The notes below the pieces were generated by a model that saw only the letters and a list, made by a program, of their open reading frames with translations, was not told the DNA's origin and did no database searches. A stretch of 64,000 nt of DNA from Sulfurimonas crateris (GTDB lineage: Bacteria; Campylobacterota; Campylobacteria; Campylobacterales; Sulfurimonadaceae), in NCBI RefSeq assembly GCF_005217605.1, contig NZ_SZPX01000006.1:62001-126000 (forward strand), given 5' to 3'. A program made the translations under genes and the position numbers. Shown here one piece after another: positions 1-64,000 of the stretch; positions within the stretch are counted from its first letter, which is position 1, and the number at the start of each line of letters is the position of its first letter.

Positions 1-547
1 CAACTTCCATCCCGTCTGCCAAGCGGTTTATATCCGCATCCTTCGCATCTATCTCTTCTACAAAAGCCATCAATCTCTCTAACTCATCATAGAAGTAGCT
101 TACCTCAAACTCTTTTGCCTCATAGCAAAATGCTTTTGCTCTGCTGCCGATCCCTAAAAGAGCTACTTTTTTGCAGCCTTTATCTTTTAAAAGATCACAA
201 AGCACCCTCATCCCCAAAAGATCACCGACAAGCTTCTGTTCATCTCTTAGCACTATATCGCAGATACCTGAGAATCTGACCGCTTCGCTTACATCATCAA
301 GAAGCTCTACTACGTTTTTCGCATACTCGTTAGCTATCAGGGCACCGTTTACGTGAGACTTTTTCATATTTGCTACAGTAAAGTAGAAGTCATCCTCCCT
401 TATGTTCATAGGGATCATCATCGCATCTTTATTGCTTGCTTTAAAGAGTTTATTCAGCGTAGCCGAGATGCTGCTCTGCCCTGCAAACTCTCCGATAAAG
501 CCGTAAAGCTTCGTATGATGCGATATCTCATTTCCGTTGTTCATCAT
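1..547 (-). CDS. Shikimate dehydrogenase-like protein (AroE fold), 3' end outside window
   Basis: Partial gene read from ATG at 547 and running off the window edge; 182 codons are visible. The start is preceded by GAGGAG overlapping the stop of the upstream ferredoxin gene, so the two are translationally coupled. The N-terminus (LYGFIGEFAGQSSIS) aligns with the substrate-binding start of shikimate dehydrogenases, KLVGDLLGMRVL matches the KLVGDNTDG segment, and KVALLGIGSRAKAF matches the glycine-rich NADP loop. Key positions differ: the SxS pair is shifted, and the NTD aspartate of the active site is replaced by LLG. I infer a paralogue without normal shikimate dehydrogenase activity, placed in a redox-maturation operon. 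The C-terminal part is not visible. Family assignment is moderate, function unknown. Confidence 0.6.
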   Translation of the reverse strand, partial: MMNNGNEISHHTKLYGFIGEFAGQSSISATLNKLFKASNKDAMMIPMNIREDDFYFTVANMKKSHVNGALIANEYAKNVVELLDDVSEAVRFSGICDIVLRDEQKLVGDLLGMRVLCDLLKDKGCKKVALLGIGSRAKAFCYEAKEFEVSYFYDELERLMAFVEEIDAKDADINRLADGMEV

Positions 548-560
548 CTTGTAAATCTCC

Positions 561-1655
561 TCATATTCCCCAAAGTGCCCTAGCCTCTTCTTCCTCTGCT
601 TTGCATCTATAGCAGAGTCTTTCATCTGAATTTGTACTAAAGATGACATTGCACTCATCACATCTTCTTACATTGAACTTTATAAGACTGTGAACCTCAG
701 GCTCAAAAAACTCTTTTACTCTATATGTAGATGAGAGCTTGATCGCTTCTGGTACGCAGACATCATGACAAATATGGCACTTTATGCACAAAAACGGGTC
801 AAACTCTATCTTGGAGTTTTTAATATCCGAACTAAGAGCACCGCTTGGGCAAACTCTGTAACACATCTGGCAAGCAGTACAAGTCTCGCTGTTTATCTCT
901 TTTGAAGAGGTGAACGTCAGTTCATCCGCTTCAATAATATGATAGACCTCCGGCTTCTCTACTCTTTTAAGCGCGGTAAAGAAAAGCTTTCTTCTGTCTG
1001 TTATGCGCTTCTGTTTCAAAAGGGCAATGTCGCTTTTTTGAAGAGTATGCTCAACAAGCTCATCGGTTGCTTTTTGGATCTCTTTTTCAAACTGCTGTTT
1101 TGCCTTTATGGCTCCGGCTAGATTGACCTTGCTAAAGAACTCTCTTCTATTTGAAGTGCTCTCTTCGCCACTGCTCTCTTTCTCATGCTTCACATCTTCA
1201 AGCTTTATAAGCGCGCCGCTTTGCATCGCTTCGAGTACATAAGAAGCCTCTTCGTAATTTTTCTCGATCTCGGGTCTGCATTTATGTGCTATTGCGCACT
1301 CATCGCAGTGCCCCATATCAAAAACCATCTCCTTTTTAAGAAGCGCCATCGATATGATGTTCTCAACATTTAAAGCAGCTATGCATGGAACGTTTTTTCT
1401 GCACGATATGAGGTTATCGCTATCTTCCATAAAACTAAAAAAGAAATCGGTCGTACTAAAATCATCCAGAGAGAGAGCCTCATTTGGACATACCGCATCA
1501 CATGCACCGCATCCGACACATGCCGAGAAGTTGATACTTGGCAGCGGATTAGAGCCTACAACTATAGCTTCAGTGGAGCAGATAAGTTCACATCTGTTAC
1601 ACTCGCTCTCTTTAGAGAGTGAGCGGACACAACGGCTGGCTTTGAGCTGTATCAT
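561..1655 (-). CDS. Multi-cluster 4Fe-4S ferredoxin, 364 aa
   Basis: Cytoplasmic iron-sulfur protein with three clear CxxCxxCxxxC motifs: CVGCGACDAVCP near residue 46, CTACQMCYRVCP near 260 and CIKCHICHDVCV near 290. Additional cysteines lie at the N-terminus (CNRCELIC), in the middle (CDECAIAHKC) and as a zinc-ribbon-like CDEC...CYRC pair at the C-terminus. The middle section (about 150-230) is charged and helical without cysteines. It directly follows the TorD-type chaperone gene (start ATG abuts that gene's stop) and precedes the AroE-like gene, so it is the second gene of an apparent operon. Such ferredoxins next to TorD proteins usually serve assembly of, or electron transfer with, molybdopterin enzymes such as formate dehydrogenase; that enzyme is not in the window, so the role is inferred. 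Confidence 0.8.
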   Translation of the reverse strand: MIQLKASRCVRSLSKESECNRCELICSTEAIVVGSNPLPSINFSACVGCGACDAVCPNEALSLDDFSTTDFFFSFMEDSDNLISCRKNVPCIAALNVENIISMALLKKEMVFDMGHCDECAIAHKCRPEIEKNYEEASYVLEAMQSGALIKLEDVKHEKESSGEESTSNRREFFSKVNLAGAIKAKQQFEKEIQKATDELVEHTLQKSDIALLKQKRITDRRKLFFTALKRVEKPEVYHIIEADELTFTSSKEINSETCTACQMCYRVCPSGALSSDIKNSKIEFDPFLCIKCHICHDVCVPEAIKLSSTYRVKEFFEPEVHSLIKFNVRRCDECNVIFSTNSDERLCYRCKAEEEEARALWGI

Positions 1656-2273
1656 TTAGAGATTTAGCTCCTTGGCCAAATACTCGTTATCGCTGAGCAT
1701 AAACTCTAAAGCCATATCAGCAGCATCATAATACAGAGGTGTTCTTGCCTCATATTTTACATTTATAAGATAGAGCGGCGCCCACTTCAAAAGGTGCTTG
1801 TTTAAAAACTCGCTCTGGATCCCTCTTAACTCTTTTGCCGCCTCTGCATCATTCTCTTCAAGTGCTTTTATCTCAGCCTCGACAAGATGGTGCATAAACT
1901 CAAGTTCCACTCCGATATGATCTGCAGATATCGTACGTGCAACTTCAAAATCGACCATAAAGTTGTACGCACTGTACATATCAGTTGCCGGATTTGCACC
2001 GCCTGTCTCTATCTTTTGGTCTTCTCTGGTGTAAAAAGTCTCGTACGGAATAAGGTGCAAAAGAGAGAGGTTGACAAAATCAGGATTTAGATACTCTTGC
2101 AGAAGCTTTTCATTTGAGACTTCATAAAGAGGTTTCCACTCTTTTAATGTAGGAAAAAAATCTAAAATGTTTTCATCACTCTTTATCATCATCAATGTTT
2201 TTTCATCCAACTCTTGCAATAAGACGCGTGATAATAGAGCGTAGATGTTAGATCTTGCTTTCGTGTTTTGCAT
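1656..2273 (-). CDS. TorD/DmsD-family molybdoenzyme chaperone, 205 aa
   Basis: All-helical protein of the usual length for TorD-like redox enzyme maturation proteins. The family signature is visible as DHIGVELEFMHHLVEAE around residues 115-131, followed by the EFLNKHLLKWAPLY segment that ends the signature domain. These chaperones bind the twin-arginine signal peptide and apoprotein of molybdenum enzymes in the cytoplasm and hold them until cofactor insertion. Start at ATG 2273; first gene of a minus-strand operon with the ferredoxin and AroE-like genes. The client enzyme is not visible here; formate dehydrogenase is the likely one from what is known of such clusters in this phylum, but that is inference. 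Confidence 0.85.
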   Translation of the reverse strand: MQNTKARSNIYALLSRVLLQELDEKTLMMIKSDENILDFFPTLKEWKPLYEVSNEKLLQEYLNPDFVNLSLLHLIPYETFYTREDQKIETGGANPATDMYSAYNFMVDFEVARTISADHIGVELEFMHHLVEAEIKALEENDAEAAKELRGIQSEFLNKHLLKWAPLYLINVKYEARTPLYYDAADMALEFMLSDNEYLAKELNL

Positions 2274-2352
2274 ATTTTGTGTACTTTGTATTGATTTTTA
2301 ACCCGTAATTCTATCGCAAAAGTCTAAATCTAGGGTTAGGGAAAATAACTTG

Positions 2353-3708
2353 TTATATCCCCTCCGCTATCATAGCATCCGCAACTCTCTTAAATCCAGC
2401 TATATTGGCTCCATCAACATAGTTACCCTCGACTCCGTAATCTTTTGCCGTAAGGACTACTCTTTTACAGATCTGCTCCATTATAAATCTAAGCTTTACA
2501 TCTATTTTTTCAAAGTGCCATCTCTGCATCGAAGCGTTCTGGCTCATCTCAAACTCACTTACCACTACTCCGCCCGCATTTGCAGCTTTTGCAGGAGCAA
2601 AGCATACATTGTGGTTTACAAGCGAAGCAATAGCCTCTGGAGTCGAAGGCATATTTGCCCCCTCGCTAACACTCACGCACCTATTCTCTATTAAGTTCTT
2701 GGCATCTGCTTCATTAAGCTCATTTTGCGTTGCACAAGGAAATGCAGCATAACACTCAACTCCCCATACTCCGTGCTCACCCTCTGGATAATCACACACC
2801 GGTGTATATTTAGCATCGGTATGAGTCTCTAAATAGAGCTCCAAAGAGGCTCTTTTCTCAAATTTAAGCTCTTTTAGAAGCGGCAGATCAACACCTCTTG
2901 GATCATATATCATCCCTCTTGAGTCGCTACATGTAACAGGGATCGCACCTATTTGCAGAAGCTTCTCTATTGCGTGAAGCGCTACATTTCCTGCCCCGCT
3001 TACCGCACATATCTTCCCCTCAAGACCCTCTTTGCCCTCAAGCTCCAACATCTTTTGTGTAAAGTATATAACACCGTAACCTGTAGCTTCTGGTCTCATC
3101 AAAGAGCCTCCGAACATATAGGGCTTGCCAGTTAAAACACCGTCATACGAAGATGTTATTTTTTTATACTCTCCAAAAAGATACCCTATCTCTCTAGCCC
3201 CTACTCCGATATCTCCAGCAGGGACATCTATTCGCGGACCTATATACTTATGAAGCTCTGTCATAAATGCCGAGCAGAACTTCATGATCTCAAAATCGCT
3301 CTTTCCTTTGGGGTCAAAATCACTACCCCCTTTTCCTCCGCCGATCGGCAGACCGGTAAGCGAGTTTTTTAGTATCTGCTCAAAAGCTAAAAACTTTAAA
3401 ACTCCTTCATTTACGCTTGGATGAAAACGAAGTCCTCCTTTATATGGCCCAAGAGTATTGTTAAACTGGACTCTATATCCCGTATTTACTCTAATACTAT
3501 TATTGTCATCCAGCCAACTTACCTTAAATTTTATAACTCTATCAGGTACCATCAATCTCTCTAAAACCGAATATTTAGCGTACCTCTCATCAGAGTTCAG
3601 AAGCGGAGCGATCGAAGAGATGACCTCTTGAACCGCTTGAAAAAAAACATTATTTTGAGCACAATCACCTACTAAAATCTTTTTTATATTATCTTGTGAT
3701 ATATCCAT
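2353..3708 (-). CDS. gdhA: Glutamate dehydrogenase (copy 1), 451 aa
   Basis: Hexameric-type NAD(P)-dependent glutamate dehydrogenase interconverting 2-oxoglutarate plus ammonium and glutamate. Substrate-domain motifs [14 protein letters not shown] and [16 protein letters not shown] (catalytic lysine region), [18 protein letters not shown] and the dinucleotide loop SGAGNVALHAIEKL are all present; length is normal. I choose ATG at 3708, preceded by TGAGGA at good spacing, over a TTG seven codons upstream that has no ribosome site. A second full-length homologue lies at 22299-23651; the two are clearly diverged paralogues. The gene is monocistronic with its own extended -10 at 3737-3744. This copy, away from catabolic genes, is the better candidate for ammonium assimilation, but cofactor preference cannot be read with certainty. 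Confidence 0.93.
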   Translation of the reverse strand: MDISQDNIKKILVGDCAQNNVFFQAVQEVISSIAPLLNSDERYAKYSVLERLMVPDRVIKFKVSWLDDNNSIRVNTGYRVQFNNTLGPYKGGLRFHPSVNEGVLKFLAFEQILKNSLTGLPIGGGKGGSDFDPKGKSDFEIMKFCSAFMTELHKYIGPRIDVPAGDIGVGAREIGYLFGEYKKITSSYDGVLTGKPYMFGGSLMRPEATGYGVIYFTQKMLELEGKEGLEGKICAVSGAGNVALHAIEKLLQIGAIPVTCSDSRGMIYDPRGVDLPLLKELKFEKRASLELYLETHTDAKYTPVCDYPEGEHGVWGVECYAAFPCATQNELNEADAKNLIENRCVSVSEGANMPSTPEAIASLVNHNVCFAPAKAANAGGVVVSEFEMSQNASMQRWHFEKIDVKLRFIMEQICKRVVLTAKDYGVEGNYVDGANIAGFKRVADAMIAEGI

Positions 3709-3736
3709 ATTTTCCTCATATACAATCAATTATCTG

Positions 3737-3744
3737 ATTATACA
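3737..3744 (-). promoter_or_regulatory. Extended -10 (TGTATAAT) of gdhA copy 1
   Basis: On the minus strand TGTATAAT lies 28 bases upstream of the chosen gdhA ATG, fitting a short leader carrying the GAGG ribosome site. The upstream stretch is AT-rich with T-runs and has no obvious -35, as is usual for housekeeping promoters in this phylum. Confidence 0.5.
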
Positions 3745-3810
3745 AAAATATCATAAAGCAGAAATTATTACTCAGCTTTAAAATATTTTATCCGTTGACC
3801 TAAAACAAAG

Positions 3811-4275
3811 ATGTTATCAGAGAGTTGTGCTAAAATTGAACTAAAAAAAGGATTTACCATTACTTATACAGTTGTTCATACGATTCACATATTTTCAGTT
3901 TTTATCTACGGCGGATTTCTTTTTGTAGATATACTTTTTTTATCCAAAATGAACCAAACGCTTAGCGGTGAAGAGCATGCAAAAGCCAGAGAGGCTATTA
4001 TGATGCATGTAAGAAAGGTTGTCCCTTATGCTCTGATGGTTGCAGTTGCAAGTGGAGCGTACCTTTTTTCACAGGCTTTTGGCAAGATAGAGAACAGTTC
4101 ACTATCGTATTTTCAAACGCTTTTGGCAATAAAAGCATTTTTAGGTTTATGGCTGGGTCTTAGAGGAATAAACCAAAAACTATTTAAAATAAACCCGTGG
4201 GTATTTAAGAGCCATTTTTTTCCTTTTGCTCTAGTTGTTATTATTATTCTGCTGTCGCAGTTTATGTATCTTTAG
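3811..4275 (+). CDS. Small integral membrane protein, CopD/HemJ-like topology
   Basis: Up to 154 residues with four predicted membrane helices, the first carrying a histidine pair (VVHTIHIFSVFIYGG) and the last ending in a very hydrophobic C-terminus. The histidine-bearing first helix and overall size resemble small CopD/HemJ-like haem- or copper-associated membrane proteins, but no decisive motif is present. The ATG at 3811 has no ribosome site, and an extended -10 (TGCTAAAAT, 3828-3836) lies downstream of it. An AAAAGGA ribosome site at 3846-3852 sits six bases before an in-frame ATT at 3859, so the true protein may be 138 residues starting at a rare ATT codon just before helix 1. The gene stands alone between divergent gdhA and a chemoreceptor. 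Confidence 0.65.
   Translation: MLSESCAKIELKKGFTITYTVVHTIHIFSVFIYGGFLFVDILFLSKMNQTLSGEEHAKAREAIMMHVRKVVPYALMVAVASGAYLFSQAFGKIENSSLSYFQTLLAIKAFLGLWLGLRGINQKLFKINPWVFKSHFFPFALVVIIILLSQFMYL
3828..3836 (+). promoter_or_regulatory. Extended -10 (TGCTAAAAT) inside the annotated 5' end of the membrane protein gene
   Basis: TGnTAAAAT with a transcription start expected near 3843, followed directly by the AAAAGGA ribosome site at 3846-3852. If used, the ATG at 3811 would not be on the transcript. Confidence 0.4.
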
Positions 4276-4362
4276 ATTCATAATTTAAGGACATATTTAA
4301 GCTCATTGTTATAGAATGTGATATTTTTATCTCAAAAGCAATTACCGTAACAAGGAATCTCA

Positions 4363-6261
4363 ATGTTTAAGAACCTAAGTATTCATAAAAAGATGAACTA
4401 CTTTATTGCTATGGTAGCGGTCTCAGTATTTTCTGCCGCTATATCTATTTTTCTGGCAATGGGTCATATTGAAACAAAGTATGAACATCTGCACCACAAC
4501 TCTATGATAGGCGGTTTGACAACCCTTAAAATAGAAAAAAATCTTAACTACACCAGCAGGCTCTCTAGAGACATCATGCTTGGTGGCAATTATGATAAAA
4601 ACATCAAAAAGCTTGAAAAAACACTTGACGAGATCGAGGAGCACTTTACTCTCTTAGAAGAGCTTATGGAAAAAGAGAGCTCTCTTTCTATGGTTCAAGA
4701 AGCTAAAAACTCAACCATGCTATTCTTACAAAACACACTTAAAATGATGAGCTCTCTAGATTCTCAAGATATAGCACACAATAAAGATGCCATATATGCA
4801 AACTACTCAAAAGAGCTTACTCCGTTTGCAAATGCTTCAAGAGAGTCTTTTGCAAAACTTGTAGAACTAAAAGCGGCAGAGCTTGATAAAGACTCTATTG
4901 GGCTTGCGACTGAGATCAACTTTTTTAAATTTTTAGCTCTTATTGCCGGTATCGTTGTAGGCGTGATAGTCTTGGTCTTAGCGACTGTGATAAGAAAATC
5001 TATTACAGGCGGGATAAATGACTTTACAAGATTGATCAGTCATGTCTCAAAAGGTGATTTCAGCCATAAAGCCACAACCGTTGACAGAAATACAGAACTC
5101 GGCATTATGGGTTACGAGCTTACAGCTCTTATCAAACACACACAAGATCTTATTCACGAGATAAACACTACTATAACAGATGCTTCTAAGGGTATATTTA
5201 CGCACCGTATCTCCTCTGAAGGAATGAGCGGAGAGTTTGTTGATGCCATAGAGAGTGTAGGAAAAAGCATTGAGTTTATGAAAGCACAGCATCTTAAAGC
5301 GCAAAGAGATATCTTTAACTCAAAGATCAGCACCAAGAGCGTTATGGTAACGGAGTCACTCTCTATGATCATATCTGATCTGGATGAGAACATCAGCGAT
5401 ATAAAATCTATTACATCAGCGACAAAACAGGCATCAGAACTGGCAAGCAACTCTAGAAACGACATAACAGATATAACAACCGAGCTAAATGCCCTAAATG
5501 AGCAGGTAAATATTAACAACGACAGCATCAGCGAAATAGCAAATCAGGCCAACGAGATCACATCTGTCATCCAGCTAATCACCGATATTGCAGATCAAAC
5601 AAATCTACTGGCACTTAATGCGGCAATAGAAGCGGCTCGTGCGGGTGAACACGGAAGAGGATTTGCAGTTGTCGCAGACGAGGTCAGAAAACTAGCAGAG
5701 AGAACACACAAAGCAACCGGAGAGATATCTGTATCAATTAAATCTCTGCAGCAGAACATGAGCGAGATCCAAACAAGTTCAGACAATATGAAACAGACGG
5801 TAGAGGGTTCTACACAGAAGATAAACGGTTTTGAGAACACTCTAATCGAGCTTAGTGAAAACTCTTCGAAAATAGTCGACTACTCTTACGGGATGGAAAA
5901 CAGCATATTTATTGTTCTGGCAAAACTTGAGCACATTCTCTATAAATCACGCGTTTATAACTCTGTCATTTCGCTTAACAAAATACTTGAACAACAGAGC
6001 ACTCACGAGTGTGAACTCGGAATTTGGCATGACGGAGAAGGAGAAAGAAGGTTTGCTCAAACAACGTCGTTCGCCAAACTAGCGGCTCCACACGAGATAG
6101 TACACCGCAATGCTAACTCCAATTTAGGATATCTTGACCATGATGCACAGAGTACTACACTCAAAAATACACAAAATATTATTGAGAATTTTGACAAGAT
6201 GGAAAAAGCTTCCGAAGAGCTATTTACGCTTCTAGATACAATGCTCCAAGAGTCTAAATAA
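4363..6261 (+). CDS. Methyl-accepting chemotaxis protein with C-terminal CZB zinc domain, 632 aa
   Basis: Inner-membrane chemoreceptor. Residues 12-33 and about 187-210 are membrane helices around a helical periplasmic sensor of about 150 residues; a HAMP region follows, then a cytoplasmic coiled coil with the conserved CheA/CheW-contact hairpin [18 protein letters not shown] near residue 410-427. The C-terminus (about 515-600) is a chemoreceptor zinc-binding (CZB) domain: histidine in KLEHIL (about 523), cysteine in HECELGIW (about 550) and HEIVH (about 576-580) supply the 3His/1Cys zinc site. In other bacteria CZB domains sense zinc or hypochlorous acid; the ligand here is inferred only. 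Start supported by AAGGAA upstream. Transcribed alone, convergent with the next gene. Confidence 0.92.
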
Positions 6262-6264
6262 CCA

Positions 6265-6633
6265 TTACTCCCACTCCTCAAATTTGGAGCCGGAGTGCTT
6301 ATCCTTCTTGTAACGCCTTGCGTTTTTGCTCTTTTCAAGCTGATTTGATTCATAGAGAATCTCCTCTTTTATATCCTCAACATCTTTATCGCTCTCTCTG
6401 TAAGATATTATCTTCTTAACCAATTTTTGAAGATCTTGAAGCTCCCCTTTATAAAGCGATATCTCATCTACCCTTTGAAGCACTTTCAAAGAGTTTTCTA
6501 TTTTTTTGTCATATCCCTCTTTGGAAATGTTAGATGTTGTAGACAAATAAGAGACAATACCTTTATGAAATCTCTCCAGCGCCCTTATATAGCGGAGTCT
6601 CATTGCATTATCTATCGCTTTTTGTGATGCCAT
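6265..6633 (-). CDS. Hypothetical charged helical protein, about 122 aa
   Basis: Unrecognised cytoplasmic protein rich in lysine and glutamate, with likely coiled-coil segments through the centre (KNARRYKKDK near the basic end) and no membrane segment. A TTG six codons further upstream has no ribosome site; ATG at 6633 lies 30 bases from the -10 at 6663-6668 and is preferred. It ends 3 bases from the stop of the convergent chemoreceptor gene, and shares a palindromic promoter region with the divergent rhodanese gene. No function can be assigned. Confidence 0.65.
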   Translation of the reverse strand: MASQKAIDNAMRLRYIRALERFHKGIVSYLSTTSNISKEGYDKKIENSLKVLQRVDEISLYKGELQDLQKLVKKIISYRESDKDVEDIKEEILYESNQLEKSKNARRYKKDKHSGSKFEEWE

Positions 6634-6656
6634 TCTCTGCCCATTATTCAATTTTT

Positions 6657-6670
6657 GATATAATTATATC
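6657..6670. promoter_or_regulatory. Palindromic bidirectional -10 (14 bp)
   Basis: A perfect 14-base palindrome, GATATAATTATATC, contains TATAAT on the plus strand (6659-6664) for the rhodanese gene and TATAAT on the minus strand (6663-6668) for the hypothetical gene. The two divergent start codons are only 63 bases apart, so both genes appear to share overlapping core promoters and may compete for polymerase. Confidence 0.6.
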
Positions 6671-6696
6671 CTTAATTTATGGCTTGGAGCATTGTA

Positions 6697-7095
6697 TTGA
6701 AGAAATTTTTTTTAACTGTTTTAATTTTATCGGTATCTCTTTTTGGCTCTATTAAAAACCAAGAAGCTTCTTACGAACTGTTGGATTCAAACATACCGAT
6801 CGTTGACATAAGAACACCCGGAGAGTGGAAAGAGACTGGGCTACTTAAAGGTTCTATCCCCATTATGTTATTTGATGAGAAAGGCAATTATGACCTTAAA
6901 GACTTTTTAGATAAGTTAAACGCTTCAGTAGACACTAAAAAGCCATTTGCCCTTATCTGCAGAACAGGGAGCAGAACAAAAATATTGGCACAGTTTTTAT
7001 CGCAAAAACTGGGTTATGATGTCATAAATCTTAAAAGCGGTATCGTATATGCAAAATATATGAGACTCCCTATTCTTCCATATAAGCCAAACTAA
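6697..7095 (+). CDS. Periplasmic rhodanese-like sulfurtransferase, 132 aa
   Basis: Single rhodanese domain with the catalytic cysteine loop CRTGSR near residue 94 and the IVDIRTPGEW segment near residue 32 that usually opens the domain. I choose TTG at 6697, which is preceded by TTGGAG at seven bases and yields a clean signal peptide (MKKFFLTVLILSVSLFG); an in-frame ATG at 6679 has no ribosome site and would spoil the signal. The protein is therefore exported, probably to the periplasm, where it could move sulfane sulfur. Substrate unknown. Transcribed from the shared palindromic promoter. Confidence 0.85.
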   Translation: MKKFFLTVLILSVSLFGSIKNQEASYELLDSNIPIVDIRTPGEWKETGLLKGSIPIMLFDEKGNYDLKDFLDKLNASVDTKKPFALICRTGSRTKILAQFLSQKLGYDVINLKSGIVYAKYMRLPILPYKPN

Positions 7096-7113
7096 AAGCA
7101 CTCTATAAAAATC

Positions 7114-7227
7114 TTGCAGTTTTTAAAATTCATCTTCTACTTCATAACCAGAGTGGCGGCGATCTTTGCCGCTATTGCACTTATTGCATTTCTACTCTGG
7201 GCTCTTTTGTACGCTATTTTTCTCTAA
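7114..7227 (+). CDS. Possible 37-aa single-helix membrane peptide (doubtful)
   Basis: An open frame from TTG (MQFLKFIFYFITRV...) encodes one long hydrophobic helix with a short positive N-terminus and ends at TAA 7225-7227. It follows the rhodanese gene by 18 bases, but there is no ribosome site, and its last 36 bases are antisense to the 3' end of the RND gene. AT-rich DNA makes hydrophobic frames by chance, so this is recorded only as a candidate. Confidence 0.2.
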   Translation: MQFLKFIFYFITRVAAIFAAIALIAFLLWALLYAIFL

Positions 7228-10200
7228 AGGCGGCTCTATCTTGTTGACCATAGCATAGAGTGTAGGCAGATAGATAAGATTTAAAAAAGTCCCCCAAATA
7301 AGTCCAAATCCTAAAGATATTGCTATTGGCTGAAGTATAACCGCCTGCCCGCTTGCGTAAAATATCAGAGTTAAAAGCCCCAAGAATGTTGTAACCGAGG
7401 TAATGACGATAGGTCTTAGTCTGAGCTTTGCACGCTCTAAGAACTCCTCTAGCTTATGCGTTCTTCGTAAAAAATCTATCATAATAATTCCATCGTTGAT
7501 TACAACGCCGGCAAGTCCCAAAATTCCTATGATTGAAGGCATTGTGAGGTTTATACCCAGAAGCTTATGTCCAAGAAGCGCACCAAGTGCAGAGAGAGGA
7601 ATAACGCTCATTACCATGAGAACATATTTTATTTTTGGAAATATAAGAAGGAGCGTTAAAAATATTAGAAAAATTGCAAAGAAAACCGCTTTTTTCATAT
7701 CATTTTTGAGCTGTTCGTTCTTCTCTTTCTCACCCAAAAGCTCAACATTTACACCAAGTTTTCTGATCTCATCAAGTGTGGGTTTTAACTTCTCTAAAAT
7801 CTCTTCAGAAGTAATATTTCTCTTATCCACATTTGCAAAAACTGTTTTTATAATATTTCCATTAAGCTTGTTTATCTTCTCATAATCTCTTACATGAGTA
7901 ATCTCTGCAATATCAGATAGTTTTACATATCTGCCGTCATTTAGTGCTATATTGAAGTTTAAAAATGCAGAGATGCTGTCCTTTGCATCCTCTTGCGTCT
8001 TTATCTCCATGATCCCAAGGTCGTTGAAAGTCGTTCCCTGTTTTTGCTCCATAAAGTATGCGCTAAGAGTTCTTGCAACAGACGCTTCGCTAAGCCCAAG
8101 ACTCTCCCCGTAGGAGTTTACCTTGATCTTATACTCCATCTTTCCATATTTGATATTATCACTATAATCTCTTATATGCTCCATTTTGGAGAACTTCTCC
8201 TCTAAGAGTTTTATTCCGCTTTGAAGCACACTGTCATTGTTACCAGATAGATTTATCTGAATATCGCTTCTTATAAGACCCGGTTTATCTTCCATAACAC
8301 CGAGATCTTCCATATTATACTTCTCTCTGTAAGCGATTATGATCTCTTGCGCCCGAGGAGAGAGCTCAAAGGTTTTTTTCAGCCTTATCTTCTCAGGATT
8401 GTCAAACTCAAAGCTAAAGTTTAGAACAGGATTTACATACTTGTCTACCCAGTTTGTCTCTACCCTGTCGTAGAGCTCCATGGTTATCATAAATACGCCG
8501 TTGTTTCTCTGCGTATCGCCCGAGAGGCTTCTTCTATAACCGACAACCGACGAAATCGCTTTTAGAGAAAACTCATCTGCGTGCTCCATCAGTTTTGCCT
8601 CGATCTCTTTAGATATGGCGTAGGTATCCTCCAGAGGAGTGTTAATATCCACTTTCCCTGAGATATAGAGATAATTTCCGTCAAAATTTGGAAAAAACTG
8701 GAATTTCATAGATTTCGCCGTGTAAAACGTAGCAAGCGGGATCAATATTATAAAAAGAAGAAGCGAGAGTTTTTTATAGTGCAGGAAATAGAGAATAACT
8801 CTCATGTATAGTTTTTGAAACGGCTCCCAGCTGATCAGGTTGTTGCTCTTTTTCAAAAACTCTTGTGCATGAAGCGGCAGAAAGAGAAAGCTCTCGATCA
8901 AAGAACCAATTAAAATTATAACGACCATTATGGGAATAAGCAAAATAAAAAGAGCTATCTCACCCTGCATCATAAATATAGGCAAAAATGCGACTACCGT
9001 AGTAATTGTTGCAAGGGTTACTGGAAGTATCATCTCTTTAACGCCTGTTATTGCAGCATCATAGTTATTCATCCCCTCATCGATATGACGTTGAATATTT
9101 TCACTGACCACGATCGCATCATCTACAACTATACCAATAACAATCAAACCACCAAGCAGAGAGACGATATTGATGGAGTAGCCCAGATAGTAGATACTTA
9201 AAAGCCCTATTATAAAAGAGAACGGAATACCCAGAGCTACGATTATCGCAATTCTGAGATTTATCAGTATGTACATAGATAAAAATACAAGTATAAGACC
9301 AAACATCAAGTTTGAAATAATGGTGTCTAGTCTCTCTTTTACGGGCTTTGAAGTATCTTGGTAAAAATCAAAACTCGCACCCTTGTACTCTTTTTCTATA
9401 CTCTTTACATACCTTCTCAGCTCTTTAGAGAGGGTAAGAGAGTCTCCGCTTACCCCTTTTGAGATAACAAGCGAAATGGTCTTTTTATTGTTGTATGTAG
9501 CGAGTGTATCAGTTTGTGGGTACTCAATGCTCACTTCAGCTATATCGCCAAGTCTGATAAATCTTCCACCAACATCTAAGATAGCTTCTTTGTACTCATC
9601 GGCATTCGCTTTTCCGTTTGCGGTAGAGACATAAGCAAAATTTCCCTTCTGCTCTATATTGCCGACTGGAAAAATATATGAGAAATTTGCTATCGCTTTT
9701 TGCACGCCCGCATGTTCAAGCCCGTACGCTATGATCGCTTCGGAGTTGATCTTAATAATAACCTCTTCATTGGAGTCACCGCGGATCAAAACCTCGCTGA
9801 TATTGTTCATCTTTGCTATTTTGGACTTAACATCCTGCGCAATTACGGTGAGTTCCCCTATGGATAGCTCCTCTGATGAGACGGCAAGTCTTATAAGAGA
9901 TCTTGTCTTATCAAGAAGTCTGGCAACCGGTTCGTTCATATCTGAGGGAAGATACTGTCTGCTAAGTGCTATGGCATCTTTTACACGTCCAAGGGTTATC
10001 TCTCTGTTCGCACTCTCGTTTAAAGTAAGAAGTATCGCAAAAGCCCCCGGTGTTATGGTAGTCTCGGTCTTGTCTATCCCGCTAATATTGCTTAGCTCAT
10101 CCTCTATATCACGAACCGCCATCTTATCCATAATATTTGCACTTGTCCCTCTGTAGGAGCCTAGAACACTTATTTTATCGAGTTCGACATCCGGAAATAT

Positions 10201-10308
10201 CTCTTTTGGGATATTTTGATAAGCATGAAACCCCATAAAGAGCAAAAAAGCCAAGATAGCATAGTTTAATCTGGTGTTTTTTATAAAATATTCAATAAAC
10301 TTGATCAA
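7192..10308 (-). CDS. RND-family efflux permease (HAE1/AcrB-like), 1038 aa
   Basis: Inner-membrane proton-driven transporter of normal RND length with the duplicated architecture: helix 1 near residue 15-33, a large periplasmic loop, helices 2-7 (about 335-540), a second periplasmic loop and a second helix block (about 860-1020). The helix 4 proton-relay motif is visible as VVDDAIVVSENI near residue 397. Start is TTG at 10308, ten bases after the stop of the upstream gene. The usual partners, a membrane fusion protein and a TolC-type channel, are not adjacent on either side, so this is an orphan permease within the window. Substrate cannot be predicted. Confidence 0.9.
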   Translation of the reverse strand: MIKFIEYFIKNTRLNYAILAFLLFMGFHAYQNIPKEIFPDVELDKISVLGSYRGTSANIMDKMAVRDIEDELSNISGIDKTETTITPGAFAILLTLNESANREITLGRVKDAIALSRQYLPSDMNEPVARLLDKTRSLIRLAVSSEELSIGELTVIAQDVKSKIAKMNNISEVLIRGDSNEEVIIKINSEAIIAYGLEHAGVQKAIANFSYIFPVGNIEQKGNFAYVSTANGKANADEYKEAILDVGGRFIRLGDIAEVSIEYPQTDTLATYNNKKTISLVISKGVSGDSLTLSKELRRYVKSIEKEYKGASFDFYQDTSKPVKERLDTIISNLMFGLILVFLSMYILINLRIAIIVALGIPFSFIIGLLSIYYLGYSINIVSLLGGLIVIGIVVDDAIVVSENIQRHIDEGMNNYDAAITGVKEMILPVTLATITTVVAFLPIFMMQGEIALFILLIPIMVVIILIGSLIESFLFLPLHAQEFLKKSNNLISWEPFQKLYMRVILYFLHYKKLSLLLFIILIPLATFYTAKSMKFQFFPNFDGNYLYISGKVDINTPLEDTYAISKEIEAKLMEHADEFSLKAISSVVGYRRSLSGDTQRNNGVFMITMELYDRVETNWVDKYVNPVLNFSFEFDNPEKIRLKKTFELSPRAQEIIIAYREKYNMEDLGVMEDKPGLIRSDIQINLSGNNDSVLQSGIKLLEEKFSKMEHIRDYSDNIKYGKMEYKIKVNSYGESLGLSEASVARTLSAYFMEQKQGTTFNDLGIMEIKTQEDAKDSISAFLNFNIALNDGRYVKLSDIAEITHVRDYEKINKLNGNIIKTVFANVDKRNITSEEILEKLKPTLDEIRKLGVNVELLGEKEKNEQLKNDMKKAVFFAIFLIFLTLLLIFPKIKYVLMVMSVIPLSALGALLGHKLLGINLTMPSIIGILGLAGVVINDGIIMIDFLRRTHKLEEFLERAKLRLRPIVITSVTTFLGLLTLIFYASGQAVILQPIAISLGFGLIWGTFLNLIYLPTLYAMVNKIEPPLEKNSVQKSPE

Positions 10309-10318
10309 TTAGCTGCTC

Positions 10319-10792
10319 TTATAGAAGCGATTTTATAACGTTACTTACACCTTGATGCAGGTTGTAGTTTGAAATAGGAAAATCAAGCGATTCATTCTCC
10401 AAGTTTACCGTGTATCTTGAGAGGTAGTCACCCAAAACTCGTAAATCTATGCTCTCATACTTTTTGCACAGATCCTCATCAAGTTTAGTCCTAAGCAGAA
10501 CTCCGGCTTCATTTGACCTCTGGATTGTAAACGCCAATGTCTTGAGGCTTAAAAAGTCGCTCCATCTGAAAAAAAGCTCAGGTGTAAGCTCACTCTCTGG
10601 ATACCCCTCGGGACTAAAGAGCATATCTGCATCTCTTAGCGGAATTAATACACTTAGAATTGCCGCACTAAAAGGCACGACCTTGTCTCTCCAAAAAGGG
10701 GATTCGTTTCTATTTTTAAGTTCTCTCTCTAAGAGTTGTAAAATTGTTTCTATATCTGCACTTTTAAAAAGTTCGTAACTCTCTTCTTTCAT
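10319..10792 (-). CDS. Hypothetical protein upstream of RND permease, 157 aa
   Basis: Unrecognised soluble protein with no signal peptide or membrane helix. It is rich in leucine and acidic residues, with a central segment FWRDKVVPFSAAILSVLIPL that is the most conserved-looking part. It is co-oriented with and ten bases upstream of the RND gene, hence probably co-transcribed. No catalytic motif seen. Start ATG 10792. Confidence 0.65.
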   Translation of the reverse strand: MKEESYELFKSADIETILQLLERELKNRNESPFWRDKVVPFSAAILSVLIPLRDADMLFSPEGYPESELTPELFFRWSDFLSLKTLAFTIQRSNEAGVLLRTKLDEDLCKKYESIDLRVLGDYLSRYTVNLENESLDFPISNYNLHQGVSNVIKSLL

Positions 10793-10870
10793 AAACTATC
10801 CATTCAATTTTATTGTCGTAGATTCTAGTATAATTTTGCTTTTAAGATACTTTTTTCTAGGAGTCAAACT

Positions 10871-11581
10871 TTGAAACTAAACAAAGGTTTTATGACAAAT
10901 CTGATCGCTGCGGCTCTTGTTGGAGTCTCATTCTTTATTGATGAAACTGTTGCTGATTTATTTTTATATACCGGGCTTTTTGCGCTCTCAGGCGCTCTGA
11001 CCAATCAGCTTGCCATTCATATGCTTTTTGAAAAAGTGCCCCTTCTTTACGGTTCAGGGGTTATCCCTGCACGTTTTGAGGCATTTAAAGAGTCTATTAA
11101 AAATCTTATGATGAGCCAATTCTTTACAAAAGAGCAGCTCGAGTATTTCTTTAAAAACGAAGAGAAGAAGATCGAACTGACCCCGATTATTGAAGCTACT
11201 GATTTTTCACCCGCATTTGATGCACTTTCCAAAACCGTAATGGAGTCATCTTTTGGCGGAATGCTTGGTATGTTCGGTGGAGAGAGCGTGTTAGAGAATC
11301 TTCGCGAACCGTTCTCACAAAAGATGAAGAGTGCAGTTATAAAAATAGTTCAGAGCGAGACCTTTAACTACACCCTGCAAAAACATCTTCAAAACTCAAC
11401 ACTAAGCGATGATATGATGAAGTCTATTGAGGATATTATTGAGATAAGACTAAATGAACTGACGCCTGTAATGGTCAAAGATATCGTGCAAAAGCTCATC
11501 AAAGAGCATCTCTCATGGCTGGTTGTGTGGGGAGGAGTTTTCGGCGGAGCTATAGGGCTCATTAGCTCATTTCTGTTATAA
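10871..11581 (+). CDS. DUF445-family membrane protein, 236 aa
   Basis: Matches the DUF445 pattern: an N-terminal hydrophobic helix, then SGALTNQLAIHMLFEK and GSGVIPARFEAFKESI near residues 40-76, a helical soluble middle and a hydrophobic C-terminal helix (WLVVWGGVFGGAIGLISSFLL spans the end, about 214-235). The start is TTG at 10871 with a textbook TAGGAG ribosome site seven bases upstream and a TATAAT promoter further up. The biochemical role of this family is unknown; topology suggests inner-membrane anchoring at both ends. Convergent with the S4 gene through a shared hairpin. Confidence 0.85.
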   Translation: MKLNKGFMTNLIAAALVGVSFFIDETVADLFLYTGLFALSGALTNQLAIHMLFEKVPLLYGSGVIPARFEAFKESIKNLMMSQFFTKEQLEYFFKNEEKKIELTPIIEATDFSPAFDALSKTVMESSFGGMLGMFGGESVLENLREPFSQKMKSAVIKIVQSETFNYTLQKHLQNSTLSDDMMKSIEDIIEIRLNELTPVMVKDIVQKLIKEHLSWLVVWGGVFGGAIGLISSFLL

Positions 11582-11614
11582 CGTCAGATTGGGCTTTGCC
11601 CAGATTGACGTTAT
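11578..11614. terminator. 37-nt bidirectional hairpin between convergent genes
   Basis: ATAACGTCA (11578-11586) pairs perfectly with TGACGTTAT (11606-11614); inside, TGGGC pairs with GCCCA around a TTT loop, separated by a symmetric GAT/GAT internal loop. The stem contains the stop codons of both the DUF445 gene and the S4 gene. It is symmetric, so it can serve both strands. Confidence 0.7.
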
Positions 11615-11814
11615 ATAACCTCTATTGTTACATCTGCTATCTCTATAACATCTCCACGGATTATCTTAGCTCTTTTTCTTAACTCAACTTCGCCGTTTCT
11701 TCTGACATGACCATCGGCAACAATAATCTTTGCCTCTGCTCCGCTATCTACCAGATCTAAAACTTTTATAAGCTTGTAAAGCTCAATATACTCATCTTTT
11801 AATTCATATTTCAT
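11611..11814 (-). CDS. Small S4-domain RNA-binding protein, 67 aa
   Basis: The whole protein is one S4 fold of the YbcJ/RqcP size class: YIELYKLIKVLDLVDSGAEAK then GHVRRNGEVELRKRAKI, the second part being the basic beta-hairpin that contacts RNA. Relatives bind ribosomal RNA or assist ribosome quality control; which applies here is not decidable. Single gene, ATG at 11814, terminating in the shared hairpin. Confidence 0.85.
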   Translation of the reverse strand: MKYELKDEYIELYKLIKVLDLVDSGAEAKIIVADGHVRRNGEVELRKRAKIIRGDVIEIADVTIEVI

Positions 11815-11897
11815 CAGCTCTATTCCTTTTATGATTGAAATAGTATCAAATTATTACCCATTTTTTTAAAGCGATTTTTAAATTCCAAAGAAGTAGA

Positions 11898-12500
11898 ATG
11901 AAGATTATGGAAATAGGTTCTGCATCATACTATAACATCGGCATCAACTACTCTATCAAGCTAAATGAAGAGGAGATCCTTGTTTTTGAAGATGACCCGC
12001 TTAGAGAGAGAAAAACATCAGATAAAGAAAAACTTGAAAAAGAGCAGGAGCAAAAAAAGTCTCAGGAAAACAGCTCTACAGAACAACTATCAGAAGATGA
12101 AAAACGTCTAGTTCAAGATCTCAAATCAAGAGATGCAGAGGTTAAAACGCATGAAGCTGCTCATCAGGCAGCAGGCGGAGGTATGACGGGAGCCGCTTCT
12201 TACAGCTATCAGCAGGGACCTGATGGAAGAATGTATGCGATCGGCGGAGAGGTCTCTATCTCCATTCCATCAGGCACAACCCCGCAAGAGAGCATGAGAA
12301 ATGCGCAGCAGGCAATTGCGGCCGCAATGGCGCCCGCCGATCCAAGCGGACAGGATTTTGCAGTTGCTTCGAGTGCCATGGTGATGCTTATGAAGGCACA
12401 ACAACAGCTTCTAAAAGAGACTCAGGAGAGTATATTGGGCAAAGATATCTACAAAAGTGAGGCAGAAAAAAACAGCAAAGAAGAAAAAGAGATCTCTTAA
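11898..12500 (+). CDS. Putative SprA-related metalloprotease-like protein, 200 aa
   Basis: The core motif THEAAHQAAGGG contains HEXXH (HEAAH, near residue 91), followed by SYSYQQGPDGRMYAIGGEVS and a helical C-terminus with APADPSGQDFAVAS; this pattern is that of a Campylobacterota family named as putative metalloproteases (SprA-related). The N-terminal 70 residues are charged and low-complexity (KEKLEKEQEQKKSQ). No signal peptide, so probably cytoplasmic. Proteolytic activity is inferred from the HEXXH motif only. Its stop overlaps the stop of the convergent next gene by four bases. Confidence 0.8.
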   Translation: MKIMEIGSASYYNIGINYSIKLNEEEILVFEDDPLRERKTSDKEKLEKEQEQKKSQENSSTEQLSEDEKRLVQDLKSRDAEVKTHEAAHQAAGGGMTGAASYSYQQGPDGRMYAIGGEVSISIPSGTTPQESMRNAQQAIAAAMAPADPSGQDFAVASSAMVMLMKAQQQLLKETQESILGKDIYKSEAEKNSKEEKEIS

Positions 12501-13039
12501 ACCTCTTCGTTGATTATTGAAAATCCAAGATCATACATCGCTTTGTCAACAAGCTCTATCGCTTTTGCCATAGTTTTTTGTGATATTTCCGGAAGTTCTC
12601 CTCCCCATATAGCCTCAGCCTCTTTAAATCCCTGGATCATCCCTTCGCGTCCCGCACGGAACCTATCTTTATCCCCTGCGGCTCCGTTAATGACAAAATC
12701 TGCTATCCTTTGTGATGTCTGCTCAATACCGAAAAAACCATCCTCGCTTACAAGCTCTGCCGCCTCATCTTTTGAGAGCTGGGCAATAGGTTTTCCGCTG
12801 TAACCTACCTCTTGCAAAAAACTCTTGAACTCCTCATACTGTTTCTCAAAATTCTCATCTAAACCGGAAAAACCGCCTTGGACTAAAGCAGAGTTAAAAG
12901 CCATCGCATTTGCATTCTCTCTAATCTGCCCTCTAATTTCAGAAACCTCGTCTTTTGAAAGTTTCTCTGTAAAAAGCGGCTTTATCACGTTACCTTTTTT
13001 CACAGGTTCAAAAGCCTGATTCAGTGAAGATATCTGCAT
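12497..13039 (-). CDS. Conserved helical hypothetical protein, 180 aa
   Basis: Soluble, mostly helical protein with the segment FRAGREGMIQGFKEAEAIWGG near residue 130-150 as its most distinctive part. Similar Campylobacterota proteins carry, as I recall, the database name hydrogenase-4 component G, but no cysteine cluster or metal motif here supports a hydrogenase role. ATG at 13039 is preceded by a strong GAGGAGGG ribosome site. Convergent with, and overlapping, the HEXXH protein gene. Function unknown. Confidence 0.7.
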   Translation of the reverse strand: MQISSLNQAFEPVKKGNVIKPLFTEKLSKDEVSEIRGQIRENANAMAFNSALVQGGFSGLDENFEKQYEEFKSFLQEVGYSGKPIAQLSKDEAAELVSEDGFFGIEQTSQRIADFVINGAAGDKDRFRAGREGMIQGFKEAEAIWGGELPEISQKTMAKAIELVDKAMYDLGFSIINEEV

Positions 13040-13131
13040 ACTGCCCTCCTCATATTAATTACAAGTAGATCGACTAAAACCGCTATAAATTAAAGTTTTA
13101 ATTTTTATATACAAAAAATAAAAACTTTTGA

Positions 13132-13260
13132 TATAATATTTTCGATGAAAGATTTGTGTGTGTGAGCTCATCTATTAGTATATTCTGCTAGACAAACGAC
13201 TCCCCTATATTTTGACTCCACTTCCAAGGAAGTGAATTTTTACCAAAGAGGTACTACGAC
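13132..13260 (+). promoter_or_regulatory. Promoter and long 5' leader of cold-shock gene with internal hairpin
   Basis: A TATAAT at 13132-13137 places transcription start near 13144, giving a leader of about 117 bases before the ATG at 13261. Within it, CACTTC (13219-13224) pairs with GAAGTG (13229-13234) and is followed by AATTTTT (13235-13241), the form of an intrinsic terminator; a GAGG ribosome site follows. Cold-shock genes commonly use long structured leaders for temperature control; here the hairpin could attenuate or switch. Confidence 0.55.
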
Positions 13261-13479
13261 ATGGCAGAATTGCTAGACGGATCAGTTAAATGGTTCAATG
13301 AAGAAAAAGGTTATGGTTTTATTCAACAAGACAATGGTGGAAAAGATGTATTCGTACACTTTCGCCAAGTAAACAGAACGGGACCGGGTCGCGTTTCTTT
13401 AGCTGAAGGTCAAAGGGTAACTTTTGAACTTGGCGAGGGACAAAAAGGTCCTCAAGCTGAGAACGTAACACCTTTATAG
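13261..13479 (+). CDS. Cold-shock domain protein (CspA family), 72 aa
   Basis: Five-stranded cold-shock domain of full family length. RNP1 is visible as KGYGFIQ (about residues 16-22) and RNP2 as VFVHF (about 30-34), the aromatic nucleic-acid contact residues. Such proteins bind single-stranded RNA and DNA and melt structure in mRNA. Monocistronic, behind a long leader and followed by a GC-rich hairpin. It need not be cold-induced: family members are also constitutive. No symbol assigned because paralogues cannot be told apart. Confidence 0.95.
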
Positions 13480-13488
13480 GTTTTACTT

Positions 13489-13506
13489 GCAGGCTTTTAC
13501 GCCTGC
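13489..13506 (+). terminator. Hairpin terminator after the cold-shock gene
   Basis: GCAGGC (13489-13494), loop TTTTAC, GCCTGC (13501-13506): a perfect six-pair GC-rich stem nine bases after the stop codon. The following sequence is only moderately T-rich. Confidence 0.7.
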
Positions 13507-13538
13507 ATCTTCTACTTCGATTCTACTCTTAGATAAAC

Positions 13539-13955
13539 TCAAACTCTCTTTAAAAAAACAAAACTCTTTTTAGAAAATCCGTTCTTCTCATAAAATCTAT
13601 GAGCGACTTCTCTATGCATTCCTGATGAAAGCACTATATTTTCACACATTGCAATACGCGCAAAATCTTCAAGATAATCAAGCATTATCTTCCCGTATCC
13701 TCTGCCCCTATGCTTCTCATCGGTGACCAGATCAAAAACAAATAGATGTCTCTTATGGTAGAGGTTTGTCTGAACTGCGACGCCAGCATAAGTAATAAGC
13801 TTCTCCCCCTCCATTATGCCCAGCATCTTATACTCCATGCTTCTCATCTCATATATAAGGTCTTCGAACTCATCGTAGTCAAGCTCTGTGCGAAGCTGTG
13901 AGAGAACTTCAAAAACCGTGACCAACTCTTTTAGGTCTAACTCTCTTATCTGCAT
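13539..13955 (-). CDS. GNAT-family N-acetyltransferase, 138 aa
   Basis: Single GNAT domain of ordinary size. The acetyl-CoA pyrophosphate loop is RGRGYGKIMLDYLED (about residues 85-99), preceded by the beta-4 strand HLFVFDLVTDEKHRG and followed by the C-terminal AHRFYEKNGFSKKSF motif typical of the family. It transfers an acetyl group to an amine; the substrate is not predictable. Single gene on the minus strand, divergent from mqo. Confidence 0.88.
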   Translation of the reverse strand: MQIRELDLKELVTVFEVLSQLRTELDYDEFEDLIYEMRSMEYKMLGIMEGEKLITYAGVAVQTNLYHKRHLFVFDLVTDEKHRGRGYGKIMLDYLEDFARIAMCENIVLSSGMHREVAHRFYEKNGFSKKSFVFLKRV

Positions 13956-14040
13956 ATATATCCCAACTGGTATTAAATTATAAAATATTATAACAAATTC
14001 GCTACAATACGGCTAAAGACGAGGCAAGGATCAATAAAAC

Positions 14041-15549
14041 ATGGGCGTTAAAAACTTTGAAGTTATAATAGTAGGAGCAGGAGTTTCAGGCTCAGCTCTT
14101 GCATATGAACTGGCAAGATATACAGATATAAAATCGATCGGCATAATAGAAAAGTATGAAAATATCGCTACGTTAAACTCATGTGGGACAAGCAACTCGC
14201 AAACTATCCATGTCGGAGATATTGAGACAAACTACACGCTTCAAAAAGCCGCAATAACAAAAAGAACAGCGAAGATGGTTGAGAAGTACTGTCTGCAGCA
14301 CAACTATCAAAACAAAATAATATTCTCACACCAAAAGATGGCGCTGGGTGTCGGCAAAAAAGAGGTAGAGTTTCTGCTTCACCGCTATGAAGAGTTCTCA
14401 GAACTATTCCCATATCTTGAGGTTTGGGACAAAGAGAAACTAAAAAAGCTTGAACCGCGCGTAGTGTTTGATGAAGACGGTAAGGAGAGAAAAGAGAGCA
14501 TTGTCGGCATAGGAACAAAAGATCAGTGGACTACGGTTGATTTTGGAAAACTCTCAAGCTCGTTTATAGAAAATGCGAAAAGAGAGAGAGATGTCGAACT
14601 TGAGCTTTTTTTAAACACAAAAGTAGAGAGTATTGAGAAGAGCAAAAAACGCGGTTACGTAGTCAAAACAAAAGATAATACCTTTTATGCAGACTTTGTC
14701 GTAGTAGATGCAGGAGCGCACTCGCTCTTTTTAGCGCACCAGATGGGGTTTGGACAAAATCTGGGATGTCTGCCGGTTGCGGGAAGTTTTTATATTACAA
14801 ATGAGAAGATGCTTAACGGCAAGGTCTATATGATCCAAAATCCAAAGCTCCCTTTTGCCGCTCTTCACGGCGACCCTGATATTCTAGCAGACGGAAATAC
14901 ACGCTTCGGTCCTACGGCACTCATACTTCCAAAACTTGAGCGCTACAAAAGCGGAACATACTTGGATTTCTGGAAGACTCTAAGGTTTGATAAAAATATT
15001 GCTATAGCGCTTTGGAAACTTTTAAAAGAGAGCGATATCCGCAAATATATATTTAGAAACTTTCTCTTTGAGATCCCTTTTTTAAACAAATACCTCTTTT
15101 TAAGGGATGCAAGAAAAATCGTTCCCTCTCTTAAACTCGATGAGTTCAGATATGCCAAAGGCTTCGGCGGTGTTCGTCCTCAGGTTCTAAACAAAGATGA
15201 GCAGAGGCTTCTTTTGGGTGAGGCTTCCATCTATACGGGAGAGGGTCTTATTTTCAATATGACTCCATCTCCAGGGGCAACATCTTGTTTGGGAAATGCA
15301 GAGAGAGATTTGAAATATATAGTAAAATATCTCGGTAAAACTTTTGATGAGACCAAATTCAACGACGAACTGACAGATGGAGAGTATTGTGTGCTCCCTG
15401 AGCCGATAGCATCACAACAAGCCGTAGTCAACCTGATCAGAGCAGAGATTCAAAGAACCGAAGAGAAGTACCTAAAAGATCTCCGCCAAGGTCAACCTGA
15501 TGCTGATTTTTGGGATAAACCGCATAGTAAACTACAGGAGAAAAAATGA
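14041..15549 (+). CDS. mqo: Malate:quinone oxidoreductase-type FAD enzyme, 502 aa
   Basis: N-terminal FAD-binding Rossmann motif VIIVGAGVSGSALAYELAR (residues 8-26), then the GTSNSQTIHVGDIETNY segment and C-terminal NMTPSPGATSCLGNAERD characteristic of Mqo-like enzymes. In Campylobacterota this enzyme replaces or supplements soluble malate dehydrogenase, oxidising malate to oxaloacetate and passing electrons to the membrane quinone pool; it is peripheral on the inner face of the membrane. A lipoprotein gene overlaps its stop (ATGA), forming a two-gene unit. Length is typical. Confidence 0.87.
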   Translation: MGVKNFEVIIVGAGVSGSALAYELARYTDIKSIGIIEKYENIATLNSCGTSNSQTIHVGDIETNYTLQKAAITKRTAKMVEKYCLQHNYQNKIIFSHQKMALGVGKKEVEFLLHRYEEFSELFPYLEVWDKEKLKKLEPRVVFDEDGKERKESIVGIGTKDQWTTVDFGKLSSSFIENAKRERDVELELFLNTKVESIEKSKKRGYVVKTKDNTFYADFVVVDAGAHSLFLAHQMGFGQNLGCLPVAGSFYITNEKMLNGKVYMIQNPKLPFAALHGDPDILADGNTRFGPTALILPKLERYKSGTYLDFWKTLRFDKNIAIALWKLLKESDIRKYIFRNFLFEIPFLNKYLFLRDARKIVPSLKLDEFRYAKGFGGVRPQVLNKDEQRLLLGEASIYTGEGLIFNMTPSPGATSCLGNAERDLKYIVKYLGKTFDETKFNDELTDGEYCVLPEPIASQQAVVNLIRAEIQRTEEKYLKDLRQGQPDADFWDKPHSKLQEKK

Positions 15550-15674
15550 GATTTTTATTAATAACGGCAGCAGCACTACTGATCTTTTTGGGATGCAGCG
15601 CAAAAGAGTTCAAAGAAGGAGCCGAGGGAATCAAAAACGATATTACCAACGCGTTTGAAGGCTCAAAAGACTAA
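15546..15674 (+). CDS. Small lipoprotein coupled to mqo, 42 aa
   Basis: ATG at 15546 overlaps the mqo stop (ATGA), with AGGAG a few bases upstream inside mqo. The product begins with a lipoprotein signal, MRFLLITAAALLIFLGC, with the lipobox LIFLGC and the modified cysteine at residue 17. The mature 26 residues (SAKEFKEGAEGIKNDITN...) are hydrophilic and loosely resemble entericidin-type peptides in their GAEGIKND pattern, but the resemblance is weak. Probably lipid-anchored in the envelope. Function unknown. Confidence 0.75.
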   Translation: MRFLLITAAALLIFLGCSAKEFKEGAEGIKNDITNAFEGSKD

Positions 15675-15770
15675 TACGACGATCAGCAATAATCAGTTCT
15701 TAAACAACAATTAGCTACAATCGCGAAAAATAATAGGCACACGTTTTGGTGTCTGAGCGAGAGACAAATA

Positions 15771-17375
15771 ATGGTAACTGTACAAAATTTAACAATGCGT
15801 TATGGAAACAGAGTTCTGTTTCAAGATATAAATCTTAAACTAGACCGTCATAAAAGATACGGTCTTATCGGTGCTAACGGTGCCGGAAAAACAACCTTTT
15901 TAAAGATACTCAGCGGTCAGATCAATGAGTATGAAGGCGAAGTCATAATCCCAAAATCGAATAAAGTAGGTGTTTTAGGGCAAAATCAATATGCTTATGA
16001 AGATTTTACAATTGCCGACGCGGTTCTTTACGGAAATAAAAGACTGTATGATGCGATTAAAGAGAAAGAGGTCATATACACAACAGGCGACTTTGAAGAT
16101 GATGCCGTAAACAACCGTCTAGCCGAACTTGAGACGATCTGTGTAGAAGAGGACCCTACTTACGAATATGATGTTAATATTGCAAAGATCCTTGAGAATG
16201 TAGGCATACCTGCAAGCCATCACAATGAGCTTATGAGCACACTTGACAGTGCCGATAAGTTTAAAGTTCTTTTGGCTCAGGTTTTATACCCAAAACCTGA
16301 TGTTCTGTTCCTCGATGAGCCTACCAACAACCTTGATATCGATACGATCAGCTGGCTGGAGCATGAACTTCAACGCCATGAAGGTACGATGGTCGTTATC
16401 TCGCACGACAGACACTTCTTAAATGCGGTCGTTACAAATATTTTAGATGTTGATTACCAAAAGATCCGCGAATTTACCGGTACTTATGATGACTGGTATA
16501 TTGCTGCAAACGTAATAGCAAAACAGCAAGAACTTAACAACGCGAAAAAAGAGAAAGAGAAAGAGCAACTGGAGGCTTTTGTACGCCGCTTTAGCGCAAA
16601 TGCTTCAAAAGCAAAACAGGCTACTTCCAGACAGAAACAGCTTGACAAACTGGTGATTGATGACATTAAACCATCTTCACGCCGCGACCCAAGCATTGTT
16701 TTTAAAGCAAAAAGAGTTATGGGTGATGAAGCACTTGAGATCGCAGGGGTAAATCACTCTTACGGTGATAACGAGGTTTTAAAAGATATAACTCTGAAAT
16801 TTGAGCCGGACGAAAAAGTGGCACTTATCGGTGCAAACGGTGTCGGTAAAACAACTCTTTTAAAGATCATTATGGAAGAGATGAAGCCTACAAGCGGAGA
16901 GATACACTGGGGTGCCACTATTGAGCAGAGCTACTTCCCACAAGATACTGCCGACATAATCAAAGGCGATGGAACTCTATATGACTGGCTAAGAGGATTT
17001 GATCCAAAGCGCGACATAGCAGAGATCAGAAACTGTCTTGGAAGAATGCTTTTTTCGGGTGAGCAGCAGGAAAAATCGGTTGTAAGCATCTCCGGTGGTG
17101 AAAAACATAGAATGATGCTAAGCAAAATGATGCTTGAGGGCGGAAACTTTTTGGTTCTCGATGAGCCTTCAAACCACCTTGACCTCGAGGCGATCGTTGC
17201 ACTCGGAGAGGCACTTTACAACTTTAAAGGCAACGTTATCTGTGTCTCACATGACCGTGAGCTTCTTGACGCATTTGCAGACCGTATAATCGAACTAAGA
17301 GAAGACGGCACTTATATAGACTTTAAAGGAAGCTACGAAGAGTTTGCAGAGGCTAAGGAAAAAGGTGAACTATAG
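15771..17375 (+). CDS. ybiT: ABC-F translation factor, YbiT type, 534 aa
   Basis: Two ATP-binding cassettes in one chain and no membrane domain, as in ABC-F proteins that act on the ribosome. Cassette 1: Walker A GANGAGKTT (about residue 37) and Walker B LFLDEPTNNLDIDT. Linker (about 240-320) has the ABC-F charged coil ending FSANASKAKQATSRQKQLDK, which closely follows E. coli YbiT. Cassette 2: Walker A GANGVGKTT, signature SGGEKHRM, Walker B LVLDEPSNHLDLE. Length matches YbiT. First gene of a run with DUF5718 and SUI1 genes, all overlapping. Confidence 0.92.
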   Translation: MVTVQNLTMRYGNRVLFQDINLKLDRHKRYGLIGANGAGKTTFLKILSGQINEYEGEVIIPKSNKVGVLGQNQYAYEDFTIADAVLYGNKRLYDAIKEKEVIYTTGDFEDDAVNNRLAELETICVEEDPTYEYDVNIAKILENVGIPASHHNELMSTLDSADKFKVLLAQVLYPKPDVLFLDEPTNNLDIDTISWLEHELQRHEGTMVVISHDRHFLNAVVTNILDVDYQKIREFTGTYDDWYIAANVIAKQQELNNAKKEKEKEQLEAFVRRFSANASKAKQATSRQKQLDKLVIDDIKPSSRRDPSIVFKAKRVMGDEALEIAGVNHSYGDNEVLKDITLKFEPDEKVALIGANGVGKTTLLKIIMEEMKPTSGEIHWGATIEQSYFPQDTADIIKGDGTLYDWLRGFDPKRDIAEIRNCLGRMLFSGEQQEKSVVSISGGEKHRMMLSKMMLEGGNFLVLDEPSNHLDLEAIVALGEALYNFKGNVICVSHDRELLDAFADRIIELREDGTYIDFKGSYEEFAEAKEKGEL

Positions 17376-18201
17376 AGATTTTTTAGGCCTTGGGATCGCG
17401 GGCAACTTTGCTCTGCATCTTGCCCAAGCAGGCGAAGAGGAAGATTTTAAAGATATCATCACTGCCAATGAGGCAGCACCTAAAGGGATGTTCCCTTTTT
17501 ATCTGCCTAAATGTGTAGAAGGTGCTAAAGAGATCTTAAACACTTATCCACTCTCAAACTCTACCATTAAAATTCCTTCTAGAGAGCTTAATATTCAAGC
17601 AGAGCCTGAAGTGGGACTTATCTGCAAACTTGAATACATAGATAAAAAACTATCTAAAATCATTCCAACTCACTTTGGAGCATACAATGACTGCTCGATC
17701 AGAGTTGCGGGTGCCAGCAAGATAAGCGATAAAAAAAACTGGGGTGAGAATTCCAAGGGTCTTAGCAAAAATCTCATAAAGATAGACCGCTTTAGTGATG
17801 GCGGTATAATGGATAGTTACTCAATCTGCAGCTTTTTAAAAAGAGATGGTGAGCTTAATGCATATGGTGAAGATGTTGAGCTAAAAGGGTATAGCTACTT
17901 CTATGAAAAGCTCCAAGAGTGGATGGTAGAGCAGATAAATAGCCAAAGAGATTTCGGACCATTAGAGCCTTTAAGCGAATATATATCGTCATGCGACAAT
18001 CCATCAGATGCAATTATCAGCATAGGCGCTACAAGATACACGCCTTACGGGGAGAGCACATTTTTAAAAGAGGGTGACGAGGTTTTTGTAGTGCTTTACG
18101 ATCACACAAAACTCTCCTTGGATGATGTGATCAAAAGCATTAATAATGATAACTTCAAGAGTGCCGATATGAGCATCTTAAGGCAGAAAGTCGTCTCATG
18201 A
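17365..18201 (+). CDS. DUF5718-family protein, 278 aa
   Basis: Start chosen at GTG 17365, which has AAGGAAAAAG directly upstream; a TTG seven codons earlier lacks a site. The product begins MNYRDFLGLGIAGNFALHLAQAG and has a conserved core AYNDCSIRVAGASKISDKKNWG, with VGLICKLEYIDKKL before it. The sequence fits the Campylobacterota family DUF5718; distant likeness to fumarylacetoacetate-hydrolase-type folds (EPEVGLICKLEY) is possible. No established function. It overlaps the ABC-F gene by 11 bases and the SUI1 gene by 4. Confidence 0.75.
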   Translation: MNYRDFLGLGIAGNFALHLAQAGEEEDFKDIITANEAAPKGMFPFYLPKCVEGAKEILNTYPLSNSTIKIPSRELNIQAEPEVGLICKLEYIDKKLSKIIPTHFGAYNDCSIRVAGASKISDKKNWGENSKGLSKNLIKIDRFSDGGIMDSYSICSFLKRDGELNAYGEDVELKGYSYFYEKLQEWMVEQINSQRDFGPLEPLSEYISSCDNPSDAIISIGATRYTPYGESTFLKEGDEVFVVLYDHTKLSLDDVIKSINNDNFKSADMSILRQKVVS

Positions 18202-18542
18202 GCAGAGGAAAGAAGCTCGATCTCTTTATCGGAGCCGATATAGAAGATGGCTGGGCAAAAGTCGATACTCCTAGAAAAAGTCTCATCTCAGATGAGATAT
18301 TGGAACCATCAAAACACTTCTTGTTTTTTAAAAAAGAGAAAAGACGCGGCAAGACGGTAACTCTTGTAGGCGAATTTCACCTGCCGCAAAATGATTCAGA
18401 AGCACTCTTAAAATCTTTAAAGAAAAAGCTCGGCTGCGGCGGAACTTTTAAAGATGGCTGGATGGAGTTTCAAGGAGAGCTCAAGGAGAAATTAAGAGCC
18501 CTGCTTGTCCAAGAGGGCTTTAAATTCAGGAGTGGTCACTAG
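18198..18542 (+). CDS. SUI1/eIF1-like translation factor (YciH type), 114 aa
   Basis: The C-terminal 65 residues form a SUI1 domain: RRGKTVTLVGEF, LKSLKKKLGCGGTFKDG and EFQGELKEKLRALLVQEGF follow the family pattern, including the GCGGT turn. Bacterial homologues such as E. coli YciH influence fidelity of start codon selection. The N-terminal part is a short basic lead-in. It overlaps the DUF5718 gene by 4 bases and, with YbiT, makes a small translation-related operon; its 3' end overlaps convergent putA by 17 bases. Confidence 0.9.
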   Translation: MSRGKKLDLFIGADIEDGWAKVDTPRKSLISDEILEPSKHFLFFKKEKRRGKTVTLVGEFHLPQNDSEALLKSLKKKLGCGGTFKDGWMEFQGELKEKLRALLVQEGFKFRSGH

Positions 18543-21500
18543 CTCTCTCTTCTAAGCCTCTAATTCCCAGATTTCCATATCTGTGGTATGAGTTCGTAAC
18601 ACTCTGTTCTATAAAGTAGTGAAGCAGCTCGATTCTGCCATGCGGCACAAAAGGCTCCCTTGCTATATATTTTGCTTCATCTTTTAGCGAATCATAGATA
18701 TTTTTTGTTATGTGCGCAGGATCTAAGAATCTAATCCTTTGAACCTTTTTCATCGACTCTATCAACTCATCTTCACTTTGAAGCTCCAAAACATCCTCTT
18801 TTGCCAGAATATCTCTTGAGTTGTTTATAAGCCAAGCCAGTTCATCGCTATCTATCTTTTTAGGAAGCGAGATATGCAGCGTTGCCCCCGCGATCTTTGC
18901 CGCCGTTATGGATGAGAGTATCTCATGAAGCTTATCGCCTTTTTGACATCTCAAAAGAACGCTCTCTACACCCAAGTAACGTATGACATTGCTCTCGCCT
19001 CTGATGTTTGCATAGTCATGCTCTTTGCTAAACTCTTCTCTGTGCCACTTCACAAAATCTTTTGCGATCTCGGAAGCCTTTGAGACCTCATCTGCAAAAA
19101 TTCCGTGAGATAGAAATTCGCCCATCTCTTGAAACTCTATCTCATCCGCGCTTATGTTCATCAGCTGCGTGACATAATTAAATCCGCCCGCTTTTTTGCC
19201 GCTTCCGATCGCCGATTTGCCCATTCCGCCAAAAGGCTGTCTTATGACTATTGCACCTGTGGTACCGCGGTTAATATAGAGGTTTCCTGCTTTTAGCTCC
19301 TCTCTCCATATCTTCTGTTCTCTCTCATCAAGACTCTCTATCCCCGATGTTAGACCATAACCAGTAGAGTTTACAACATCTATGGCACTTTTTAGATCAT
19401 CAGCTCTCATAACGCTGAGCACTGGGCCAAAAAGCTCATTCATATGACAAAAATCGCCGCTTTTTGTCCCCCATCTGATCGATGGCTTCAGCATATATGG
19501 ATTATCGCTATCGGCATAAGATGGAGGGATAAGCCACTCTTCGCCATCATCGAGATAACTCAAAGCTTTTTGAAGATTGCCTGATGGTTTAGATGAGAGC
19601 GCTCCGATCCTGTTTTTAAAATCCCAGACAGAACCTACCTCCAGAGAGCTTGCTGCATCAAAGAGCATCTTTTTAAAGTTCTCATCACTGTATAACTCAT
19701 CTTCAAGCACAAGTAGAGATGTTGCAGAACACTTCTGACCGGAGTTGTTAAACGCGGAAGCGACAACATTTTTAACTGCCTGATCACGATCCGCCATAGA
19801 GGTGACAATAGTAGCATCTTTACCGCCCGTCTCGGCACTTAGATGAATGTCGCTGCGCTTTTTTATCATACTGTAAGCGGTCTGCTCGCCTCCTGTGAAT
19901 ATTGTAAAATCAATATCTCTGTTAGCAATAAGCTCCTCTCCAGCCAAAGCTCCGCTTGATGGAAGAAACTGCAGTGTATTTCTACCAACACCCGCACTCC
20001 AAAAACATTCACACACCATCTGCGCGCAAAGAACGGAGTCGGATGCCGGTTTAAGTATAACCGTGTTTCCGGCTGCAAGCGCTGCGGCAACGCCTCCTGC
20101 AGGAATAGCTATTGGAAAGTTCCATGGACTCACCACCAGACCTACCCCTTTTGGAGATATATGCACACCTTCAAGCTCCTCTATCTTTCTGACACTATAT
20201 GGATAGAAGTTTAGAAAGTCGATGGCTTCAGAGACCTCGACATCCGTCTCGCTAAATACTTTGCCGACCTCCGCCGCGGCGACTCCTATAAGGTCTGCTC
20301 TTCTTTTTCTAAACTCGTGTGCAACGTCCATAAGTATCTTTTGACGCTCTTTTATTGTGAGTTTTCTCCAGCCGTCAATATCCTTTTTTGCCACTCTTAC
20401 AGCTTCGTGCATATCATCTGTTTGAGCTTTTACATAAGAGCCTACTGCTATACCCTTATGATATTGGGACTTGTCTATCACCTCTACAATATCACTGTTC
20501 TCTATCTTTTTTGAAGCCACAACCGGCCTTGCGTGATATCCGCCCTCTTTTGCTATCTTTTTCCATTTATTAGCAATTTCTCTTGCCCACTTTTTGTTCT
20601 GCTCCAATACAAAGTCCGTATCTGCCTCACTCTCATAAATATAGTTGTCCAGATCGATCTGGGGCTTTGCTGGCTCCATGTTTCTGTCTTGGACTCTGTA
20701 CGGGGTAAGCTTGAGATCTTTGATCTCCTCCAAGGCGTCATCGTAACTCTTAACAAGCGTTTTCCACGCCTCTGAGTCAACTTTGAGTCCAAAACTGTGG
20801 CGCAAGAAATTCTGCTCTGCCGTATTTTCATCAAATCTTCTTACAAGATATGCGATAGCGTTTGTAAATGTCTCTTTCGTCGCTGTCGGAGCGTAGAGTA
20901 TTACGTTTAATCCCTCTTTTTTGAGAACCTTGTAAGCGGTCTCGCTCATACCTTCGAGCATCTCGGCAGTGTAAAACTTCTCTACTCCCCTCTCCTTTGC
21001 CAAAAGCATTCCAAGAGCGTGGTCAAAAAGATTATGTGAAGCGACGCCGAGATGTGCATAAGGCGCTACGTCAGGGTCTAAAAGGTAGTCCATTATAATT
21101 TTAAAGTTGGCGTCACTTTGCGTTTTGTTTCTGTATGTGACACACTCCCACTCTCTCAGGCTTGATTCTGTGAGTTCCATCTCCTGATTTGCGCCCTTTA
21201 CCAGACGTATCTTAATAGGTGCTCCGCCGTTACTTACTCTCTCTTTTGCCCATAAGACAAGATCTTTTGTCAGCTCTAACGTATCTGGAAGATAAGCCTG
21301 AAGAACGATCCCTGCATGAAGCTCTTTAAACTTATCTAGAGAGAGCGTTTTTTTAAAGACATCGATAGTCAGGTGTACATCTTTATACTCCTCCATATCA
21401 AGATTTACAAACTTATTGCTCTCTTTGGAGTCCATATCTACAAATCTGTTCTGCATTGCGGCACTATATATCTTCTCGAGCTTACCTGAGACCATCTCTA

Positions 21501-22089
21501 CGCTCCACTCATGAGCCAGAGGATTTATCTGAGAAAATATGGTAGATATTTTTATAGATATATAGTCGATATTTGGATTTTGAAGTGTTTTAATATATTT
21601 GTTAACTCTATAGTCAGCTTCCTCTTCGCCTAGGACTATCTCGCCGATTATATTTATATTTACCCTTGTTCCCTCTGCCCTTCTCTTTTTGATATGCTCC
21701 ACAAGAGCCTTCTCCTCGCCCGGAATGACAACATTTTTAATATCGTTTCTTAAATACTTTATAAAAATAGGTATGGAGATATTTGTCATATAGATGCCGA
21801 CTTTGCGAAAAGAGAGAACAAGCAGCTCCTCAAATGCGCTAAAGAAACTCGTACCCTTGTATTTGTCAAATATATACTCGATCTGATCTGCAACTCTATG
21901 AGGATTACGTGAACGAAAGCTCTGGTCAAGAAGTTCTATCAAGAATATCTTATTCATTGGGTCTTTTAACATCCTGCCCATTGTTTGGTGAAACTTCTCC
22001 TCAACGCTCTCCCTGTGATCCTGTATGTAGAGCTGCCAATCTCTAGCTACCTCTTTCGCTTCTTCAAATCTCTCTTTGGATATATTCAT
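18526..22089 (-). CDS. putA: Bifunctional proline dehydrogenase / glutamate-semialdehyde dehydrogenase PutA, 1187 aa
   Basis: Two-step proline oxidation: the FAD-dependent proline dehydrogenase barrel occupies about residues 100-450 (ASHNLFDHALGM, RLVKGANQEMEL and the C-terminal VRRFDENTAEQNFLRHSFG motif), and the NAD-dependent aldehyde dehydrogenase about 490-985, with catalytic glutamate in AETGGKDATIV (about 750) and nucleophile in NSGQKCSAT (about 786). There is no N-terminal ribbon-helix-helix domain, so unlike enterobacterial PutA it is not a self-repressor. A further 190 residues form a C-terminal domain, giving the length seen in Helicobacter PutA. Divergent from gdhA copy 2, which would process the glutamate product. 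Confidence 0.95.
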   Translation of the reverse strand: MNISKERFEEAKEVARDWQLYIQDHRESVEEKFHQTMGRMLKDPMNKIFLIELLDQSFRSRNPHRVADQIEYIFDKYKGTSFFSAFEELLVLSFRKVGIYMTNISIPIFIKYLRNDIKNVVIPGEEKALVEHIKKRRAEGTRVNINIIGEIVLGEEEADYRVNKYIKTLQNPNIDYISIKISTIFSQINPLAHEWSVEMVSGKLEKIYSAAMQNRFVDMDSKESNKFVNLDMEEYKDVHLTIDVFKKTLSLDKFKELHAGIVLQAYLPDTLELTKDLVLWAKERVSNGGAPIKIRLVKGANQEMELTESSLREWECVTYRNKTQSDANFKIIMDYLLDPDVAPYAHLGVASHNLFDHALGMLLAKERGVEKFYTAEMLEGMSETAYKVLKKEGLNVILYAPTATKETFTNAIAYLVRRFDENTAEQNFLRHSFGLKVDSEAWKTLVKSYDDALEEIKDLKLTPYRVQDRNMEPAKPQIDLDNYIYESEADTDFVLEQNKKWAREIANKWKKIAKEGGYHARPVVASKKIENSDIVEVIDKSQYHKGIAVGSYVKAQTDDMHEAVRVAKKDIDGWRKLTIKERQKILMDVAHEFRKRRADLIGVAAAEVGKVFSETDVEVSEAIDFLNFYPYSVRKIEELEGVHISPKGVGLVVSPWNFPIAIPAGGVAAALAAGNTVILKPASDSVLCAQMVCECFWSAGVGRNTLQFLPSSGALAGEELIANRDIDFTIFTGGEQTAYSMIKKRSDIHLSAETGGKDATIVTSMADRDQAVKNVVASAFNNSGQKCSATSLLVLEDELYSDENFKKMLFDAASSLEVGSVWDFKNRIGALSSKPSGNLQKALSYLDDGEEWLIPPSYADSDNPYMLKPSIRWGTKSGDFCHMNELFGPVLSVMRADDLKSAIDVVNSTGYGLTSGIESLDEREQKIWREELKAGNLYINRGTTGAIVIRQPFGGMGKSAIGSGKKAGGFNYVTQLMNISADEIEFQEMGEFLSHGIFADEVSKASEIAKDFVKWHREEFSKEHDYANIRGESNVIRYLGVESVLLRCQKGDKLHEILSSITAAKIAGATLHISLPKKIDSDELAWLINNSRDILAKEDVLELQSEDELIESMKKVQRIRFLDPAHITKNIYDSLKDEAKYIAREPFVPHGRIELLHYFIEQSVTNSYHRYGNLGIRGLEERASDHS

Positions 22090-24904
<2,815 letters not shown>

Positions 24905-25098
24905 TAAATTTCCTTAAAACATTTTTTAACTTTAGCAAACGCCATTCCAAAAATAGAAAAAAAATTTATTTACCTTTATAAAGTGTAATGTTGTAACAAT
25001 ATTATCACAATTATCACATTTTTATTATGTAATTAAAAAAACTTATACTATAATTTGATTATAATAACGCAGAGACATATGCTTATACGGGATGGAAT

Positions 25099-25848
25099 AT
25101 GGATAAACACACTATTTTAATTGTTGAAGATGATGAGATAACAGCCTTAAATCTAAAGTTATCTCTCCAAAAGCACGGCTATGAAATAGTCGGAATGTAT
25201 GATAACGCAGTAGAAGCAAAAGAGAAGATAGCTTCATATAGACCGGATGTCATTATAATTGACATCTCTCTTCAAGAGAGCAACGACGGGATAGAGCTCG
25301 CCAAAACTATCAGACAAAACTATGCTATACCGTTTATCTACCTTACATCCTACAGCGACGACGATATAATCTCAGAAGCTATAAAAACTGAGCCTTACGG
25401 CTATATCGTAAAACCTTTCGACCCATCATCACTGCATGCAACTATACAGATGGCGATATTCAAGTTTGAGATGGAAAACAAAAGAAGTGAAGAGGAAATT
25501 ATTCCAAAGCTTGATCAAAACAGCGTAGAGAAACTCCTTTATGCAAAGAGAGAGTCTGACAAGCCTGTTGTCTCTTTTAGCAATGGCTACCAGATGGATA
25601 TATCGCAAGATGAGATTTTATACAATAATGAGAAGATAAAACTGACAAAAAAAGAGAGAGCAATACTAAGGCTTCTTGTCGCAAAGCTTGGACAGACCAT
25701 CAGCTTTCCACAAGCCATAGATTATGTCTGGAAAGAGAATGGGGCAACAGAGAACAGCATTAGAACTCTTGTCTGGAGACTAAGAAATAAACTCCCTACC
25801 GATATTATTAAAAATGCGTCGGGGATCGGCTACTACATAGAGAAGTAG
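25099..25848 (+). CDS. Response regulator, receiver plus winged-helix DNA-binding domain, 249 aa
   Basis: Receiver domain, residues 5-120: acidic pocket EDDE, phosphoacceptor aspartate in VIIIDISLQ (about 55), threonine in FIYLTSYSD and lysine in YIVKPFDP. A linker of about 50 residues leads to an OmpR/PhoB-type winged helix (about 185-249; LTKKERAILRLLVAK and NSIRTLVWRLRNKLP, GIGYYIEK). Probably a transcription factor. It lies tail to tail with a hybrid kinase gene, the stops adjacent; a functional pairing is possible but unproven. Confidence 0.9.
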   Translation: MDKHTILIVEDDEITALNLKLSLQKHGYEIVGMYDNAVEAKEKIASYRPDVIIIDISLQESNDGIELAKTIRQNYAIPFIYLTSYSDDDIISEAIKTEPYGYIVKPFDPSSLHATIQMAIFKFEMENKRSEEEIIPKLDQNSVEKLLYAKRESDKPVVSFSNGYQMDISQDEILYNNEKIKLTKKERAILRLLVAKLGQTISFPQAIDYVWKENGATENSIRTLVWRLRNKLPTDIIKNASGIGYYIEK

Positions 25849-28506
25849 CTACCTGATCCTTATGGCCTCAAGTGCGCTTTTTATCTTCTTGTAAGAATCT
25901 TCATAATCAAAATTCGTATCTTTGGCTTTTGCCATCTTCTCTATCTTAGCACCCTCCTCTTGAACCGACTCAAGCCTGAAGTTACCGCTAGAACCTTTTA
26001 TACTGTGGGCAATAAGTGCTATGTTCTTATAATCTTTTGATTTTATAGCACTTTGCAGATCAGGAATCTGTTTTGCCATCTTTTTCAAAAATAGCTCGAC
26101 AAGCATTACTAGCTCATCGTTGCTCAGCATCAGCTCCTGACTTAATTTATCGTAGTCAAGCCCTTCTATAGTGTTTGCTTGCTCTGCCGGTTCTGAGCTC
26201 TCGACTACCTCTTCTAAAACATTTAGATAGTTAAAAAATACTCTCTCAAGCTCTTTTATGACGATCGGTTTTCCCAAGAAGGAGTCAAATCCGCTCTTTA
26301 ACCCTCTCTCTTTCACCCCTTTTATAACGTTTGCCGTCAAAGCAGATATAGGAGTGTGTCTTAACCCTCTCTCTTTTTCATACTTTATGATATTTTGGAC
26401 AGCCTCATTTCCATCCATAACGGGCATCTGCTCATCCATCAAAATAAGGTCATATCTGTTTGCTTTGTAAAGATTGACCGCTTCCAAGCCGTTTGCTGCA
26501 AGATCATAAGTAAGACCATATTTGCTAAGCAGGATTTTAATAAGCTCTTGATTTGCCTCATTATCCTCTGCTATTAACACATGCCCTTGAAACTTCATAC
26601 TCTTTTCTCTCTTATGTATAGAAAAAGAGTCTGGATGAAGCAGCTCATCAAAAGTCGTTCTTATCTTTGAGCAGTAGAGAGGGAAACAGGCAGATGATAT
26701 ATGCGAATACTTCTCATACTTGTCAGTAGGATTGCTTGTGATTGCCACATATTTTTTATCCGAGTTTATCATGTTCTCTTTCATATCACCATCAACATAC
26801 TCATCCAAAAAGACAGCTATATCGTAATTTCCATCCAAATTATCTACCATCTTTATGTCCATATTGAACATATCTGAATATTTTAAAAACGAGTCTGCCT
26901 TGTAGCCCCGTATCATATCTTTGGAGTAAAAGACCGTCTTTAGCGTCTTTAACTCATCGAGATCGCTGAATATCTGGCACTCGTAGTTATGTATCTCTAC
27001 AGGTATCTCTACCCAAAAGGTACTCCCCTCTCCAAGTTTTGATGACACATGTACGCTTCCGCCCATATGCTCGGCAAGCTGATGACAGATGGAGAGTCCG
27101 AGTCCTGTTCCCTCAAGTTCTTCTATCTCCCATCTTCCAGCCTGCGTAAATGCAGTAAATATATTTCTTATATCATCCCCAGCTATGCCAATACCATTAT
27201 CGCGAACACTTACTTTTAAGACATTATTTTGTTTGCACACCGCCTCAACATGTATATGGCCGCCTATTTTTGTAAATTTTATAGCATTGCTTAAGAGGTT
27301 AGAGAGAATCTGTTTGATCCTTAGCGAATCTGCATATAGCTCTTTTGGTATTCTCGGGTCTATAAAAGAGGTCACTACTATATCTTTTGCATTTGCAGAG
27401 GCGACGAAGAGTTCAAGAGTATGGCTTATCTCATTGTGAATGGAGAAGATTCTAGGCTCAATTGTAAACTCGCCGCTTCTTAGTTTTGTAAAGTCCAAAA
27501 TATCATTTATTATACTTAAGAGGTTCTCACCGCTGTTTAAGATGATTTCGAGATATTTTCTATGCTGCTTTGAGAGATCCTGCTCGATGAGAAGGTTAAC
27601 GAAGCCCAAAATCGCATTTAACGGAGTCCTGATCTCATGCGACATATTTGAGAGGAAGTAATCTTTTGCCTGAGAAGCCTTTTGCGCCTCAAGTCTGGCA
27701 TCTATAAGTGTTGTAACATCATTACCTATCGATATATACTCTATAGAGTTGTCATATGGGTCTATTATCTTTACGATTGTCACGTCTATATAGAAGTAGC
27801 CCCCGTTCTTTTTGTTATTTTTTATCGTACCTCTAAAGATGCCCGCATTTTCAAGCTGAAACCACATATCCTCAAAATACTCTTCGGGCATATCTTCATG
27901 CTTCATTAAATTATGCCCGCTTCCCATAAGCTCATCAATACTGTAGCCGCTGAGTTTTGAGTATTTTTCATTTACGTATGTGATTATCCCGTTTTGGTCG
28001 GTCTTTGAGATGATCGCACTCTCATCAAGTGCTTTTTGATACTCATTTAGAAGTTTTACATGTCTGTCAATCTCCTGCTCTTTTTCAAAAATGGTATCTG
28101 AGTAATATTTCAATATGCTCTGAAAGTTTTTATCAAAGATATATGTCAACTCGTCAAAAAGCTCTTTGGAGTTGATATTGGCATCAAAAGTAAAATCAAC
28201 AACCGCTCTTTTAAAATGGCTGCATATCTCAAAGAGCTCATCTGCTCTGATATCTTTATCTTTTAGATACAAAAGCAGCTTCTGCATGATCGGGCAGTTC
28301 CCTATTTTAACACTTCCTGCTATTACACCCATAAAGTAGTCAAATACACCGCCGCCATACTCCTCTATAAATAGACTCTTATCAATATCATGCAGTTGAA
28401 GCAACTTCTGCAAAGAGTCGTAAGAGGTCCAGCTTAAAAGCACGCTCTCTTTTGAGCCAACTAAAACATTTTGGTTCTTAGCAAGATTTTGTAGTTCTTT
28501 TTCCAT
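25849..28506 (-). CDS. Soluble hybrid histidine kinase: sensor-PAS-HisKA-HATPase-REC-HPt, 885 aa
   Basis: No membrane helices, so a cytoplasmic sensor. Order: N-terminal helical region (1-140, unrecognised), PAS (about 150-270, TYVNEKYSKLSGYSIDELMG), HisKA with the phospho-histidine in NMSHEIRTPLN (about 289), HATPase with DNGIGIAG and GTGLGLSICHQL (about 395-510), a degenerate receiver-like stretch (about 520-620), an intact receiver (about 640-755; LIAEDNEAN, LILMDEQMPVMDG) and an HPt domain with AHSIKGSSGNF (about 832). It can therefore run a full phosphorelay in one chain. It follows the pseudo-deformylase gene by 15 bases. Confidence 0.92.
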   Translation of the reverse strand: MEKELQNLAKNQNVLVGSKESVLLSWTSYDSLQKLLQLHDIDKSLFIEEYGGGVFDYFMGVIAGSVKIGNCPIMQKLLLYLKDKDIRADELFEICSHFKRAVVDFTFDANINSKELFDELTYIFDKNFQSILKYYSDTIFEKEQEIDRHVKLLNEYQKALDESAIISKTDQNGIITYVNEKYSKLSGYSIDELMGSGHNLMKHEDMPEEYFEDMWFQLENAGIFRGTIKNNKKNGGYFYIDVTIVKIIDPYDNSIEYISIGNDVTTLIDARLEAQKASQAKDYFLSNMSHEIRTPLNAILGFVNLLIEQDLSKQHRKYLEIILNSGENLLSIINDILDFTKLRSGEFTIEPRIFSIHNEISHTLELFVASANAKDIVVTSFIDPRIPKELYADSLRIKQILSNLLSNAIKFTKIGGHIHVEAVCKQNNVLKVSVRDNGIGIAGDDIRNIFTAFTQAGRWEIEELEGTGLGLSICHQLAEHMGGSVHVSSKLGEGSTFWVEIPVEIHNYECQIFSDLDELKTLKTVFYSKDMIRGYKADSFLKYSDMFNMDIKMVDNLDGNYDIAVFLDEYVDGDMKENMINSDKKYVAITSNPTDKYEKYSHISSACFPLYCSKIRTTFDELLHPDSFSIHKREKSMKFQGHVLIAEDNEANQELIKILLSKYGLTYDLAANGLEAVNLYKANRYDLILMDEQMPVMDGNEAVQNIIKYEKERGLRHTPISALTANVIKGVKERGLKSGFDSFLGKPIVIKELERVFFNYLNVLEEVVESSEPAEQANTIEGLDYDKLSQELMLSNDELVMLVELFLKKMAKQIPDLQSAIKSKDYKNIALIAHSIKGSSGNFRLESVQEEGAKIEKMAKAKDTNFDYEDSYKKIKSALEAIRIR

Positions 28507-28521
28507 TCGATTTTACTTTTC

Positions 28522-29328
28522 CTACATTATAAAATATGATATAAGCATAATTGCAAATACCTTTGTCAGCAATATCAGTGTCGTTCCTATTATGTTACCG
28601 ATCTGGCAACTTGTGCAAGAGGTAAATTTTTTACCTTCATACTGGGCATAAAAGAAATATATAATATTTAAAGTTATAGTAGCAAAAAAGAGAGATTTTT
28701 GATAACCCCATAACTCTTGCGAACTCTCTTCGGACATAAATAGTGAAGCAACAACAAAAACCAGCATTACAATCATCGTAATATTAACAGCTTTAACTAT
28801 GTAATCCCTGTTGAATTTTGTAGGACAAGCCTCTGAAATTGCAATATTGCTTCCAAAATCGAGTTTTTTTTCAAAGAGCTTCTTCTCTTCCTTATTTAAC
28901 TTGTTGAAAAAACTTGACCCAAAAGTATAGTCGATTTTTCTCTGAAGTAAAATACTAAAAGCTCCATCTGCCTTTAGGGAGTGCTGATTTGTCCCCCTGT
29001 CCTGATAAACAACGGTTATATGCTCATACCTCGTTACATTAGCGCTTAATCCGGGGAAATAAGCTGTTCTCTCTAGGGTTGTAACCCTTCCGCCGTTGCT
29101 TATGATCCTTGGATTTATCAGCTCTAAAAACTCTCCATCCTCTTTTTTAATAACCACGACATTATAATAACTTCCTATCTGAAACGCAGCAAGACCATCT
29201 AAAGAGTTTGCTTCAATAGTATCTTTTAAATCTTCAATCAAAGAGAGTATCTCTTCATTAAACACTCTTACATCTGTTGCATATTGTACACTTGGCGGGG
29301 TTGGATAGGTAATTATTTCTCTAATCAT
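28522..29328 (-). CDS. Degenerate peptide deformylase domain fused to membrane helices, 268 aa
   Basis: Residues 1-165 follow the peptide deformylase fold: motif 1 is present as DGLAAFQIG (consensus GLAAPQIG), motif 2 is reduced to FPGLSAN where EGCLS should be, and motif 3 reads LLQRKIDYTFG where QHEMDHLxG should be. The cysteine and both histidine metal ligands and the catalytic glutamate are all replaced, so deformylase activity is not expected. About residues 178-268 add three membrane helices, which deformylases lack, with CTSCQ between helices 2 and 3. It lies between the Sqr unit and a hybrid kinase gene on the same strand. A sensory, binding or anchoring role is possible; none is shown. 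Confidence 0.75.
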   Translation of the reverse strand: MIREIITYPTPPSVQYATDVRVFNEEILSLIEDLKDTIEANSLDGLAAFQIGSYYNVVVIKKEDGEFLELINPRIISNGGRVTTLERTAYFPGLSANVTRYEHITVVYQDRGTNQHSLKADGAFSILLQRKIDYTFGSSFFNKLNKEEKKLFEKKLDFGSNIAISEACPTKFNRDYIVKAVNITMIVMLVFVVASLFMSEESSQELWGYQKSLFFATITLNIIYFFYAQYEGKKFTSCTSCQIGNIIGTTLILLTKVFAIMLISYFIM

Positions 29329-29366
29329 AAAGGTACCTTATTTGGGTATCAGATCTAAACAGACAC

Positions 29367-29390
29367 AGAGCAGGAAAACTTTCCTACTCT
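29367..29390 (-). terminator. Hairpin downstream of the Sqr-linked small gene
   Basis: AGAG-AGGAAA pairs with TTTCCT-CTCT with one bulge per arm, 15 bases after the stop of the 54-residue gene. No long T-tract follows, so it may be a weak terminator or RNA-stabilising stem. Confidence 0.45.
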
Positions 29391-29405
29391 GCACTTTTAA
29401 AGAAG

Positions 29406-29570
29406 TTAGTGGCTTTTTCTTACCACTATTAACATTTTTATATTGATAACTATAAATCTGATAAACTGCCAGATCTTACATGTTCTTAATTTTATAGCAA
29501 ATTTTCCCGGTGTCATTGTCGTAAAATTTTTGCCGTATGCCTTAATATTGTGTTCTGCTTTCTTTTCCAT
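29406..29570 (-). CDS. Small basic protein downstream of sqr, 54 aa
   Basis: ATG at 29570 has a strong AAAGGAG ribosome site at ideal spacing, and the frame runs 54 codons to TAA at 29406-29408. It starts 21 bases after the sqr stop and so is probably co-transcribed. The product has a basic N-terminus and an amphipathic or membrane-associated C-terminal stretch, WQFIRFIVINIKMLIVVRKS, ending in histidine, with one cysteine at residue 31. I do not recognise a family. Association with the membrane near Sqr is a reasonable guess. Confidence 0.65.
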   Translation of the reverse strand: MEKKAEHNIKAYGKNFTTMTPGKFAIKLRTCKIWQFIRFIVINIKMLIVVRKSH

Positions 29571-29591
29571 ATTATGTATCTCCTTTGATGT

Positions 29592-31061
29592 CTATTCGGG
29601 AATCATTGTCCAGCCGGCTTTTAGCTTGGCTTTCCAGATGAAGAGGTGGTGAAGGATATGTTTGATCCAGTGACCAGCAAGACCGATCTCACCGAATGTA
29701 TAGTCTGTATCACGACCTGTTCCAGGGTATTTTTCAAAGTCAGGAACAACAGGGTAGATAGTCATTGCAGCGGCTGTTCCGTCAAATATGCCCTTTCCTG
29801 CCGAAGCGACACAAGCAGCACCCATGTGAGCCATAGAAGCTTCATGCAGAGGAGCATTCTCTCCCTTTAAAATTCTGTCGCAAATACTATGCGCAACCGC
29901 TTTTCCGATAATGCCTGATGGCATACCTGTTCTTGGAGGAGTGGGACTAATAGGAGTTCCGTTTGGTGAGCTCATAGGTTTGCTAATCGGGTGTGGAGGC
30001 GCGAACGCTATGCCGCATGCAAACATATTTGAGTATGTCGGGTTTTGGTAAGTTTTCGGCCAATCGCTTGCACTCCAGTTCTCGTAAGAGCCTGCAGAGT
30101 AGTTAGCATCTACTTTCATAAAACCGTTTGGAGCAAAAACCGTATCGGTAATATCTGAACCGTCTTTACCGTAAGCCTTAAGACCCACACCCGCAAAAGG
30201 AGGGATCAGCATTGAGAAGTCAAACTCCTCTTCACCCATTGAACCATCAAGCAGCTCATAGTGCACCTTTCCTTTTTCAACTTTGTTTACATGAGCGCCT
30301 ATTATCCAGTCAACATCTCTCTCCGTAAATAGAGACTCTGCAAAGATCTTTGAGCTGACCGCAAATCCCATACTCTTCATATGAAGTCCGCCAACCCCGA
30401 AATCGCCCAAGAAAGACTCGTTTGATATCCACTTTATATCAGCCATATCGCGAACACCGGCTTTTTTAAGCTCATGTTCAATATTGAAAATATACTCAAA
30501 AGCGGCACCTTGACATGTACACATACCGTGTCCCGTACCTATTAAAAACTTTTGACGCTCGCCCTGCTTCATCTTCTGGATGCACTTTTGAAACTCTTCA
30601 TTTGCATGAACAGCGTGATCTGCCGTACAAACTGAGACTGTAAATTCACCTAAACCGTTTGCATCACCAAGACCCTCAGTTGCGCCAAAGTTTAGTTTTG
30701 GACCTGTCGCGTTAATCAAGTAGTCATACTCTACATTTTCAACTTCGCCCTCGCGTCCTGCAAGCGTATACTCGATAGTAACAAAAGGCTTATCGCTCGA
30801 CTCTACACCCTCAGGATTTATTGAGACGGCCTTTGCCTGTTTGTAGTTGATGCCCGCTTTTGCATAAACCGGAGCCAGATCAAAAGTGACCTCCTCCTTG
30901 CTCATCTCACCGACACCGACCCAGATATTTGATGGAATCCAGTTCCATTTTGAATTTGGGGTAACAACCACTACCTCATGGGCAGAGCCTAACCATTTTG
31001 CGGCAAAGGTAGCAGCAGTGTGACCTGAAACTCCTCCGCCAAGAACAACTAATCTAGCCAT
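29592..31061 (-). CDS. sqr: Sulfide:quinone oxidoreductase, 489 aa
   Basis: FAD-dependent enzyme that oxidises sulfide to sulfane sulfur and reduces quinone at the membrane. The dinucleotide motif VVLGGGVSGHTAATFAAK opens the chain; SVCTADHAVHA (about 150) and GTGHGMCTCQGAAFEY (about 185) supply candidate redox cysteines, and the C-terminal FIWKAKLKAGWTMIPE is amphipathic, as expected for peripheral membrane attachment. Glycine/proline-rich APPHPISKPMSSPNGTPISP is an unusual insertion. Several Sqr types exist in sulfur-oxidising Campylobacterota; the type is not assigned here. Related flavocytochrome-c-like reductases are the alternative. AAAGGA precedes the ATG. Confidence 0.82.
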   Translation of the reverse strand: MARLVVLGGGVSGHTAATFAAKWLGSAHEVVVVTPNSKWNWIPSNIWVGVGEMSKEEVTFDLAPVYAKAGINYKQAKAVSINPEGVESSDKPFVTIEYTLAGREGEVENVEYDYLINATGPKLNFGATEGLGDANGLGEFTVSVCTADHAVHANEEFQKCIQKMKQGERQKFLIGTGHGMCTCQGAAFEYIFNIEHELKKAGVRDMADIKWISNESFLGDFGVGGLHMKSMGFAVSSKIFAESLFTERDVDWIIGAHVNKVEKGKVHYELLDGSMGEEEFDFSMLIPPFAGVGLKAYGKDGSDITDTVFAPNGFMKVDANYSAGSYENWSASDWPKTYQNPTYSNMFACGIAFAPPHPISKPMSSPNGTPISPTPPRTGMPSGIIGKAVAHSICDRILKGENAPLHEASMAHMGAACVASAGKGIFDGTAAAMTIYPVVPDFEKYPGTGRDTDYTFGEIGLAGHWIKHILHHLFIWKAKLKAGWTMIPE

Positions 31062-31151
31062 TATAATAGATCCTTTGTATTATGTTTTAGTATAAAACCT
31101 GCCACTATAGTATCTTAAAACTGTCAAGAGAGTCTTTACAATTTATTATAA

Positions 31152-33713
31152 TTAACCGTTGAGTACTTTGCTTACTATTTCATAAACATTCTTCGAAAGA
31201 GAGGGCTCTAAAAGAATTCTCTCCAACTCAGTTTTAATCAATTTTTTATTGACTTTGTTCATTTTTTTATATATCTTAAATGCTCCCGCAAGTCCTGATG
31301 CCATCTGCGGGTTTATCTTGTCGATGTCTATTATCTTATCTGCCACAAATTTATAGCCGTAGCCATCTTTGGCATGAAAGTGTTTGTAGTTTCTTGCGAA
31401 CACGCCTATTAACGAGCGGACAAGATTAGGTACAAGCTCATTGTAAGCAGGATCGTTTTGAAGTGCCATTACGCGATCAAGTGTTCCCTCTCTATGCGAT
31501 GCCGCCAAAATTGAGAAATATTTGTTCATAACAAGCGTATCTCTGTTGTATTTTTTGTAAAAATGCCCGAGAGCAACGGTTGAAAACTCTGGCGATATAT
31601 TTTCTAAAACATCAAGAGCGACTATTCTGTCAGTCATTGTCACAGAAGAGTTGTATTGAGCATTTGCAATCGCAATAACCTCATCACTCTCCAGCGCAGA
31701 GAGAAGTTTTAGAGCACGGTTTTTTATAGCTCTCTTGCCGATATTAAGAGCGTCTAGCTCCTTGGAGTCCGGAGTGTGGTTTTCATTGTAGATAACTAAA
31801 AGCTTCTCTTTAAAAGTAAGGGCGAGATGCTTCTGCAGCCTCTCTTTAGCCTCGTAAATCAGCTCAAAATCGACAACCTCCTGTCTTTGCATAATCGCGC
31901 TCACACTCGGCAGCTCCATAAGAAGCGCTTTAAATGAGTGGTCAAGTTTATCCTCGTCTAAAATGTGCCCAAAAGCGTTTACAAACTCCTCATCGATGGG
32001 CTTGCCTCTCATCATGCTCTCTATTGTCTGAAGTCCGAAAGATTGCGCCGATTCGTATCTGACATAGCTATTTGTGTCATGCTTCATCAAAAAAGCGTAA
32101 TCGTTATGCGACTGCTCGACTATTACAGGTGCGGAAAAATCCCTGTTTATGGAGAGAACAGGTTTCTTCTCTACCTTAAATGTGAACTCCTCGCTCTCTT
32201 TTGAGACGATAAGAGTTTTTGCCTCTATCTCTTTGCCGCTCTCATCCAAAAGAGCCATCTTCAGAGGAAAAAAGTATGGTTTCTGCTCGCTTCCATCAAC
32301 AGCCTTTGGAACCTTCTGCGTCAATGTCAAGCTATATTTGCCGTCCTCAAACTTCTCATCTACATGCAGCTTCGGCGTGCCAGATTGGTAGTACCACCTT
32401 TTAAACTGCTCCAGATCAATCCCGCCTGCCTCGCTAATTGCCCATAAAAAATCATCCGTTCGTACAGCTTGTCCATCAAACGCATCAAAATATAAATCCA
32501 TCGCTTTTCGGTACTTCTGCTCGCCTAAAAGAGTGTGCAGCATGCGGATAACCTCAGCACCCTTCTCATAAACCGTAGCCGTGTAGAAGTTGTTTATCGC
32601 CATGTAGGAGTCGGGCTGGATAGGGTGTGCGGTCGGCGAAGCATCCTCCACGAACTGCCTCTCTCTCAGGGCATCTACATCTTCGATGCGCTGCACCTCT
32701 TTTGAGTTTAGATCAGCCGAAAAACACTGGTCGCGAAAGACCGTCAAACCCTCTTTTAAAGTAAGCTGGAACCAATCTCTGCATGTGATGCGGTTTCCCG
32801 TCCAGTTGTGAAAATACTCATGCGCAATAACGCTCTGAATTCCCATGAAGTTGGCATCTGTTGCACTGTCTTCATCTGCTAGGACATAAGCGGAGTTGAA
32901 GATATTTAATCCCTTATTCTCCATCGCTCCCATATTAAAGCTATCGACTGCGACTATATTATAAAGCTCCAAATCATACTCACGCCCGTAAACCTCCTCA
33001 TCCCACTTCATCGCATCTTTTAGTGCTTTCATAGCATGTTTGCACTTCGACTCGTTTCCTCTGTCGGTGTAGATATAGAGTCTTACATATTTGCCGCTTG
33101 CAGTTACAAACTTATCTTGCACAACTCCCAAATCTCCCGCAACAAGTGCGAAAAGGTAGGACGGTTTTGGATGCGGGTCAAACCATGTAGCACCGTGTCT
33201 GCCGTCGTCGAGCTTAAAGTTTGACTCTCTATTTCCGTTACTCAGCAAAACAGGGTAACGCTCTTTATCTGCCACAAGAGTCGTCTTAAAAACCGCCATA
33301 ACATCAGGACGGTCTAGGTAGGGAGTAATGCGTCTAAAGCCCTCAGGCTCGTTTTGCGTACAGAAGATATTTCCAGACTTGTAAAGCCCCTCAAGTTCGC
33401 TGTTTAACTGCGGATAGATTTTGTTGATGATTATAAGCTTAAACGCATCTCCAACATCTAAAACTCTCAAATGCTCATCCTCTATGACATATCTCTTCTC
33501 GGGGAGCTTTTCATCATCAAGGTAGATCTCTAAGAGTTCAAGATCTATGCTGTCAAGCACTAAATCCTTAGCACCCGCATCCACTCTCTCAATGCTCATA
33601 AGGTTTGTAACCTGTGTATGCTCTTCGTAAAGTTCAAATACAAGATCGCAGGTTTTAACGGTGAATTTGGGTGCTTTATAATCTTTTAGGTAAATACTCT
33701 CTGCTCTGCTCAT
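31152..33713 (-). CDS. pepN: Aminopeptidase N (M1 family), 853 aa
   Basis: Zinc aminopeptidase removing N-terminal residues from peptides in the cytoplasm. The substrate-binding GAMEN motif appears as MGAMENKGLNIF and the zinc site as HEYFHNWTGNRITCRDW with the downstream glutamate in LKEGLTVFRD, around residues 260-325. The remainder follows the four-domain layout of bacterial PepN, including the C-terminal helical superhelix, and length is normal. Monocistronic; start ATG 33713 after an AAAGAG site. Confidence 0.95.
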   Translation of the reverse strand: MSRAESIYLKDYKAPKFTVKTCDLVFELYEEHTQVTNLMSIERVDAGAKDLVLDSIDLELLEIYLDDEKLPEKRYVIEDEHLRVLDVGDAFKLIIINKIYPQLNSELEGLYKSGNIFCTQNEPEGFRRITPYLDRPDVMAVFKTTLVADKERYPVLLSNGNRESNFKLDDGRHGATWFDPHPKPSYLFALVAGDLGVVQDKFVTASGKYVRLYIYTDRGNESKCKHAMKALKDAMKWDEEVYGREYDLELYNIVAVDSFNMGAMENKGLNIFNSAYVLADEDSATDANFMGIQSVIAHEYFHNWTGNRITCRDWFQLTLKEGLTVFRDQCFSADLNSKEVQRIEDVDALRERQFVEDASPTAHPIQPDSYMAINNFYTATVYEKGAEVIRMLHTLLGEQKYRKAMDLYFDAFDGQAVRTDDFLWAISEAGGIDLEQFKRWYYQSGTPKLHVDEKFEDGKYSLTLTQKVPKAVDGSEQKPYFFPLKMALLDESGKEIEAKTLIVSKESEEFTFKVEKKPVLSINRDFSAPVIVEQSHNDYAFLMKHDTNSYVRYESAQSFGLQTIESMMRGKPIDEEFVNAFGHILDEDKLDHSFKALLMELPSVSAIMQRQEVVDFELIYEAKERLQKHLALTFKEKLLVIYNENHTPDSKELDALNIGKRAIKNRALKLLSALESDEVIAIANAQYNSSVTMTDRIVALDVLENISPEFSTVALGHFYKKYNRDTLVMNKYFSILAASHREGTLDRVMALQNDPAYNELVPNLVRSLIGVFARNYKHFHAKDGYGYKFVADKIIDIDKINPQMASGLAGAFKIYKKMNKVNKKLIKTELERILLEPSLSKNVYEIVSKVLNG

Positions 33714-33894
33714 AATTTCTCTTTAATTTTTTTATAATAATAGCATAAGAGAGTTATTTGAGGCTTATGCGGCATTTAGCCAAGATGACTTAAAACTTCT
33801 TTTTAAAAATTTTAGAGTGCCACGATATAATTTTTTTTATGCAAGTATAAATAAAATATATATAGGTTATAATTGGTCAAAAAAGAGATTTGAG

Positions 33895-34185
33895 ATGACG
33901 CTTAATTCAATAATAAATTTTTTACATGAGCATAAAGATGAACTCAAACAAGATTATTATGTTGAAGAAATAGGTGTTTTTGGCAGTTATGCAAAACATC
34001 AAGAAAAAGAGAGTAGTGATATAGATTTTTTTGTAAAATTTTCCCAAAAATCATATCGTAATCTTACAAGACTCTATGATTATTTTGAAAAAGCATTTGG
34101 TAAAAAAGTTGACATAATTACTGAACATAAAAACATGAGACCTTCCCTTCGCAGAGAGATACAAAGCAGTATTATTTATGGATAA
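33895..34185 (+). CDS. mntA: MntA-type nucleotidyltransferase antitoxin, 96 aa
   Basis: Minimal nucleotidyltransferase with the full catalytic signature GSX10DXD, read as GSYAKHQEKESSDID. In HepT/MntA (type VII) toxin-antitoxin pairs this enzyme adds AMP units to a tyrosine of the HEPN toxin and so neutralises it. I choose ATG at 33895, after an AGAGATTTGAG ribosome site and 22 bases after a TATAAT at 33868-33873; an in-frame ATG at 33817 lies upstream of that promoter. The gene overlaps the toxin gene by 8 bases. Lower GC than the surroundings suggests an acquired module. Confidence 0.85.
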   Translation: MTLNSIINFLHEHKDELKQDYYVEEIGVFGSYAKHQEKESSDIDFFVKFSQKSYRNLTRLYDYFEKAFGKKVDIITEHKNMRPSLRREIQSSIIYG

Positions 34186-34543
34186 GTTGTCAATCATAGA
34201 ACTTTTAGACTATATTTTAGAGAGCATTTCTATAATCAGACGCAGGTTTGAAAATATTAAATCTTGCGATGATTTTATAAATTCTGACGATGGAATAGAT
34301 AAGCTGGATGCTATCTCTATGCGTTTACAATCTATTGGCGAAGCCCTAAAAAATATTTATAAAGCAGACAAAGAGCTCTTGGAAAAAGTAAAAAATGCCT
34401 CCTACTGGAGCCAAATCATAAAACTACGTGAGATAATTTCACACCACTATATCGACATTGATTCAGAAATAATATTTGATATTTGCGAGAATGAATTAAC
34501 TGAACTTGAAGAATCAATCAATAAGGCAAAAACTGTTATTTAA
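34178..34543 (+). CDS. hepT: HepT-type HEPN ribonuclease toxin, 121 aa
   Basis: All-helical HEPN (DUF86) protein. The active site and modification motif RX4HXY is intact as REIISHHY near residues 91-98: arginine and histidine form the RNase site and the tyrosine is the residue AMPylated by MntA in characterised pairs. The start overlaps mntA by 8 bases, ensuring coupled synthesis with the antitoxin first. Likely a metal-independent RNase acting in the cytoplasm when MntA is limiting; target unknown. Preservation of both signatures indicates a functional pair. Confidence 0.87.
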   Translation: MDKLSIIELLDYILESISIIRRRFENIKSCDDFINSDDGIDKLDAISMRLQSIGEALKNIYKADKELLEKVKNASYWSQIIKLREIISHHYIDIDSEIIFDICENELTELEESINKAKTVI

Positions 34544-34674
34544 TACAATCTTCTAATTAAAGTAGTCTGTCCCCCTTTGTACCCTATAAAATTTACATTT
34601 CCTAACTTCTGCAAACATCCGCACAAAAACCGTGAAAATAAAGAAAATCTTGTTGTTTAAGCATTTATTAATAA

Positions 34675-34682
34675 GGGGGGGG
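34675..34682 (+). repeat. G8 homopolymer at a promoter
   Basis: Eight consecutive G bases in otherwise AT-rich DNA, 18 bases upstream of a TTAAAAT -10 candidate at 34701-34707 and 36 bases before the ATG at 34719. The tract sits where a -35 element would be. Poly-G tracts are the main phase-variation device in Campylobacter and Helicobacter. Confidence 0.6.
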
Positions 34683-34718
34683 TAAAGTTTTTGTTTTATT
34701 TTAAAATAAAGGTCGTAA

Positions 34719-35309
34719 ATGGGTTTATTATCAGAGGGATATATTAAAATTGAAAATGATACGCAATTGGCGTACTATGAACATGTATTGGAAAATCTTG
34801 CCGCGAAAGAGGTTTCAGCGTTATTTATATTGAACAATATAGTGGCAATCATTGCCTTGTTGTTGTCAATTGGTGCAATGATGACGTCATTTACTCAAAA
34901 CGAAAATCTACACAGTTGGTATGTGCAGGCTCCTATAATTGTTGTTTTGCTAGTTGTACTTTATTATGGAGTATATGCAGAATATACCCACCGTAAAGAG
35001 AAGCGAGAGCTTCCAAAAATGATAGCAATTGTACAAAATGCAATAGAGTGTTATAAAAAAAACAAAGGAAAACAAATGAAAATTCAAATGCAAATCAACT
35101 GTGAGTTTGATTTATGTGAAATTAAATCAAACTTAGAAAATAAGAAACAATTCCTAAACAATGAAATTGTTCTTGACTATGTTAAAAAACACTTATTAGA
35201 AGATTCGATAAATTCAGCAGAATTTATAAAAACATCTACTGGGGAAAAAGGAAACAAAGGTTTTTTAAATCAGCAAATATCAGAATTTGAGAAGAAGTTC
35301 TCAATATGA
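34719..35309 (+). CDS. Hypothetical membrane protein with two helices, 196 aa
   Basis: Two membrane segments (about residues 36-58 and 69-90) in the N-terminal half, then a long basic and polar cytoplasmic tail (KNKGKQMKIQMQINCEF) with likely helical structure. No recognised domain. AAAGG precedes the ATG; the G8 tract lies in its promoter. Its stop overlaps the start of the Sel1 gene (ATGA), so the two form an operon. It belongs to the low-GC accessory stretch that starts with the toxin-antitoxin pair. Confidence 0.65.
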   Translation: MGLLSEGYIKIENDTQLAYYEHVLENLAAKEVSALFILNNIVAIIALLLSIGAMMTSFTQNENLHSWYVQAPIIVVLLVVLYYGVYAEYTHRKEKRELPKMIAIVQNAIECYKKNKGKQMKIQMQINCEFDLCEIKSNLENKKQFLNNEIVLDYVKKHLLEDSINSAEFIKTSTGEKGNKGFLNQQISEFEKKFSI

Positions 35310-35881
35310 AAAAGCTACTAGTATTTTTTTTATTTATTAATAGCTTATTTGCTTATGAAAATGACGATGCACACAAATATGGGATAGTCTATTATGTTAC
35401 GAAAGATTATGAGAAGTCAAAACTTGCTTTTGAACAGTCAATTTCTAACTGTCCAAAATGCAATACAGATTCATATTTTTACCTTGCATTGCATTATACG
35501 TATAATCGTGGAACAGAAAAAAATCTTCAAAAAGCATTTGAACTTTATTTAAAAGGTTCAGAACTTGGGTCTGCTGCAGCTCAATATGGATTGGCAGAAC
35601 AGTATAGATGGGGTACTGGCACCGCACAAGACACACAAAAAGCGGTATATTGGTTTAAAAAAGCTATCGAACAAAAAACTGACGACGCTTCTGTGGAATC
35701 AATGTTGAACCTTGGAGTTGTCTATTACAATGGAGAGGGAAATGTTGCTGTAGATAAAAAACTTGCGTATAAGTATTTGATAAAATGTGTAGACTCAGAT
35801 CTGTCTGTTCCTGGAGCACAGGAGACCTGTCAAAAAAATCTTGATATTATATGCAACGAGAGCCCTTGGGCGTGTAAGTAA
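35306..35881 (+). CDS. Secreted Sel1-repeat, cysteine-containing protein, 191 aa
   Basis: Signal peptide MKKLLVFFLFINSLFA, then helical Sel1/TPR-like repeats; the clearest are AAAQYGLAEQYRWGTGTAQD and SMLNLGVVYYNGEGNVAVD, each with the A..G..Y..G.G pattern. Cysteines occur as CPKC near residue 49 and five more towards the C-terminus, which suggests disulfides as in the Helicobacter cysteine-rich (Hcp) proteins. Probably periplasmic, acting in protein binding. Translation is coupled to the upstream membrane protein, which may be its partner. Confidence 0.8.
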   Translation: MKKLLVFFLFINSLFAYENDDAHKYGIVYYVTKDYEKSKLAFEQSISNCPKCNTDSYFYLALHYTYNRGTEKNLQKAFELYLKGSELGSAAAQYGLAEQYRWGTGTAQDTQKAVYWFKKAIEQKTDDASVESMLNLGVVYYNGEGNVAVDKKLAYKYLIKCVDSDLSVPGAQETCQKNLDIICNESPWACK

Positions 35882-35903
35882 AGTTTAGCTAGTATCTCTT
35901 TTT

Positions 35904-35936
35904 CCTCGTTCCCACTTTTCAAGTGGGAATGCATAC
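35904..35936 (+). repeat. REP-like hairpin, copy 1
   Basis: CCTCG followed by the inverted repeat TTCCCACTT-TTC-AAGTGGGAA (35909-35929) and GCATAC. The same CTCG-TTCCCAC ... GTGGGAA layout recurs twice at 36514-36599, so this is a dispersed element, which may also act as a transcriptional stop for the Sel1 operon. Confidence 0.6.
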
Positions 35937-35973
35937 TTAATCTGCATCTTTAAAATACTAAAAAGGCCTCTAC

Positions 35974-36477
35974 ATGTTAAAAAAATCTGCACTCTCAAGC
36001 CTCTTGACTCTGTCGTTAGCGTCAAGCCTTATGGCAGAGAGTTATGTCTATGTCGGTGCATCAAAAACGTATTTGATGGATGAGCAGTCAACAACCACTT
36101 TTAGCATCGGCTATGGTTTTAGCAAAGTCTTTAGCAACTGCGTTATGGCTGGGTTTAGTACTTCATATCATCAGGGCGATTATGAGGACAGCAGTGCCTC
36201 AGACAGTTCTTGGTTTAATGGTATTGGAGTTGATTTTCACTTAGGCTACAGCCCTACAAAACCGCTTGCACTCTACGGTATAGCAGGGTATCAGATGCAA
36301 GCAATCAGCTCAAGCACATCGGCAGGTGGTTTTGGTTATGGAGCTGGAGTCTCTTATAAGTTTTTTGAACATGTAGCACTAGCACTGGAGTACAGAACAT
36401 ATGATATGGAAGTGCCAAGTTTGAACTATAACTACGACTATGACACAATGGATGCGCTTATCCGTTTTGTGTGGTAG
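35974..36477 (+). CDS. Small outer-membrane beta-barrel protein, 167 aa
   Basis: Signal peptide (MLKKSALSSLLTLSLASSLMA) followed by alternating polar/hydrophobic strands rich in glycine and aromatic residues (YVYVGASKTY, FGYGAGVSYKFF, VALALEYRTYDM) and a C-terminal phenylalanine-valine-tryptophan (LIRFVW), the pattern of an eight-stranded OmpA-like or OmpX-like barrel. No OmpA peptidoglycan domain. Function unknown. It is flanked on both sides by REP-like hairpins. Confidence 0.8.
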   Translation: MLKKSALSSLLTLSLASSLMAESYVYVGASKTYLMDEQSTTTFSIGYGFSKVFSNCVMAGFSTSYHQGDYEDSSASDSSWFNGIGVDFHLGYSPTKPLALYGIAGYQMQAISSSTSAGGFGYGAGVSYKFFEHVALALEYRTYDMEVPSLNYNYDYDTMDALIRFVW

Positions 36478-36513
36478 GAAAAACTTAAAATTGCAATAAC
36501 TACAATCTTTTAT

Positions 36514-36599
36514 CTCGCTCCCATGATCCTGCGTGGGAGTTTATACCTTCTGTCTGCTTTTACTTCATCTGCGTTCCCACGGAGACCGTGGGAACGAGG
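36514..36599. repeat. Inverted pair of REP-like hairpins, copies 2 and 3
   Basis: Copy 2: CTCG then CTCCCA (36518-36523) with partner TGGGAG (36534-36539) and TTTATACC. Copy 3 on the opposite strand: CGTTCCCACGG (36572-36582), loop AGA, CCGTGGGAACG (36586-36596), a perfect 11-pair stem, then AGG. The two face each other about 50 bases apart, as in bacterial interspersed mosaic elements. They fill most of the gap between the barrel gene and the phosphomutase promoter. Confidence 0.65.
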
Positions 36600-36699
36600 A
36601 AAAATTTAATCTATTTTATAACTCTCCTCTATTCTCCATTATCTGATTATAAGTCATTTATAGTAAAATTATATCCATAAACTACAAAAGGCAAACATA

Positions 36700-38058
36700 G
36701 TGAGCATTTACAGAGAGTATGACATCAGAGGGATTTACGAGAAAGAGTTAAACAAGCAGAGCGTTGTGCGTATAGGTTACGCGCTTGCTTCAAAAATCAA
36801 AGGCGAGTATGTAGCTGTCGGTTATGACGCTAGAAGCCACTCTCCTGTTCTCTTTGAGTACCTTGTTCATGGACTAAATGCCGGTGGCAAAAAGGTTCTG
36901 GACATGGGGCTTGTTCCTACTCCCGTAAACTACTTTGCCAACTATCAGGAGTGGGATGGCATCACTCCCTCTGCTTCTGTTATGATCACAGGCTCACACA
37001 ATCCAAGCGAATACAACGGCTTTAAGATAACCATAAACAAAGCGCCTTTTTTCGGCGAAGATATCTATGCTCTGGGTCGCGAGTGTGAGACGATGGAGTT
37101 TCCCAAAGCTCCCCAAAGAGAGGTAACAAAGATAGATGCTGTTACAAGATATGTGGACTTTCTTATCAGCGAATTTTCCCACCTAAAAGAGATGCCATCG
37201 CGCATTGTCTATGACTGCGGAAACGGTGTTGCGGGAGTCGTTACAGAGAGAATTTTTGACACCTTAAGACTAAACACAAAGGGTCTCTACATTGACCCTG
37301 ACGGAACTTTTCCAAACCATCATCCAGATCCATCGGATGAGCATAATCTCGAAGATGTAAAAAAGCTTTTAGATGCCGAGGGCGATATCGCTTTTGCATA
37401 CGACGGAGATGCCGACAGAATCGCAGTGCTCACGCATAAGAACAACATCAAAGGCGACATGATGGCGCTTCTCTTTGCCATGAAGATGGAGAAACCGACA
37501 GTAGTCGGCGAAGTAAAGTGCTCGCAAGTTATGTATGACGAACTAGAGAAACGCGGTGCGAAAGCTATCATGTACAAAACGGGTCACTCGAACATAAAGG
37601 TAAAGATGCAGGAGATTGGTGCAGACCTTGCATGTGAAGTGAGCGGGCATATATTTTTCAAAAACCGCTATTTCGGTTACGATGATGCTATCTACGCAAC
37701 GCTTAGAATGTTGGAGCTTATCCATGACGGAGTCGATCTCGACGCGGAGCTTGCAAAACTTCCAAAGGTCTTCTCGACCGAAGAGATAAAAGTCCACACA
37801 ACCGAGAGCGAGAAGTTTAAGATTATCGACAAAGTAAAAGAGCTTCTCAAAAATCCTCCAGAATCGTTTCCTGCCATCAAAAATATCATTGATGTTGATG
37901 GAGTGCGCATAAACTTTGAACATGGGTGGGGGCTTGTTCGTGCTAGCAATACGACTCCTGTTCTTGTTACCCGCTTTGAATCAACCTCACAGCAAGAGGC
38001 AAAACTCTACGAAAAAGAGATGAACAATCTTATACAAAATGCAAAGGATGCTCTATGA
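36700..38058 (+). CDS. Phosphomannomutase/phosphoglucomutase, 452 aa
   Basis: Alpha-D-phosphohexomutase with the active serine in VMITGSHNPSEYNG (about 103) and the metal loop in FAYDGDADRIAV (about 230); GHIFFKNRYFGYDDA (sugar-binding) and RASNTTPVLVTRFES (phosphate-binding) are also intact. It interconverts 1- and 6-phosphates of mannose and/or glucose for polysaccharide and glycan precursor synthesis. GTG start at 36700; the promoter has TAAAAT about 35 bases upstream. First gene of a six-gene overlapping operon ending with exbD. Whether mannose or glucose is preferred is not clear, so manB or algC would both fit. Confidence 0.92.
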   Translation: MSIYREYDIRGIYEKELNKQSVVRIGYALASKIKGEYVAVGYDARSHSPVLFEYLVHGLNAGGKKVLDMGLVPTPVNYFANYQEWDGITPSASVMITGSHNPSEYNGFKITINKAPFFGEDIYALGRECETMEFPKAPQREVTKIDAVTRYVDFLISEFSHLKEMPSRIVYDCGNGVAGVVTERIFDTLRLNTKGLYIDPDGTFPNHHPDPSDEHNLEDVKKLLDAEGDIAFAYDGDADRIAVLTHKNNIKGDMMALLFAMKMEKPTVVGEVKCSQVMYDELEKRGAKAIMYKTGHSNIKVKMQEIGADLACEVSGHIFFKNRYFGYDDAIYATLRMLELIHDGVDLDAELAKLPKVFSTEEIKVHTTESEKFKIIDKVKELLKNPPESFPAIKNIIDVDGVRINFEHGWGLVRASNTTPVLVTRFESTSQQEAKLYEKEMNNLIQNAKDAL

Positions 38059-39062
38059 AAACCCACACACTTTTAATGCCGCTTGACATGCACCTCCATC
38101 TTCGCGATGCGGTAATGCTTGAAAATGTAGCGCCTCTTAGTGCCTACAGTTTCAGCGGCGCTCTAATCATGCCAAATCTTGTTCCGCCAGTCACGACCAT
38201 AGAAGATGTAAAAGCCTATAAAGAGCGCATCATAGCAGCTGTTCCGAACGACTACTTTGAGCCGTATATGACACTTTTTTATAAGAACTACGATAAAAGA
38301 TTTCTCTCAGAAGTAAAAGAGCATATTACGGCTATCAAACTCTACCCCGCAGGGATTACGACAAACTCAGAGGGCGGTGTATCTTCGTTTGACATAGAGG
38401 AGATGCGCGAGACGTTAGATGCGATGAGCATTCTTGGCATCCCTCTTTGCGTACACGGCGAGACTGACGGTTTTGTGATGGACAGAGAAGCGGAGTTTAT
38501 GAATATCTACGATCTTCTTGCTACAAACTTTCCGGACCTAAAGATCATCATGGAGCATATTACGACAAAAGAGGCTGTTGCAATGCTTGATAAGCACAAA
38601 AACCTCTATGCGACCATTACAGTGCACCACCTCCTCTTAACGCTTGATGACGTTGTCGGCGGGATGATGATGCCGCATAACTTCTGCAAACCTATCGCAA
38701 AAAGACCTGAGGATCTTGACGCGCTGCTTAGCGTTGCTCTTGAAGCGCACCCAAAAGTTATGTTCGGTTCAGACTCGGCACCACACTCAAAAGAGAAGAA
38801 AGAGTGTTCAGGGTGTGCAGCGGGAGTTTTCAGCGCACCTATCGCACTTCAGCTTCTGTGTGAGATATTTGAGCAGTACGACAAGCTTGATAATCTTCAA
38901 GCTTTTGTTAGCGATAATGCGCAGAACATCTACGGCATCTGTCCAGAGTTTAAAGAGGTGATTTTAGAAAAACGCCCCTTTGTCATACCTGATACCTATA
39001 ACGGTGTTGTACCGATGTATGCGGGAAAAATTATAAACTGGGCGATAGAGAGCATTGAATAA
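38055..39062 (+). CDS. pyrC: Dihydroorotase, 335 aa
   Basis: Zinc amidohydrolase closing N-carbamoyl-aspartate to dihydroorotate in pyrimidine synthesis. The metal histidines are in DMHLHLRD at the N-terminus, the carboxylated lysine in AIKLYPAGITTNSEGG (about 96), and further ligands in CVHGETDG and MEHITTKEAV; the catalytic aspartate lies in FGSDSAPHSKEKKE. The length matches the class II PyrC enzymes. It overlaps the phosphomutase gene by 4 bases (ATGA) and the response regulator gene by 8. Confidence 0.95.
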   Translation: MKTHTLLMPLDMHLHLRDAVMLENVAPLSAYSFSGALIMPNLVPPVTTIEDVKAYKERIIAAVPNDYFEPYMTLFYKNYDKRFLSEVKEHITAIKLYPAGITTNSEGGVSSFDIEEMRETLDAMSILGIPLCVHGETDGFVMDREAEFMNIYDLLATNFPDLKIIMEHITTKEAVAMLDKHKNLYATITVHHLLLTLDDVVGGMMMPHNFCKPIAKRPEDLDALLSVALEAHPKVMFGSDSAPHSKEKKECSGCAAGVFSAPIALQLLCEIFEQYDKLDNLQAFVSDNAQNIYGICPEFKEVILEKRPFVIPDTYNGVVPMYAGKIINWAIESIE

Positions 39063-39708
39063 GATACTGCTGCTTGAAGACGATATCCTCTTTGCAGATA
39101 CCATTATAGACCTTCTGCAGGATGCCGACTATGAGGTGACACATGTTACGAACGGACAGAGTGCCATAGATGTGACATACGCGCACAAATTTGATCTCTA
39201 TCTTTTGGATGTAAACGTGCCTATAGTTGACGGGATGACGCTCCTAAAAGAGTTAAGGGATTCGGACGACAAAACTCCTGCCATGTTTTTAACATCTCAT
39301 AAAAACAAAGAGATGTTAAAGAGAGGTTTTTTGAGCGGCGCTGATGATTATATGACCAAGCCGTTCGATGCGGATGAGATGCTTCTACGTATTGGCGCTA
39401 TTTTAAAAAGAGCCAACAGCACTTCTTTGGACTCTAATGAACTTCTACATCACGACACTCTACACAGACGGATTCTCTACAAGAACCAAGAGCTTGACCT
39501 CTCCAAAAAAGAGTATGAGCTTCTGCTGCTTCTTATGAAACATATAAACAACACTGTGCCAAAAGAGATGATCCTAGATGAGCTTTGGAGCAGCAGCGAA
39601 GGCGGGAGTGACGGAGCTATAAGAGTATATATAACACGCATAAAACAGCTTGTTCCAGAGATGAACATCGAAAATATAAGAGGTATAGGGTACAAACTTG
39701 TTTCGTAA
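39055..39708 (+). CDS. OmpR-family response regulator, 217 aa
   Basis: Receiver domain (1-115) with LEDD acidic pair, phospho-aspartate in LYLLDVNVPIVDG (about 51), threonine in AMFLTSHK and lysine in DDYMTKPFDA, joined to a winged-helix DNA-binding domain (about 125-217; DLSKKEYELLLLLMK, DGAIRVYITRIKQL, IRGIGYKLVS). TTG start overlapping pyrC by 8 bases. The overlapping downstream gene is a histidine kinase, so this is a cognate pair; regulated genes are unknown. Confidence 0.9.
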   Translation: MNKILLLEDDILFADTIIDLLQDADYEVTHVTNGQSAIDVTYAHKFDLYLLDVNVPIVDGMTLLKELRDSDDKTPAMFLTSHKNKEMLKRGFLSGADDYMTKPFDADEMLLRIGAILKRANSTSLDSNELLHHDTLHRRILYKNQELDLSKKEYELLLLLMKHINNTVPKEMILDELWSSSEGGSDGAIRVYITRIKQLVPEMNIENIRGIGYKLVS

Positions 39709-40528
39709 TCTGCGCATTACCGTTTTTATCTACTATATACTTACCGTTGCTGCTCTGATGGCTATTTTGTACTATTTTACCTCCATTACAGAGGTAGAGA
39801 ACACCACTTTGCTTCTCTTTACTCTGCTGGGTCTCGGCCTCTTTGCAGGAGCCATCATCTCTAAACTCTCCATCGACCCGCTATTTGAACATGTAACCAA
39901 CCTACAAAATCTCTCGACCGAGACGCTCCATGAGCTAAATCTTCCAATAAGCACCATAAAGACAAATATACATATGCTCAAAAAAGGTCTTGAGAGCGAA
40001 AAAGATTTTAAGAGGATCGCCAGAATAGAGAGTGCCTGCGAAATGCTGCAGCAGAGATACAACGAACTTGACTATATGATAAAGCTTCAAAGCTCAAACA
40101 TCACATACGAAGAGTTTGATCTTAGTGAGCTTGTAAAAAAGAGAGTAGAGTTTTTAGAGCGCATCTATCCTCACATAGAGTTTGAGCTTCAACTCTCGCC
40201 GCATGTTATAAAAAATGATAAAATAGGCTTATCAAAAGTAATTGACAATCTTATAGACAATGCAGTAAAATATTCACGAGATATTCACAAAATAAGTATA
40301 AGATTGCAAGATCACTCTCTTTACATAGAAGATCACGGTTGCGGGATGGACGAAGTAGAACTTATAAAAATTTTTGACAACTACTACCAGAGCAACAAAA
40401 ATATGAAAGGTTTTGGCATAGGGCTTAGCATGGTGAAGAGATTTTGCGATGCTAACGCGATTGCGCTGAACTTTAAATCCAAACCGAATGTCGGAACAAC
40501 GGTTATTTTAAAATTTAAGGAAGATTAG
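39698..40528 (+). CDS. Membrane histidine kinase, cognate to upstream regulator, 276 aa
   Basis: Two adjacent membrane helices (about 8-28 and 38-58) with almost no periplasmic loop, so the signal is likely sensed in or at the membrane. The dimerisation helix has its histidine in TLHELNLPISTIKTN (about 79), and the ATPase has the N box in VIDNLIDNAVKYS, G1 EDHGCGMDE and G2 GFGIGLSMVKRF. TTG start overlaps the regulator gene by 11 bases; its stop overlaps exbB by one base. A compact kinase without PAS or HAMP. Confidence 0.88.
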   Translation: MFRNLRITVFIYYILTVAALMAILYYFTSITEVENTTLLLFTLLGLGLFAGAIISKLSIDPLFEHVTNLQNLSTETLHELNLPISTIKTNIHMLKKGLESEKDFKRIARIESACEMLQQRYNELDYMIKLQSSNITYEEFDLSELVKKRVEFLERIYPHIEFELQLSPHVIKNDKIGLSKVIDNLIDNAVKYSRDIHKISIRLQDHSLYIEDHGCGMDEVELIKIFDNYYQSNKNMKGFGIGLSMVKRFCDANAIALNFKSKPNVGTTVILKFKED

Positions 40529-40980
40529 TGGAAGAAAATATGTTAGCGTACGCGGAAGTAGCACTTGATTACGGAGTTATGGGACTTCTAATACTTATGA
40601 GCATCGTTACTCTTTGGCTCTTTATAGAGAGGATGATGTTCTATGCAACTGTAGATGTGCAGAAGTATGAGCATAGAGACACTCTGGAGATGGAGCTTAC
40701 AGACAATATAAGTGTTATCAGTGCCATTGGCTCAAATGCTCCTTATGTCGGACTTTTGGGAACGGTCATAGGCATTATGCTCACTTTTTACACAATGGGC
40801 GATGTAGGTGCGATCGATGCAAAGAAGATCATGGTGGGACTTGCCCTTGCTCTTAAAGCTACCGCTATGGGGCTTATAGTAGCTATGCCTGCTATCGTCG
40901 CATATACTATCTTGCTTCGCAAAGTGGAGAAGATACTTACAGTATTTGACGTTGTTCAAGATAAAAAAGCAAGCATCTAA
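40528..40980 (+). CDS. exbB: ExbB/TolQ-family proton channel protein, 150 aa
   Basis: Three membrane helices, the first near residue 17-35, with the long second and third helices covering SAIGSNAPYVGLLGTVIG and KATAMGLIVAMPAIVAYT, the conserved MotA/TolQ/ExbB proton channel signature. With ExbD and a TonB protein it uses the proton gradient to power outer-membrane receptors. GTG start preceded by AAGGAAG. It is separated from exbD by two bases. A TonB gene is not adjacent; a TonB-dependent receptor lies 7 kb downstream. Confidence 0.9.
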   Translation: MEENMLAYAEVALDYGVMGLLILMSIVTLWLFIERMMFYATVDVQKYEHRDTLEMELTDNISVISAIGSNAPYVGLLGTVIGIMLTFYTMGDVGAIDAKKIMVGLALALKATAMGLIVAMPAIVAYTILLRKVEKILTVFDVVQDKKASI

Positions 40981-40982
40981 AT

Positions 40983-41381
40983 ATGGCAAAGTGCAAAAAG
41001 ATCAGAAAAAGGTTTGACGAGATAAACGTCATCCCCTTTATCGACATTATGCTCGTTCTTCTTGTTATGGTTTTAACGACCGCAACATTCGTTAATCAAG
41101 GCATTATCCCAATCGAGCTTCCAAGTGCAAAAGCAGCTTCAAAAGAGGATCTGAAAAAAGAGGTCACAGTCTACGTAAATACCAAGGGCGAGTTTTTGAT
41201 AGGGGAAGAGAGGGTTGACTTAAAGACGCTTGAAACAAGACTCAAAGCAATCTCAAAAGATCAGACGGTAGTTCTTAGAAGCGACAAAGAGTCAAAATTT
41301 CAAGACTTTGTAAGCGTCATGGATATACTAAAACGCCTAAACCACGAACAGCTCTACATAGTTACAAAAGAGGGTCAATAA
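40983..41381 (+). CDS. exbD: ExbD/TolR-family protein, 132 aa
   Basis: Short cytoplasmic basic N-terminus, one membrane helix carrying the essential aspartate (VIPFIDIMLVLLVMVL, about residues 19-34) and a periplasmic ExbD/TolR domain of about 90 residues. Partner of ExbB in the proton-driven motor that energises TonB. Last gene of the phosphomutase-pyrC-two-component-exbBD operon; the 3' end overlaps a small gene on the other strand by seven bases. Confidence 0.9.
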   Translation: MAKCKKIRKRFDEINVIPFIDIMLVLLVMVLTTATFVNQGIIPIELPSAKAASKEDLKKEVTVYVNTKGEFLIGEERVDLKTLETRLKAISKDQTVVLRSDKESKFQDFVSVMDILKRLNHEQLYIVTKEGQ

Positions 41382-41614
41382 GCTTTTTCAAGCAGTTTGA
41401 ACTGCTTGGTATGGTTGCTCTCATCCTGAGAGTTCATCTCCCTCTTATCAACCGACTCAGAACTCTTTACATCAGTGCTAAATAACTTTTGCTCGATACC
41501 ATCAACATCGTGAAAAAGTGTAGTAGCTACAAAAAAAAGCACCATGATCACGACCACGCTGACATATAGAAGTATATAGTTTTTGATATGACCTGTTTCA
41601 AAAGGGTTTTGCAT
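41375..41614 (-). CDS. Hypothetical single-helix membrane protein, 79 aa
   Basis: One membrane helix (about residues 12-31, NYILLYVSVVVIMVLFFVAT) and a polar 45-residue tail rich in serine, aspartate and lysine. No family recognised. It runs against the exbD 3' end and diverges from the 7TM hybrid kinase gene. ATG at 41614 is plausible, but a strong ribosome site is not evident. Confidence 0.55.
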   Translation of the reverse strand: MQNPFETGHIKNYILLYVSVVVIMVLFFVATTLFHDVDGIEQKLFSTDVKSSESVDKREMNSQDESNHTKQFKLLEKAY

Positions 41615-41719
41615 TGAATCTCCGAGAGTTTTTGTGACATAATAATGACAAATTTTTATCTATATTAAAGAAGCTTATTATATCATACGTGCTATTTTTA
41701 ATTAAAAAGAAGCTCATAG

Positions 41720-44062
41720 ATGCAAAAAATATTCTACTTCTTAATATTTTTCTTCATAACTCTTAGTGAAGCTTCTTCATCACAACAGGCACTAGATCTC
41801 TCTCAAAAAAACAGAAACATCGGCAAGAGCCTCCTCTACTTTGAGGACAAAAGTGCGAAGATGGATTTTGAGCAGATAAAAGATCTGCCGCAAGATGCTT
41901 TTAAACCCCTAAACAGAGATGTTGACACTCAGCTCTTTACCACATCCGCCTTATGGTACAAATTTGATGTTTATAACAAAGAGACAACTCCCATAAAAAA
42001 ATTAATAGTCATCGGAATCCCATGGATAGACAGCGTAAAAGTACATATAGAGAGTAAGAACTCAAAGCTCTGGGTATATGAGGGCGGAGATACTTTTGCA
42101 TATAAAAACAGATCACTGGATCATGTCAATACAAATTTTGAGCATGAGTTTGGGAGCGGATACTCAAGCCTTTTTGTGCAGATAAGGACTCTTGATCCCT
42201 TTATTGTCCCGATCTCCGTTATGGATAGCTCCGAGTTTTTACAAGATGAGATAGTCCACTCAAACTACACGGGTTTTGTATACGGGATCATAATGGCTAT
42301 GCTGCTTTATAACCTGATTCTGTTTTTTAGGATAAAAATAGCATATTACGGCTTCTACGTCCTCTACCTAGGACTCTTTTTGGTTATGAACGCATCTTAC
42401 AACTGCTACACTTTCAAGTGGTTTTTTTATGACTATCCTACTCTTCAAAACTGGTTTGAGTCGACATTTATATATCTATTCTCCATAGGCGGGATACTCT
42501 TTGCACAATCATTTTTAAATCTCAAAAACTCATTTCCAAGACTCAATTTAATCACAAACTATCTTCTCCTTATTTATGTCACTATTATGATAGTCACCTT
42601 CTTTATCAGCTACAGATACCACGTAACTTTTGCCATAAGCCTGACGGTACTATTTAGTCTCTATGTTTTTGGGATAACCATCTACTCCATCTTAAGGGGC
42701 AATCACTACGCAAAGCTATTCTTTCTCGCCATTACTGCAGGACTGCTTGGAACTTTGGTCACAGCCCTTACCGTCATGGCGCTGATACCATATACGGATA
42801 TCGGACTTCATGCAGTCGATTATGGTATGATTATCGATACGATTTTGCTCTCCTTTGCTTTGGCAGACAGATTTAAAGCTACGCAAGAGGAGAAGCTGCT
42901 TGCTGAAGGTAGGACTCACAAGGCACTTGCGGCAAAAAAGGCAAAGGAGGAGTTCCTCTCAAATATGAGCCATGAGATAAGAACTCCGATGAATGCAATA
43001 CTTGGATTTATCAATCTTCTAAAAAAGAGCATAAAAGATGAAAAGAACCTCTCTTACCTCAATATCATCCTATCAAATTCAAAAACACTTATGCATGTAA
43101 TAGATGATATTTTAGACCTCTCCACCATAGAGAGCGGCAAACTTGTGATAAACAAGCACTTTTTCCATCCACAAAAAGAGCTGGAGTATGTAAGCAAGCT
43201 TTTTGAGCCGACAGCAAAAGAGAAGTCCATCGAACTGATCTCCAATATAGACCCAAATATCCCATACTGCCTAGAGGGCGACCTGCTAAGAATAAAACAG
43301 ATACTGTTTAACTTTTTAAGCAATGCATTTAAGTTTACTCCCCAAGACAAAAAGATATTTATCGACATTGTCTATAAAGATTCAACTCTTATTGTCTCGG
43401 TTAAAGATGAGGGTATTGGCATACCTCTTGATGCTCAAAAGAGAATATTCGGCGCCTTTGAGCAAGCAGGCTACAGAAGCGGTGAAAAATATGGCGGCAC
43501 CGGTCTTGGACTCTCCATCTCACTAAAACTAGCCCACCTTATGGGCGGAGATATCTCGCTCTCTAGCAAAGAGGGGCAAGGAAGCACGTTTACCCTCTCT
43601 CTTCCTCTTGAGAACTGCGAATCAGGAGAGATAGAGTACCTAAAAGATGGAGAGTCTGAACTCGAAGAGAATTTTGACTACTCTAACCTCTGCGGAAATG
43701 TTCTAGTCGCAGAAGATAATAAGATGAACCAGATGCTTATGGAGATACTGCTTCAAGAGTACTCTTTAAATCCTACCATTGCCGAAGACGGCTTGGAGGC
43801 TCTAAAAATCTTCAACTCATCAAAGTTTGATCTTGTCCTGATGGATGAGAGTATGCCTAATATGACGGGAGTAGAGGCAATATATAAGATACGTGAACAT
43901 GAGAGTAAAAACGCTCTTAAGCCTACTCCAATAGTGGCTCTCACCGCAAACGTAATGGAAGAGGACAGAAAAAAGTTCTTTGAAGCCGGAGCAGATGACT
44001 TCATAGCAAAACCTATAGACATGGCAGAGCTTAACAGAGTTTTAAAACGTTTCCTCTCGTAA
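41720..44062 (+). CDS. 7TM-type hybrid histidine kinase with receiver, 780 aa
   Basis: Signal peptide (1-18), a periplasmic beta-rich domain (about 25-165) of the 7TMR-DISM extracellular type, seven membrane helices (about 185-395), HisKA with the histidine in NMSHEIRTPMNAI (about 416), HATPase with DEGIGIPLDA and GTGLGLSISLKL (about 525-635), and a C-terminal receiver (about 660-775; VLVAEDNKMN, LVLMDESMPNMTG, FIAKPIDM). No HPt or output domain, so it must pass phosphate to another protein. The periplasmic domain type is thought to bind carbohydrate-like ligands. Transcribed alone. Confidence 0.92.
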   Translation: MQKIFYFLIFFFITLSEASSSQQALDLSQKNRNIGKSLLYFEDKSAKMDFEQIKDLPQDAFKPLNRDVDTQLFTTSALWYKFDVYNKETTPIKKLIVIGIPWIDSVKVHIESKNSKLWVYEGGDTFAYKNRSLDHVNTNFEHEFGSGYSSLFVQIRTLDPFIVPISVMDSSEFLQDEIVHSNYTGFVYGIIMAMLLYNLILFFRIKIAYYGFYVLYLGLFLVMNASYNCYTFKWFFYDYPTLQNWFESTFIYLFSIGGILFAQSFLNLKNSFPRLNLITNYLLLIYVTIMIVTFFISYRYHVTFAISLTVLFSLYVFGITIYSILRGNHYAKLFFLAITAGLLGTLVTALTVMALIPYTDIGLHAVDYGMIIDTILLSFALADRFKATQEEKLLAEGRTHKALAAKKAKEEFLSNMSHEIRTPMNAILGFINLLKKSIKDEKNLSYLNIILSNSKTLMHVIDDILDLSTIESGKLVINKHFFHPQKELEYVSKLFEPTAKEKSIELISNIDPNIPYCLEGDLLRIKQILFNFLSNAFKFTPQDKKIFIDIVYKDSTLIVSVKDEGIGIPLDAQKRIFGAFEQAGYRSGEKYGGTGLGLSISLKLAHLMGGDISLSSKEGQGSTFTLSLPLENCESGEIEYLKDGESELEENFDYSNLCGNVLVAEDNKMNQMLMEILLQEYSLNPTIAEDGLEALKIFNSSKFDLVLMDESMPNMTGVEAIYKIREHESKNALKPTPIVALTANVMEEDRKKFFEAGADDFIAKPIDMAELNRVLKRFLS

Positions 44063-44145
44063 AAGTGCATAAAAAATCAACCTATAAAAGAGAATTTACA
44101 TAATTTTTATGTTAATATCGTTAAAAAAAATTTAAGGGTATATTT

Positions 44146-44655
44146 ATGCAGACGACAATGTTTAAAGGGAGCACGGTAAATTTAGAGGGAGACGCGCTTA
44201 ACGTTGGGGACAAAGCACCCGTTGTGCACGCAATAGGAACCGACTTGAACAACATAGAGATAGGCGGCGCAAAAGATAGGATACAGCTGCTTATAACAGT
44301 CCCATCACTGGATACGGACACCTGTGCGGCAGAGACAAGAAGATTTAACGAAGATGTAAACAACCTAGACATCTGTGAGACTACCGTTGTCTCTATGGAC
44401 CTTCCGTTTGCTTCGGAGCGTTTTTGTACCACAAGCGGCATCGAAAATCTCTCAGTTGCAAGCGACTATATCGACAAAGAGGTAAGCAAAGCTTACGGTG
44501 TTTTAATGTCTGACAACAAACTAAAAGGATTGAGCGCAAGAGCCGTTTTTGTGATTGATCGAAGCGGAGTGATCGTCTACAAAGAGATAGTTGGCGAAGT
44601 CACTGCAGAGCCAAACTATGAAGCAGCTCTTGAGGCGATAAAACAGGCTAGATAA
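44146..44655 (+). CDS. tpx: Thiol peroxidase, 169 aa
   Basis: Atypical two-cysteine peroxiredoxin that reduces hydroperoxides with thioredoxin as donor. The peroxidatic cysteine is C60 in VPSLDTDTCAAETRRFN, and the resolving cysteine is C93 in ASERFCTTSG, spacing as in E. coli Tpx (61/95). The conserved RAVFVIDRSGVIVYKE strand and the length are also normal. An extra cysteine at 76 is present. Single gene with its own promoter. Confidence 0.95.
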   Translation: MQTTMFKGSTVNLEGDALNVGDKAPVVHAIGTDLNNIEIGGAKDRIQLLITVPSLDTDTCAAETRRFNEDVNNLDICETTVVSMDLPFASERFCTTSGIENLSVASDYIDKEVSKAYGVLMSDNKLKGLSARAVFVIDRSGVIVYKEIVGEVTAEPNYEAALEAIKQAR

Positions 44656-44660
44656 ACCTC

Positions 44661-44828
44661 TTATGCGCTAAAGACAACTTTAGCATTAGCGATGCGCTCA
44701 TAAAGAGAGATCTTCTTTTTATAGGGCATCCACTTAACCAAAAATATTACCAGCGCCTCCCACATCGAAACCCAAGCCGCAACCGTAAGTCCCTCTGAGA
44801 CAACCGCAAAAGCGATACTTTTTTGCAT
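44661..44828 (-). CDS. Small membrane-associated protein, 55 aa
   Basis: Frame from ATG at 44828 to TAA at 44661-44663. A TATAAT promoter lies about 25 bases upstream on the minus strand, followed by a G-rich CGGGGA that may serve as ribosome site. The product has one hydrophobic helix (LTVAAWVSMWEALVIFLVKW) followed by a basic tail (MPYKKKISLYERIANAK). The helix-plus-tail resembles the C-terminus of larger membrane proteins I have seen with AW-V-MW-P patterns, so it may be a reduced relative. It lies between tpx and prs, convergent with tpx. Confidence 0.5.
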   Translation of the reverse strand: MQKSIAFAVVSEGLTVAAWVSMWEALVIFLVKWMPYKKKISLYERIANAKVVFSA

Positions 44829-44954
44829 ACACGTCCCCGCCTGCTTTAAAAATTATATTGTATCACATTGCAAAGCTTTTATATCCGCTTCGCTTTAACA
44901 ACTCCTCAGCACTATTTTTGTATAATTCACACTAAATTTTCTAAAAGGTATCCC

Positions 44955-45881
44955 ATGCGCGGTTATAAAATTTTTGCAGGTTCAGCAAGTGTAGAGTTTG
45001 CAAAAGAGGTTTGTCAGATTTTAGATGTTCCATTGGCTAAAGCCGATGTTAAAAAGTTTAGTGACGGTGAGATCTCAGTTCAGATCGCCGAGAGTGTACG
45101 CGGTCGTGACGTATTTATTGTTCAGTCAACCGGTGCTCCTTCAAACGACAATCTTATGGAGCTTCTAATTATGACAGATGCTCTTCGCAGATCTTCAGCT
45201 TCTAGCATCACGGCAGTTGTTCCATACTACGGCTATGCAAGACAGGACCGTAAAGCTGCTCCTCGTGTTCCGATCACCGCAAGATTAGTTGCAGATATGT
45301 ATGAAGCTGCAGGGATAAACAGAGTTGTTACGATAGATCTTCATGCAGGACAGATCCAAGGTTTTTTCAATATTCCTGTCGATAATCTCTATGGCTCTAT
45401 AACTTTTGAGAACTACATAAAGAGCAAAAATCTAAAAAACCCTATTATCGCTTCTCCAGACATCGGCGGAGTCGCTCGTGCACGCTACTTTGCCACAAGA
45501 ATGGGACTTGATATGGTGATTGTGGACAAACGCCGCGAAAAAGCGAACGAGAGCGAAGTTATGAATATCATCGGTGATGTTGATGGCAAAGATGTTATTA
45601 TGATCGACGATATGGTAGATACGGCAGGAACAATGGTAAAAGCCGCAACAGCGCTTAAGAACAAGGGTGCAACTTCTGTTATCGCTTGTGCTACACACGC
45701 AGTGCTCAGCGGAAAAGCTTACGACAACATCCAAAACGGCGAACTTGACGAACTTATCGTTACAAACACTCTTGAATCAAAACCACATGAGAAGATTGTA
45801 GTGCTCACGGTTGCACCTCTCTTTGCAGAGGTTATTCGCAGGGTCTATCACAACGAGAGTGTTAATTCACTTTTTGCATAA
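44955..45881 (+). CDS. prs: Ribose-phosphate pyrophosphokinase, 308 aa
   Basis: Makes PRPP from ribose 5-phosphate and ATP for nucleotide, histidine and tryptophan synthesis. The catalytic flexible-loop region PYYGYARQDRKAAPR, the DLHAGQIQGFF segment and the PRPP loop VIMIDDMVDTAGTM are all present. I choose ATG at 44955 (MRGYKIFAGSAS) after AAAAGGT; an open frame extends 29 codons upstream but is unlike the family. It is followed 13 bases later by lepA. Confidence 0.97.
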   Translation: MRGYKIFAGSASVEFAKEVCQILDVPLAKADVKKFSDGEISVQIAESVRGRDVFIVQSTGAPSNDNLMELLIMTDALRRSSASSITAVVPYYGYARQDRKAAPRVPITARLVADMYEAAGINRVVTIDLHAGQIQGFFNIPVDNLYGSITFENYIKSKNLKNPIIASPDIGGVARARYFATRMGLDMVIVDKRREKANESEVMNIIGDVDGKDVIMIDDMVDTAGTMVKAATALKNKGATSVIACATHAVLSGKAYDNIQNGELDELIVTNTLESKPHEKIVVLTVAPLFAEVIRRVYHNESVNSLFA

Positions 45882-45894
45882 ACAAGGGAATTAA

Positions 45895-47685
45895 TTGAAG
45901 AATATTAGAAACTTTTCTATTATCGCACATATAGACCACGGAAAAAGCACTTTAGCAGACAGGATCATTCAGGAGTGCGGAGCTGTTAGTGAGCGTGAGC
46001 TTACAAAACAGATGATGGATACGATGGATATAGAAAAAGAGCGCGGCATTACCATAAAGGCGCAAAGCGTTCGACTTGACTACGTAAAAGACGGCGAGCA
46101 CTACATCCTCAATCTTATTGACACTCCGGGCCACGTCGACTTCTCTTATGAGGTTAGCAAATCTTTGGCTTCAAGTGACGGTGCGCTTCTTATCGTAGAT
46201 GCCGCTCAAGGCGTTGAAGCACAAACGATCGCAAACGTCTACTTGGCAATGGATAACAACCTTGAGCTGATTCCCGTTATAAACAAGATTGACCTCCCTG
46301 CGGCAGACCCAATTAAAGTTGCCGAAGAGATCGAGACAAGTATCGGCATAGATGCGACCGATGCGGTATTGGTATCTGCAAAAACAGGAGTAGGCATCCG
46401 CGAACTTATAGATGCCATAGTTGAGCGTATTCCTGCCCCTAGCGGAGATCCTAAGGCTACCACAAAAGCTATCATCTACGACTCATGGTTTGACCCTTAT
46501 CTGGGAGCATTGGCTCTTGTGCGTGTGTTTGACGGCGAGATAAAAAAGAATCAGCTTGTAAAACTTATGAGCAACAACGAAGAGCATCAAGTACTCGACC
46601 TTATGTACCCTCACCCGCTAAAGAGACAAAAAACAAATGCAATTAAAAGCGGAGAGATAGGTATAGTAGTTCTGGGTCTTAAAGATGTCAGCATCGTAAA
46701 TGTAGGTGATACAATTACCGATGCAAAAAACCCGACTGCGGAGCCTGCTCTTAAGTATGAACCTGCCAAACCATTTGTTTTTGCAGGTCTCTACCCGATA
46801 GACACCGATAAGTTTGAGGAGTTAAGAGACGCTCTTAACAAACTAAAGCTTAACGACTCCTCACTTTCTTACGAGCCTGAGACCTCTATCGCTCTTGGAT
46901 TTGGTTTTCGTGTCGGATTTTTGGGAATGTTGCATATGGAGGTTATCAAAGAGCGCTTAGAGCGTGAGTTTGACCTTGATCTTATTGCAACGGCACCCTC
47001 GGTTGTCTACCACGTATATCTCACCAACGGCGATATGGTAGAGGTGCAGAACCCTTCAGAGCTCCCATCTGTAAGCCAGATAGAGAAGATCGAAGAGCCT
47101 TATGTAAAAGCGACCGTAATTACGCCTAGTGAATATCTTGGAAACGTCATTACACTCCTTATCTCAAAAAGAGGTATGCAAGACAAGATGACCTACTTAA
47201 ACGAAGACAGGGTTATGCTTGAGTACTCTTTGCCGATGAACGAGATCGTTGTAGACTTTTATGACAAACTCAAATCGATCTCCAAGGGTTATGCAAGTTT
47301 TGACTATGAGCCGATAGACTTTAAAGAGGGTAACCTCGTAAAACTCGATGTCAAAGTTGCAGGCGAAGTGGTCGATGCGCTAAGTATTATAGTTCCTATC
47401 ACGTCTGCTGAGTCAAGAGGACGCGCACTTGTAAAAAACATGAAAGAGATCATCCCAAGACAGCTTTTTGAAGTTGCGGTTCAGGCTTCGATAGGAAGCA
47501 GAGTCATTGCAAGAGAGACAGTAAAGAGCATGGGCAAAAATGTCACGGCCAAGTGTTACGGCGGAGACATAACCAGAAAAAGAAAACTTCTTGAGAAGCA
47601 AAAAGAGGGTAAAAAAAGAATGAAGTCCATCGGAAAGGTAAATCTTCCTCAAGAAGCATTTATGTCCGTGCTTAAGATGGATTGA
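45895..47685 (+). CDS. lepA: Elongation factor 4, 596 aa
   Basis: Ribosome-associated GTPase. G motifs are intact: [10 protein letters not shown] (P-loop), GITIKAQ (switch I), DTPGHVDF (switch II) and NKIDLP (base specificity). The remaining domains follow EF-G layout, and the C-terminal LepA-specific domain ends in [23 protein letters not shown] start after AAGGGA. Probably co-transcribed with prs and comF, which starts seven bases after its stop. Confidence 0.97.
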
Positions 47686-47691
47686 TACCAA

Positions 47692-48267
47692 ATGCGCTGC
47701 CTGATGTGTGAGAATCTCTCCCTTTCACACATCTGTAAAAAGTGTCAAAACAACTTTTTAACCCCCTCCATCTACAGAAGAAAGATCCTCGGCAACATAG
47801 AAGTTATCTCATTTTACAAATATGGCGATATAAAAGAGCTTCTTCATACAAAACATACCGATATCGGCTACTACATCTACTCTATATTGGCAAAAAACTC
47901 CATCACAAAATTCGCATCTGAGTTTGAGTATCCGCATAAGGTAGTCTCAATAGGCGTCGATGATTATACTAAATCAGGCTACTCTCATACAGCGATACTA
48001 AACAGAGCGCTTAAGAGCAGATATATAAAGCCTCTTTTTGGCAAACTAAGAGCAAAGAACAGGGTTAGCTACTCCGGAAAAACCAAGCAATTCAGGCTCC
48101 TAAATCCCAGAGATTTTGAACTGAAAGAACTTAATGTCAAAAGCGCTATTTTAGTAGATGATATTATTACGACAAGCTCGACTCTGACTCAGGCTGTTGA
48201 AGCTTTGCAAAAAGAGAATATAGAGACTCTATTTTGTCTCACACTTGCTTCTGCAAGTGTAAACTAA
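47692..48267 (+). CDS. comF: ComF-like phosphoribosyltransferase, 191 aa
   Basis: N-terminal zinc-finger-like CLMC...CKKC (residues 3-19) typical of ComF, then a degenerate phosphoribosyltransferase fold whose PRPP loop reads AILVDDIITTSSTLTQA (about residues 152-168). ComF proteins are needed for DNA uptake in transformable bacteria, acting at the cytoplasmic side during import or processing of single strands; the biochemical step is unknown. ATG begins seven bases after lepA. Confidence 0.82.
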   Translation: MRCLMCENLSLSHICKKCQNNFLTPSIYRRKILGNIEVISFYKYGDIKELLHTKHTDIGYYIYSILAKNSITKFASEFEYPHKVVSIGVDDYTKSGYSHTAILNRALKSRYIKPLFGKLRAKNRVSYSGKTKQFRLLNPRDFELKELNVKSAILVDDIITTSSTLTQAVEALQKENIETLFCLTLASASVN

Positions 48268-48322
48268 GCATTCATTTAATATACTGATGCATTACCATTC
48301 ATGACATTTGTGGGGGATATGA

Positions 48323-50194
48323 ATGCATATAGTTGTATTTTTTCTACTTTTTTCTACTTTTTTATATGCTCAGGATACAAATCTTGATGAACTTCTTTCG
48401 CAGTACCGCGAAGCAAGTGAACTCTCTTATGAAACCAAACAAGAAAAATCAGGTAATACCACTGTCTTTAGTCGTTCTGACTTAGACAAAATGCAAGCTT
48501 ACACACTCAATGATGTATTTAAAACACTAAAGATGTTTACACTTAAAAACTCCTCTTTTGGTCCAACAGCTCTAGTAAAGAGTCCTTACTCAGGGCAGTC
48601 CATGTCGTCTGTAAAAATATATATCAACTCTTATGAGGTTACCTCTATTACATCAGGTACAGGAATTGCGCAATTTGGACAGATGGGGCTTAATTTTATA
48701 GACCATATCGAGGTTTATCAAGCATCCAATGCTATTTCATTTCATGGCGAACCCGGGAACATGGTTATCAAGCTCTACACCAAAGACCCCTCACGAGAAA
48801 ATGCAACCGTCGCACAAGGGTCGATTGATTCAAATGGTGGCAGCAGAGGGCAAATCATTGATGCGCAAAATTTTGACGACTACTCCTATCTTGCCAACAT
48901 TGATGTAAGCGGCAACAGATTTGACAAAGAGAGAAACGCAAACAACAAAGAGCTCTCAAGAGACAGCAGCAGAGGTCAGCTTTACGTTAATTTTGCCAAA
49001 AAAGATGACTATCTTATTGAAGGTGGTGTCTCAAGGGAGAAAAGTGATATCTTTAATGGATTTAATGCAATTAGCTCAGGTATAGAGGGAGGAGATATTA
49101 CCTCAACTTATAGCTATCTTCAGTTTACAAAAAATCTCCCTTCACAAACAGAGCTCATTATCTCAGGTACCTACGAAGAAATTGATATTCAAAACAGTGA
49201 CACTTTTGGCATACCTCTTTTTGATGGCTCTTCAAGCACTAATCTTAATGTTGCTACAGGCTCTTATGCCTATGATATACTTCTACGAAAGCGCCATAGT
49301 TATAACGACCACAACTTCTTATTTGGCGCAGAAGCAAAGCTTAAAACCTTTTTTCTAGATTCGATTCAAAGCAACGACATAGAAAAAAGCTATCAGCTTG
49401 GTCCTAAACAACTTGACATCTATATGCTCTTCGCCGAAGACAGTTATGACATCAATGACGACCACCAGATTACACTTGGTGCAAAAGCAGACTATTACGA
49501 CAACCATTTAACTGAAGCAGATACAGAGTATATTTTGCGTCTTGCATATCTTGCAAAAATTTCAGAAGAGTTTTCACTCAAAAGTTTTATCCAAAAAGGG
49601 TATATATATCCTATCTTTTCGCAGACAACTTTTTCACCCGTTGCTACTCCAAATCCAAATTTAAAAGCTTCGAAAAATCGTGTAATGAAAGTAGAGGTTG
49701 AATACAAAAAAGAGAAACTCACTCTTACTCTTGGAACAGGGGTATCTAAATCAAAAGATGGAATTATTTTTAACCGAGCACTAGGCACGTATGTAAACAA
49801 TAATGGAAATTCAGATTTCTCACAATTTTTTCTTACTTTAGATTACAGATTTGATGCAGAGAACAAACTTATCGCTGAGTACTTTAGAGCCTACAAAGAC
49901 AACTACTCTTTCACCTCCGACAGAGGTGCTCTCGTACAACTTTACTCTACATTTGGCAAATTTGACCTTTACAATGAACTCATCTATCGCTCCTCTTATG
50001 TTGGTGCTGATGGTGTATATATGGATGCAGGATACGACTACACCGCAGGAGCGATTTACCACTATAACAAGCATGTCAACCTCAAACTCAAAGGCGAAAA
50101 CATCTTTGACAAAGCTATTGAGACAAGTATCGATGGAGCAAAGATTCCCGCGCTCCAAAGACGTGGTATCTTGACACTGGAGTATATTTTTTAA
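48323..50194 (+). CDS. TonB-dependent receptor-like outer-membrane protein, 623 aa
   Basis: Signal peptide MHIVVFFLLFSTFLYAQ, a plug domain (about 40-150; FSRSDLDKMQAYTLNDVFKTL and the VKIYINSYEV, FIDHIEVYQASN strands) and a C-terminal barrel with alternating strands ending in phenylalanine (LTLEYIF), the outer-membrane assembly signal. The substrate is not predictable. At 623 residues it is short for the family. The next gene starts one base after its stop and encodes a periplasmic protein, followed by a GGDEF-EAL protein, suggesting a sensing rather than pure import role. The signal sequence is encoded by a T-rich tandem repeat. Confidence 0.85.
   Translation: MHIVVFFLLFSTFLYAQDTNLDELLSQYREASELSYETKQEKSGNTTVFSRSDLDKMQAYTLNDVFKTLKMFTLKNSSFGPTALVKSPYSGQSMSSVKIYINSYEVTSITSGTGIAQFGQMGLNFIDHIEVYQASNAISFHGEPGNMVIKLYTKDPSRENATVAQGSIDSNGGSRGQIIDAQNFDDYSYLANIDVSGNRFDKERNANNKELSRDSSRGQLYVNFAKKDDYLIEGGVSREKSDIFNGFNAISSGIEGGDITSTYSYLQFTKNLPSQTELIISGTYEEIDIQNSDTFGIPLFDGSSSTNLNVATGSYAYDILLRKRHSYNDHNFLFGAEAKLKTFFLDSIQSNDIEKSYQLGPKQLDIYMLFAEDSYDINDDHQITLGAKADYYDNHLTEADTEYILRLAYLAKISEEFSLKSFIQKGYIYPIFSQTTFSPVATPNPNLKASKNRVMKVEVEYKKEKLTLTLGTGVSKSKDGIIFNRALGTYVNNNGNSDFSQFFLTLDYRFDAENKLIAEYFRAYKDNYSFTSDRGALVQLYSTFGKFDLYNELIYRSSYVGADGVYMDAGYDYTAGAIYHYNKHVNLKLKGENIFDKAIETSIDGAKIPALQRRGILTLEYIF
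48338..48363 (+). repeat. Tandem TTTTTTCTAC repeat in signal-peptide codons
   Basis: Two exact copies of the ten-base unit TTTTTTCTAC (48338-48347, 48348-48357) and then T6 of a third, 15 bases after the ATG. A gain or loss of one unit changes the frame. Confidence 0.7.
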
Positions 50195-50626
50195 ATGAAA
50201 AAGCTTTTTCTCCTTCTTGCTCTAGCATTATCACTCTTTGCAAACCAATCAAAGAGTGCGATTCAGGCACAAATTTTAGAAAAAATTTTTCTGAATATTG
50301 AGATGGGCAAAGAGATTGTTCTGTGGTCTGATAACAAAACACTTATACAAGAGTTTGAAAAAACTGGACATTTCAAAACAACCGATGATTGTCGTGAAGC
50401 TACGATTCTTATAGTTGAGGAGAAGAAAAATCTTCCAAAAAAGATTTGTAATAAAGCAGTTTTTGTTCTTGACTACGATCTTCTTAGGAAGATTCCTCAG
50501 AGTTTTGGCTCAATGTTCTGGAAAAAGGGCAGACCCAATATTGTTCTCATAGAACCTAGAGCAAAAAAACAAAGAATCACAATTTCCAAAGAACTTGAGA
50601 TGTACAACGAGGAGAAGATATGGTAA
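50195..50626 (+). CDS. Periplasmic YfiR-like small protein, 143 aa
   Basis: Signal peptide MKKLFLLLALALSLFA, then about 125 residues with a single Rossmann-like half: strand EIVLWSDNKTLIQEF, a cysteine pair separated by about 30 residues (DCREATI, KKICNKAVFV), and GRPNIVLIEPRAKKQRITIS near the C-terminus. The outline, size, cysteines and position recall the periplasmic YfiR/DUF4154 regulators that repress membrane diguanylate cyclases. The match is by pattern only. It sits exactly between a TonB receptor and a membrane GGDEF-EAL gene and overlaps the latter by 7 bases. Confidence 0.6.
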   Translation: MKKLFLLLALALSLFANQSKSAIQAQILEKIFLNIEMGKEIVLWSDNKTLIQEFEKTGHFKTTDDCREATILIVEEKKNLPKKICNKAVFVLDYDLLRKIPQSFGSMFWKKGRPNIVLIEPRAKKQRITISKELEMYNEEKIW

Positions 50627-52533
50627 AAAGAAGAGAACTTTTTATCTTTTTTCTTCTATTTCTTCTTGGGCTATTCTTTATTTATACCTACAATGAGATT
50701 ACAAAAGCAAAAGAAGCGATTTTTGAGCGTATTGAAAAACATGAGATAGCGAAAATCTCCTATGTTCTTGAAAATATGCAGCAGCAGATTCTTCTAGAGG
50801 CTTCAAAGCATCCAAGCAAAGATTTACTCTCTTTCTTTCAAAACAAAAAAAATGCAAAAATGTATGAAGATATGCTCTCTATGATGCTAACTTCTGATGT
50901 AAAATACTCCTACATCCTCTACAAGGATACTAAAGAGAAGTTTCGTTTTTTGTTAGATGCCTCAAAAACAGACAAAGCAAATTTCAATCAAAAATTTGAT
51001 GTTTCCTCCTCTGAGTACAATCTTCTCTATAGAACAAAAAAACCACAAATCATTCGAGGGCAATATATTGAGAATCTTTACATAACCTACCTGCACCCAA
51101 TCATGCAAGACGGTAAAGTTGTAGCTCTTTTTACTATTGATTTTACGACAGATATTAAAACAATTATCCTAGAGTCTATCAAACCGTTGGAGACTCTTTT
51201 TACACTCCTCGCAGTATTTATTGTTATATTTATGAGCATGACTCTTATGCAAATCTTTCACTATTTTATTACCAGAAAAAAAATATTTACAGACCCTCTT
51301 ACAAAAACATTCAACAGAAATTATCTTGAAGAAATTTCGCCTTTGCTAAACCTTGAACACTACTCTTTGGCAATGCTTGACCTGGACAAATTTAAGATCA
51401 TAAACGATACCTACGGGCATAAAGCCGGCGACTACGTTCTCTCTCAAGCGAGCGAAGTATTTAAAGACTCTATCAGAGACAGCGATATCTTGGTAAGATA
51501 CGGCGGAGAGGAGTTTTTGCTTCTTATAAATAACAGAAGCAAAACAAAATCGGACATAGACATATGTGAGCGCTTAAGAAAAAACATACTAAAAGAGCAC
51601 TTTTCATATGATACCCATGAGATCAATGTAAGCGTCTCTATAGGTCTGCATAAATATCCGTATCTTGAGAAAAACCTCCAAGAGGCAATAAAAATAGCCG
51701 ACAAAATGCTCTATGTTGCTAAAAGAAGCGGAAGAAACAGAGTGATCTGCTATGATGAAAAAGCAAGCAGAGAGGATTTCTCATCCTCTGCAGACATAAG
51801 TTTTGTAAAAGAGGCTATTGATGAAGATAGGGTTATCTGCCACTATCAGCCAATCTACGACTTTAAACACACAAGAATATTCAAATATGAAGCACTGGTG
51901 AGGATAGTTACAAGAGATGGCAAGATAGTTCCCCCTCTTGCCTTTTTGCCTCAGATAAAAGAGACAAATATTCACTACAAACTAACACAGAGGATTCTTC
52001 TATTGGTCTTTGAGACCTTTAAGAACAACAACAAGCTTGTAAGTATAAATATGAACTTCTCAGACCTCATCAATCCTGATATAGAGGAGACCATTGTCAG
52101 GAACCTGCGAGATGACCAGCATCTTGCTTCTCGTGTTACGTTTGAGATACTTGAGAGTGACGAGATCGACGATATTGAGCTATTTAAAGAGAAGATAAAC
52201 CTGCTCCATTCTCTTAAAGCAAAGGTCTCTATCGATGATTTTGGAAGCGGCTACTCAAACTTCAAAACTATTATAGACATAGAAGCAAACTTCCTAAAGA
52301 TCGACGGCTCGCTTGTCAAAAATATTGATGTCAATGCAAAAGATTTTAAAGTGGTAAAGAGCATTATACACTTTGCTGCGCAGAGTAATATGCAGACGAT
52401 AGCGGAGTTTGTCCACTCAAAAGAGGTATATGAAAAGCTGCTCCTTCTCGATATCGATTTTATGCAGGGGTACTACATCTCAGAGCCAAAAAATTATCTT
52501 GTCGAGAGTGATGAGCTTTTTAAAATTCTTTAA
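50620..52533 (+). CDS. Membrane GGDEF-EAL protein (c-di-GMP turnover), 637 aa
   Basis: Membrane helix 1 at residues 7-25, a periplasmic domain (about 26-189) with a Cache-like PIMQDGKVVALFTIDF strand pair, and helix 2 at about 193-213. The GGDEF domain has an intact RYGGEEFLLL and an I-site RDSD five residues upstream. The EAL domain appears active: YEALVRI, NMNFSDLINPD, FEILESDEI, DDFGSGYSNF, KIDGSLVK and QGYYISEP are present. It can thus make or degrade c-di-GMP, with direction probably set by the periplasmic input. Third gene of the operon with the receptor and YfiR-like protein. ATG overlaps the preceding gene by 7 bases. Confidence 0.9.
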   Translation: MVKRRELFIFFLLFLLGLFFIYTYNEITKAKEAIFERIEKHEIAKISYVLENMQQQILLEASKHPSKDLLSFFQNKKNAKMYEDMLSMMLTSDVKYSYILYKDTKEKFRFLLDASKTDKANFNQKFDVSSSEYNLLYRTKKPQIIRGQYIENLYITYLHPIMQDGKVVALFTIDFTTDIKTIILESIKPLETLFTLLAVFIVIFMSMTLMQIFHYFITRKKIFTDPLTKTFNRNYLEEISPLLNLEHYSLAMLDLDKFKIINDTYGHKAGDYVLSQASEVFKDSIRDSDILVRYGGEEFLLLINNRSKTKSDIDICERLRKNILKEHFSYDTHEINVSVSIGLHKYPYLEKNLQEAIKIADKMLYVAKRSGRNRVICYDEKASREDFSSSADISFVKEAIDEDRVICHYQPIYDFKHTRIFKYEALVRIVTRDGKIVPPLAFLPQIKETNIHYKLTQRILLLVFETFKNNNKLVSINMNFSDLINPDIEETIVRNLRDDQHLASRVTFEILESDEIDDIELFKEKINLLHSLKAKVSIDDFGSGYSNFKTIIDIEANFLKIDGSLVKNIDVNAKDFKVVKSIIHFAAQSNMQTIAEFVHSKEVYEKLLLLDIDFMQGYYISEPKNYLVESDELFKIL

Positions 52534-54551
52534 AATAGTTTTTTAAAGAATTTATTTATCTCTTTCTCGATCACCTTATTTACCTTCTCTTCCACCTTTT
52601 TACCGGCTTCTGATTTCATAAACTTCTCCAGATCGATCACTATTTTAGGAGAGTCAATATCGCCTACAAGCCTTCCGCTTATCTCGTTTTTCTTAGCTCT
52701 TAAAGTAATGTCGGTATCTATCATATTTGTTTTCGTATTTAGCTTTGTTGCTGCCGTCTTTATTGAAGCCTCTTTTGAGCGAAGGTCAATTGAAGCCAAA
52801 ACACTATCTTTATCTACCTTTGCATCCATATCACCGTTAAAATGCTCTCTGTACATGTCAACTTTTGTGTACTGCTTTATAAGATCAAATGTCTGATTTT
52901 TCACAAAAACCGCATCTGAGACCTGAGCCTTCATGCTCCCCCTGCTTTGCGCCAGATTGTAATCTACTTTTGCATTTAGCCAAGCGTCTGCTATCTCGGG
53001 ATAGAAAAACATATGCAAAACTGCATTTGCGCTTACCGAACTAACATCCGCATGAAACTCATCATTATGAAGCTTTGCAGCCACCTTCCCTTTTGCAATA
53101 TTTGAATTAAAGGTGAGATCTAGATCTTTTGACTTTGATATATCACCATACGCCGCAAGAGAGCCTCTTATGTGACGCTTTGTCACAAAAAAGAGAGCGT
53201 TAAGATCAGGTACGCTTAGCTTGTAATCACTCTTTAAAGATCCATCTTTCATATTGAACTTTGCACTCTTCATCTCTAAACCTGCAATGTTTGAGCTAAG
53301 TTTTGCCTTTGTATCAGCAATATCTCCCTCTAGAAGGGTCTCTGCTTTAAGGCTAAAGAGAGTTTTTGGCATAGTAGATGCAAACTCATACGTTTTGCTT
53401 AGATATTTTGAATCAAGAACTCCCTTTGTTACTATAGTATCTACTTTTCCGCTAAGTGAGTCCGCCCTTGCGTCGCTTATATCCACATTCATTGAGAGCA
53501 CTCCATCCGTATAGTGGGGCTGTTTTGCCATATAGAGAAGTTTTGCAATATCAAGATCTACTATTTTTGCTTTTATGGATGCGGGAGCAAAATCTTTTAA
53601 GATAGCTTCAAAAACACTCTCCGATGATGCAATATCGCTTATGCCCGCAACTGAGAGTCTCTCCCTGCCCCCTTTTGCGCTTCCGCTTAGTTTGAGAGAA
53701 CCTCGTATATCTGCCTTTGTTATGGGCTTTAACACCTCAAGGTCTTCTATATTTAACGAGTATTTCAAGTCGGTTTTGAGGGGCTCGGGCACAATTGTTC
53801 CGTATGAGTTTATATTAAAGAGGTTCGAGAGCAGGCTGGAGCTGTACTCTATTTCATCACCCTTTAATTTTGCATTCAGATCCATAGAAAACGAAGTTTT
53901 AGGGATGGTGACATTAAAGTCGCTTAACATATATTTAGGATCGATTTTTCCGTCTCTGCTTTTTAAAACAACCTCTCCATCCATCTTATTGGGCGTTATG
54001 TCTCTGAAGTTCAGATCCATATCTATCCCTGCCGTCGCACACGGATTTTGAGCACTCATATAGAGAAGCGAAGCCAACTCTGCCCCCTTAATGTTTGCGA
54101 TGATGGATGTCGGATTTAGCTCGTGAAGCTCGATATGGTAAGCAGTATCGCTCTTTGCTACACTGCTTTTACCGTCTATCTTCATAAAAGCCATATCGCC
54201 GTAAACTCTTCCATCCGTTGCAAAAGCTCCTCTTAGCTCCGTTTTTGTTAAAGGTTTTAAACTGCTAAGGTCTTTAAGCTCTACATCGTAAGAGATGTCA
54301 AAAGATTTTGCAAAAAGCGAGTACTCCCCTTTTGCTCTGATAATATTGCCCCTGTTTACCTCTAAAACTATCTCGAAATCGCTTATGTCCAGACGAAACT
54401 CATTTAGCTTACTCTCCAGTTTCGTCTGCTCCTTGATCTTGGCCTCTATAAAAGGCTTTACAAATCCATTACCCATTTTGCTAAAAGCTGCTATATACAG
54501 AGTTGCAACAACTACCGCTAAAATTGCGCCTATCCAAGCTAAAAACTTCAT
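52530..54551 (-). CDS. AsmA-like envelope protein with three internal repeats, 673 aa
   Basis: One N-terminal helix (about residues 2-23) and a long periplasmic beta-rich region. Three repeats of about 177 residues are visible, starting near residues 88, 264 and 443 with LKPLTKTELRG, LKPITKADIRG and FFVTKRHIRG; each has a later LLYM-like helix. The C-terminus (about 600-673) has DSPKIVIDLEKFMKSEAGKK and a lysine-rich helix, as in AsmA proteins. Such proteins help move lipids between the two membranes. ATG at 54551 is chosen, after TTGGAGAG, over an ATG six codons upstream. Convergent with the GGDEF-EAL gene. Confidence 0.75.
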   Translation of the reverse strand: MKFLAWIGAILAVVVATLYIAAFSKMGNGFVKPFIEAKIKEQTKLESKLNEFRLDISDFEIVLEVNRGNIIRAKGEYSLFAKSFDISYDVELKDLSSLKPLTKTELRGAFATDGRVYGDMAFMKIDGKSSVAKSDTAYHIELHELNPTSIIANIKGAELASLLYMSAQNPCATAGIDMDLNFRDITPNKMDGEVVLKSRDGKIDPKYMLSDFNVTIPKTSFSMDLNAKLKGDEIEYSSSLLSNLFNINSYGTIVPEPLKTDLKYSLNIEDLEVLKPITKADIRGSLKLSGSAKGGRERLSVAGISDIASSESVFEAILKDFAPASIKAKIVDLDIAKLLYMAKQPHYTDGVLSMNVDISDARADSLSGKVDTIVTKGVLDSKYLSKTYEFASTMPKTLFSLKAETLLEGDIADTKAKLSSNIAGLEMKSAKFNMKDGSLKSDYKLSVPDLNALFFVTKRHIRGSLAAYGDISKSKDLDLTFNSNIAKGKVAAKLHNDEFHADVSSVSANAVLHMFFYPEIADAWLNAKVDYNLAQSRGSMKAQVSDAVFVKNQTFDLIKQYTKVDMYREHFNGDMDAKVDKDSVLASIDLRSKEASIKTAATKLNTKTNMIDTDITLRAKKNEISGRLVGDIDSPKIVIDLEKFMKSEAGKKVEEKVNKVIEKEINKFFKKLF

Positions 54552-54666
54552 ACTCTCTCCAATGTACATCTGTTTTAGAATAATACAATATAAGCTATTT
54601 TTTTAGCAAACGATAAAGTTGATAATAGTAGACTCAACTTAATTAACTAAATAAAATCAATTAATA

Positions 54667-54696
54667 CTTGACATTATTACACTCAATATGTATAAT
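54667..54696 (+). promoter_or_regulatory. Consensus promoter of grpE-dnaK overlapped by an HspR-type (HAIR) operator
   Basis: TTGACA (54668-54673), a 17-base spacer and TATAAT (54691-54696) make a perfect sigma-70 promoter, which is rare in this window. The inverted repeat CTTGACA-N7-ACTCAAT (54667-54687) matches the HAIR consensus CTTGAGT-N7-ACTCAAG at 11 of 14 positions and covers the -35 and spacer. HspR bound there would block polymerase. No CIRCE element for HrcA was found. Confidence 0.65.
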
Positions 54697-54734
54697 AATG
54701 CCATCTTTATAAAAAAAGGAGTAATTTAACAACT

Positions 54735-55292
54735 ATGTCAAAAGATAATAATGAAGAGCTTCAAGAAGAATCTCTTGAAAATGAAGAGCTTAACGAAGTA
54801 GCCGAAGAAGCTGCCGCAGAAGCCCAAGCTGTTGAAAACGAACTTGATCTTTTACAAGAGGAGCTAACTGCTCTTAAAGATAAGTACGCTCGTGTTCACG
54901 CCGACTTTGATAACATCAAAAAGAGGCTGGAGAAAGAGAAGTATACTGCCGTTGAGTATTCAAATGAGAAATTTGCCAAAGATATGATACCTGTAATGGA
55001 TGCACTTCAAATGGCACTATCTTCTACGCAAAACATAAATGATCCGCAAGAGCATTTGGAAAAACTCAAAGAGGGTATAGAGCTTACTTTAAAACAACTT
55101 ACCAACTCTTTGCAAAAGCATGGCGTGACTATGGTCTCTCATGAAGAGCCGTTTGACCCAAATATCCATAATGCTATCCAGAGCGTAGATAGCGATACGG
55201 TCCAGAGCGGTCAAATCGTTCAGACATTTCAAACCGGATACAGATATAAAGATAGACCGCTTCGTGAAGCAATGGTAGTTGTAGCGAATTAA
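54735..55292 (+). CDS. grpE: GrpE nucleotide exchange factor, 185 aa
   Basis: Acidic, alanine-rich N-terminus (about 1-40), a long dimerising coiled coil (about 40-90; KYARVHADFDNIKKRLEKEK) and a C-terminal beta domain with GVTMVSHEEPFDPNIHNAI and YRYKDRPLREAMVVV, the family signature. GrpE releases ADP from DnaK. First gene of the dnaK operon; the customary hrcA upstream is absent, replaced by a divergently oriented AsmA-like gene. Confidence 0.96.
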   Translation: MSKDNNEELQEESLENEELNEVAEEAAAEAQAVENELDLLQEELTALKDKYARVHADFDNIKKRLEKEKYTAVEYSNEKFAKDMIPVMDALQMALSSTQNINDPQEHLEKLKEGIELTLKQLTNSLQKHGVTMVSHEEPFDPNIHNAIQSVDSDTVQSGQIVQTFQTGYRYKDRPLREAMVVVAN

Positions 55293-55303
55293 CACTCGCC
55301 AAT

Positions 55304-55351
55304 GCTACTTAAGTAGCAAAGAAAAAAAGAGTAAGGCGATATAACTTCGCC
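55304..55351 (+). other. Two hairpins in the grpE-dnaK spacer
   Basis: A perfect palindrome GCTACTTAAGTAGC at 55304-55317 and a stem GGCGA (55335-55339)/TCGCC (55347-55351) lie in the 105-base gap. They may be mRNA processing or stabilising elements that set the DnaK:GrpE ratio; no T-tract, so not a clear terminator. Confidence 0.5.
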
Positions 55352-55397
55352 AAGTAGAACAAATTTTTACAAAACAAAAAACAAAGGAAACAAAATT

Positions 55398-57284
55398 ATG
55401 TCAAAAGTAATAGGTATAGATTTAGGAACAACAAATTCATGTGTAGCGGTTTATGAGGGCGGTGAAGCAAAGATCATCCCGAACAAAGAGGGAAAAAACA
55501 CAACTCCTTCGGTTGTTGCATTTACAGATAAAGGCGAAGTTTTAGTAGGAGATCCTGCAAAACGTCAGGCGATCACAAACCCGAACAAGACCATCTCTTC
55601 TATTAAGAGAATTATGGGTCTTATGATGAGCGAAGAGAACGCAAAAGCGGCTCACGACAAAGTAACATACAACATAGTAGACAAAGACGGTATGGCGGCA
55701 GTTGATGTTGCTGGAAAGATCTACACGCCGCAAGAGATCTCTGCTAAGATCCTCAGTAAACTAAAAGAGGATGCAGAGGCTTACTTAGGCTCGACTGTAA
55801 CTGACGCGGTTATCACTGTTCCTGCATACTTCAACGATGCGCAGAGAAAAGCGACAAAAGATGCGGGAACTATTGCGGGACTTAACGTCTTACGTATCAT
55901 CAACGAGCCGACAGCTTCTGCTCTTGCATACGGACTAGACAGCAAAAGCGAAGAGAACGTACTTGTTTACGACCTGGGTGGCGGAACATTTGACGTTACT
56001 GTGCTAGAGATTAGCGATGGTACTTTTGAGGTTCTCTCAACTGACGGTAACGCATTCTTGGGTGGAGACGACTTTGACAACAAGATCGTTGACTACCTAA
56101 ACAGCGAGTTTAAAAGCTCTCACGGAATCGATCTTAAAAATGACAAGATGGCACTTCAACGTCTAAAAGATGCTGCTGAAAATGCTAAAAAAGAGCTATC
56201 AAGCTCAACTGAGACTGAGATAAACCTTCCGTTTATCACTATGACAGAAGCGGGACCTCAACACCTTGTGACAAAACTTACTCGTGCTAAATTCGAGAGT
56301 ATGATCGAGAAGCTTGTTGAAGAGACTATCAGCCATATTAAAACGGCTATGAAAGATGCTGACTTAGACAACGACGCTATCAAAGAGATCATTATGGTCG
56401 GTGGATCAACTCGTGTTCCATTGGCACAAAAGATGGTATCTGATTTCTTCGGCGGTAAAAAACTCAACAAAGGGGTAAACCCTGATGAAGTGGTTGCTGC
56501 AGGTGCTGCTATCCAAGGTGGTGTTTTAAGAGGAGATGTTAAAGATGTACTTCTTCTAGATGTTACTCCGCTATCTCTTGGGATCGAGACTCTAGGCGGT
56601 GTTGCTACTAAGATCATTGAAAAAGGTACTACAATACCTGTTAAAAAATCTCAGATCTTCTCAACTGCCGAAGATAATCAGCCTGCTGTTAGCATCTCGG
56701 TTGTTCAAGGTGAGAGAGAGTTTGCAAAAGATAACAAATCTTTAGGTCTTTTTGAACTAGGTGATATTCCTGCAGCTCCAAGAGGCGTACCTCAGATCGA
56801 GGTTACTTTTGACATCGATGCAAACGGTATTTTAACTGTTAGCTCAACAGACAAAGGTACAGGTAAATCTCAATCGATCACAATCTCTGGAAGTTCAGGA
56901 CTAAGCGAAGAAGAGATCAACAAAATGGTTCAAGATGCTGAGGCTCATAAAGCTGAAGACTCAAAAAGAAAAGAGCTTGTTGAGCTTAAGAACCAAGCCG
57001 ATGCGCTTATTGCACAGACTGAAAAATCTCTTGGCGAGATGGGTGAGAAGATCGAAGCAGAAGAGAAAGCAACTATCGAGAGCGCTATAGCTGAGCTCAA
57101 AGAGACTCTAAAAGATGAGAGTGCTACAAAAGAGCAGATCGAAGCGAAAGTAAAAACTCTAACTGAAGCAAGTCATAAAATGGCTGAGCAGATGTACAAA
57201 AAAGATCAAGGTGCTGAAGCAGGTGCTGCCGATGCTAAAAAGAAGAAGGAAGAGGACGACGTAATAGACGCTGAAATAGAGTAA
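55398..57284 (+). CDS. dnaK: Chaperone DnaK (Hsp70), 628 aa
   Basis: Nucleotide-binding domain (1-380) starts [17 protein letters not shown], with [16 protein letters not shown] and [14 protein letters not shown]; the linker [19 protein letters not shown] leads to the substrate-binding domain and a helical lid ending in [14 protein letters not shown], a C-terminal tail typical of DnaK. Refolds and holds proteins with GrpE and DnaJ; dnaJ is not adjacent. AAAGGAAA precedes the ATG. Confidence 0.98.
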
Positions 57285-57293
57285 TATACTCTA

Positions 57294-57322
57294 AGAGCTT
57301 CCGCATTATTTGTGGAAGCTCT
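57294..57322. terminator. Hairpin after dnaK
   Basis: AGAGCTTCC (57294-57302) pairs with GGAAGCTCT (57314-57322) around an 11-base loop, ten bases after the dnaK stop. It reaches into the last codons of the convergent CBS-GGDEF gene, so may act on both strands. Confidence 0.6.
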
Positions 57323-58667
57323 CCTCAAGTGTGGCTCTTGAGTTCGCCTTTTCTACACGGTTTCTTCCCGCAGTTTTAGCGGAGTAAAGAGCGATATCAG
57401 CCCTGTTGATCACAGAATGAACATCATCATCTTTATGCACACAAGAGACTCCAAAACTTGCAGTTATTTTCCCTAGACTATCTATCTCAAGCTGCTCAAT
57501 AGAGCTTCTTAATTTTTCAGCCACCAAGAGAGCATTATCAATATTTACCGCAGGAAGAAGTATCACGAACTCTTCGCCTCCCCATCTGCATACTATATCT
57601 ATCTCTCTTAACTTTTCAACTAAAAGCTTAGATATCTTAACTATCACCAAGTCCCCTACATTATGACCGTATGTGTCGTTTATCTTTTTAAAATTGTCTA
57701 TGTCTACTATTATCAACGACATCTCATTTTCTCTCTCAACCATTGTGCGGTGTGATGACTGAAAGAGCCTTAAAAACTTATGTCTGTTGTATAGATTTGT
57801 AAGCTGGTCTTTTGATGCCATCTCTTTATATTTTATGTTTTTATGCATCAGTTCGGCATTCATCTCATCAAGCTCTTTTTGATACTCTTTTGTCAAGAGC
57901 GCCCATCTGGAGTAGGTCGTGGCAATAAGCTCTTTTTGAGATATAACTCCCGACATCTTACCCTCATCATCGACTACGACCACTCTCTTGTAGTGCTTCT
58001 CTCTTAAAAACTCCAGAGCCCCTTTGACCGAACAATCTTTGCCAATGGTCTCGACGGGTGATGACATATATGTACTTATCGGTTTACTTAGATCATCATT
58101 TTTCTCAATAATGCGAATAACATCTTTGGTCGTAAATATACCTATCGGCTTTAAATTTTCAATGACTATAACGCTCTCAAAAGAGTTCTTTGCCATATCG
58201 CAAAGCAGCTCTGCCGTCTTTAGATCTTTGTTTACCCACTTAGCTCTTTTACCCAGTTTTAAAAAATCAAGAAGACAGAAGTTATCCATCAATGTATCTG
58301 GATCTATGCTGCTTATGATATCGGTGTGGGAGATGAGTCCAAAAAGCTTCCCCTCATCATCGACTGCACATATATACTCTACTTCGCAGTTTAAATACTC
58401 AAGCGTATGCAGAACGGTTTTATCTTTGTTTATTATCGGAACCAAAGGCAGCTCTATATTTTTTAAAGAGCTGTCCATATCTATATCTCTTGATTTCATA
58501 TTTAAGATATCAGTCACTCTCATGATACGAAAAATGTCACCGTCTATGACCAATATATTCCTGTGTTCGTTGTTGAACATCTTTTTCATAGCATCTGAGA
58601 TTTTGTTATTTATATCTATTGAGACAACCGAAGTCGTCGCAATGCTCCCTATTTTTGGAAAAATCAT
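57306..58667 (-). CDS. Cytoplasmic CBS-domain diguanylate cyclase, 453 aa
   Basis: No membrane helices. Residues 1-250 contain four CBS motifs in two pairs (ISDAMKKMFNNEHRNILVID, YICAVDDEGKLFGLISHTDI, FESVIVIENLKPIGIFTTKD, HYKRVVVVDDEGKMSGVISQ), which in other proteins bind adenine nucleotides. A helical linker leads to a GGDEF domain (about 285-445) with the active site RWGGEEFVILLP and an I-site REID five residues earlier. It could link cell energy or nucleotide state to c-di-GMP production; that is inferred. It shares strand with folP, 17 bases upstream of its start. Confidence 0.9.
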   Translation of the reverse strand: MIFPKIGSIATTSVVSIDINNKISDAMKKMFNNEHRNILVIDGDIFRIMRVTDILNMKSRDIDMDSSLKNIELPLVPIINKDKTVLHTLEYLNCEVEYICAVDDEGKLFGLISHTDIISSIDPDTLMDNFCLLDFLKLGKRAKWVNKDLKTAELLCDMAKNSFESVIVIENLKPIGIFTTKDVIRIIEKNDDLSKPISTYMSSPVETIGKDCSVKGALEFLREKHYKRVVVVDDEGKMSGVISQKELIATTYSRWALLTKEYQKELDEMNAELMHKNIKYKEMASKDQLTNLYNRHKFLRLFQSSHRTMVERENEMSLIIVDIDNFKKINDTYGHNVGDLVIVKISKLLVEKLREIDIVCRWGGEEFVILLPAVNIDNALLVAEKLRSSIEQLEIDSLGKITASFGVSCVHKDDDVHSVINRADIALYSAKTAGRNRVEKANSRATLEESFHK

Positions 58668-58683
58668 ATCTAAGTAGCCCCTT

Positions 58684-59826
58684 TTATATCGTATTTAATG
58701 CCTCTTGTACCTTCAGTGCCTGCAGATGCTCTTTTACATCATGTACGCGTATTATCGAAGCGCCGTTTTTTACGGCTTCGAGATGAAGAGCCAAGGTTCC
58801 CGCCAACCTCTCATGCGGCGAAGATGGCGATATCTTATCTATCATAGACTTTCTTGAAGCGCCTACAAGCAGAGGCTTGCCAAGTGTTAAAAAGTGTCCA
58901 AGATGTTTTATAAGCATAAGATTGTGCTCCAATGTCTTGCCAAAGCCTATTCCTACATCAAGCGTTATATGCTTTACATTTAAAAACTCCGCTCTTGCGA
59001 CTCTTTGTTCAAAAAACGAATATATTTCGCTTAGTATATTATCATATTTTGGCTCATTTTGCATTGTCTGAGGAGTCCCCTGCATATGCATGATCACTGC
59101 GGCGGCGTTATTGCTTGCACAAAGTTTTGAGACTGCATCGTTAGAGAGTCCGGTGATGTCGTTTACTATCTCAAAGCCGCTCTTAAGCGCACAAGTTATC
59201 ACCTCAGGCTCATAACTGTCGATGCTAAACTTTGTATTTTTGTATAGCTTTGCCTTTTTTATGGCATCAAAGAGAGGTTTTAATCTTCTAAACTCCTCAT
59301 CTTTGTCTACATAAAGAGAGGAAGGGGCGGATGATACTCCGCCTATGTCTATAATATCGGCACCCTCATCTATCATGCGCTCTACTGCTTCTACCGCTGT
59401 ATTGCCGTTAAATCTGGACTCGGAGTAAAAACTGTCGTCATTTGCGTTTATTACCCCCATGATCTCCACTTTTTTGGGTTTTTTGATCTTTAATATCTCT
59501 TGTAGCTTTTTTGCCACATCTTTTAGTCCAAACGGCTGGGCAAGCTCTTTTTTGCTAAGAGTCTCAAGCTCTCTTGCAGTAGCAATAAGTATGCAATCGA
59601 CATATGGAGTTTTTGCCATGACGGTTCCGCGCGGTACAGCCAGATCTGCCCCCACGCTAAGAGCGTCCTGCTTTAAAATATTTGCCGCTCCGACATGCAG
59701 ATCTCTTATGTAGATGGTATAATAAGTTGCTTTTGAAGCCAGTATAGATATGCCCCCGCTGTCTACACCCAGCTCTTTTAAATATCTCTGTTTATCTATA
59801 CTGTTTGACAAAAGTTCAATTTGCAT
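58684..59826 (-). CDS. folP: Dihydropteroate synthase, 380 aa
   Basis: Joins p-aminobenzoate to dihydropterin pyrophosphate in folate synthesis. The barrel spans about residues 115-375: IMGVINANDDSFYS (P-loop region), DIIDIGGVSSAPSS, IVNDITGL, DVGIGFGKTLEHN and LLVGASRKSMIDKI (substrate binding), with RVHDV at the end. An N-terminal extension of about 110 residues, unlike E. coli FolP, is usual in this phylum. Its start overlaps holB by 11 bases. Confidence 0.95.
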   Translation of the reverse strand: MQIELLSNSIDKQRYLKELGVDSGGISILASKATYYTIYIRDLHVGAANILKQDALSVGADLAVPRGTVMAKTPYVDCILIATARELETLSKKELAQPFGLKDVAKKLQEILKIKKPKKVEIMGVINANDDSFYSESRFNGNTAVEAVERMIDEGADIIDIGGVSSAPSSLYVDKDEEFRRLKPLFDAIKKAKLYKNTKFSIDSYEPEVITCALKSGFEIVNDITGLSNDAVSKLCASNNAAAVIMHMQGTPQTMQNEPKYDNILSEIYSFFEQRVARAEFLNVKHITLDVGIGFGKTLEHNLMLIKHLGHFLTLGKPLLVGASRKSMIDKISPSSPHERLAGTLALHLEAVKNGASIIRVHDVKEHLQALKVQEALNTI

Positions 59827-60442
59827 TTTTTTCTCCTACAAAACTCATAACTAACATAGCCAGAACACTCTGCGGTCTGGAGTTTAACTCTAAAAGCCTG
59901 TAAGCCTTGTCAAAATTTTGAAGCTGCAGTGACGTAAGTATCAGTTTTTCAACAACTGTCGCCTTATGATAGAGCGCTTCGACCAAAGCCTTGGCTTCGC
60001 TCTTTTTTACTCTTGCATTTGCCTTTAAGAACTCAAAGACCTCTTTGTAACTAATACGTGATAGATTGATCTCTATGGGCACAGGCGAGCTTTTTTTCTC
60101 CCCTTTTATTATGGGCATTCTTGAGCGGACAGTCGGAAGAAGGTTTGATTTGGTAGGAGAGATAATGATAAGTTCTATATTTCTTGGAGGCTCTTCTAGA
60201 AGTTTTAAAAGGGAGTTTTGTGATATGTTATTGAAGCTGTTAGCGCCTAGGATCAGATATTTCGTCTGAGCTTCACTTATATAGGCTTCCGCTACGACGG
60301 CTTTTGCGTGCTCTATCTTGAACTCATCCTCTATAAAACCGACGACTCTGCTCGGTTTTAGCTCCTCGCTTATTCTTTGATACTCAGACTCTATATCCGA
60401 GGAGATAAGAATATAGCCTCTTTTAGGCTCATGAGTTGACAT
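59816..60442 (-). CDS. holB: DNA polymerase III delta' subunit, 208 aa
   Basis: Clamp-loader subunit in a short form: the AAA+ core segment NSFNNISQNSLLKLLEEPP with the sensor 1 region IELIIISPTKSNLLPTVRSR (the SRC motif reads SRM here) is clear around residues 80-120; Walker A is absent, as in delta' proteins generally. I choose ATG 60442, preceded by TTTGGAG, rather than an ATG 12 codons upstream. The C-terminal helical domain is present. It overlaps hobA by 14 bases and folP by 11. The position between hobA and folP matches Helicobacter. Confidence 0.85.
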   Translation of the reverse strand: MSTHEPKRGYILISSDIESEYQRISEELKPSRVVGFIEDEFKIEHAKAVVAEAYISEAQTKYLILGANSFNNISQNSLLKLLEEPPRNIELIIISPTKSNLLPTVRSRMPIIKGEKKSSPVPIEINLSRISYKEVFEFLKANARVKKSEAKALVEALYHKATVVEKLILTSLQLQNFDKAYRLLELNSRPQSVLAMLVMSFVGEKNAN

Positions 60443-60977
60443 CGACTTCTCCAAACATCGCTGCATTAAGAGATGCATTAAAGAGACGGTAGAGTTGAAG
60501 CAGTTTTATATCTAGCAGCTTGTCGTAAGATTTTAGAGTAAAAGCATTGATATACTCTTCATCAAATATCCAAAAGTAGCTGGTATCTTTTCTTTTTGCA
60601 AGATCAGCTCTTTTGTCATCACCCTTGCCGATATACCAAAAAAAGTAATCCTCTTTGTGTGCCAAAGATATCATATCTTCGACTACGTCAAGCATCTCTC
60701 CGCCGCTGACACTGTTGTAGTGCTTGTACATACTCTCTATGCTTACTATAGGCAGAAGAGGTCTCTCCATCTGAGAGCTGTTAAGGTTGTCAAGGATGTA
60801 GCTCTCAAGCCACTTTCTCTTCTCATCCGTAATAAGGATGATAGTTTTGCCGCAAAGTATCTGCTCTAACGCCTGCGAGGTTGTAGTAGTCCAGTCAAAT
60901 CGCTGCTCTTCAAGCCAGCTAAAACAGCCACCCTCTTCTCTTATGGCATCCAAGCTCCACTGTGCAAACTCTTGCAT
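60429..60977 (-). CDS. hobA: HobA, DnaA-binding initiation factor, 182 aa
   Basis: Campylobacterota-specific protein that binds the N-terminal domain of DnaA and promotes initiation complex assembly at the origin; tetrameric with a SIS-like fold. Identified from its sequence style (LEEQRFDWTTTTSQAL, KTIILITDEKRKWLE, YFFWYIGKGDD, SYFWIFDEEYINAFTLKS) and its position between lysC and holB, the same as HP1230. Length is as expected. Start five bases after the lysC stop. Confidence 0.88.
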   Translation of the reverse strand: MQEFAQWSLDAIREEGGCFSWLEEQRFDWTTTTSQALEQILCGKTIILITDEKRKWLESYILDNLNSSQMERPLLPIVSIESMYKHYNSVSGGEMLDVVEDMISLAHKEDYFFWYIGKGDDKRADLAKRKDTSYFWIFDEEYINAFTLKSYDKLLDIKLLQLYRLFNASLNAAMFGEVDVNS

Positions 60978-60981
60978 TAGG

Positions 60982-61458
60982 CTACTTGTCTAGCTCGTAA
61001 GCAGCGTGAAGGCTTCTAACGGCAAGCTCTGCATACTTCTCATCTATGACCATTGAGACCTTTATCTCAGATGTCGAGATCATATTTATATTTATATTCT
61101 CTTTTGCCATAGTCGAGAAAGCTTTTGCCGCAACACCCGTGTGAGACTTCATACCGACACCAACTATCGAGACTTTGCAGATGTTCTCATCATAAGAAGC
61201 TTCATCTACCTCAGCATCGTCTACAAATTTATCCATAACTCCTTTAGCATCACTTAAATCACCCACAGGAACTGTAAAGTCGATGTTAGCTTTGCCGTCA
61301 TGTCCGACATTTTGGATAATCATATCTATATTTACACTGTTGCTTGAGAGCTTTGTAAATATATCCGATGCTATTCCAGGTCTATCTTTTACGCCTACCA
61401 AAGAGACGCGAGCCTGATTTTTATCTAATGCAATTCCACTTACTAACGGTTTTTCCAT
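60982..61458 (-). other. Possible internal start: lysC beta subunit, 158 aa
   Basis: ATG at 61458, in frame inside lysC, has AAGGAAG eight bases upstream. Translation from it would give MEKPLVSGIALDKNQARVSL and the two ACT domains only, the same layout as the beta subunit made from within B. subtilis and Corynebacterium aspartokinase genes. Confidence 0.45.
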
Positions 61459-62193
61459 GATACTTTCTTCCTTGGTTATTAATGTTCCCTCTTCATCAGA
61501 GAAGCTTGTTCTTGTTACTAAATTTACGTTTAATTTTTTAGCCAGCTCGACTGAGCGGTTTTGAAGTACTTTTGCACCGAGAGATGCAAGTTCAAGCATC
61601 TCGTCGTATGAGATCTTCTCAAGTTTTTTTGCTTTTGGCTCGATCCTAGGATCTGTTGTGAAGATTCCGCTTACATCTGTATATATCTCACAAAGATCAG
61701 CCTTTAGCGCACCTGCGATCGCAACTGCCGAAAGATCACTTCCGCCGCGTCCAAGCGTAGTTACGTTTCCGTCTTGAGATACTCCCTGAAAGCCTGCTAC
61801 CACTACAATTTTTCCCTCTTTTATAGCCTCATGCATCACTGAAGGATTTATCTCCTCTATACGCGCTTTGGTATGAATGTTGTCAGTCACTATTCCGGCT
61901 TTTCTCCCCGTCATAGAGACCGCATCATAACCCATCTCACTTAGAGCAATGGCGAGCAGTGAAGCAGTTACTCTCTCACCGGAGCTTAACAGCATATCCA
62001 TCTCTGCCCTTGCAGGGTTTTTTGAGAAGTGCTCCGCGTATGAGACAAGCTTGTTTGTCTCTCCGCTCATTGCTGAAACGACAACAACTACATCGTTGCC
62101 CGCTTTTTTTGTTTTTGCGACCCTGTTAGCCACATTTTGGATGCGATCTAAGTCGCCGACACTTGTTCCGCCGAATTTTTGAACTATTAACAT
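60982..62193 (-). CDS. lysC: Aspartate kinase, 403 aa
   Basis: Phosphorylates aspartate, first step to lysine, threonine and methionine. Catalytic domain 1-245: VQKFGGTSVGDLDRIQNVA, VVSAMSGETNKL, FQGVSQDGNVTTLGRGGSD and YTDVSGIFTTDPRIEP. C-terminal ACT pair (about 260-400; VKDRPGIASDIFTKLS and NINMISTSEIKVSMVI) binds effector amino acids. An internal ATG with its own ribosome site could give a separate regulatory subunit. rppH lies directly upstream (start adjacent to its stop) and hobA downstream. Confidence 0.96.
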   Translation of the reverse strand: MLIVQKFGGTSVGDLDRIQNVANRVAKTKKAGNDVVVVVSAMSGETNKLVSYAEHFSKNPARAEMDMLLSSGERVTASLLAIALSEMGYDAVSMTGRKAGIVTDNIHTKARIEEINPSVMHEAIKEGKIVVVAGFQGVSQDGNVTTLGRGGSDLSAVAIAGALKADLCEIYTDVSGIFTTDPRIEPKAKKLEKISYDEMLELASLGAKVLQNRSVELAKKLNVNLVTRTSFSDEEGTLITKEESIMEKPLVSGIALDKNQARVSLVGVKDRPGIASDIFTKLSSNSVNIDMIIQNVGHDGKANIDFTVPVGDLSDAKGVMDKFVDDAEVDEASYDENICKVSIVGVGMKSHTGVAAKAFSTMAKENININMISTSEIKVSMVIDEKYAELAVRSLHAAYELDK

Positions 62194-62664
62194 CTACAAT
62201 AATCCCTCTTTTTTGAAATAACTTATTACACTCTCATATACGTTCTTTTTAAAACTGGCACTCAAATTCAGAGCCTCATCTACGGTTACAAACTTATACT
62301 CGCTAAACTCAGGCTCATCGGTATGAATATTAATAGCAGCATCCTCATGGAGTTTAACCAAAAAGTACTTCTGCTTTTGTCCGATAAAGGGTTTCATATT
62401 CTCTGCGATTCTTGAAGGAAAATCGTAAGATATCCACTCCGGAAACTCGGCGATCACCTCTACCATATCCGTACCTATCTCTTCTAGAAGCTCGCGAAAA
62501 AGTGCCTCTTGAACCTCTTCACCTTCATCTATTCCGCCTTGAGGAAACTGCCAGACATCAGCTAGATCATTTCTTTGCGCTAAGAATATCTCTTTTGTAT
62601 GAGGATAACTGCTCGAGACGATTATCATCGCAACATTTGGGCGGTACAGATCTTTTTTGCTCAT
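62194..62664 (-). CDS. rppH: RNA pyrophosphohydrolase (Nudix), 156 aa
   Basis: The Nudix box is intact as GGIDEGEEVQEALFRELLEEIG (positions about 43-64, GX5EX7REUXEEXGU), preceded by WQFPQGG. RppH removes pyrophosphate from the 5' end of RNAs and starts decay; the Helicobacter homologue, HP1228, sits in the same place beside lysC. First gene of the folP-holB-hobA-lysC operon read from right to left. Confidence 0.92.
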   Translation of the reverse strand: MSKKDLYRPNVAMIIVSSSYPHTKEIFLAQRNDLADVWQFPQGGIDEGEEVQEALFRELLEEIGTDMVEVIAEFPEWISYDFPSRIAENMKPFIGQKQKYFLVKLHEDAAINIHTDEPEFSEYKFVTVDEALNLSASFKKNVYESVISYFKKEGLL

Positions 62665-62869
62665 TATTTCACTTGATTGTAATATTGTTGCGATTATACA
62701 AAATATGCCATTAAATTAAACTAATTTCATCAAAAAATTCAGTTTTGATTATTTTTAAAAACCCCCATAAAACAGGTAATAACATCACAAAAAAGTTTTA
62801 TAAGTAACCTATGAAACTTTAACTTATTTATGTTATTATTGCGACAATTTCAGTATATAAAGGTAGACA

Positions 62870-63253
62870 ATGCAGGAGTACATCTTAAAAAATGATGATT
62901 TTTTAGTCTCTCAGACAGATGCCAAGGGTATTATTATTTTTGCCAATGACGACTTTTGTAAAGTCGCAGGCTACACCATTGACGAGCTTGTCGGCAAGCC
63001 GCACAATGTCGTCCGCCACAAAGATATGCCAAAAGCCGCTTTTAAAGATCTCTGGGAGACGGTAAAGAGCGACAAGATTTGGACAGGTTATGTAAAAAAC
63101 AGCACAAAGGATGGAGGTTTTTACTGGGTTTTTGCCACAGTATATCCGATGTATGATACAACCAGAAAAGAGCAGACTTATCTCTCTTGCCGCAGAAAGC
63201 CATCAAGAGCAGAGATCGAAGAAGCTGAAGCTCTCTACAAAACATTAAGATAG
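62870..63253 (+). CDS. PAS-domain signalling protein (CetB/Aer-like), 127 aa
   Basis: The whole protein is one PAS domain: DDFLVSQTDAKGIIIFANDD, FCKVAGYTIDELVGKPHNVV, RHKDMPKAAFKDLWETV and GYVKNSTKDGGFYWVFATVY follow the E. coli Aer PAS closely. Aer-type PAS domains bind FAD and report redox state to chemotaxis. No membrane segment. The next gene, 11 bases later, is a chemoreceptor, which matches the split CetB (PAS) and CetA (signalling) energy-taxis receptor of Campylobacter. FAD binding is inferred. Confidence 0.85.
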   Translation: MQEYILKNDDFLVSQTDAKGIIIFANDDFCKVAGYTIDELVGKPHNVVRHKDMPKAAFKDLWETVKSDKIWTGYVKNSTKDGGFYWVFATVYPMYDTTRKEQTYLSCRRKPSRAEIEEAEALYKTLR

Positions 63254-63264
63254 GAAATTTTAAA

Positions 63265-64000
63265 ATGAATAATAACTTAAAGATCACGATCATCTCGATA
63301 GCTTTTATACTCCTAATTGGTTCTCTCTTTTTAACGGACTCAAATATCATCCAAGCATCTCTAGCAGTTGTCGCTTTTTTAGTAGTGATACTCTTTAATC
63401 TTCAAAAAAGCGGCGGTGAAGCCAAAGCTCTAAATCAAAAAAGATTAGAACTAATAGAGATGATGGAGTTTAAGAGAAACAAGATCAAAATAGATGAAAA
63501 CCCGACAGATGAAGCTGAAAAGAACTTCAACAAAATTGTGACAACATATCAAGCTTCAATGTTAAACGATACAAAAGTTGCAGGAGAGATGGTTCTTCTA
63601 ACCGACAAAGTAGCAAGAGGGCACTACTCATGCAGAATCTCATCTGATTCCAAAACGCCTTATGTTCACGTTCTTAGAAACTCCCTTAACAATATGCTCT
63701 CCTCTTCAGAGAGAAACCTCGACAATGCGATAGCTACGCTTCAAAAATTCTCAGAGGGCTCATTCACAACAAGAAGTAAAGTGGATGTAGAGGCTAAAAT
63801 GGCAGACCTTCTAAACAACATCAACTCTCTTGGAGATTCTCTTGAGAGCATGGAGAAGAAGAACAAAGAGAGCCAAAACACCATAGTAGAGTCATCAAAC
63901 AGACTAAATGAGACAATCTCTACTATCACAAACAGTACGATCAAAGATTTAAAAGAGATGATAAACTCTACCGTAGATAGAATTCACAACGTTGCTCACA
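63265..64000 (+). CDS. Chemoreceptor with short membrane anchor, 3' end outside window (CetA-like)
   Basis: Partial, 245 codons. Two close membrane helices at about residues 5-23 and 28-46 with almost no periplasmic part; then a cytoplasmic region with HAMP-like helices (about 110-190; MVLLTDKVARGHYSCRIS, FSEGSFTTRSKVDVEAKM) and the start of a coiled coil rich in serine, threonine and asparagine. No CheA-binding hairpin is seen yet because the window ends. The ribosome site is TAGGAA. Membrane-only sensing combined with the adjacent PAS protein suggests a bipartite receptor. Confidence 0.8.
   Translation, partial: MNNNLKITIISIAFILLIGSLFLTDSNIIQASLAVVAFLVVILFNLQKSGGEAKALNQKRLELIEMMEFKRNKIKIDENPTDEAEKNFNKIVTTYQASMLNDTKVAGEMVLLTDKVARGHYSCRISSDSKTPYVHVLRNSLNNMLSSSERNLDNAIATLQKFSEGSFTTRSKVDVEAKMADLLNNINSLGDSLESMEKKNKESQNTIVESSNRLNETISTITNSTIKDLKEMINSTVDRIHNVAH

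Follow-up and report, generated by a model that had tools for sequence, protein, structure and literature searches.

The genome of Sulfurimonas crateris contains, in order and on one strand, a gene for sulfide:quinone reductase (SQR), a small open reading frame (ORF), and a gene for a membrane-anchored peptide deformylase-like protein that has lost its catalytic residues. This gene order, together with a pair of cysteines that is invariant in the deformylase-like protein, is the main new result of our analysis. The genes lie in a 64,000-nucleotide stretch of DNA that was analyzed as a whole and is referred to here as the window (Table 1). We use the working name PDFL for the deformylase-like protein encoded at 28522-29328. 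In the reading that we favor, at a little short of an even chance, PDFL is an SQR-linked membrane accessory protein and would act jointly with the small protein whose ORF lies between the two genes.

Table 1. Features of the SQR, small ORF and PDFL locus and of the genes beyond it, in window positions.
Feature	Description	Position	Strand	Basis or remark
SQR gene	489 aa; Cys 145, 181, 183, 417	29592..31061	-	homology to solved SQRs
Small ORF	54 aa, between SQR and PDFL; hydrophobic stretch, KSH end	29406..29570	-	
Hairpin	strong, between small ORF and PDFL; not followed by a clear T-run	29361..29396	-	
PDFL gene	268-aa membrane-anchored, metal-free deformylase-like protein	28522..29328	-	family of 173 distinct genes
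PDF-like domain	residues 2-149	28882..29325	-	Pfam PF01327; Foldseek 2ew5
Motif 2 equivalent (EGCLSVP)	reads ERTAYFP, residues 86-92; T88 replaces the metal Cys	29053..29073	-	MAFFT, HMMER
Motif 3 equivalent (QHExDH)	reads QRKIDY, residues 129-134; R130, K131 and Y134 replace His, Glu and His	28927..28944	-	MAFFT, HMMER
Juxtamembrane C168	CPT motif; Cys in 170/173 genes	28825..28827	-	
C-terminal membrane domain	helices 174-195, 200-234 and 236-267	28528..28809	-	AlphaFold
CTSC motif	C238 and C241, invariant in 173/173 genes, at last membrane helix	28606..28617	-	
Hybrid kinase		25849-28506	-	follows SQR locus in part of family
Response regulator		25099-25848	+	follows SQR locus in part of family

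The open reading frame of PDFL is intact over its 268 codons on the minus strand, as the initial annotation had it, and its product is predicted to adopt a true peptide deformylase (PDF) fold. The PDF-like domain matches the Pep_deformylase model of Pfam with an E value of 5.6e-33 and a score of 114.2 bits, against a cut-off of 22.8, and six PDF models of NCBIfam also match PDFL, all under their own cut-offs. An AlphaFold model calculated with an 82-sequence family alignment as input (mean pLDDT 90.4, pTM 0.60) places the PDF domain first and three helices after it, in agreement with the three C-terminal membrane helices proposed earlier. The best Foldseek match of this model is the H. pylori PDF (PDB 2ew5; E 7.2e-15, TM by target 0.88, 31% identity), and among the best 50 of 578 matches all are PDFs. 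Both the structure prediction and the comparison with solved structures thus uphold the deformylase fold that had been claimed from the sequence.

The catalytic center has been lost from this predicted fold. In the MAFFT and HMMER alignments the residues T88, R130, K131, and Y134 confirm the reported loss of the metal cysteine, both metal histidines, and the catalytic glutamate. Motif 3 had been read as QRKIDY, and the alignment agrees. Motif 2 had been read as PGLSA, which is out of register: EGCLSVP aligns with ERTAYFP in both alignments, and PGLSA begins at residue 92, six residues past the start of the motif. The shift in register leaves the conclusion of a lost catalytic center intact. 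A survey for homologs with the same lost ligands covered 173 distinct PDFL genes, with loci merged when their last 150 residues were identical. The metal Cys at position 88 and the Glu at position 131 are absent from every one of these genes, the second His is likewise found in none, and the first His is found in three. Of the 105 full-length proteins, 102 retain none of the four catalytic residues and the other three retain one His. Some of the family counts omit two ordinary PDFs (L001 and L108) and one partial gene (L109). We also considered a different set of Cys and His ligands in the PDF-like domain of the window protein and excluded it, as Cys is absent from this domain and H103 and H116 are its only His. 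At least one Cys and two His do occur somewhere in the PDF-like domain, outside the ligand columns, in 41 of 174 aligned rows, a set in which the window protein stands twice. Compared with peptide deformylase (Def, PF01327; PDB 2ew5), PDFL shares the profile, the predicted fold, the positions of the motifs, and the residues E86, R100, and D133. It differs in lacking the metal Cys and the catalytic Glu and in having at most one of the His, in the three membrane helices fused to it, which bear an invariant pair of Cys, and in that its host genome has a separate, intact PDF.

Several observations indicate that PDFL is maintained in this altered form. Relative to its nearest relative found (L156, 87% identity), the PDFL gene has a dN/dS of 0.07/0.689, or ~0.10, with values of 0.06/0.707 (~0.085) for the PDF-like domain and 0.088/0.678 (~0.13) for the membrane domain; in three further comparisons dS is near saturation, at 1.7 to 2.2. 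Tree building with 29 PDFL domains and 18 ordinary PDFs, all of the same order, separated the two sets by one branch with 100/100 support; the position of the root is not fixed. All 18 ordinary PDFs retain EGCLS and QHExDH, including the PDF of the window genome itself (L001). The separate branch, the purifying selection, and the intact PDF elsewhere in the genome agree with the initial annotation of PDFL as a maintained pseudoenzyme. We rejected decay of the gene, with a dN/dS of ~0.1 and no need for frame repair in any of the 105 full-length homologs. One copy, in Sulfurovum mangrovi (L267:5868-6683), looks interrupted, with two neighboring 'peptide deformylase' CDS in the annotation. Judged by its sequences, PDFL is a conserved clade in which the PDF fold appears to have been retained for a role other than catalysis.

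PDFL occurs in 121 of the 398 genomes of the order, a count that takes in partial genes in G336, G026, and G242 and leaves out fragments of the domain with which contigs of G022 and G161 begin. It spans nine family labels (f1, f4, f6, f7, f9, f17, f18, f20, and f22), with f20 represented by one partial gene. Among the best 80 of 222 relatives the titles are of Campylobacterota type, except for three that are titled only 'bacterium' (L183, L191, and L220). A metagenome bin titled Helicobacter pylori PMSS1 (L219) carries a Sulfurimonas-type PDFL locus, and its title is probably wrong. One genome (G020) has a second, very divergent deformylase (L261) that contains EGCLS and QHEYDH and sits on a long branch of the tree.

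The gene upstream encodes an SQR-family flavoprotein that matches the Aquifex SQR (PDB 3hyv) with an E value of 6.2e-40, and the Cys residues of the two proteins align. The window SQR is longer than the Aquifex protein (489 vs 430 residues) and has an extra Cys, Cys181, in a CTC motif. All four Cys residues listed in Table 1 are invariant in the 126 aligned rows, window included, and we take the Aquifex residues with which the window Cys align to be active-site Cys. Sulfurimonas are described as carrying several SQR types, of which type IV is present in all sequenced species and forms a clade with type I (PMC4584964). This description and the Aquifex best match suggest that the window SQR is probably of type IV (SqrD).

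SQR is found directly upstream of PDFL, on the same strand, in 138 of the 173 distinct genes. Upstream of PDFL there are SQR and the small ORF in 137 cases, SQR only in one, the small ORF only in five, and neither in 30. The gene with SQR only (L093) was classed by a distance rule and does have the small ORF by profile; of the five with the small ORF only, four are at contig ends and the fifth (L082) is real. Of 80 named loci, SQR is present in 67 and absent in 11, and two stop short of its place. A close SQR (E <= 1e-100) is encoded by 119 of the 121 PDFL genomes, vs 195 of the 398 genomes overall, and in the two PDFL genomes without one (G259 and G361) the contig ends before the place of SQR, with the small ORF or its end present. 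Shared ancestry confounds and inflates this co-occurrence. PDFL is absent from 76 of the 195 SQR genomes and is therefore dispensable for having this SQR; two of the 76 have a stand-alone form of its membrane domain, and some have more distant SQRs. In G102, PDFL is ~7 kb from SQR and on the opposite strand. Second PDFL copies are located away from SQR; those at two loci (L034 and L035) are behind the same short gene, the product of which by eye resembles a DsrE-type sulfur-transfer protein.

The small ORF starts 21 nt after the SQR stop codon and has AAAGGAG upstream of its ATG. A profile built from three copies finds it in 209 of 267 sequence sources, many of which cover the same genes as other sources, and some of which contain only ordinary PDFs. 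Among 162 distinct SQR genes that include the C terminus, the small-ORF motif is downstream in 157, the contig ends in one, and the pattern missed four. The profile finds the small ORF in three of these four (L195; L268, E 1.8e-14; and L269, E 9.5e-6), and the fourth (L134) yields no more than a weak candidate (E 0.99). Both L268 and L269 are plasmid sequences, from a gammaproteobacterium and an alphaproteobacterium, with the small ORF annotated as 'hypothetical protein'. SQR and the small ORF are found on Thiodictyon and Marivivens plasmids, with PDFL not beside them. By this distribution, SQR and the small ORF are the wider unit, and PDFL a third gene added in part of the Campylobacterales. 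Three members of the small-ORF family gave no match to Pfam up to an E value of 10, and when the three were compared with NCBIfam the only match was between the window copy and a single unrelated model (E 0.043), well short of that model's cut-off. G281, a genome in which the full unit is present, carries a second small ORF (L082:8800-8958, minus strand) that occurs with PDFL and without SQR.

The gap between the small ORF and PDFL is 77 nt long and contains a hairpin with a fold-energy z of -2.8. A stem of at least 9 bp lies after the small ORF in 110 of the 139 loci compared, vs 33 of 139 shuffled sequences, where the shuffle kept base composition only; some of these stems fall inside the PDFL coding sequence, and T-runs follow in only 7 of 139. 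The hairpin is a possible transcript-processing or attenuation element, and its presence makes co-transcription of PDFL with the small ORF uncertain. Promoter-like sites (16, with 7.4 expected) and terminator-like sites (4, with 2.0 expected) were counted in 3 kb and were not used as evidence.

Across the 173 distinct PDFL genes only five positions show no variation: E86, R100, and D133 in the PDF-like domain, and C238 and C241 in the membrane domain. The mean share of the commonest residue is 0.785 in the CxxC block, 0.597 in the PDF-like domain, and 0.525 in the membrane domain, and these values together with dN/dS place both parts of the protein under constraint. Because the PDF-like domain is the more conserved part and holds three of the five invariant residues, the data do not force the Cys site to be the working part, and our confidence in a Cys-centered mechanism is slightly lower as a result. 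The mean number of Lys and Arg residues is 2.4 before the first transmembrane helix (TM1), 0.6 in the TM1-TM2 loop, and 2.1 in the TM2-TM3 loop. By the positive-inside tendency, this pattern gives weak support to a topology with the PDF-like domain and all three Cys on the cytoplasmic side, weak because the segment before TM1 also averages 2.7 acidic residues.

The membrane domain also occurs by itself. A stand-alone 98-residue protein with three helices, a CTGC motif, and no PDF part is encoded behind SQR and the small ORF in G142 and G392, matched at E values of 2e-8 and 5.6e-8 by a profile built without these copies and used to search the ORF set. With the two copies taken into the profile, a search of the 104 genomes of the family to which G142 and G392 belong found a third stand-alone domain (E 1.6e-15) in G434, a member of another genus, and here too SQR and the small ORF precede it; full-length PDFL is present in six of the genomes searched. 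The existence of these copies shows that the membrane part does not require the PDF part. We set aside assignment of the membrane domain to a Pfam family, for which only weak matches were found; those of FeoB-associated Cys-rich proteins (PF12669) were to 15 of 38 membrane-domain members (best E 0.0065) and not to the window domain. The PDFL membrane domain resembles those proteins in being small and in having Cys close together. FeoB-associated Cys-rich membrane proteins have one helix, whereas the PDFL domain is predicted to have three and is linked to SQR. Compared by sequence with solved structures, the membrane domain gave a best E value of 0.29, and homology to such a structure was rejected.

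SQR makes sulfane sulfur, and the role that we favor for PDFL, an accessory to SQR and the small protein, would have two parts. The dead PDF domain would be a strongly constrained, non-catalytic docking or peptide-binding module that perhaps grips the small protein or SQR. The residues at its catalytic positions differ by subclade (TRKY, DRKM, SQMF, and others), and because the pocket varies in this way we take the domain to be a docking module and not a catalytic center. The Cys site could take sulfane sulfur, as persulfide or polysulfide, when it is released by SQR and pass it to cytoplasmic carriers; alternatively, it could hold a metal or a disulfide that steadies or tunes SQR. The most specific form of the proposal is a three-part sulfide-oxidizing unit of SQR, a small membrane protein of ~54 residues, and a dead-deformylase membrane subunit, in which the Cys triad of the subunit would hand sulfane sulfur to the cytoplasm and the fold of a translation enzyme would have entered a respiratory complex. 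We consider this specific form possible but doubtful.

If the link between PDFL and SQR is real, this SQR works as more than a single protein in these sulfur oxidizers, and the route of sulfane sulfur out of SQR and into the cytoplasm gains a concrete candidate. The gene order suggests that the fold of a translation enzyme may have been reused in sulfide respiration, and PDFL would be a clear case of a PDF fold retained for a non-catalytic job. Where annotations were seen, PDFL is called 'peptide deformylase' and the small ORF 'hypothetical protein'. In the open-license literature we found no described role for PDFL, and judged PMC5441870, PMC11439405, and PMC6548844 to be unrelated; for the small ORF, the literature covered was that on SqrD/SqrF, and no described role was found there.

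The foremost alternative is that PDFL is a neighbor of SQR and not a partner, with another function in the membrane and a position kept by vertical inheritance. The 30 genes with neither SQR nor the small ORF upstream fit this possibility, and missing sequence explains only one of them (L109, with 2 nt); they include second copies whose genomes have a further, SQR-linked PDFL, and the copies of one family that are placed elsewhere. It is likewise in keeping with the variation of downstream genes from family to family and with PDFL tree groups that largely track organism families. However, the adjacency to SQR persists across families in which the downstream genes have changed, and the stand-alone membrane domain is found at the same place in two genera, and we consider adjacency without partnership unlikely, if still deserving of weight.

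A second alternative starts from the deformylase fold itself. PDFs dock at the ribosome exit by their C-terminal helix, and a dead PDF might still bind formylated N termini or the ribosome exit and hold the nascent chain of the small protein or of SQR at the membrane for insertion. The helix that follows the PDF-like domain (residues 146-158) is retained in the PDFL model, the domain is well conserved, and the small ORF, upstream of PDFL in 142 of the 173 genes, accompanies it even where SQR is missing (L082). Motif 1, which the initial annotation described as kept, bears on this alternative from both sides: its Gln, Q50, is present in 165 of 173 genes, but residue 45 is Gly in only 67 and Ala in 102. 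The differences in the pocket between subclades and the existence of a membrane domain without the PDF part also speak against it, and overall we judge a role in binding nascent chains to be quite unlikely.

PDFL had further been placed between an Sqr unit and a hybrid kinase, with a role as a sensor suggested. Both neighbors adjoin it in the window, and the SQR side of this arrangement is conserved as described above, but the kinase side is not: a related hybrid kinase is the next gene downstream in only 13 of 76 loci, and we rejected it as a constant neighbor of PDFL. The clustering of neighbors over these 76 loci lost L054, L058, and L079, and SQR neighbors were counted by direct search. 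The kinase cluster also follows SQR without PDFL between them, both in a genome without PDFL (L121) and in two with PDFL elsewhere (L137 and L140). A membrane-located Cys pair could act as a readout of redox state, and a sensor of this or of sulfide that passes its signal to the kinase downstream would suit the 13 loci. With the kinase not next to PDFL in the other 63 and no output domain found in PDFL by Pfam, the sensor role is not borne out, and we hold it to be improbable. That PDFL has remained an enzyme and acts as a deformylase or amidase through an unusual center is very improbable despite the PDF fold and a partly kept motif 1, given the replacement of all four catalytic residues in nearly every full-length protein and of three of four in the rest, the scarcity of candidate ligands in the window domain, and the intact PDF in the same genome.

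The hybrid kinase of the window has, by eye, a recurring G-N/K-C-P pattern in its unassigned N-terminal part.
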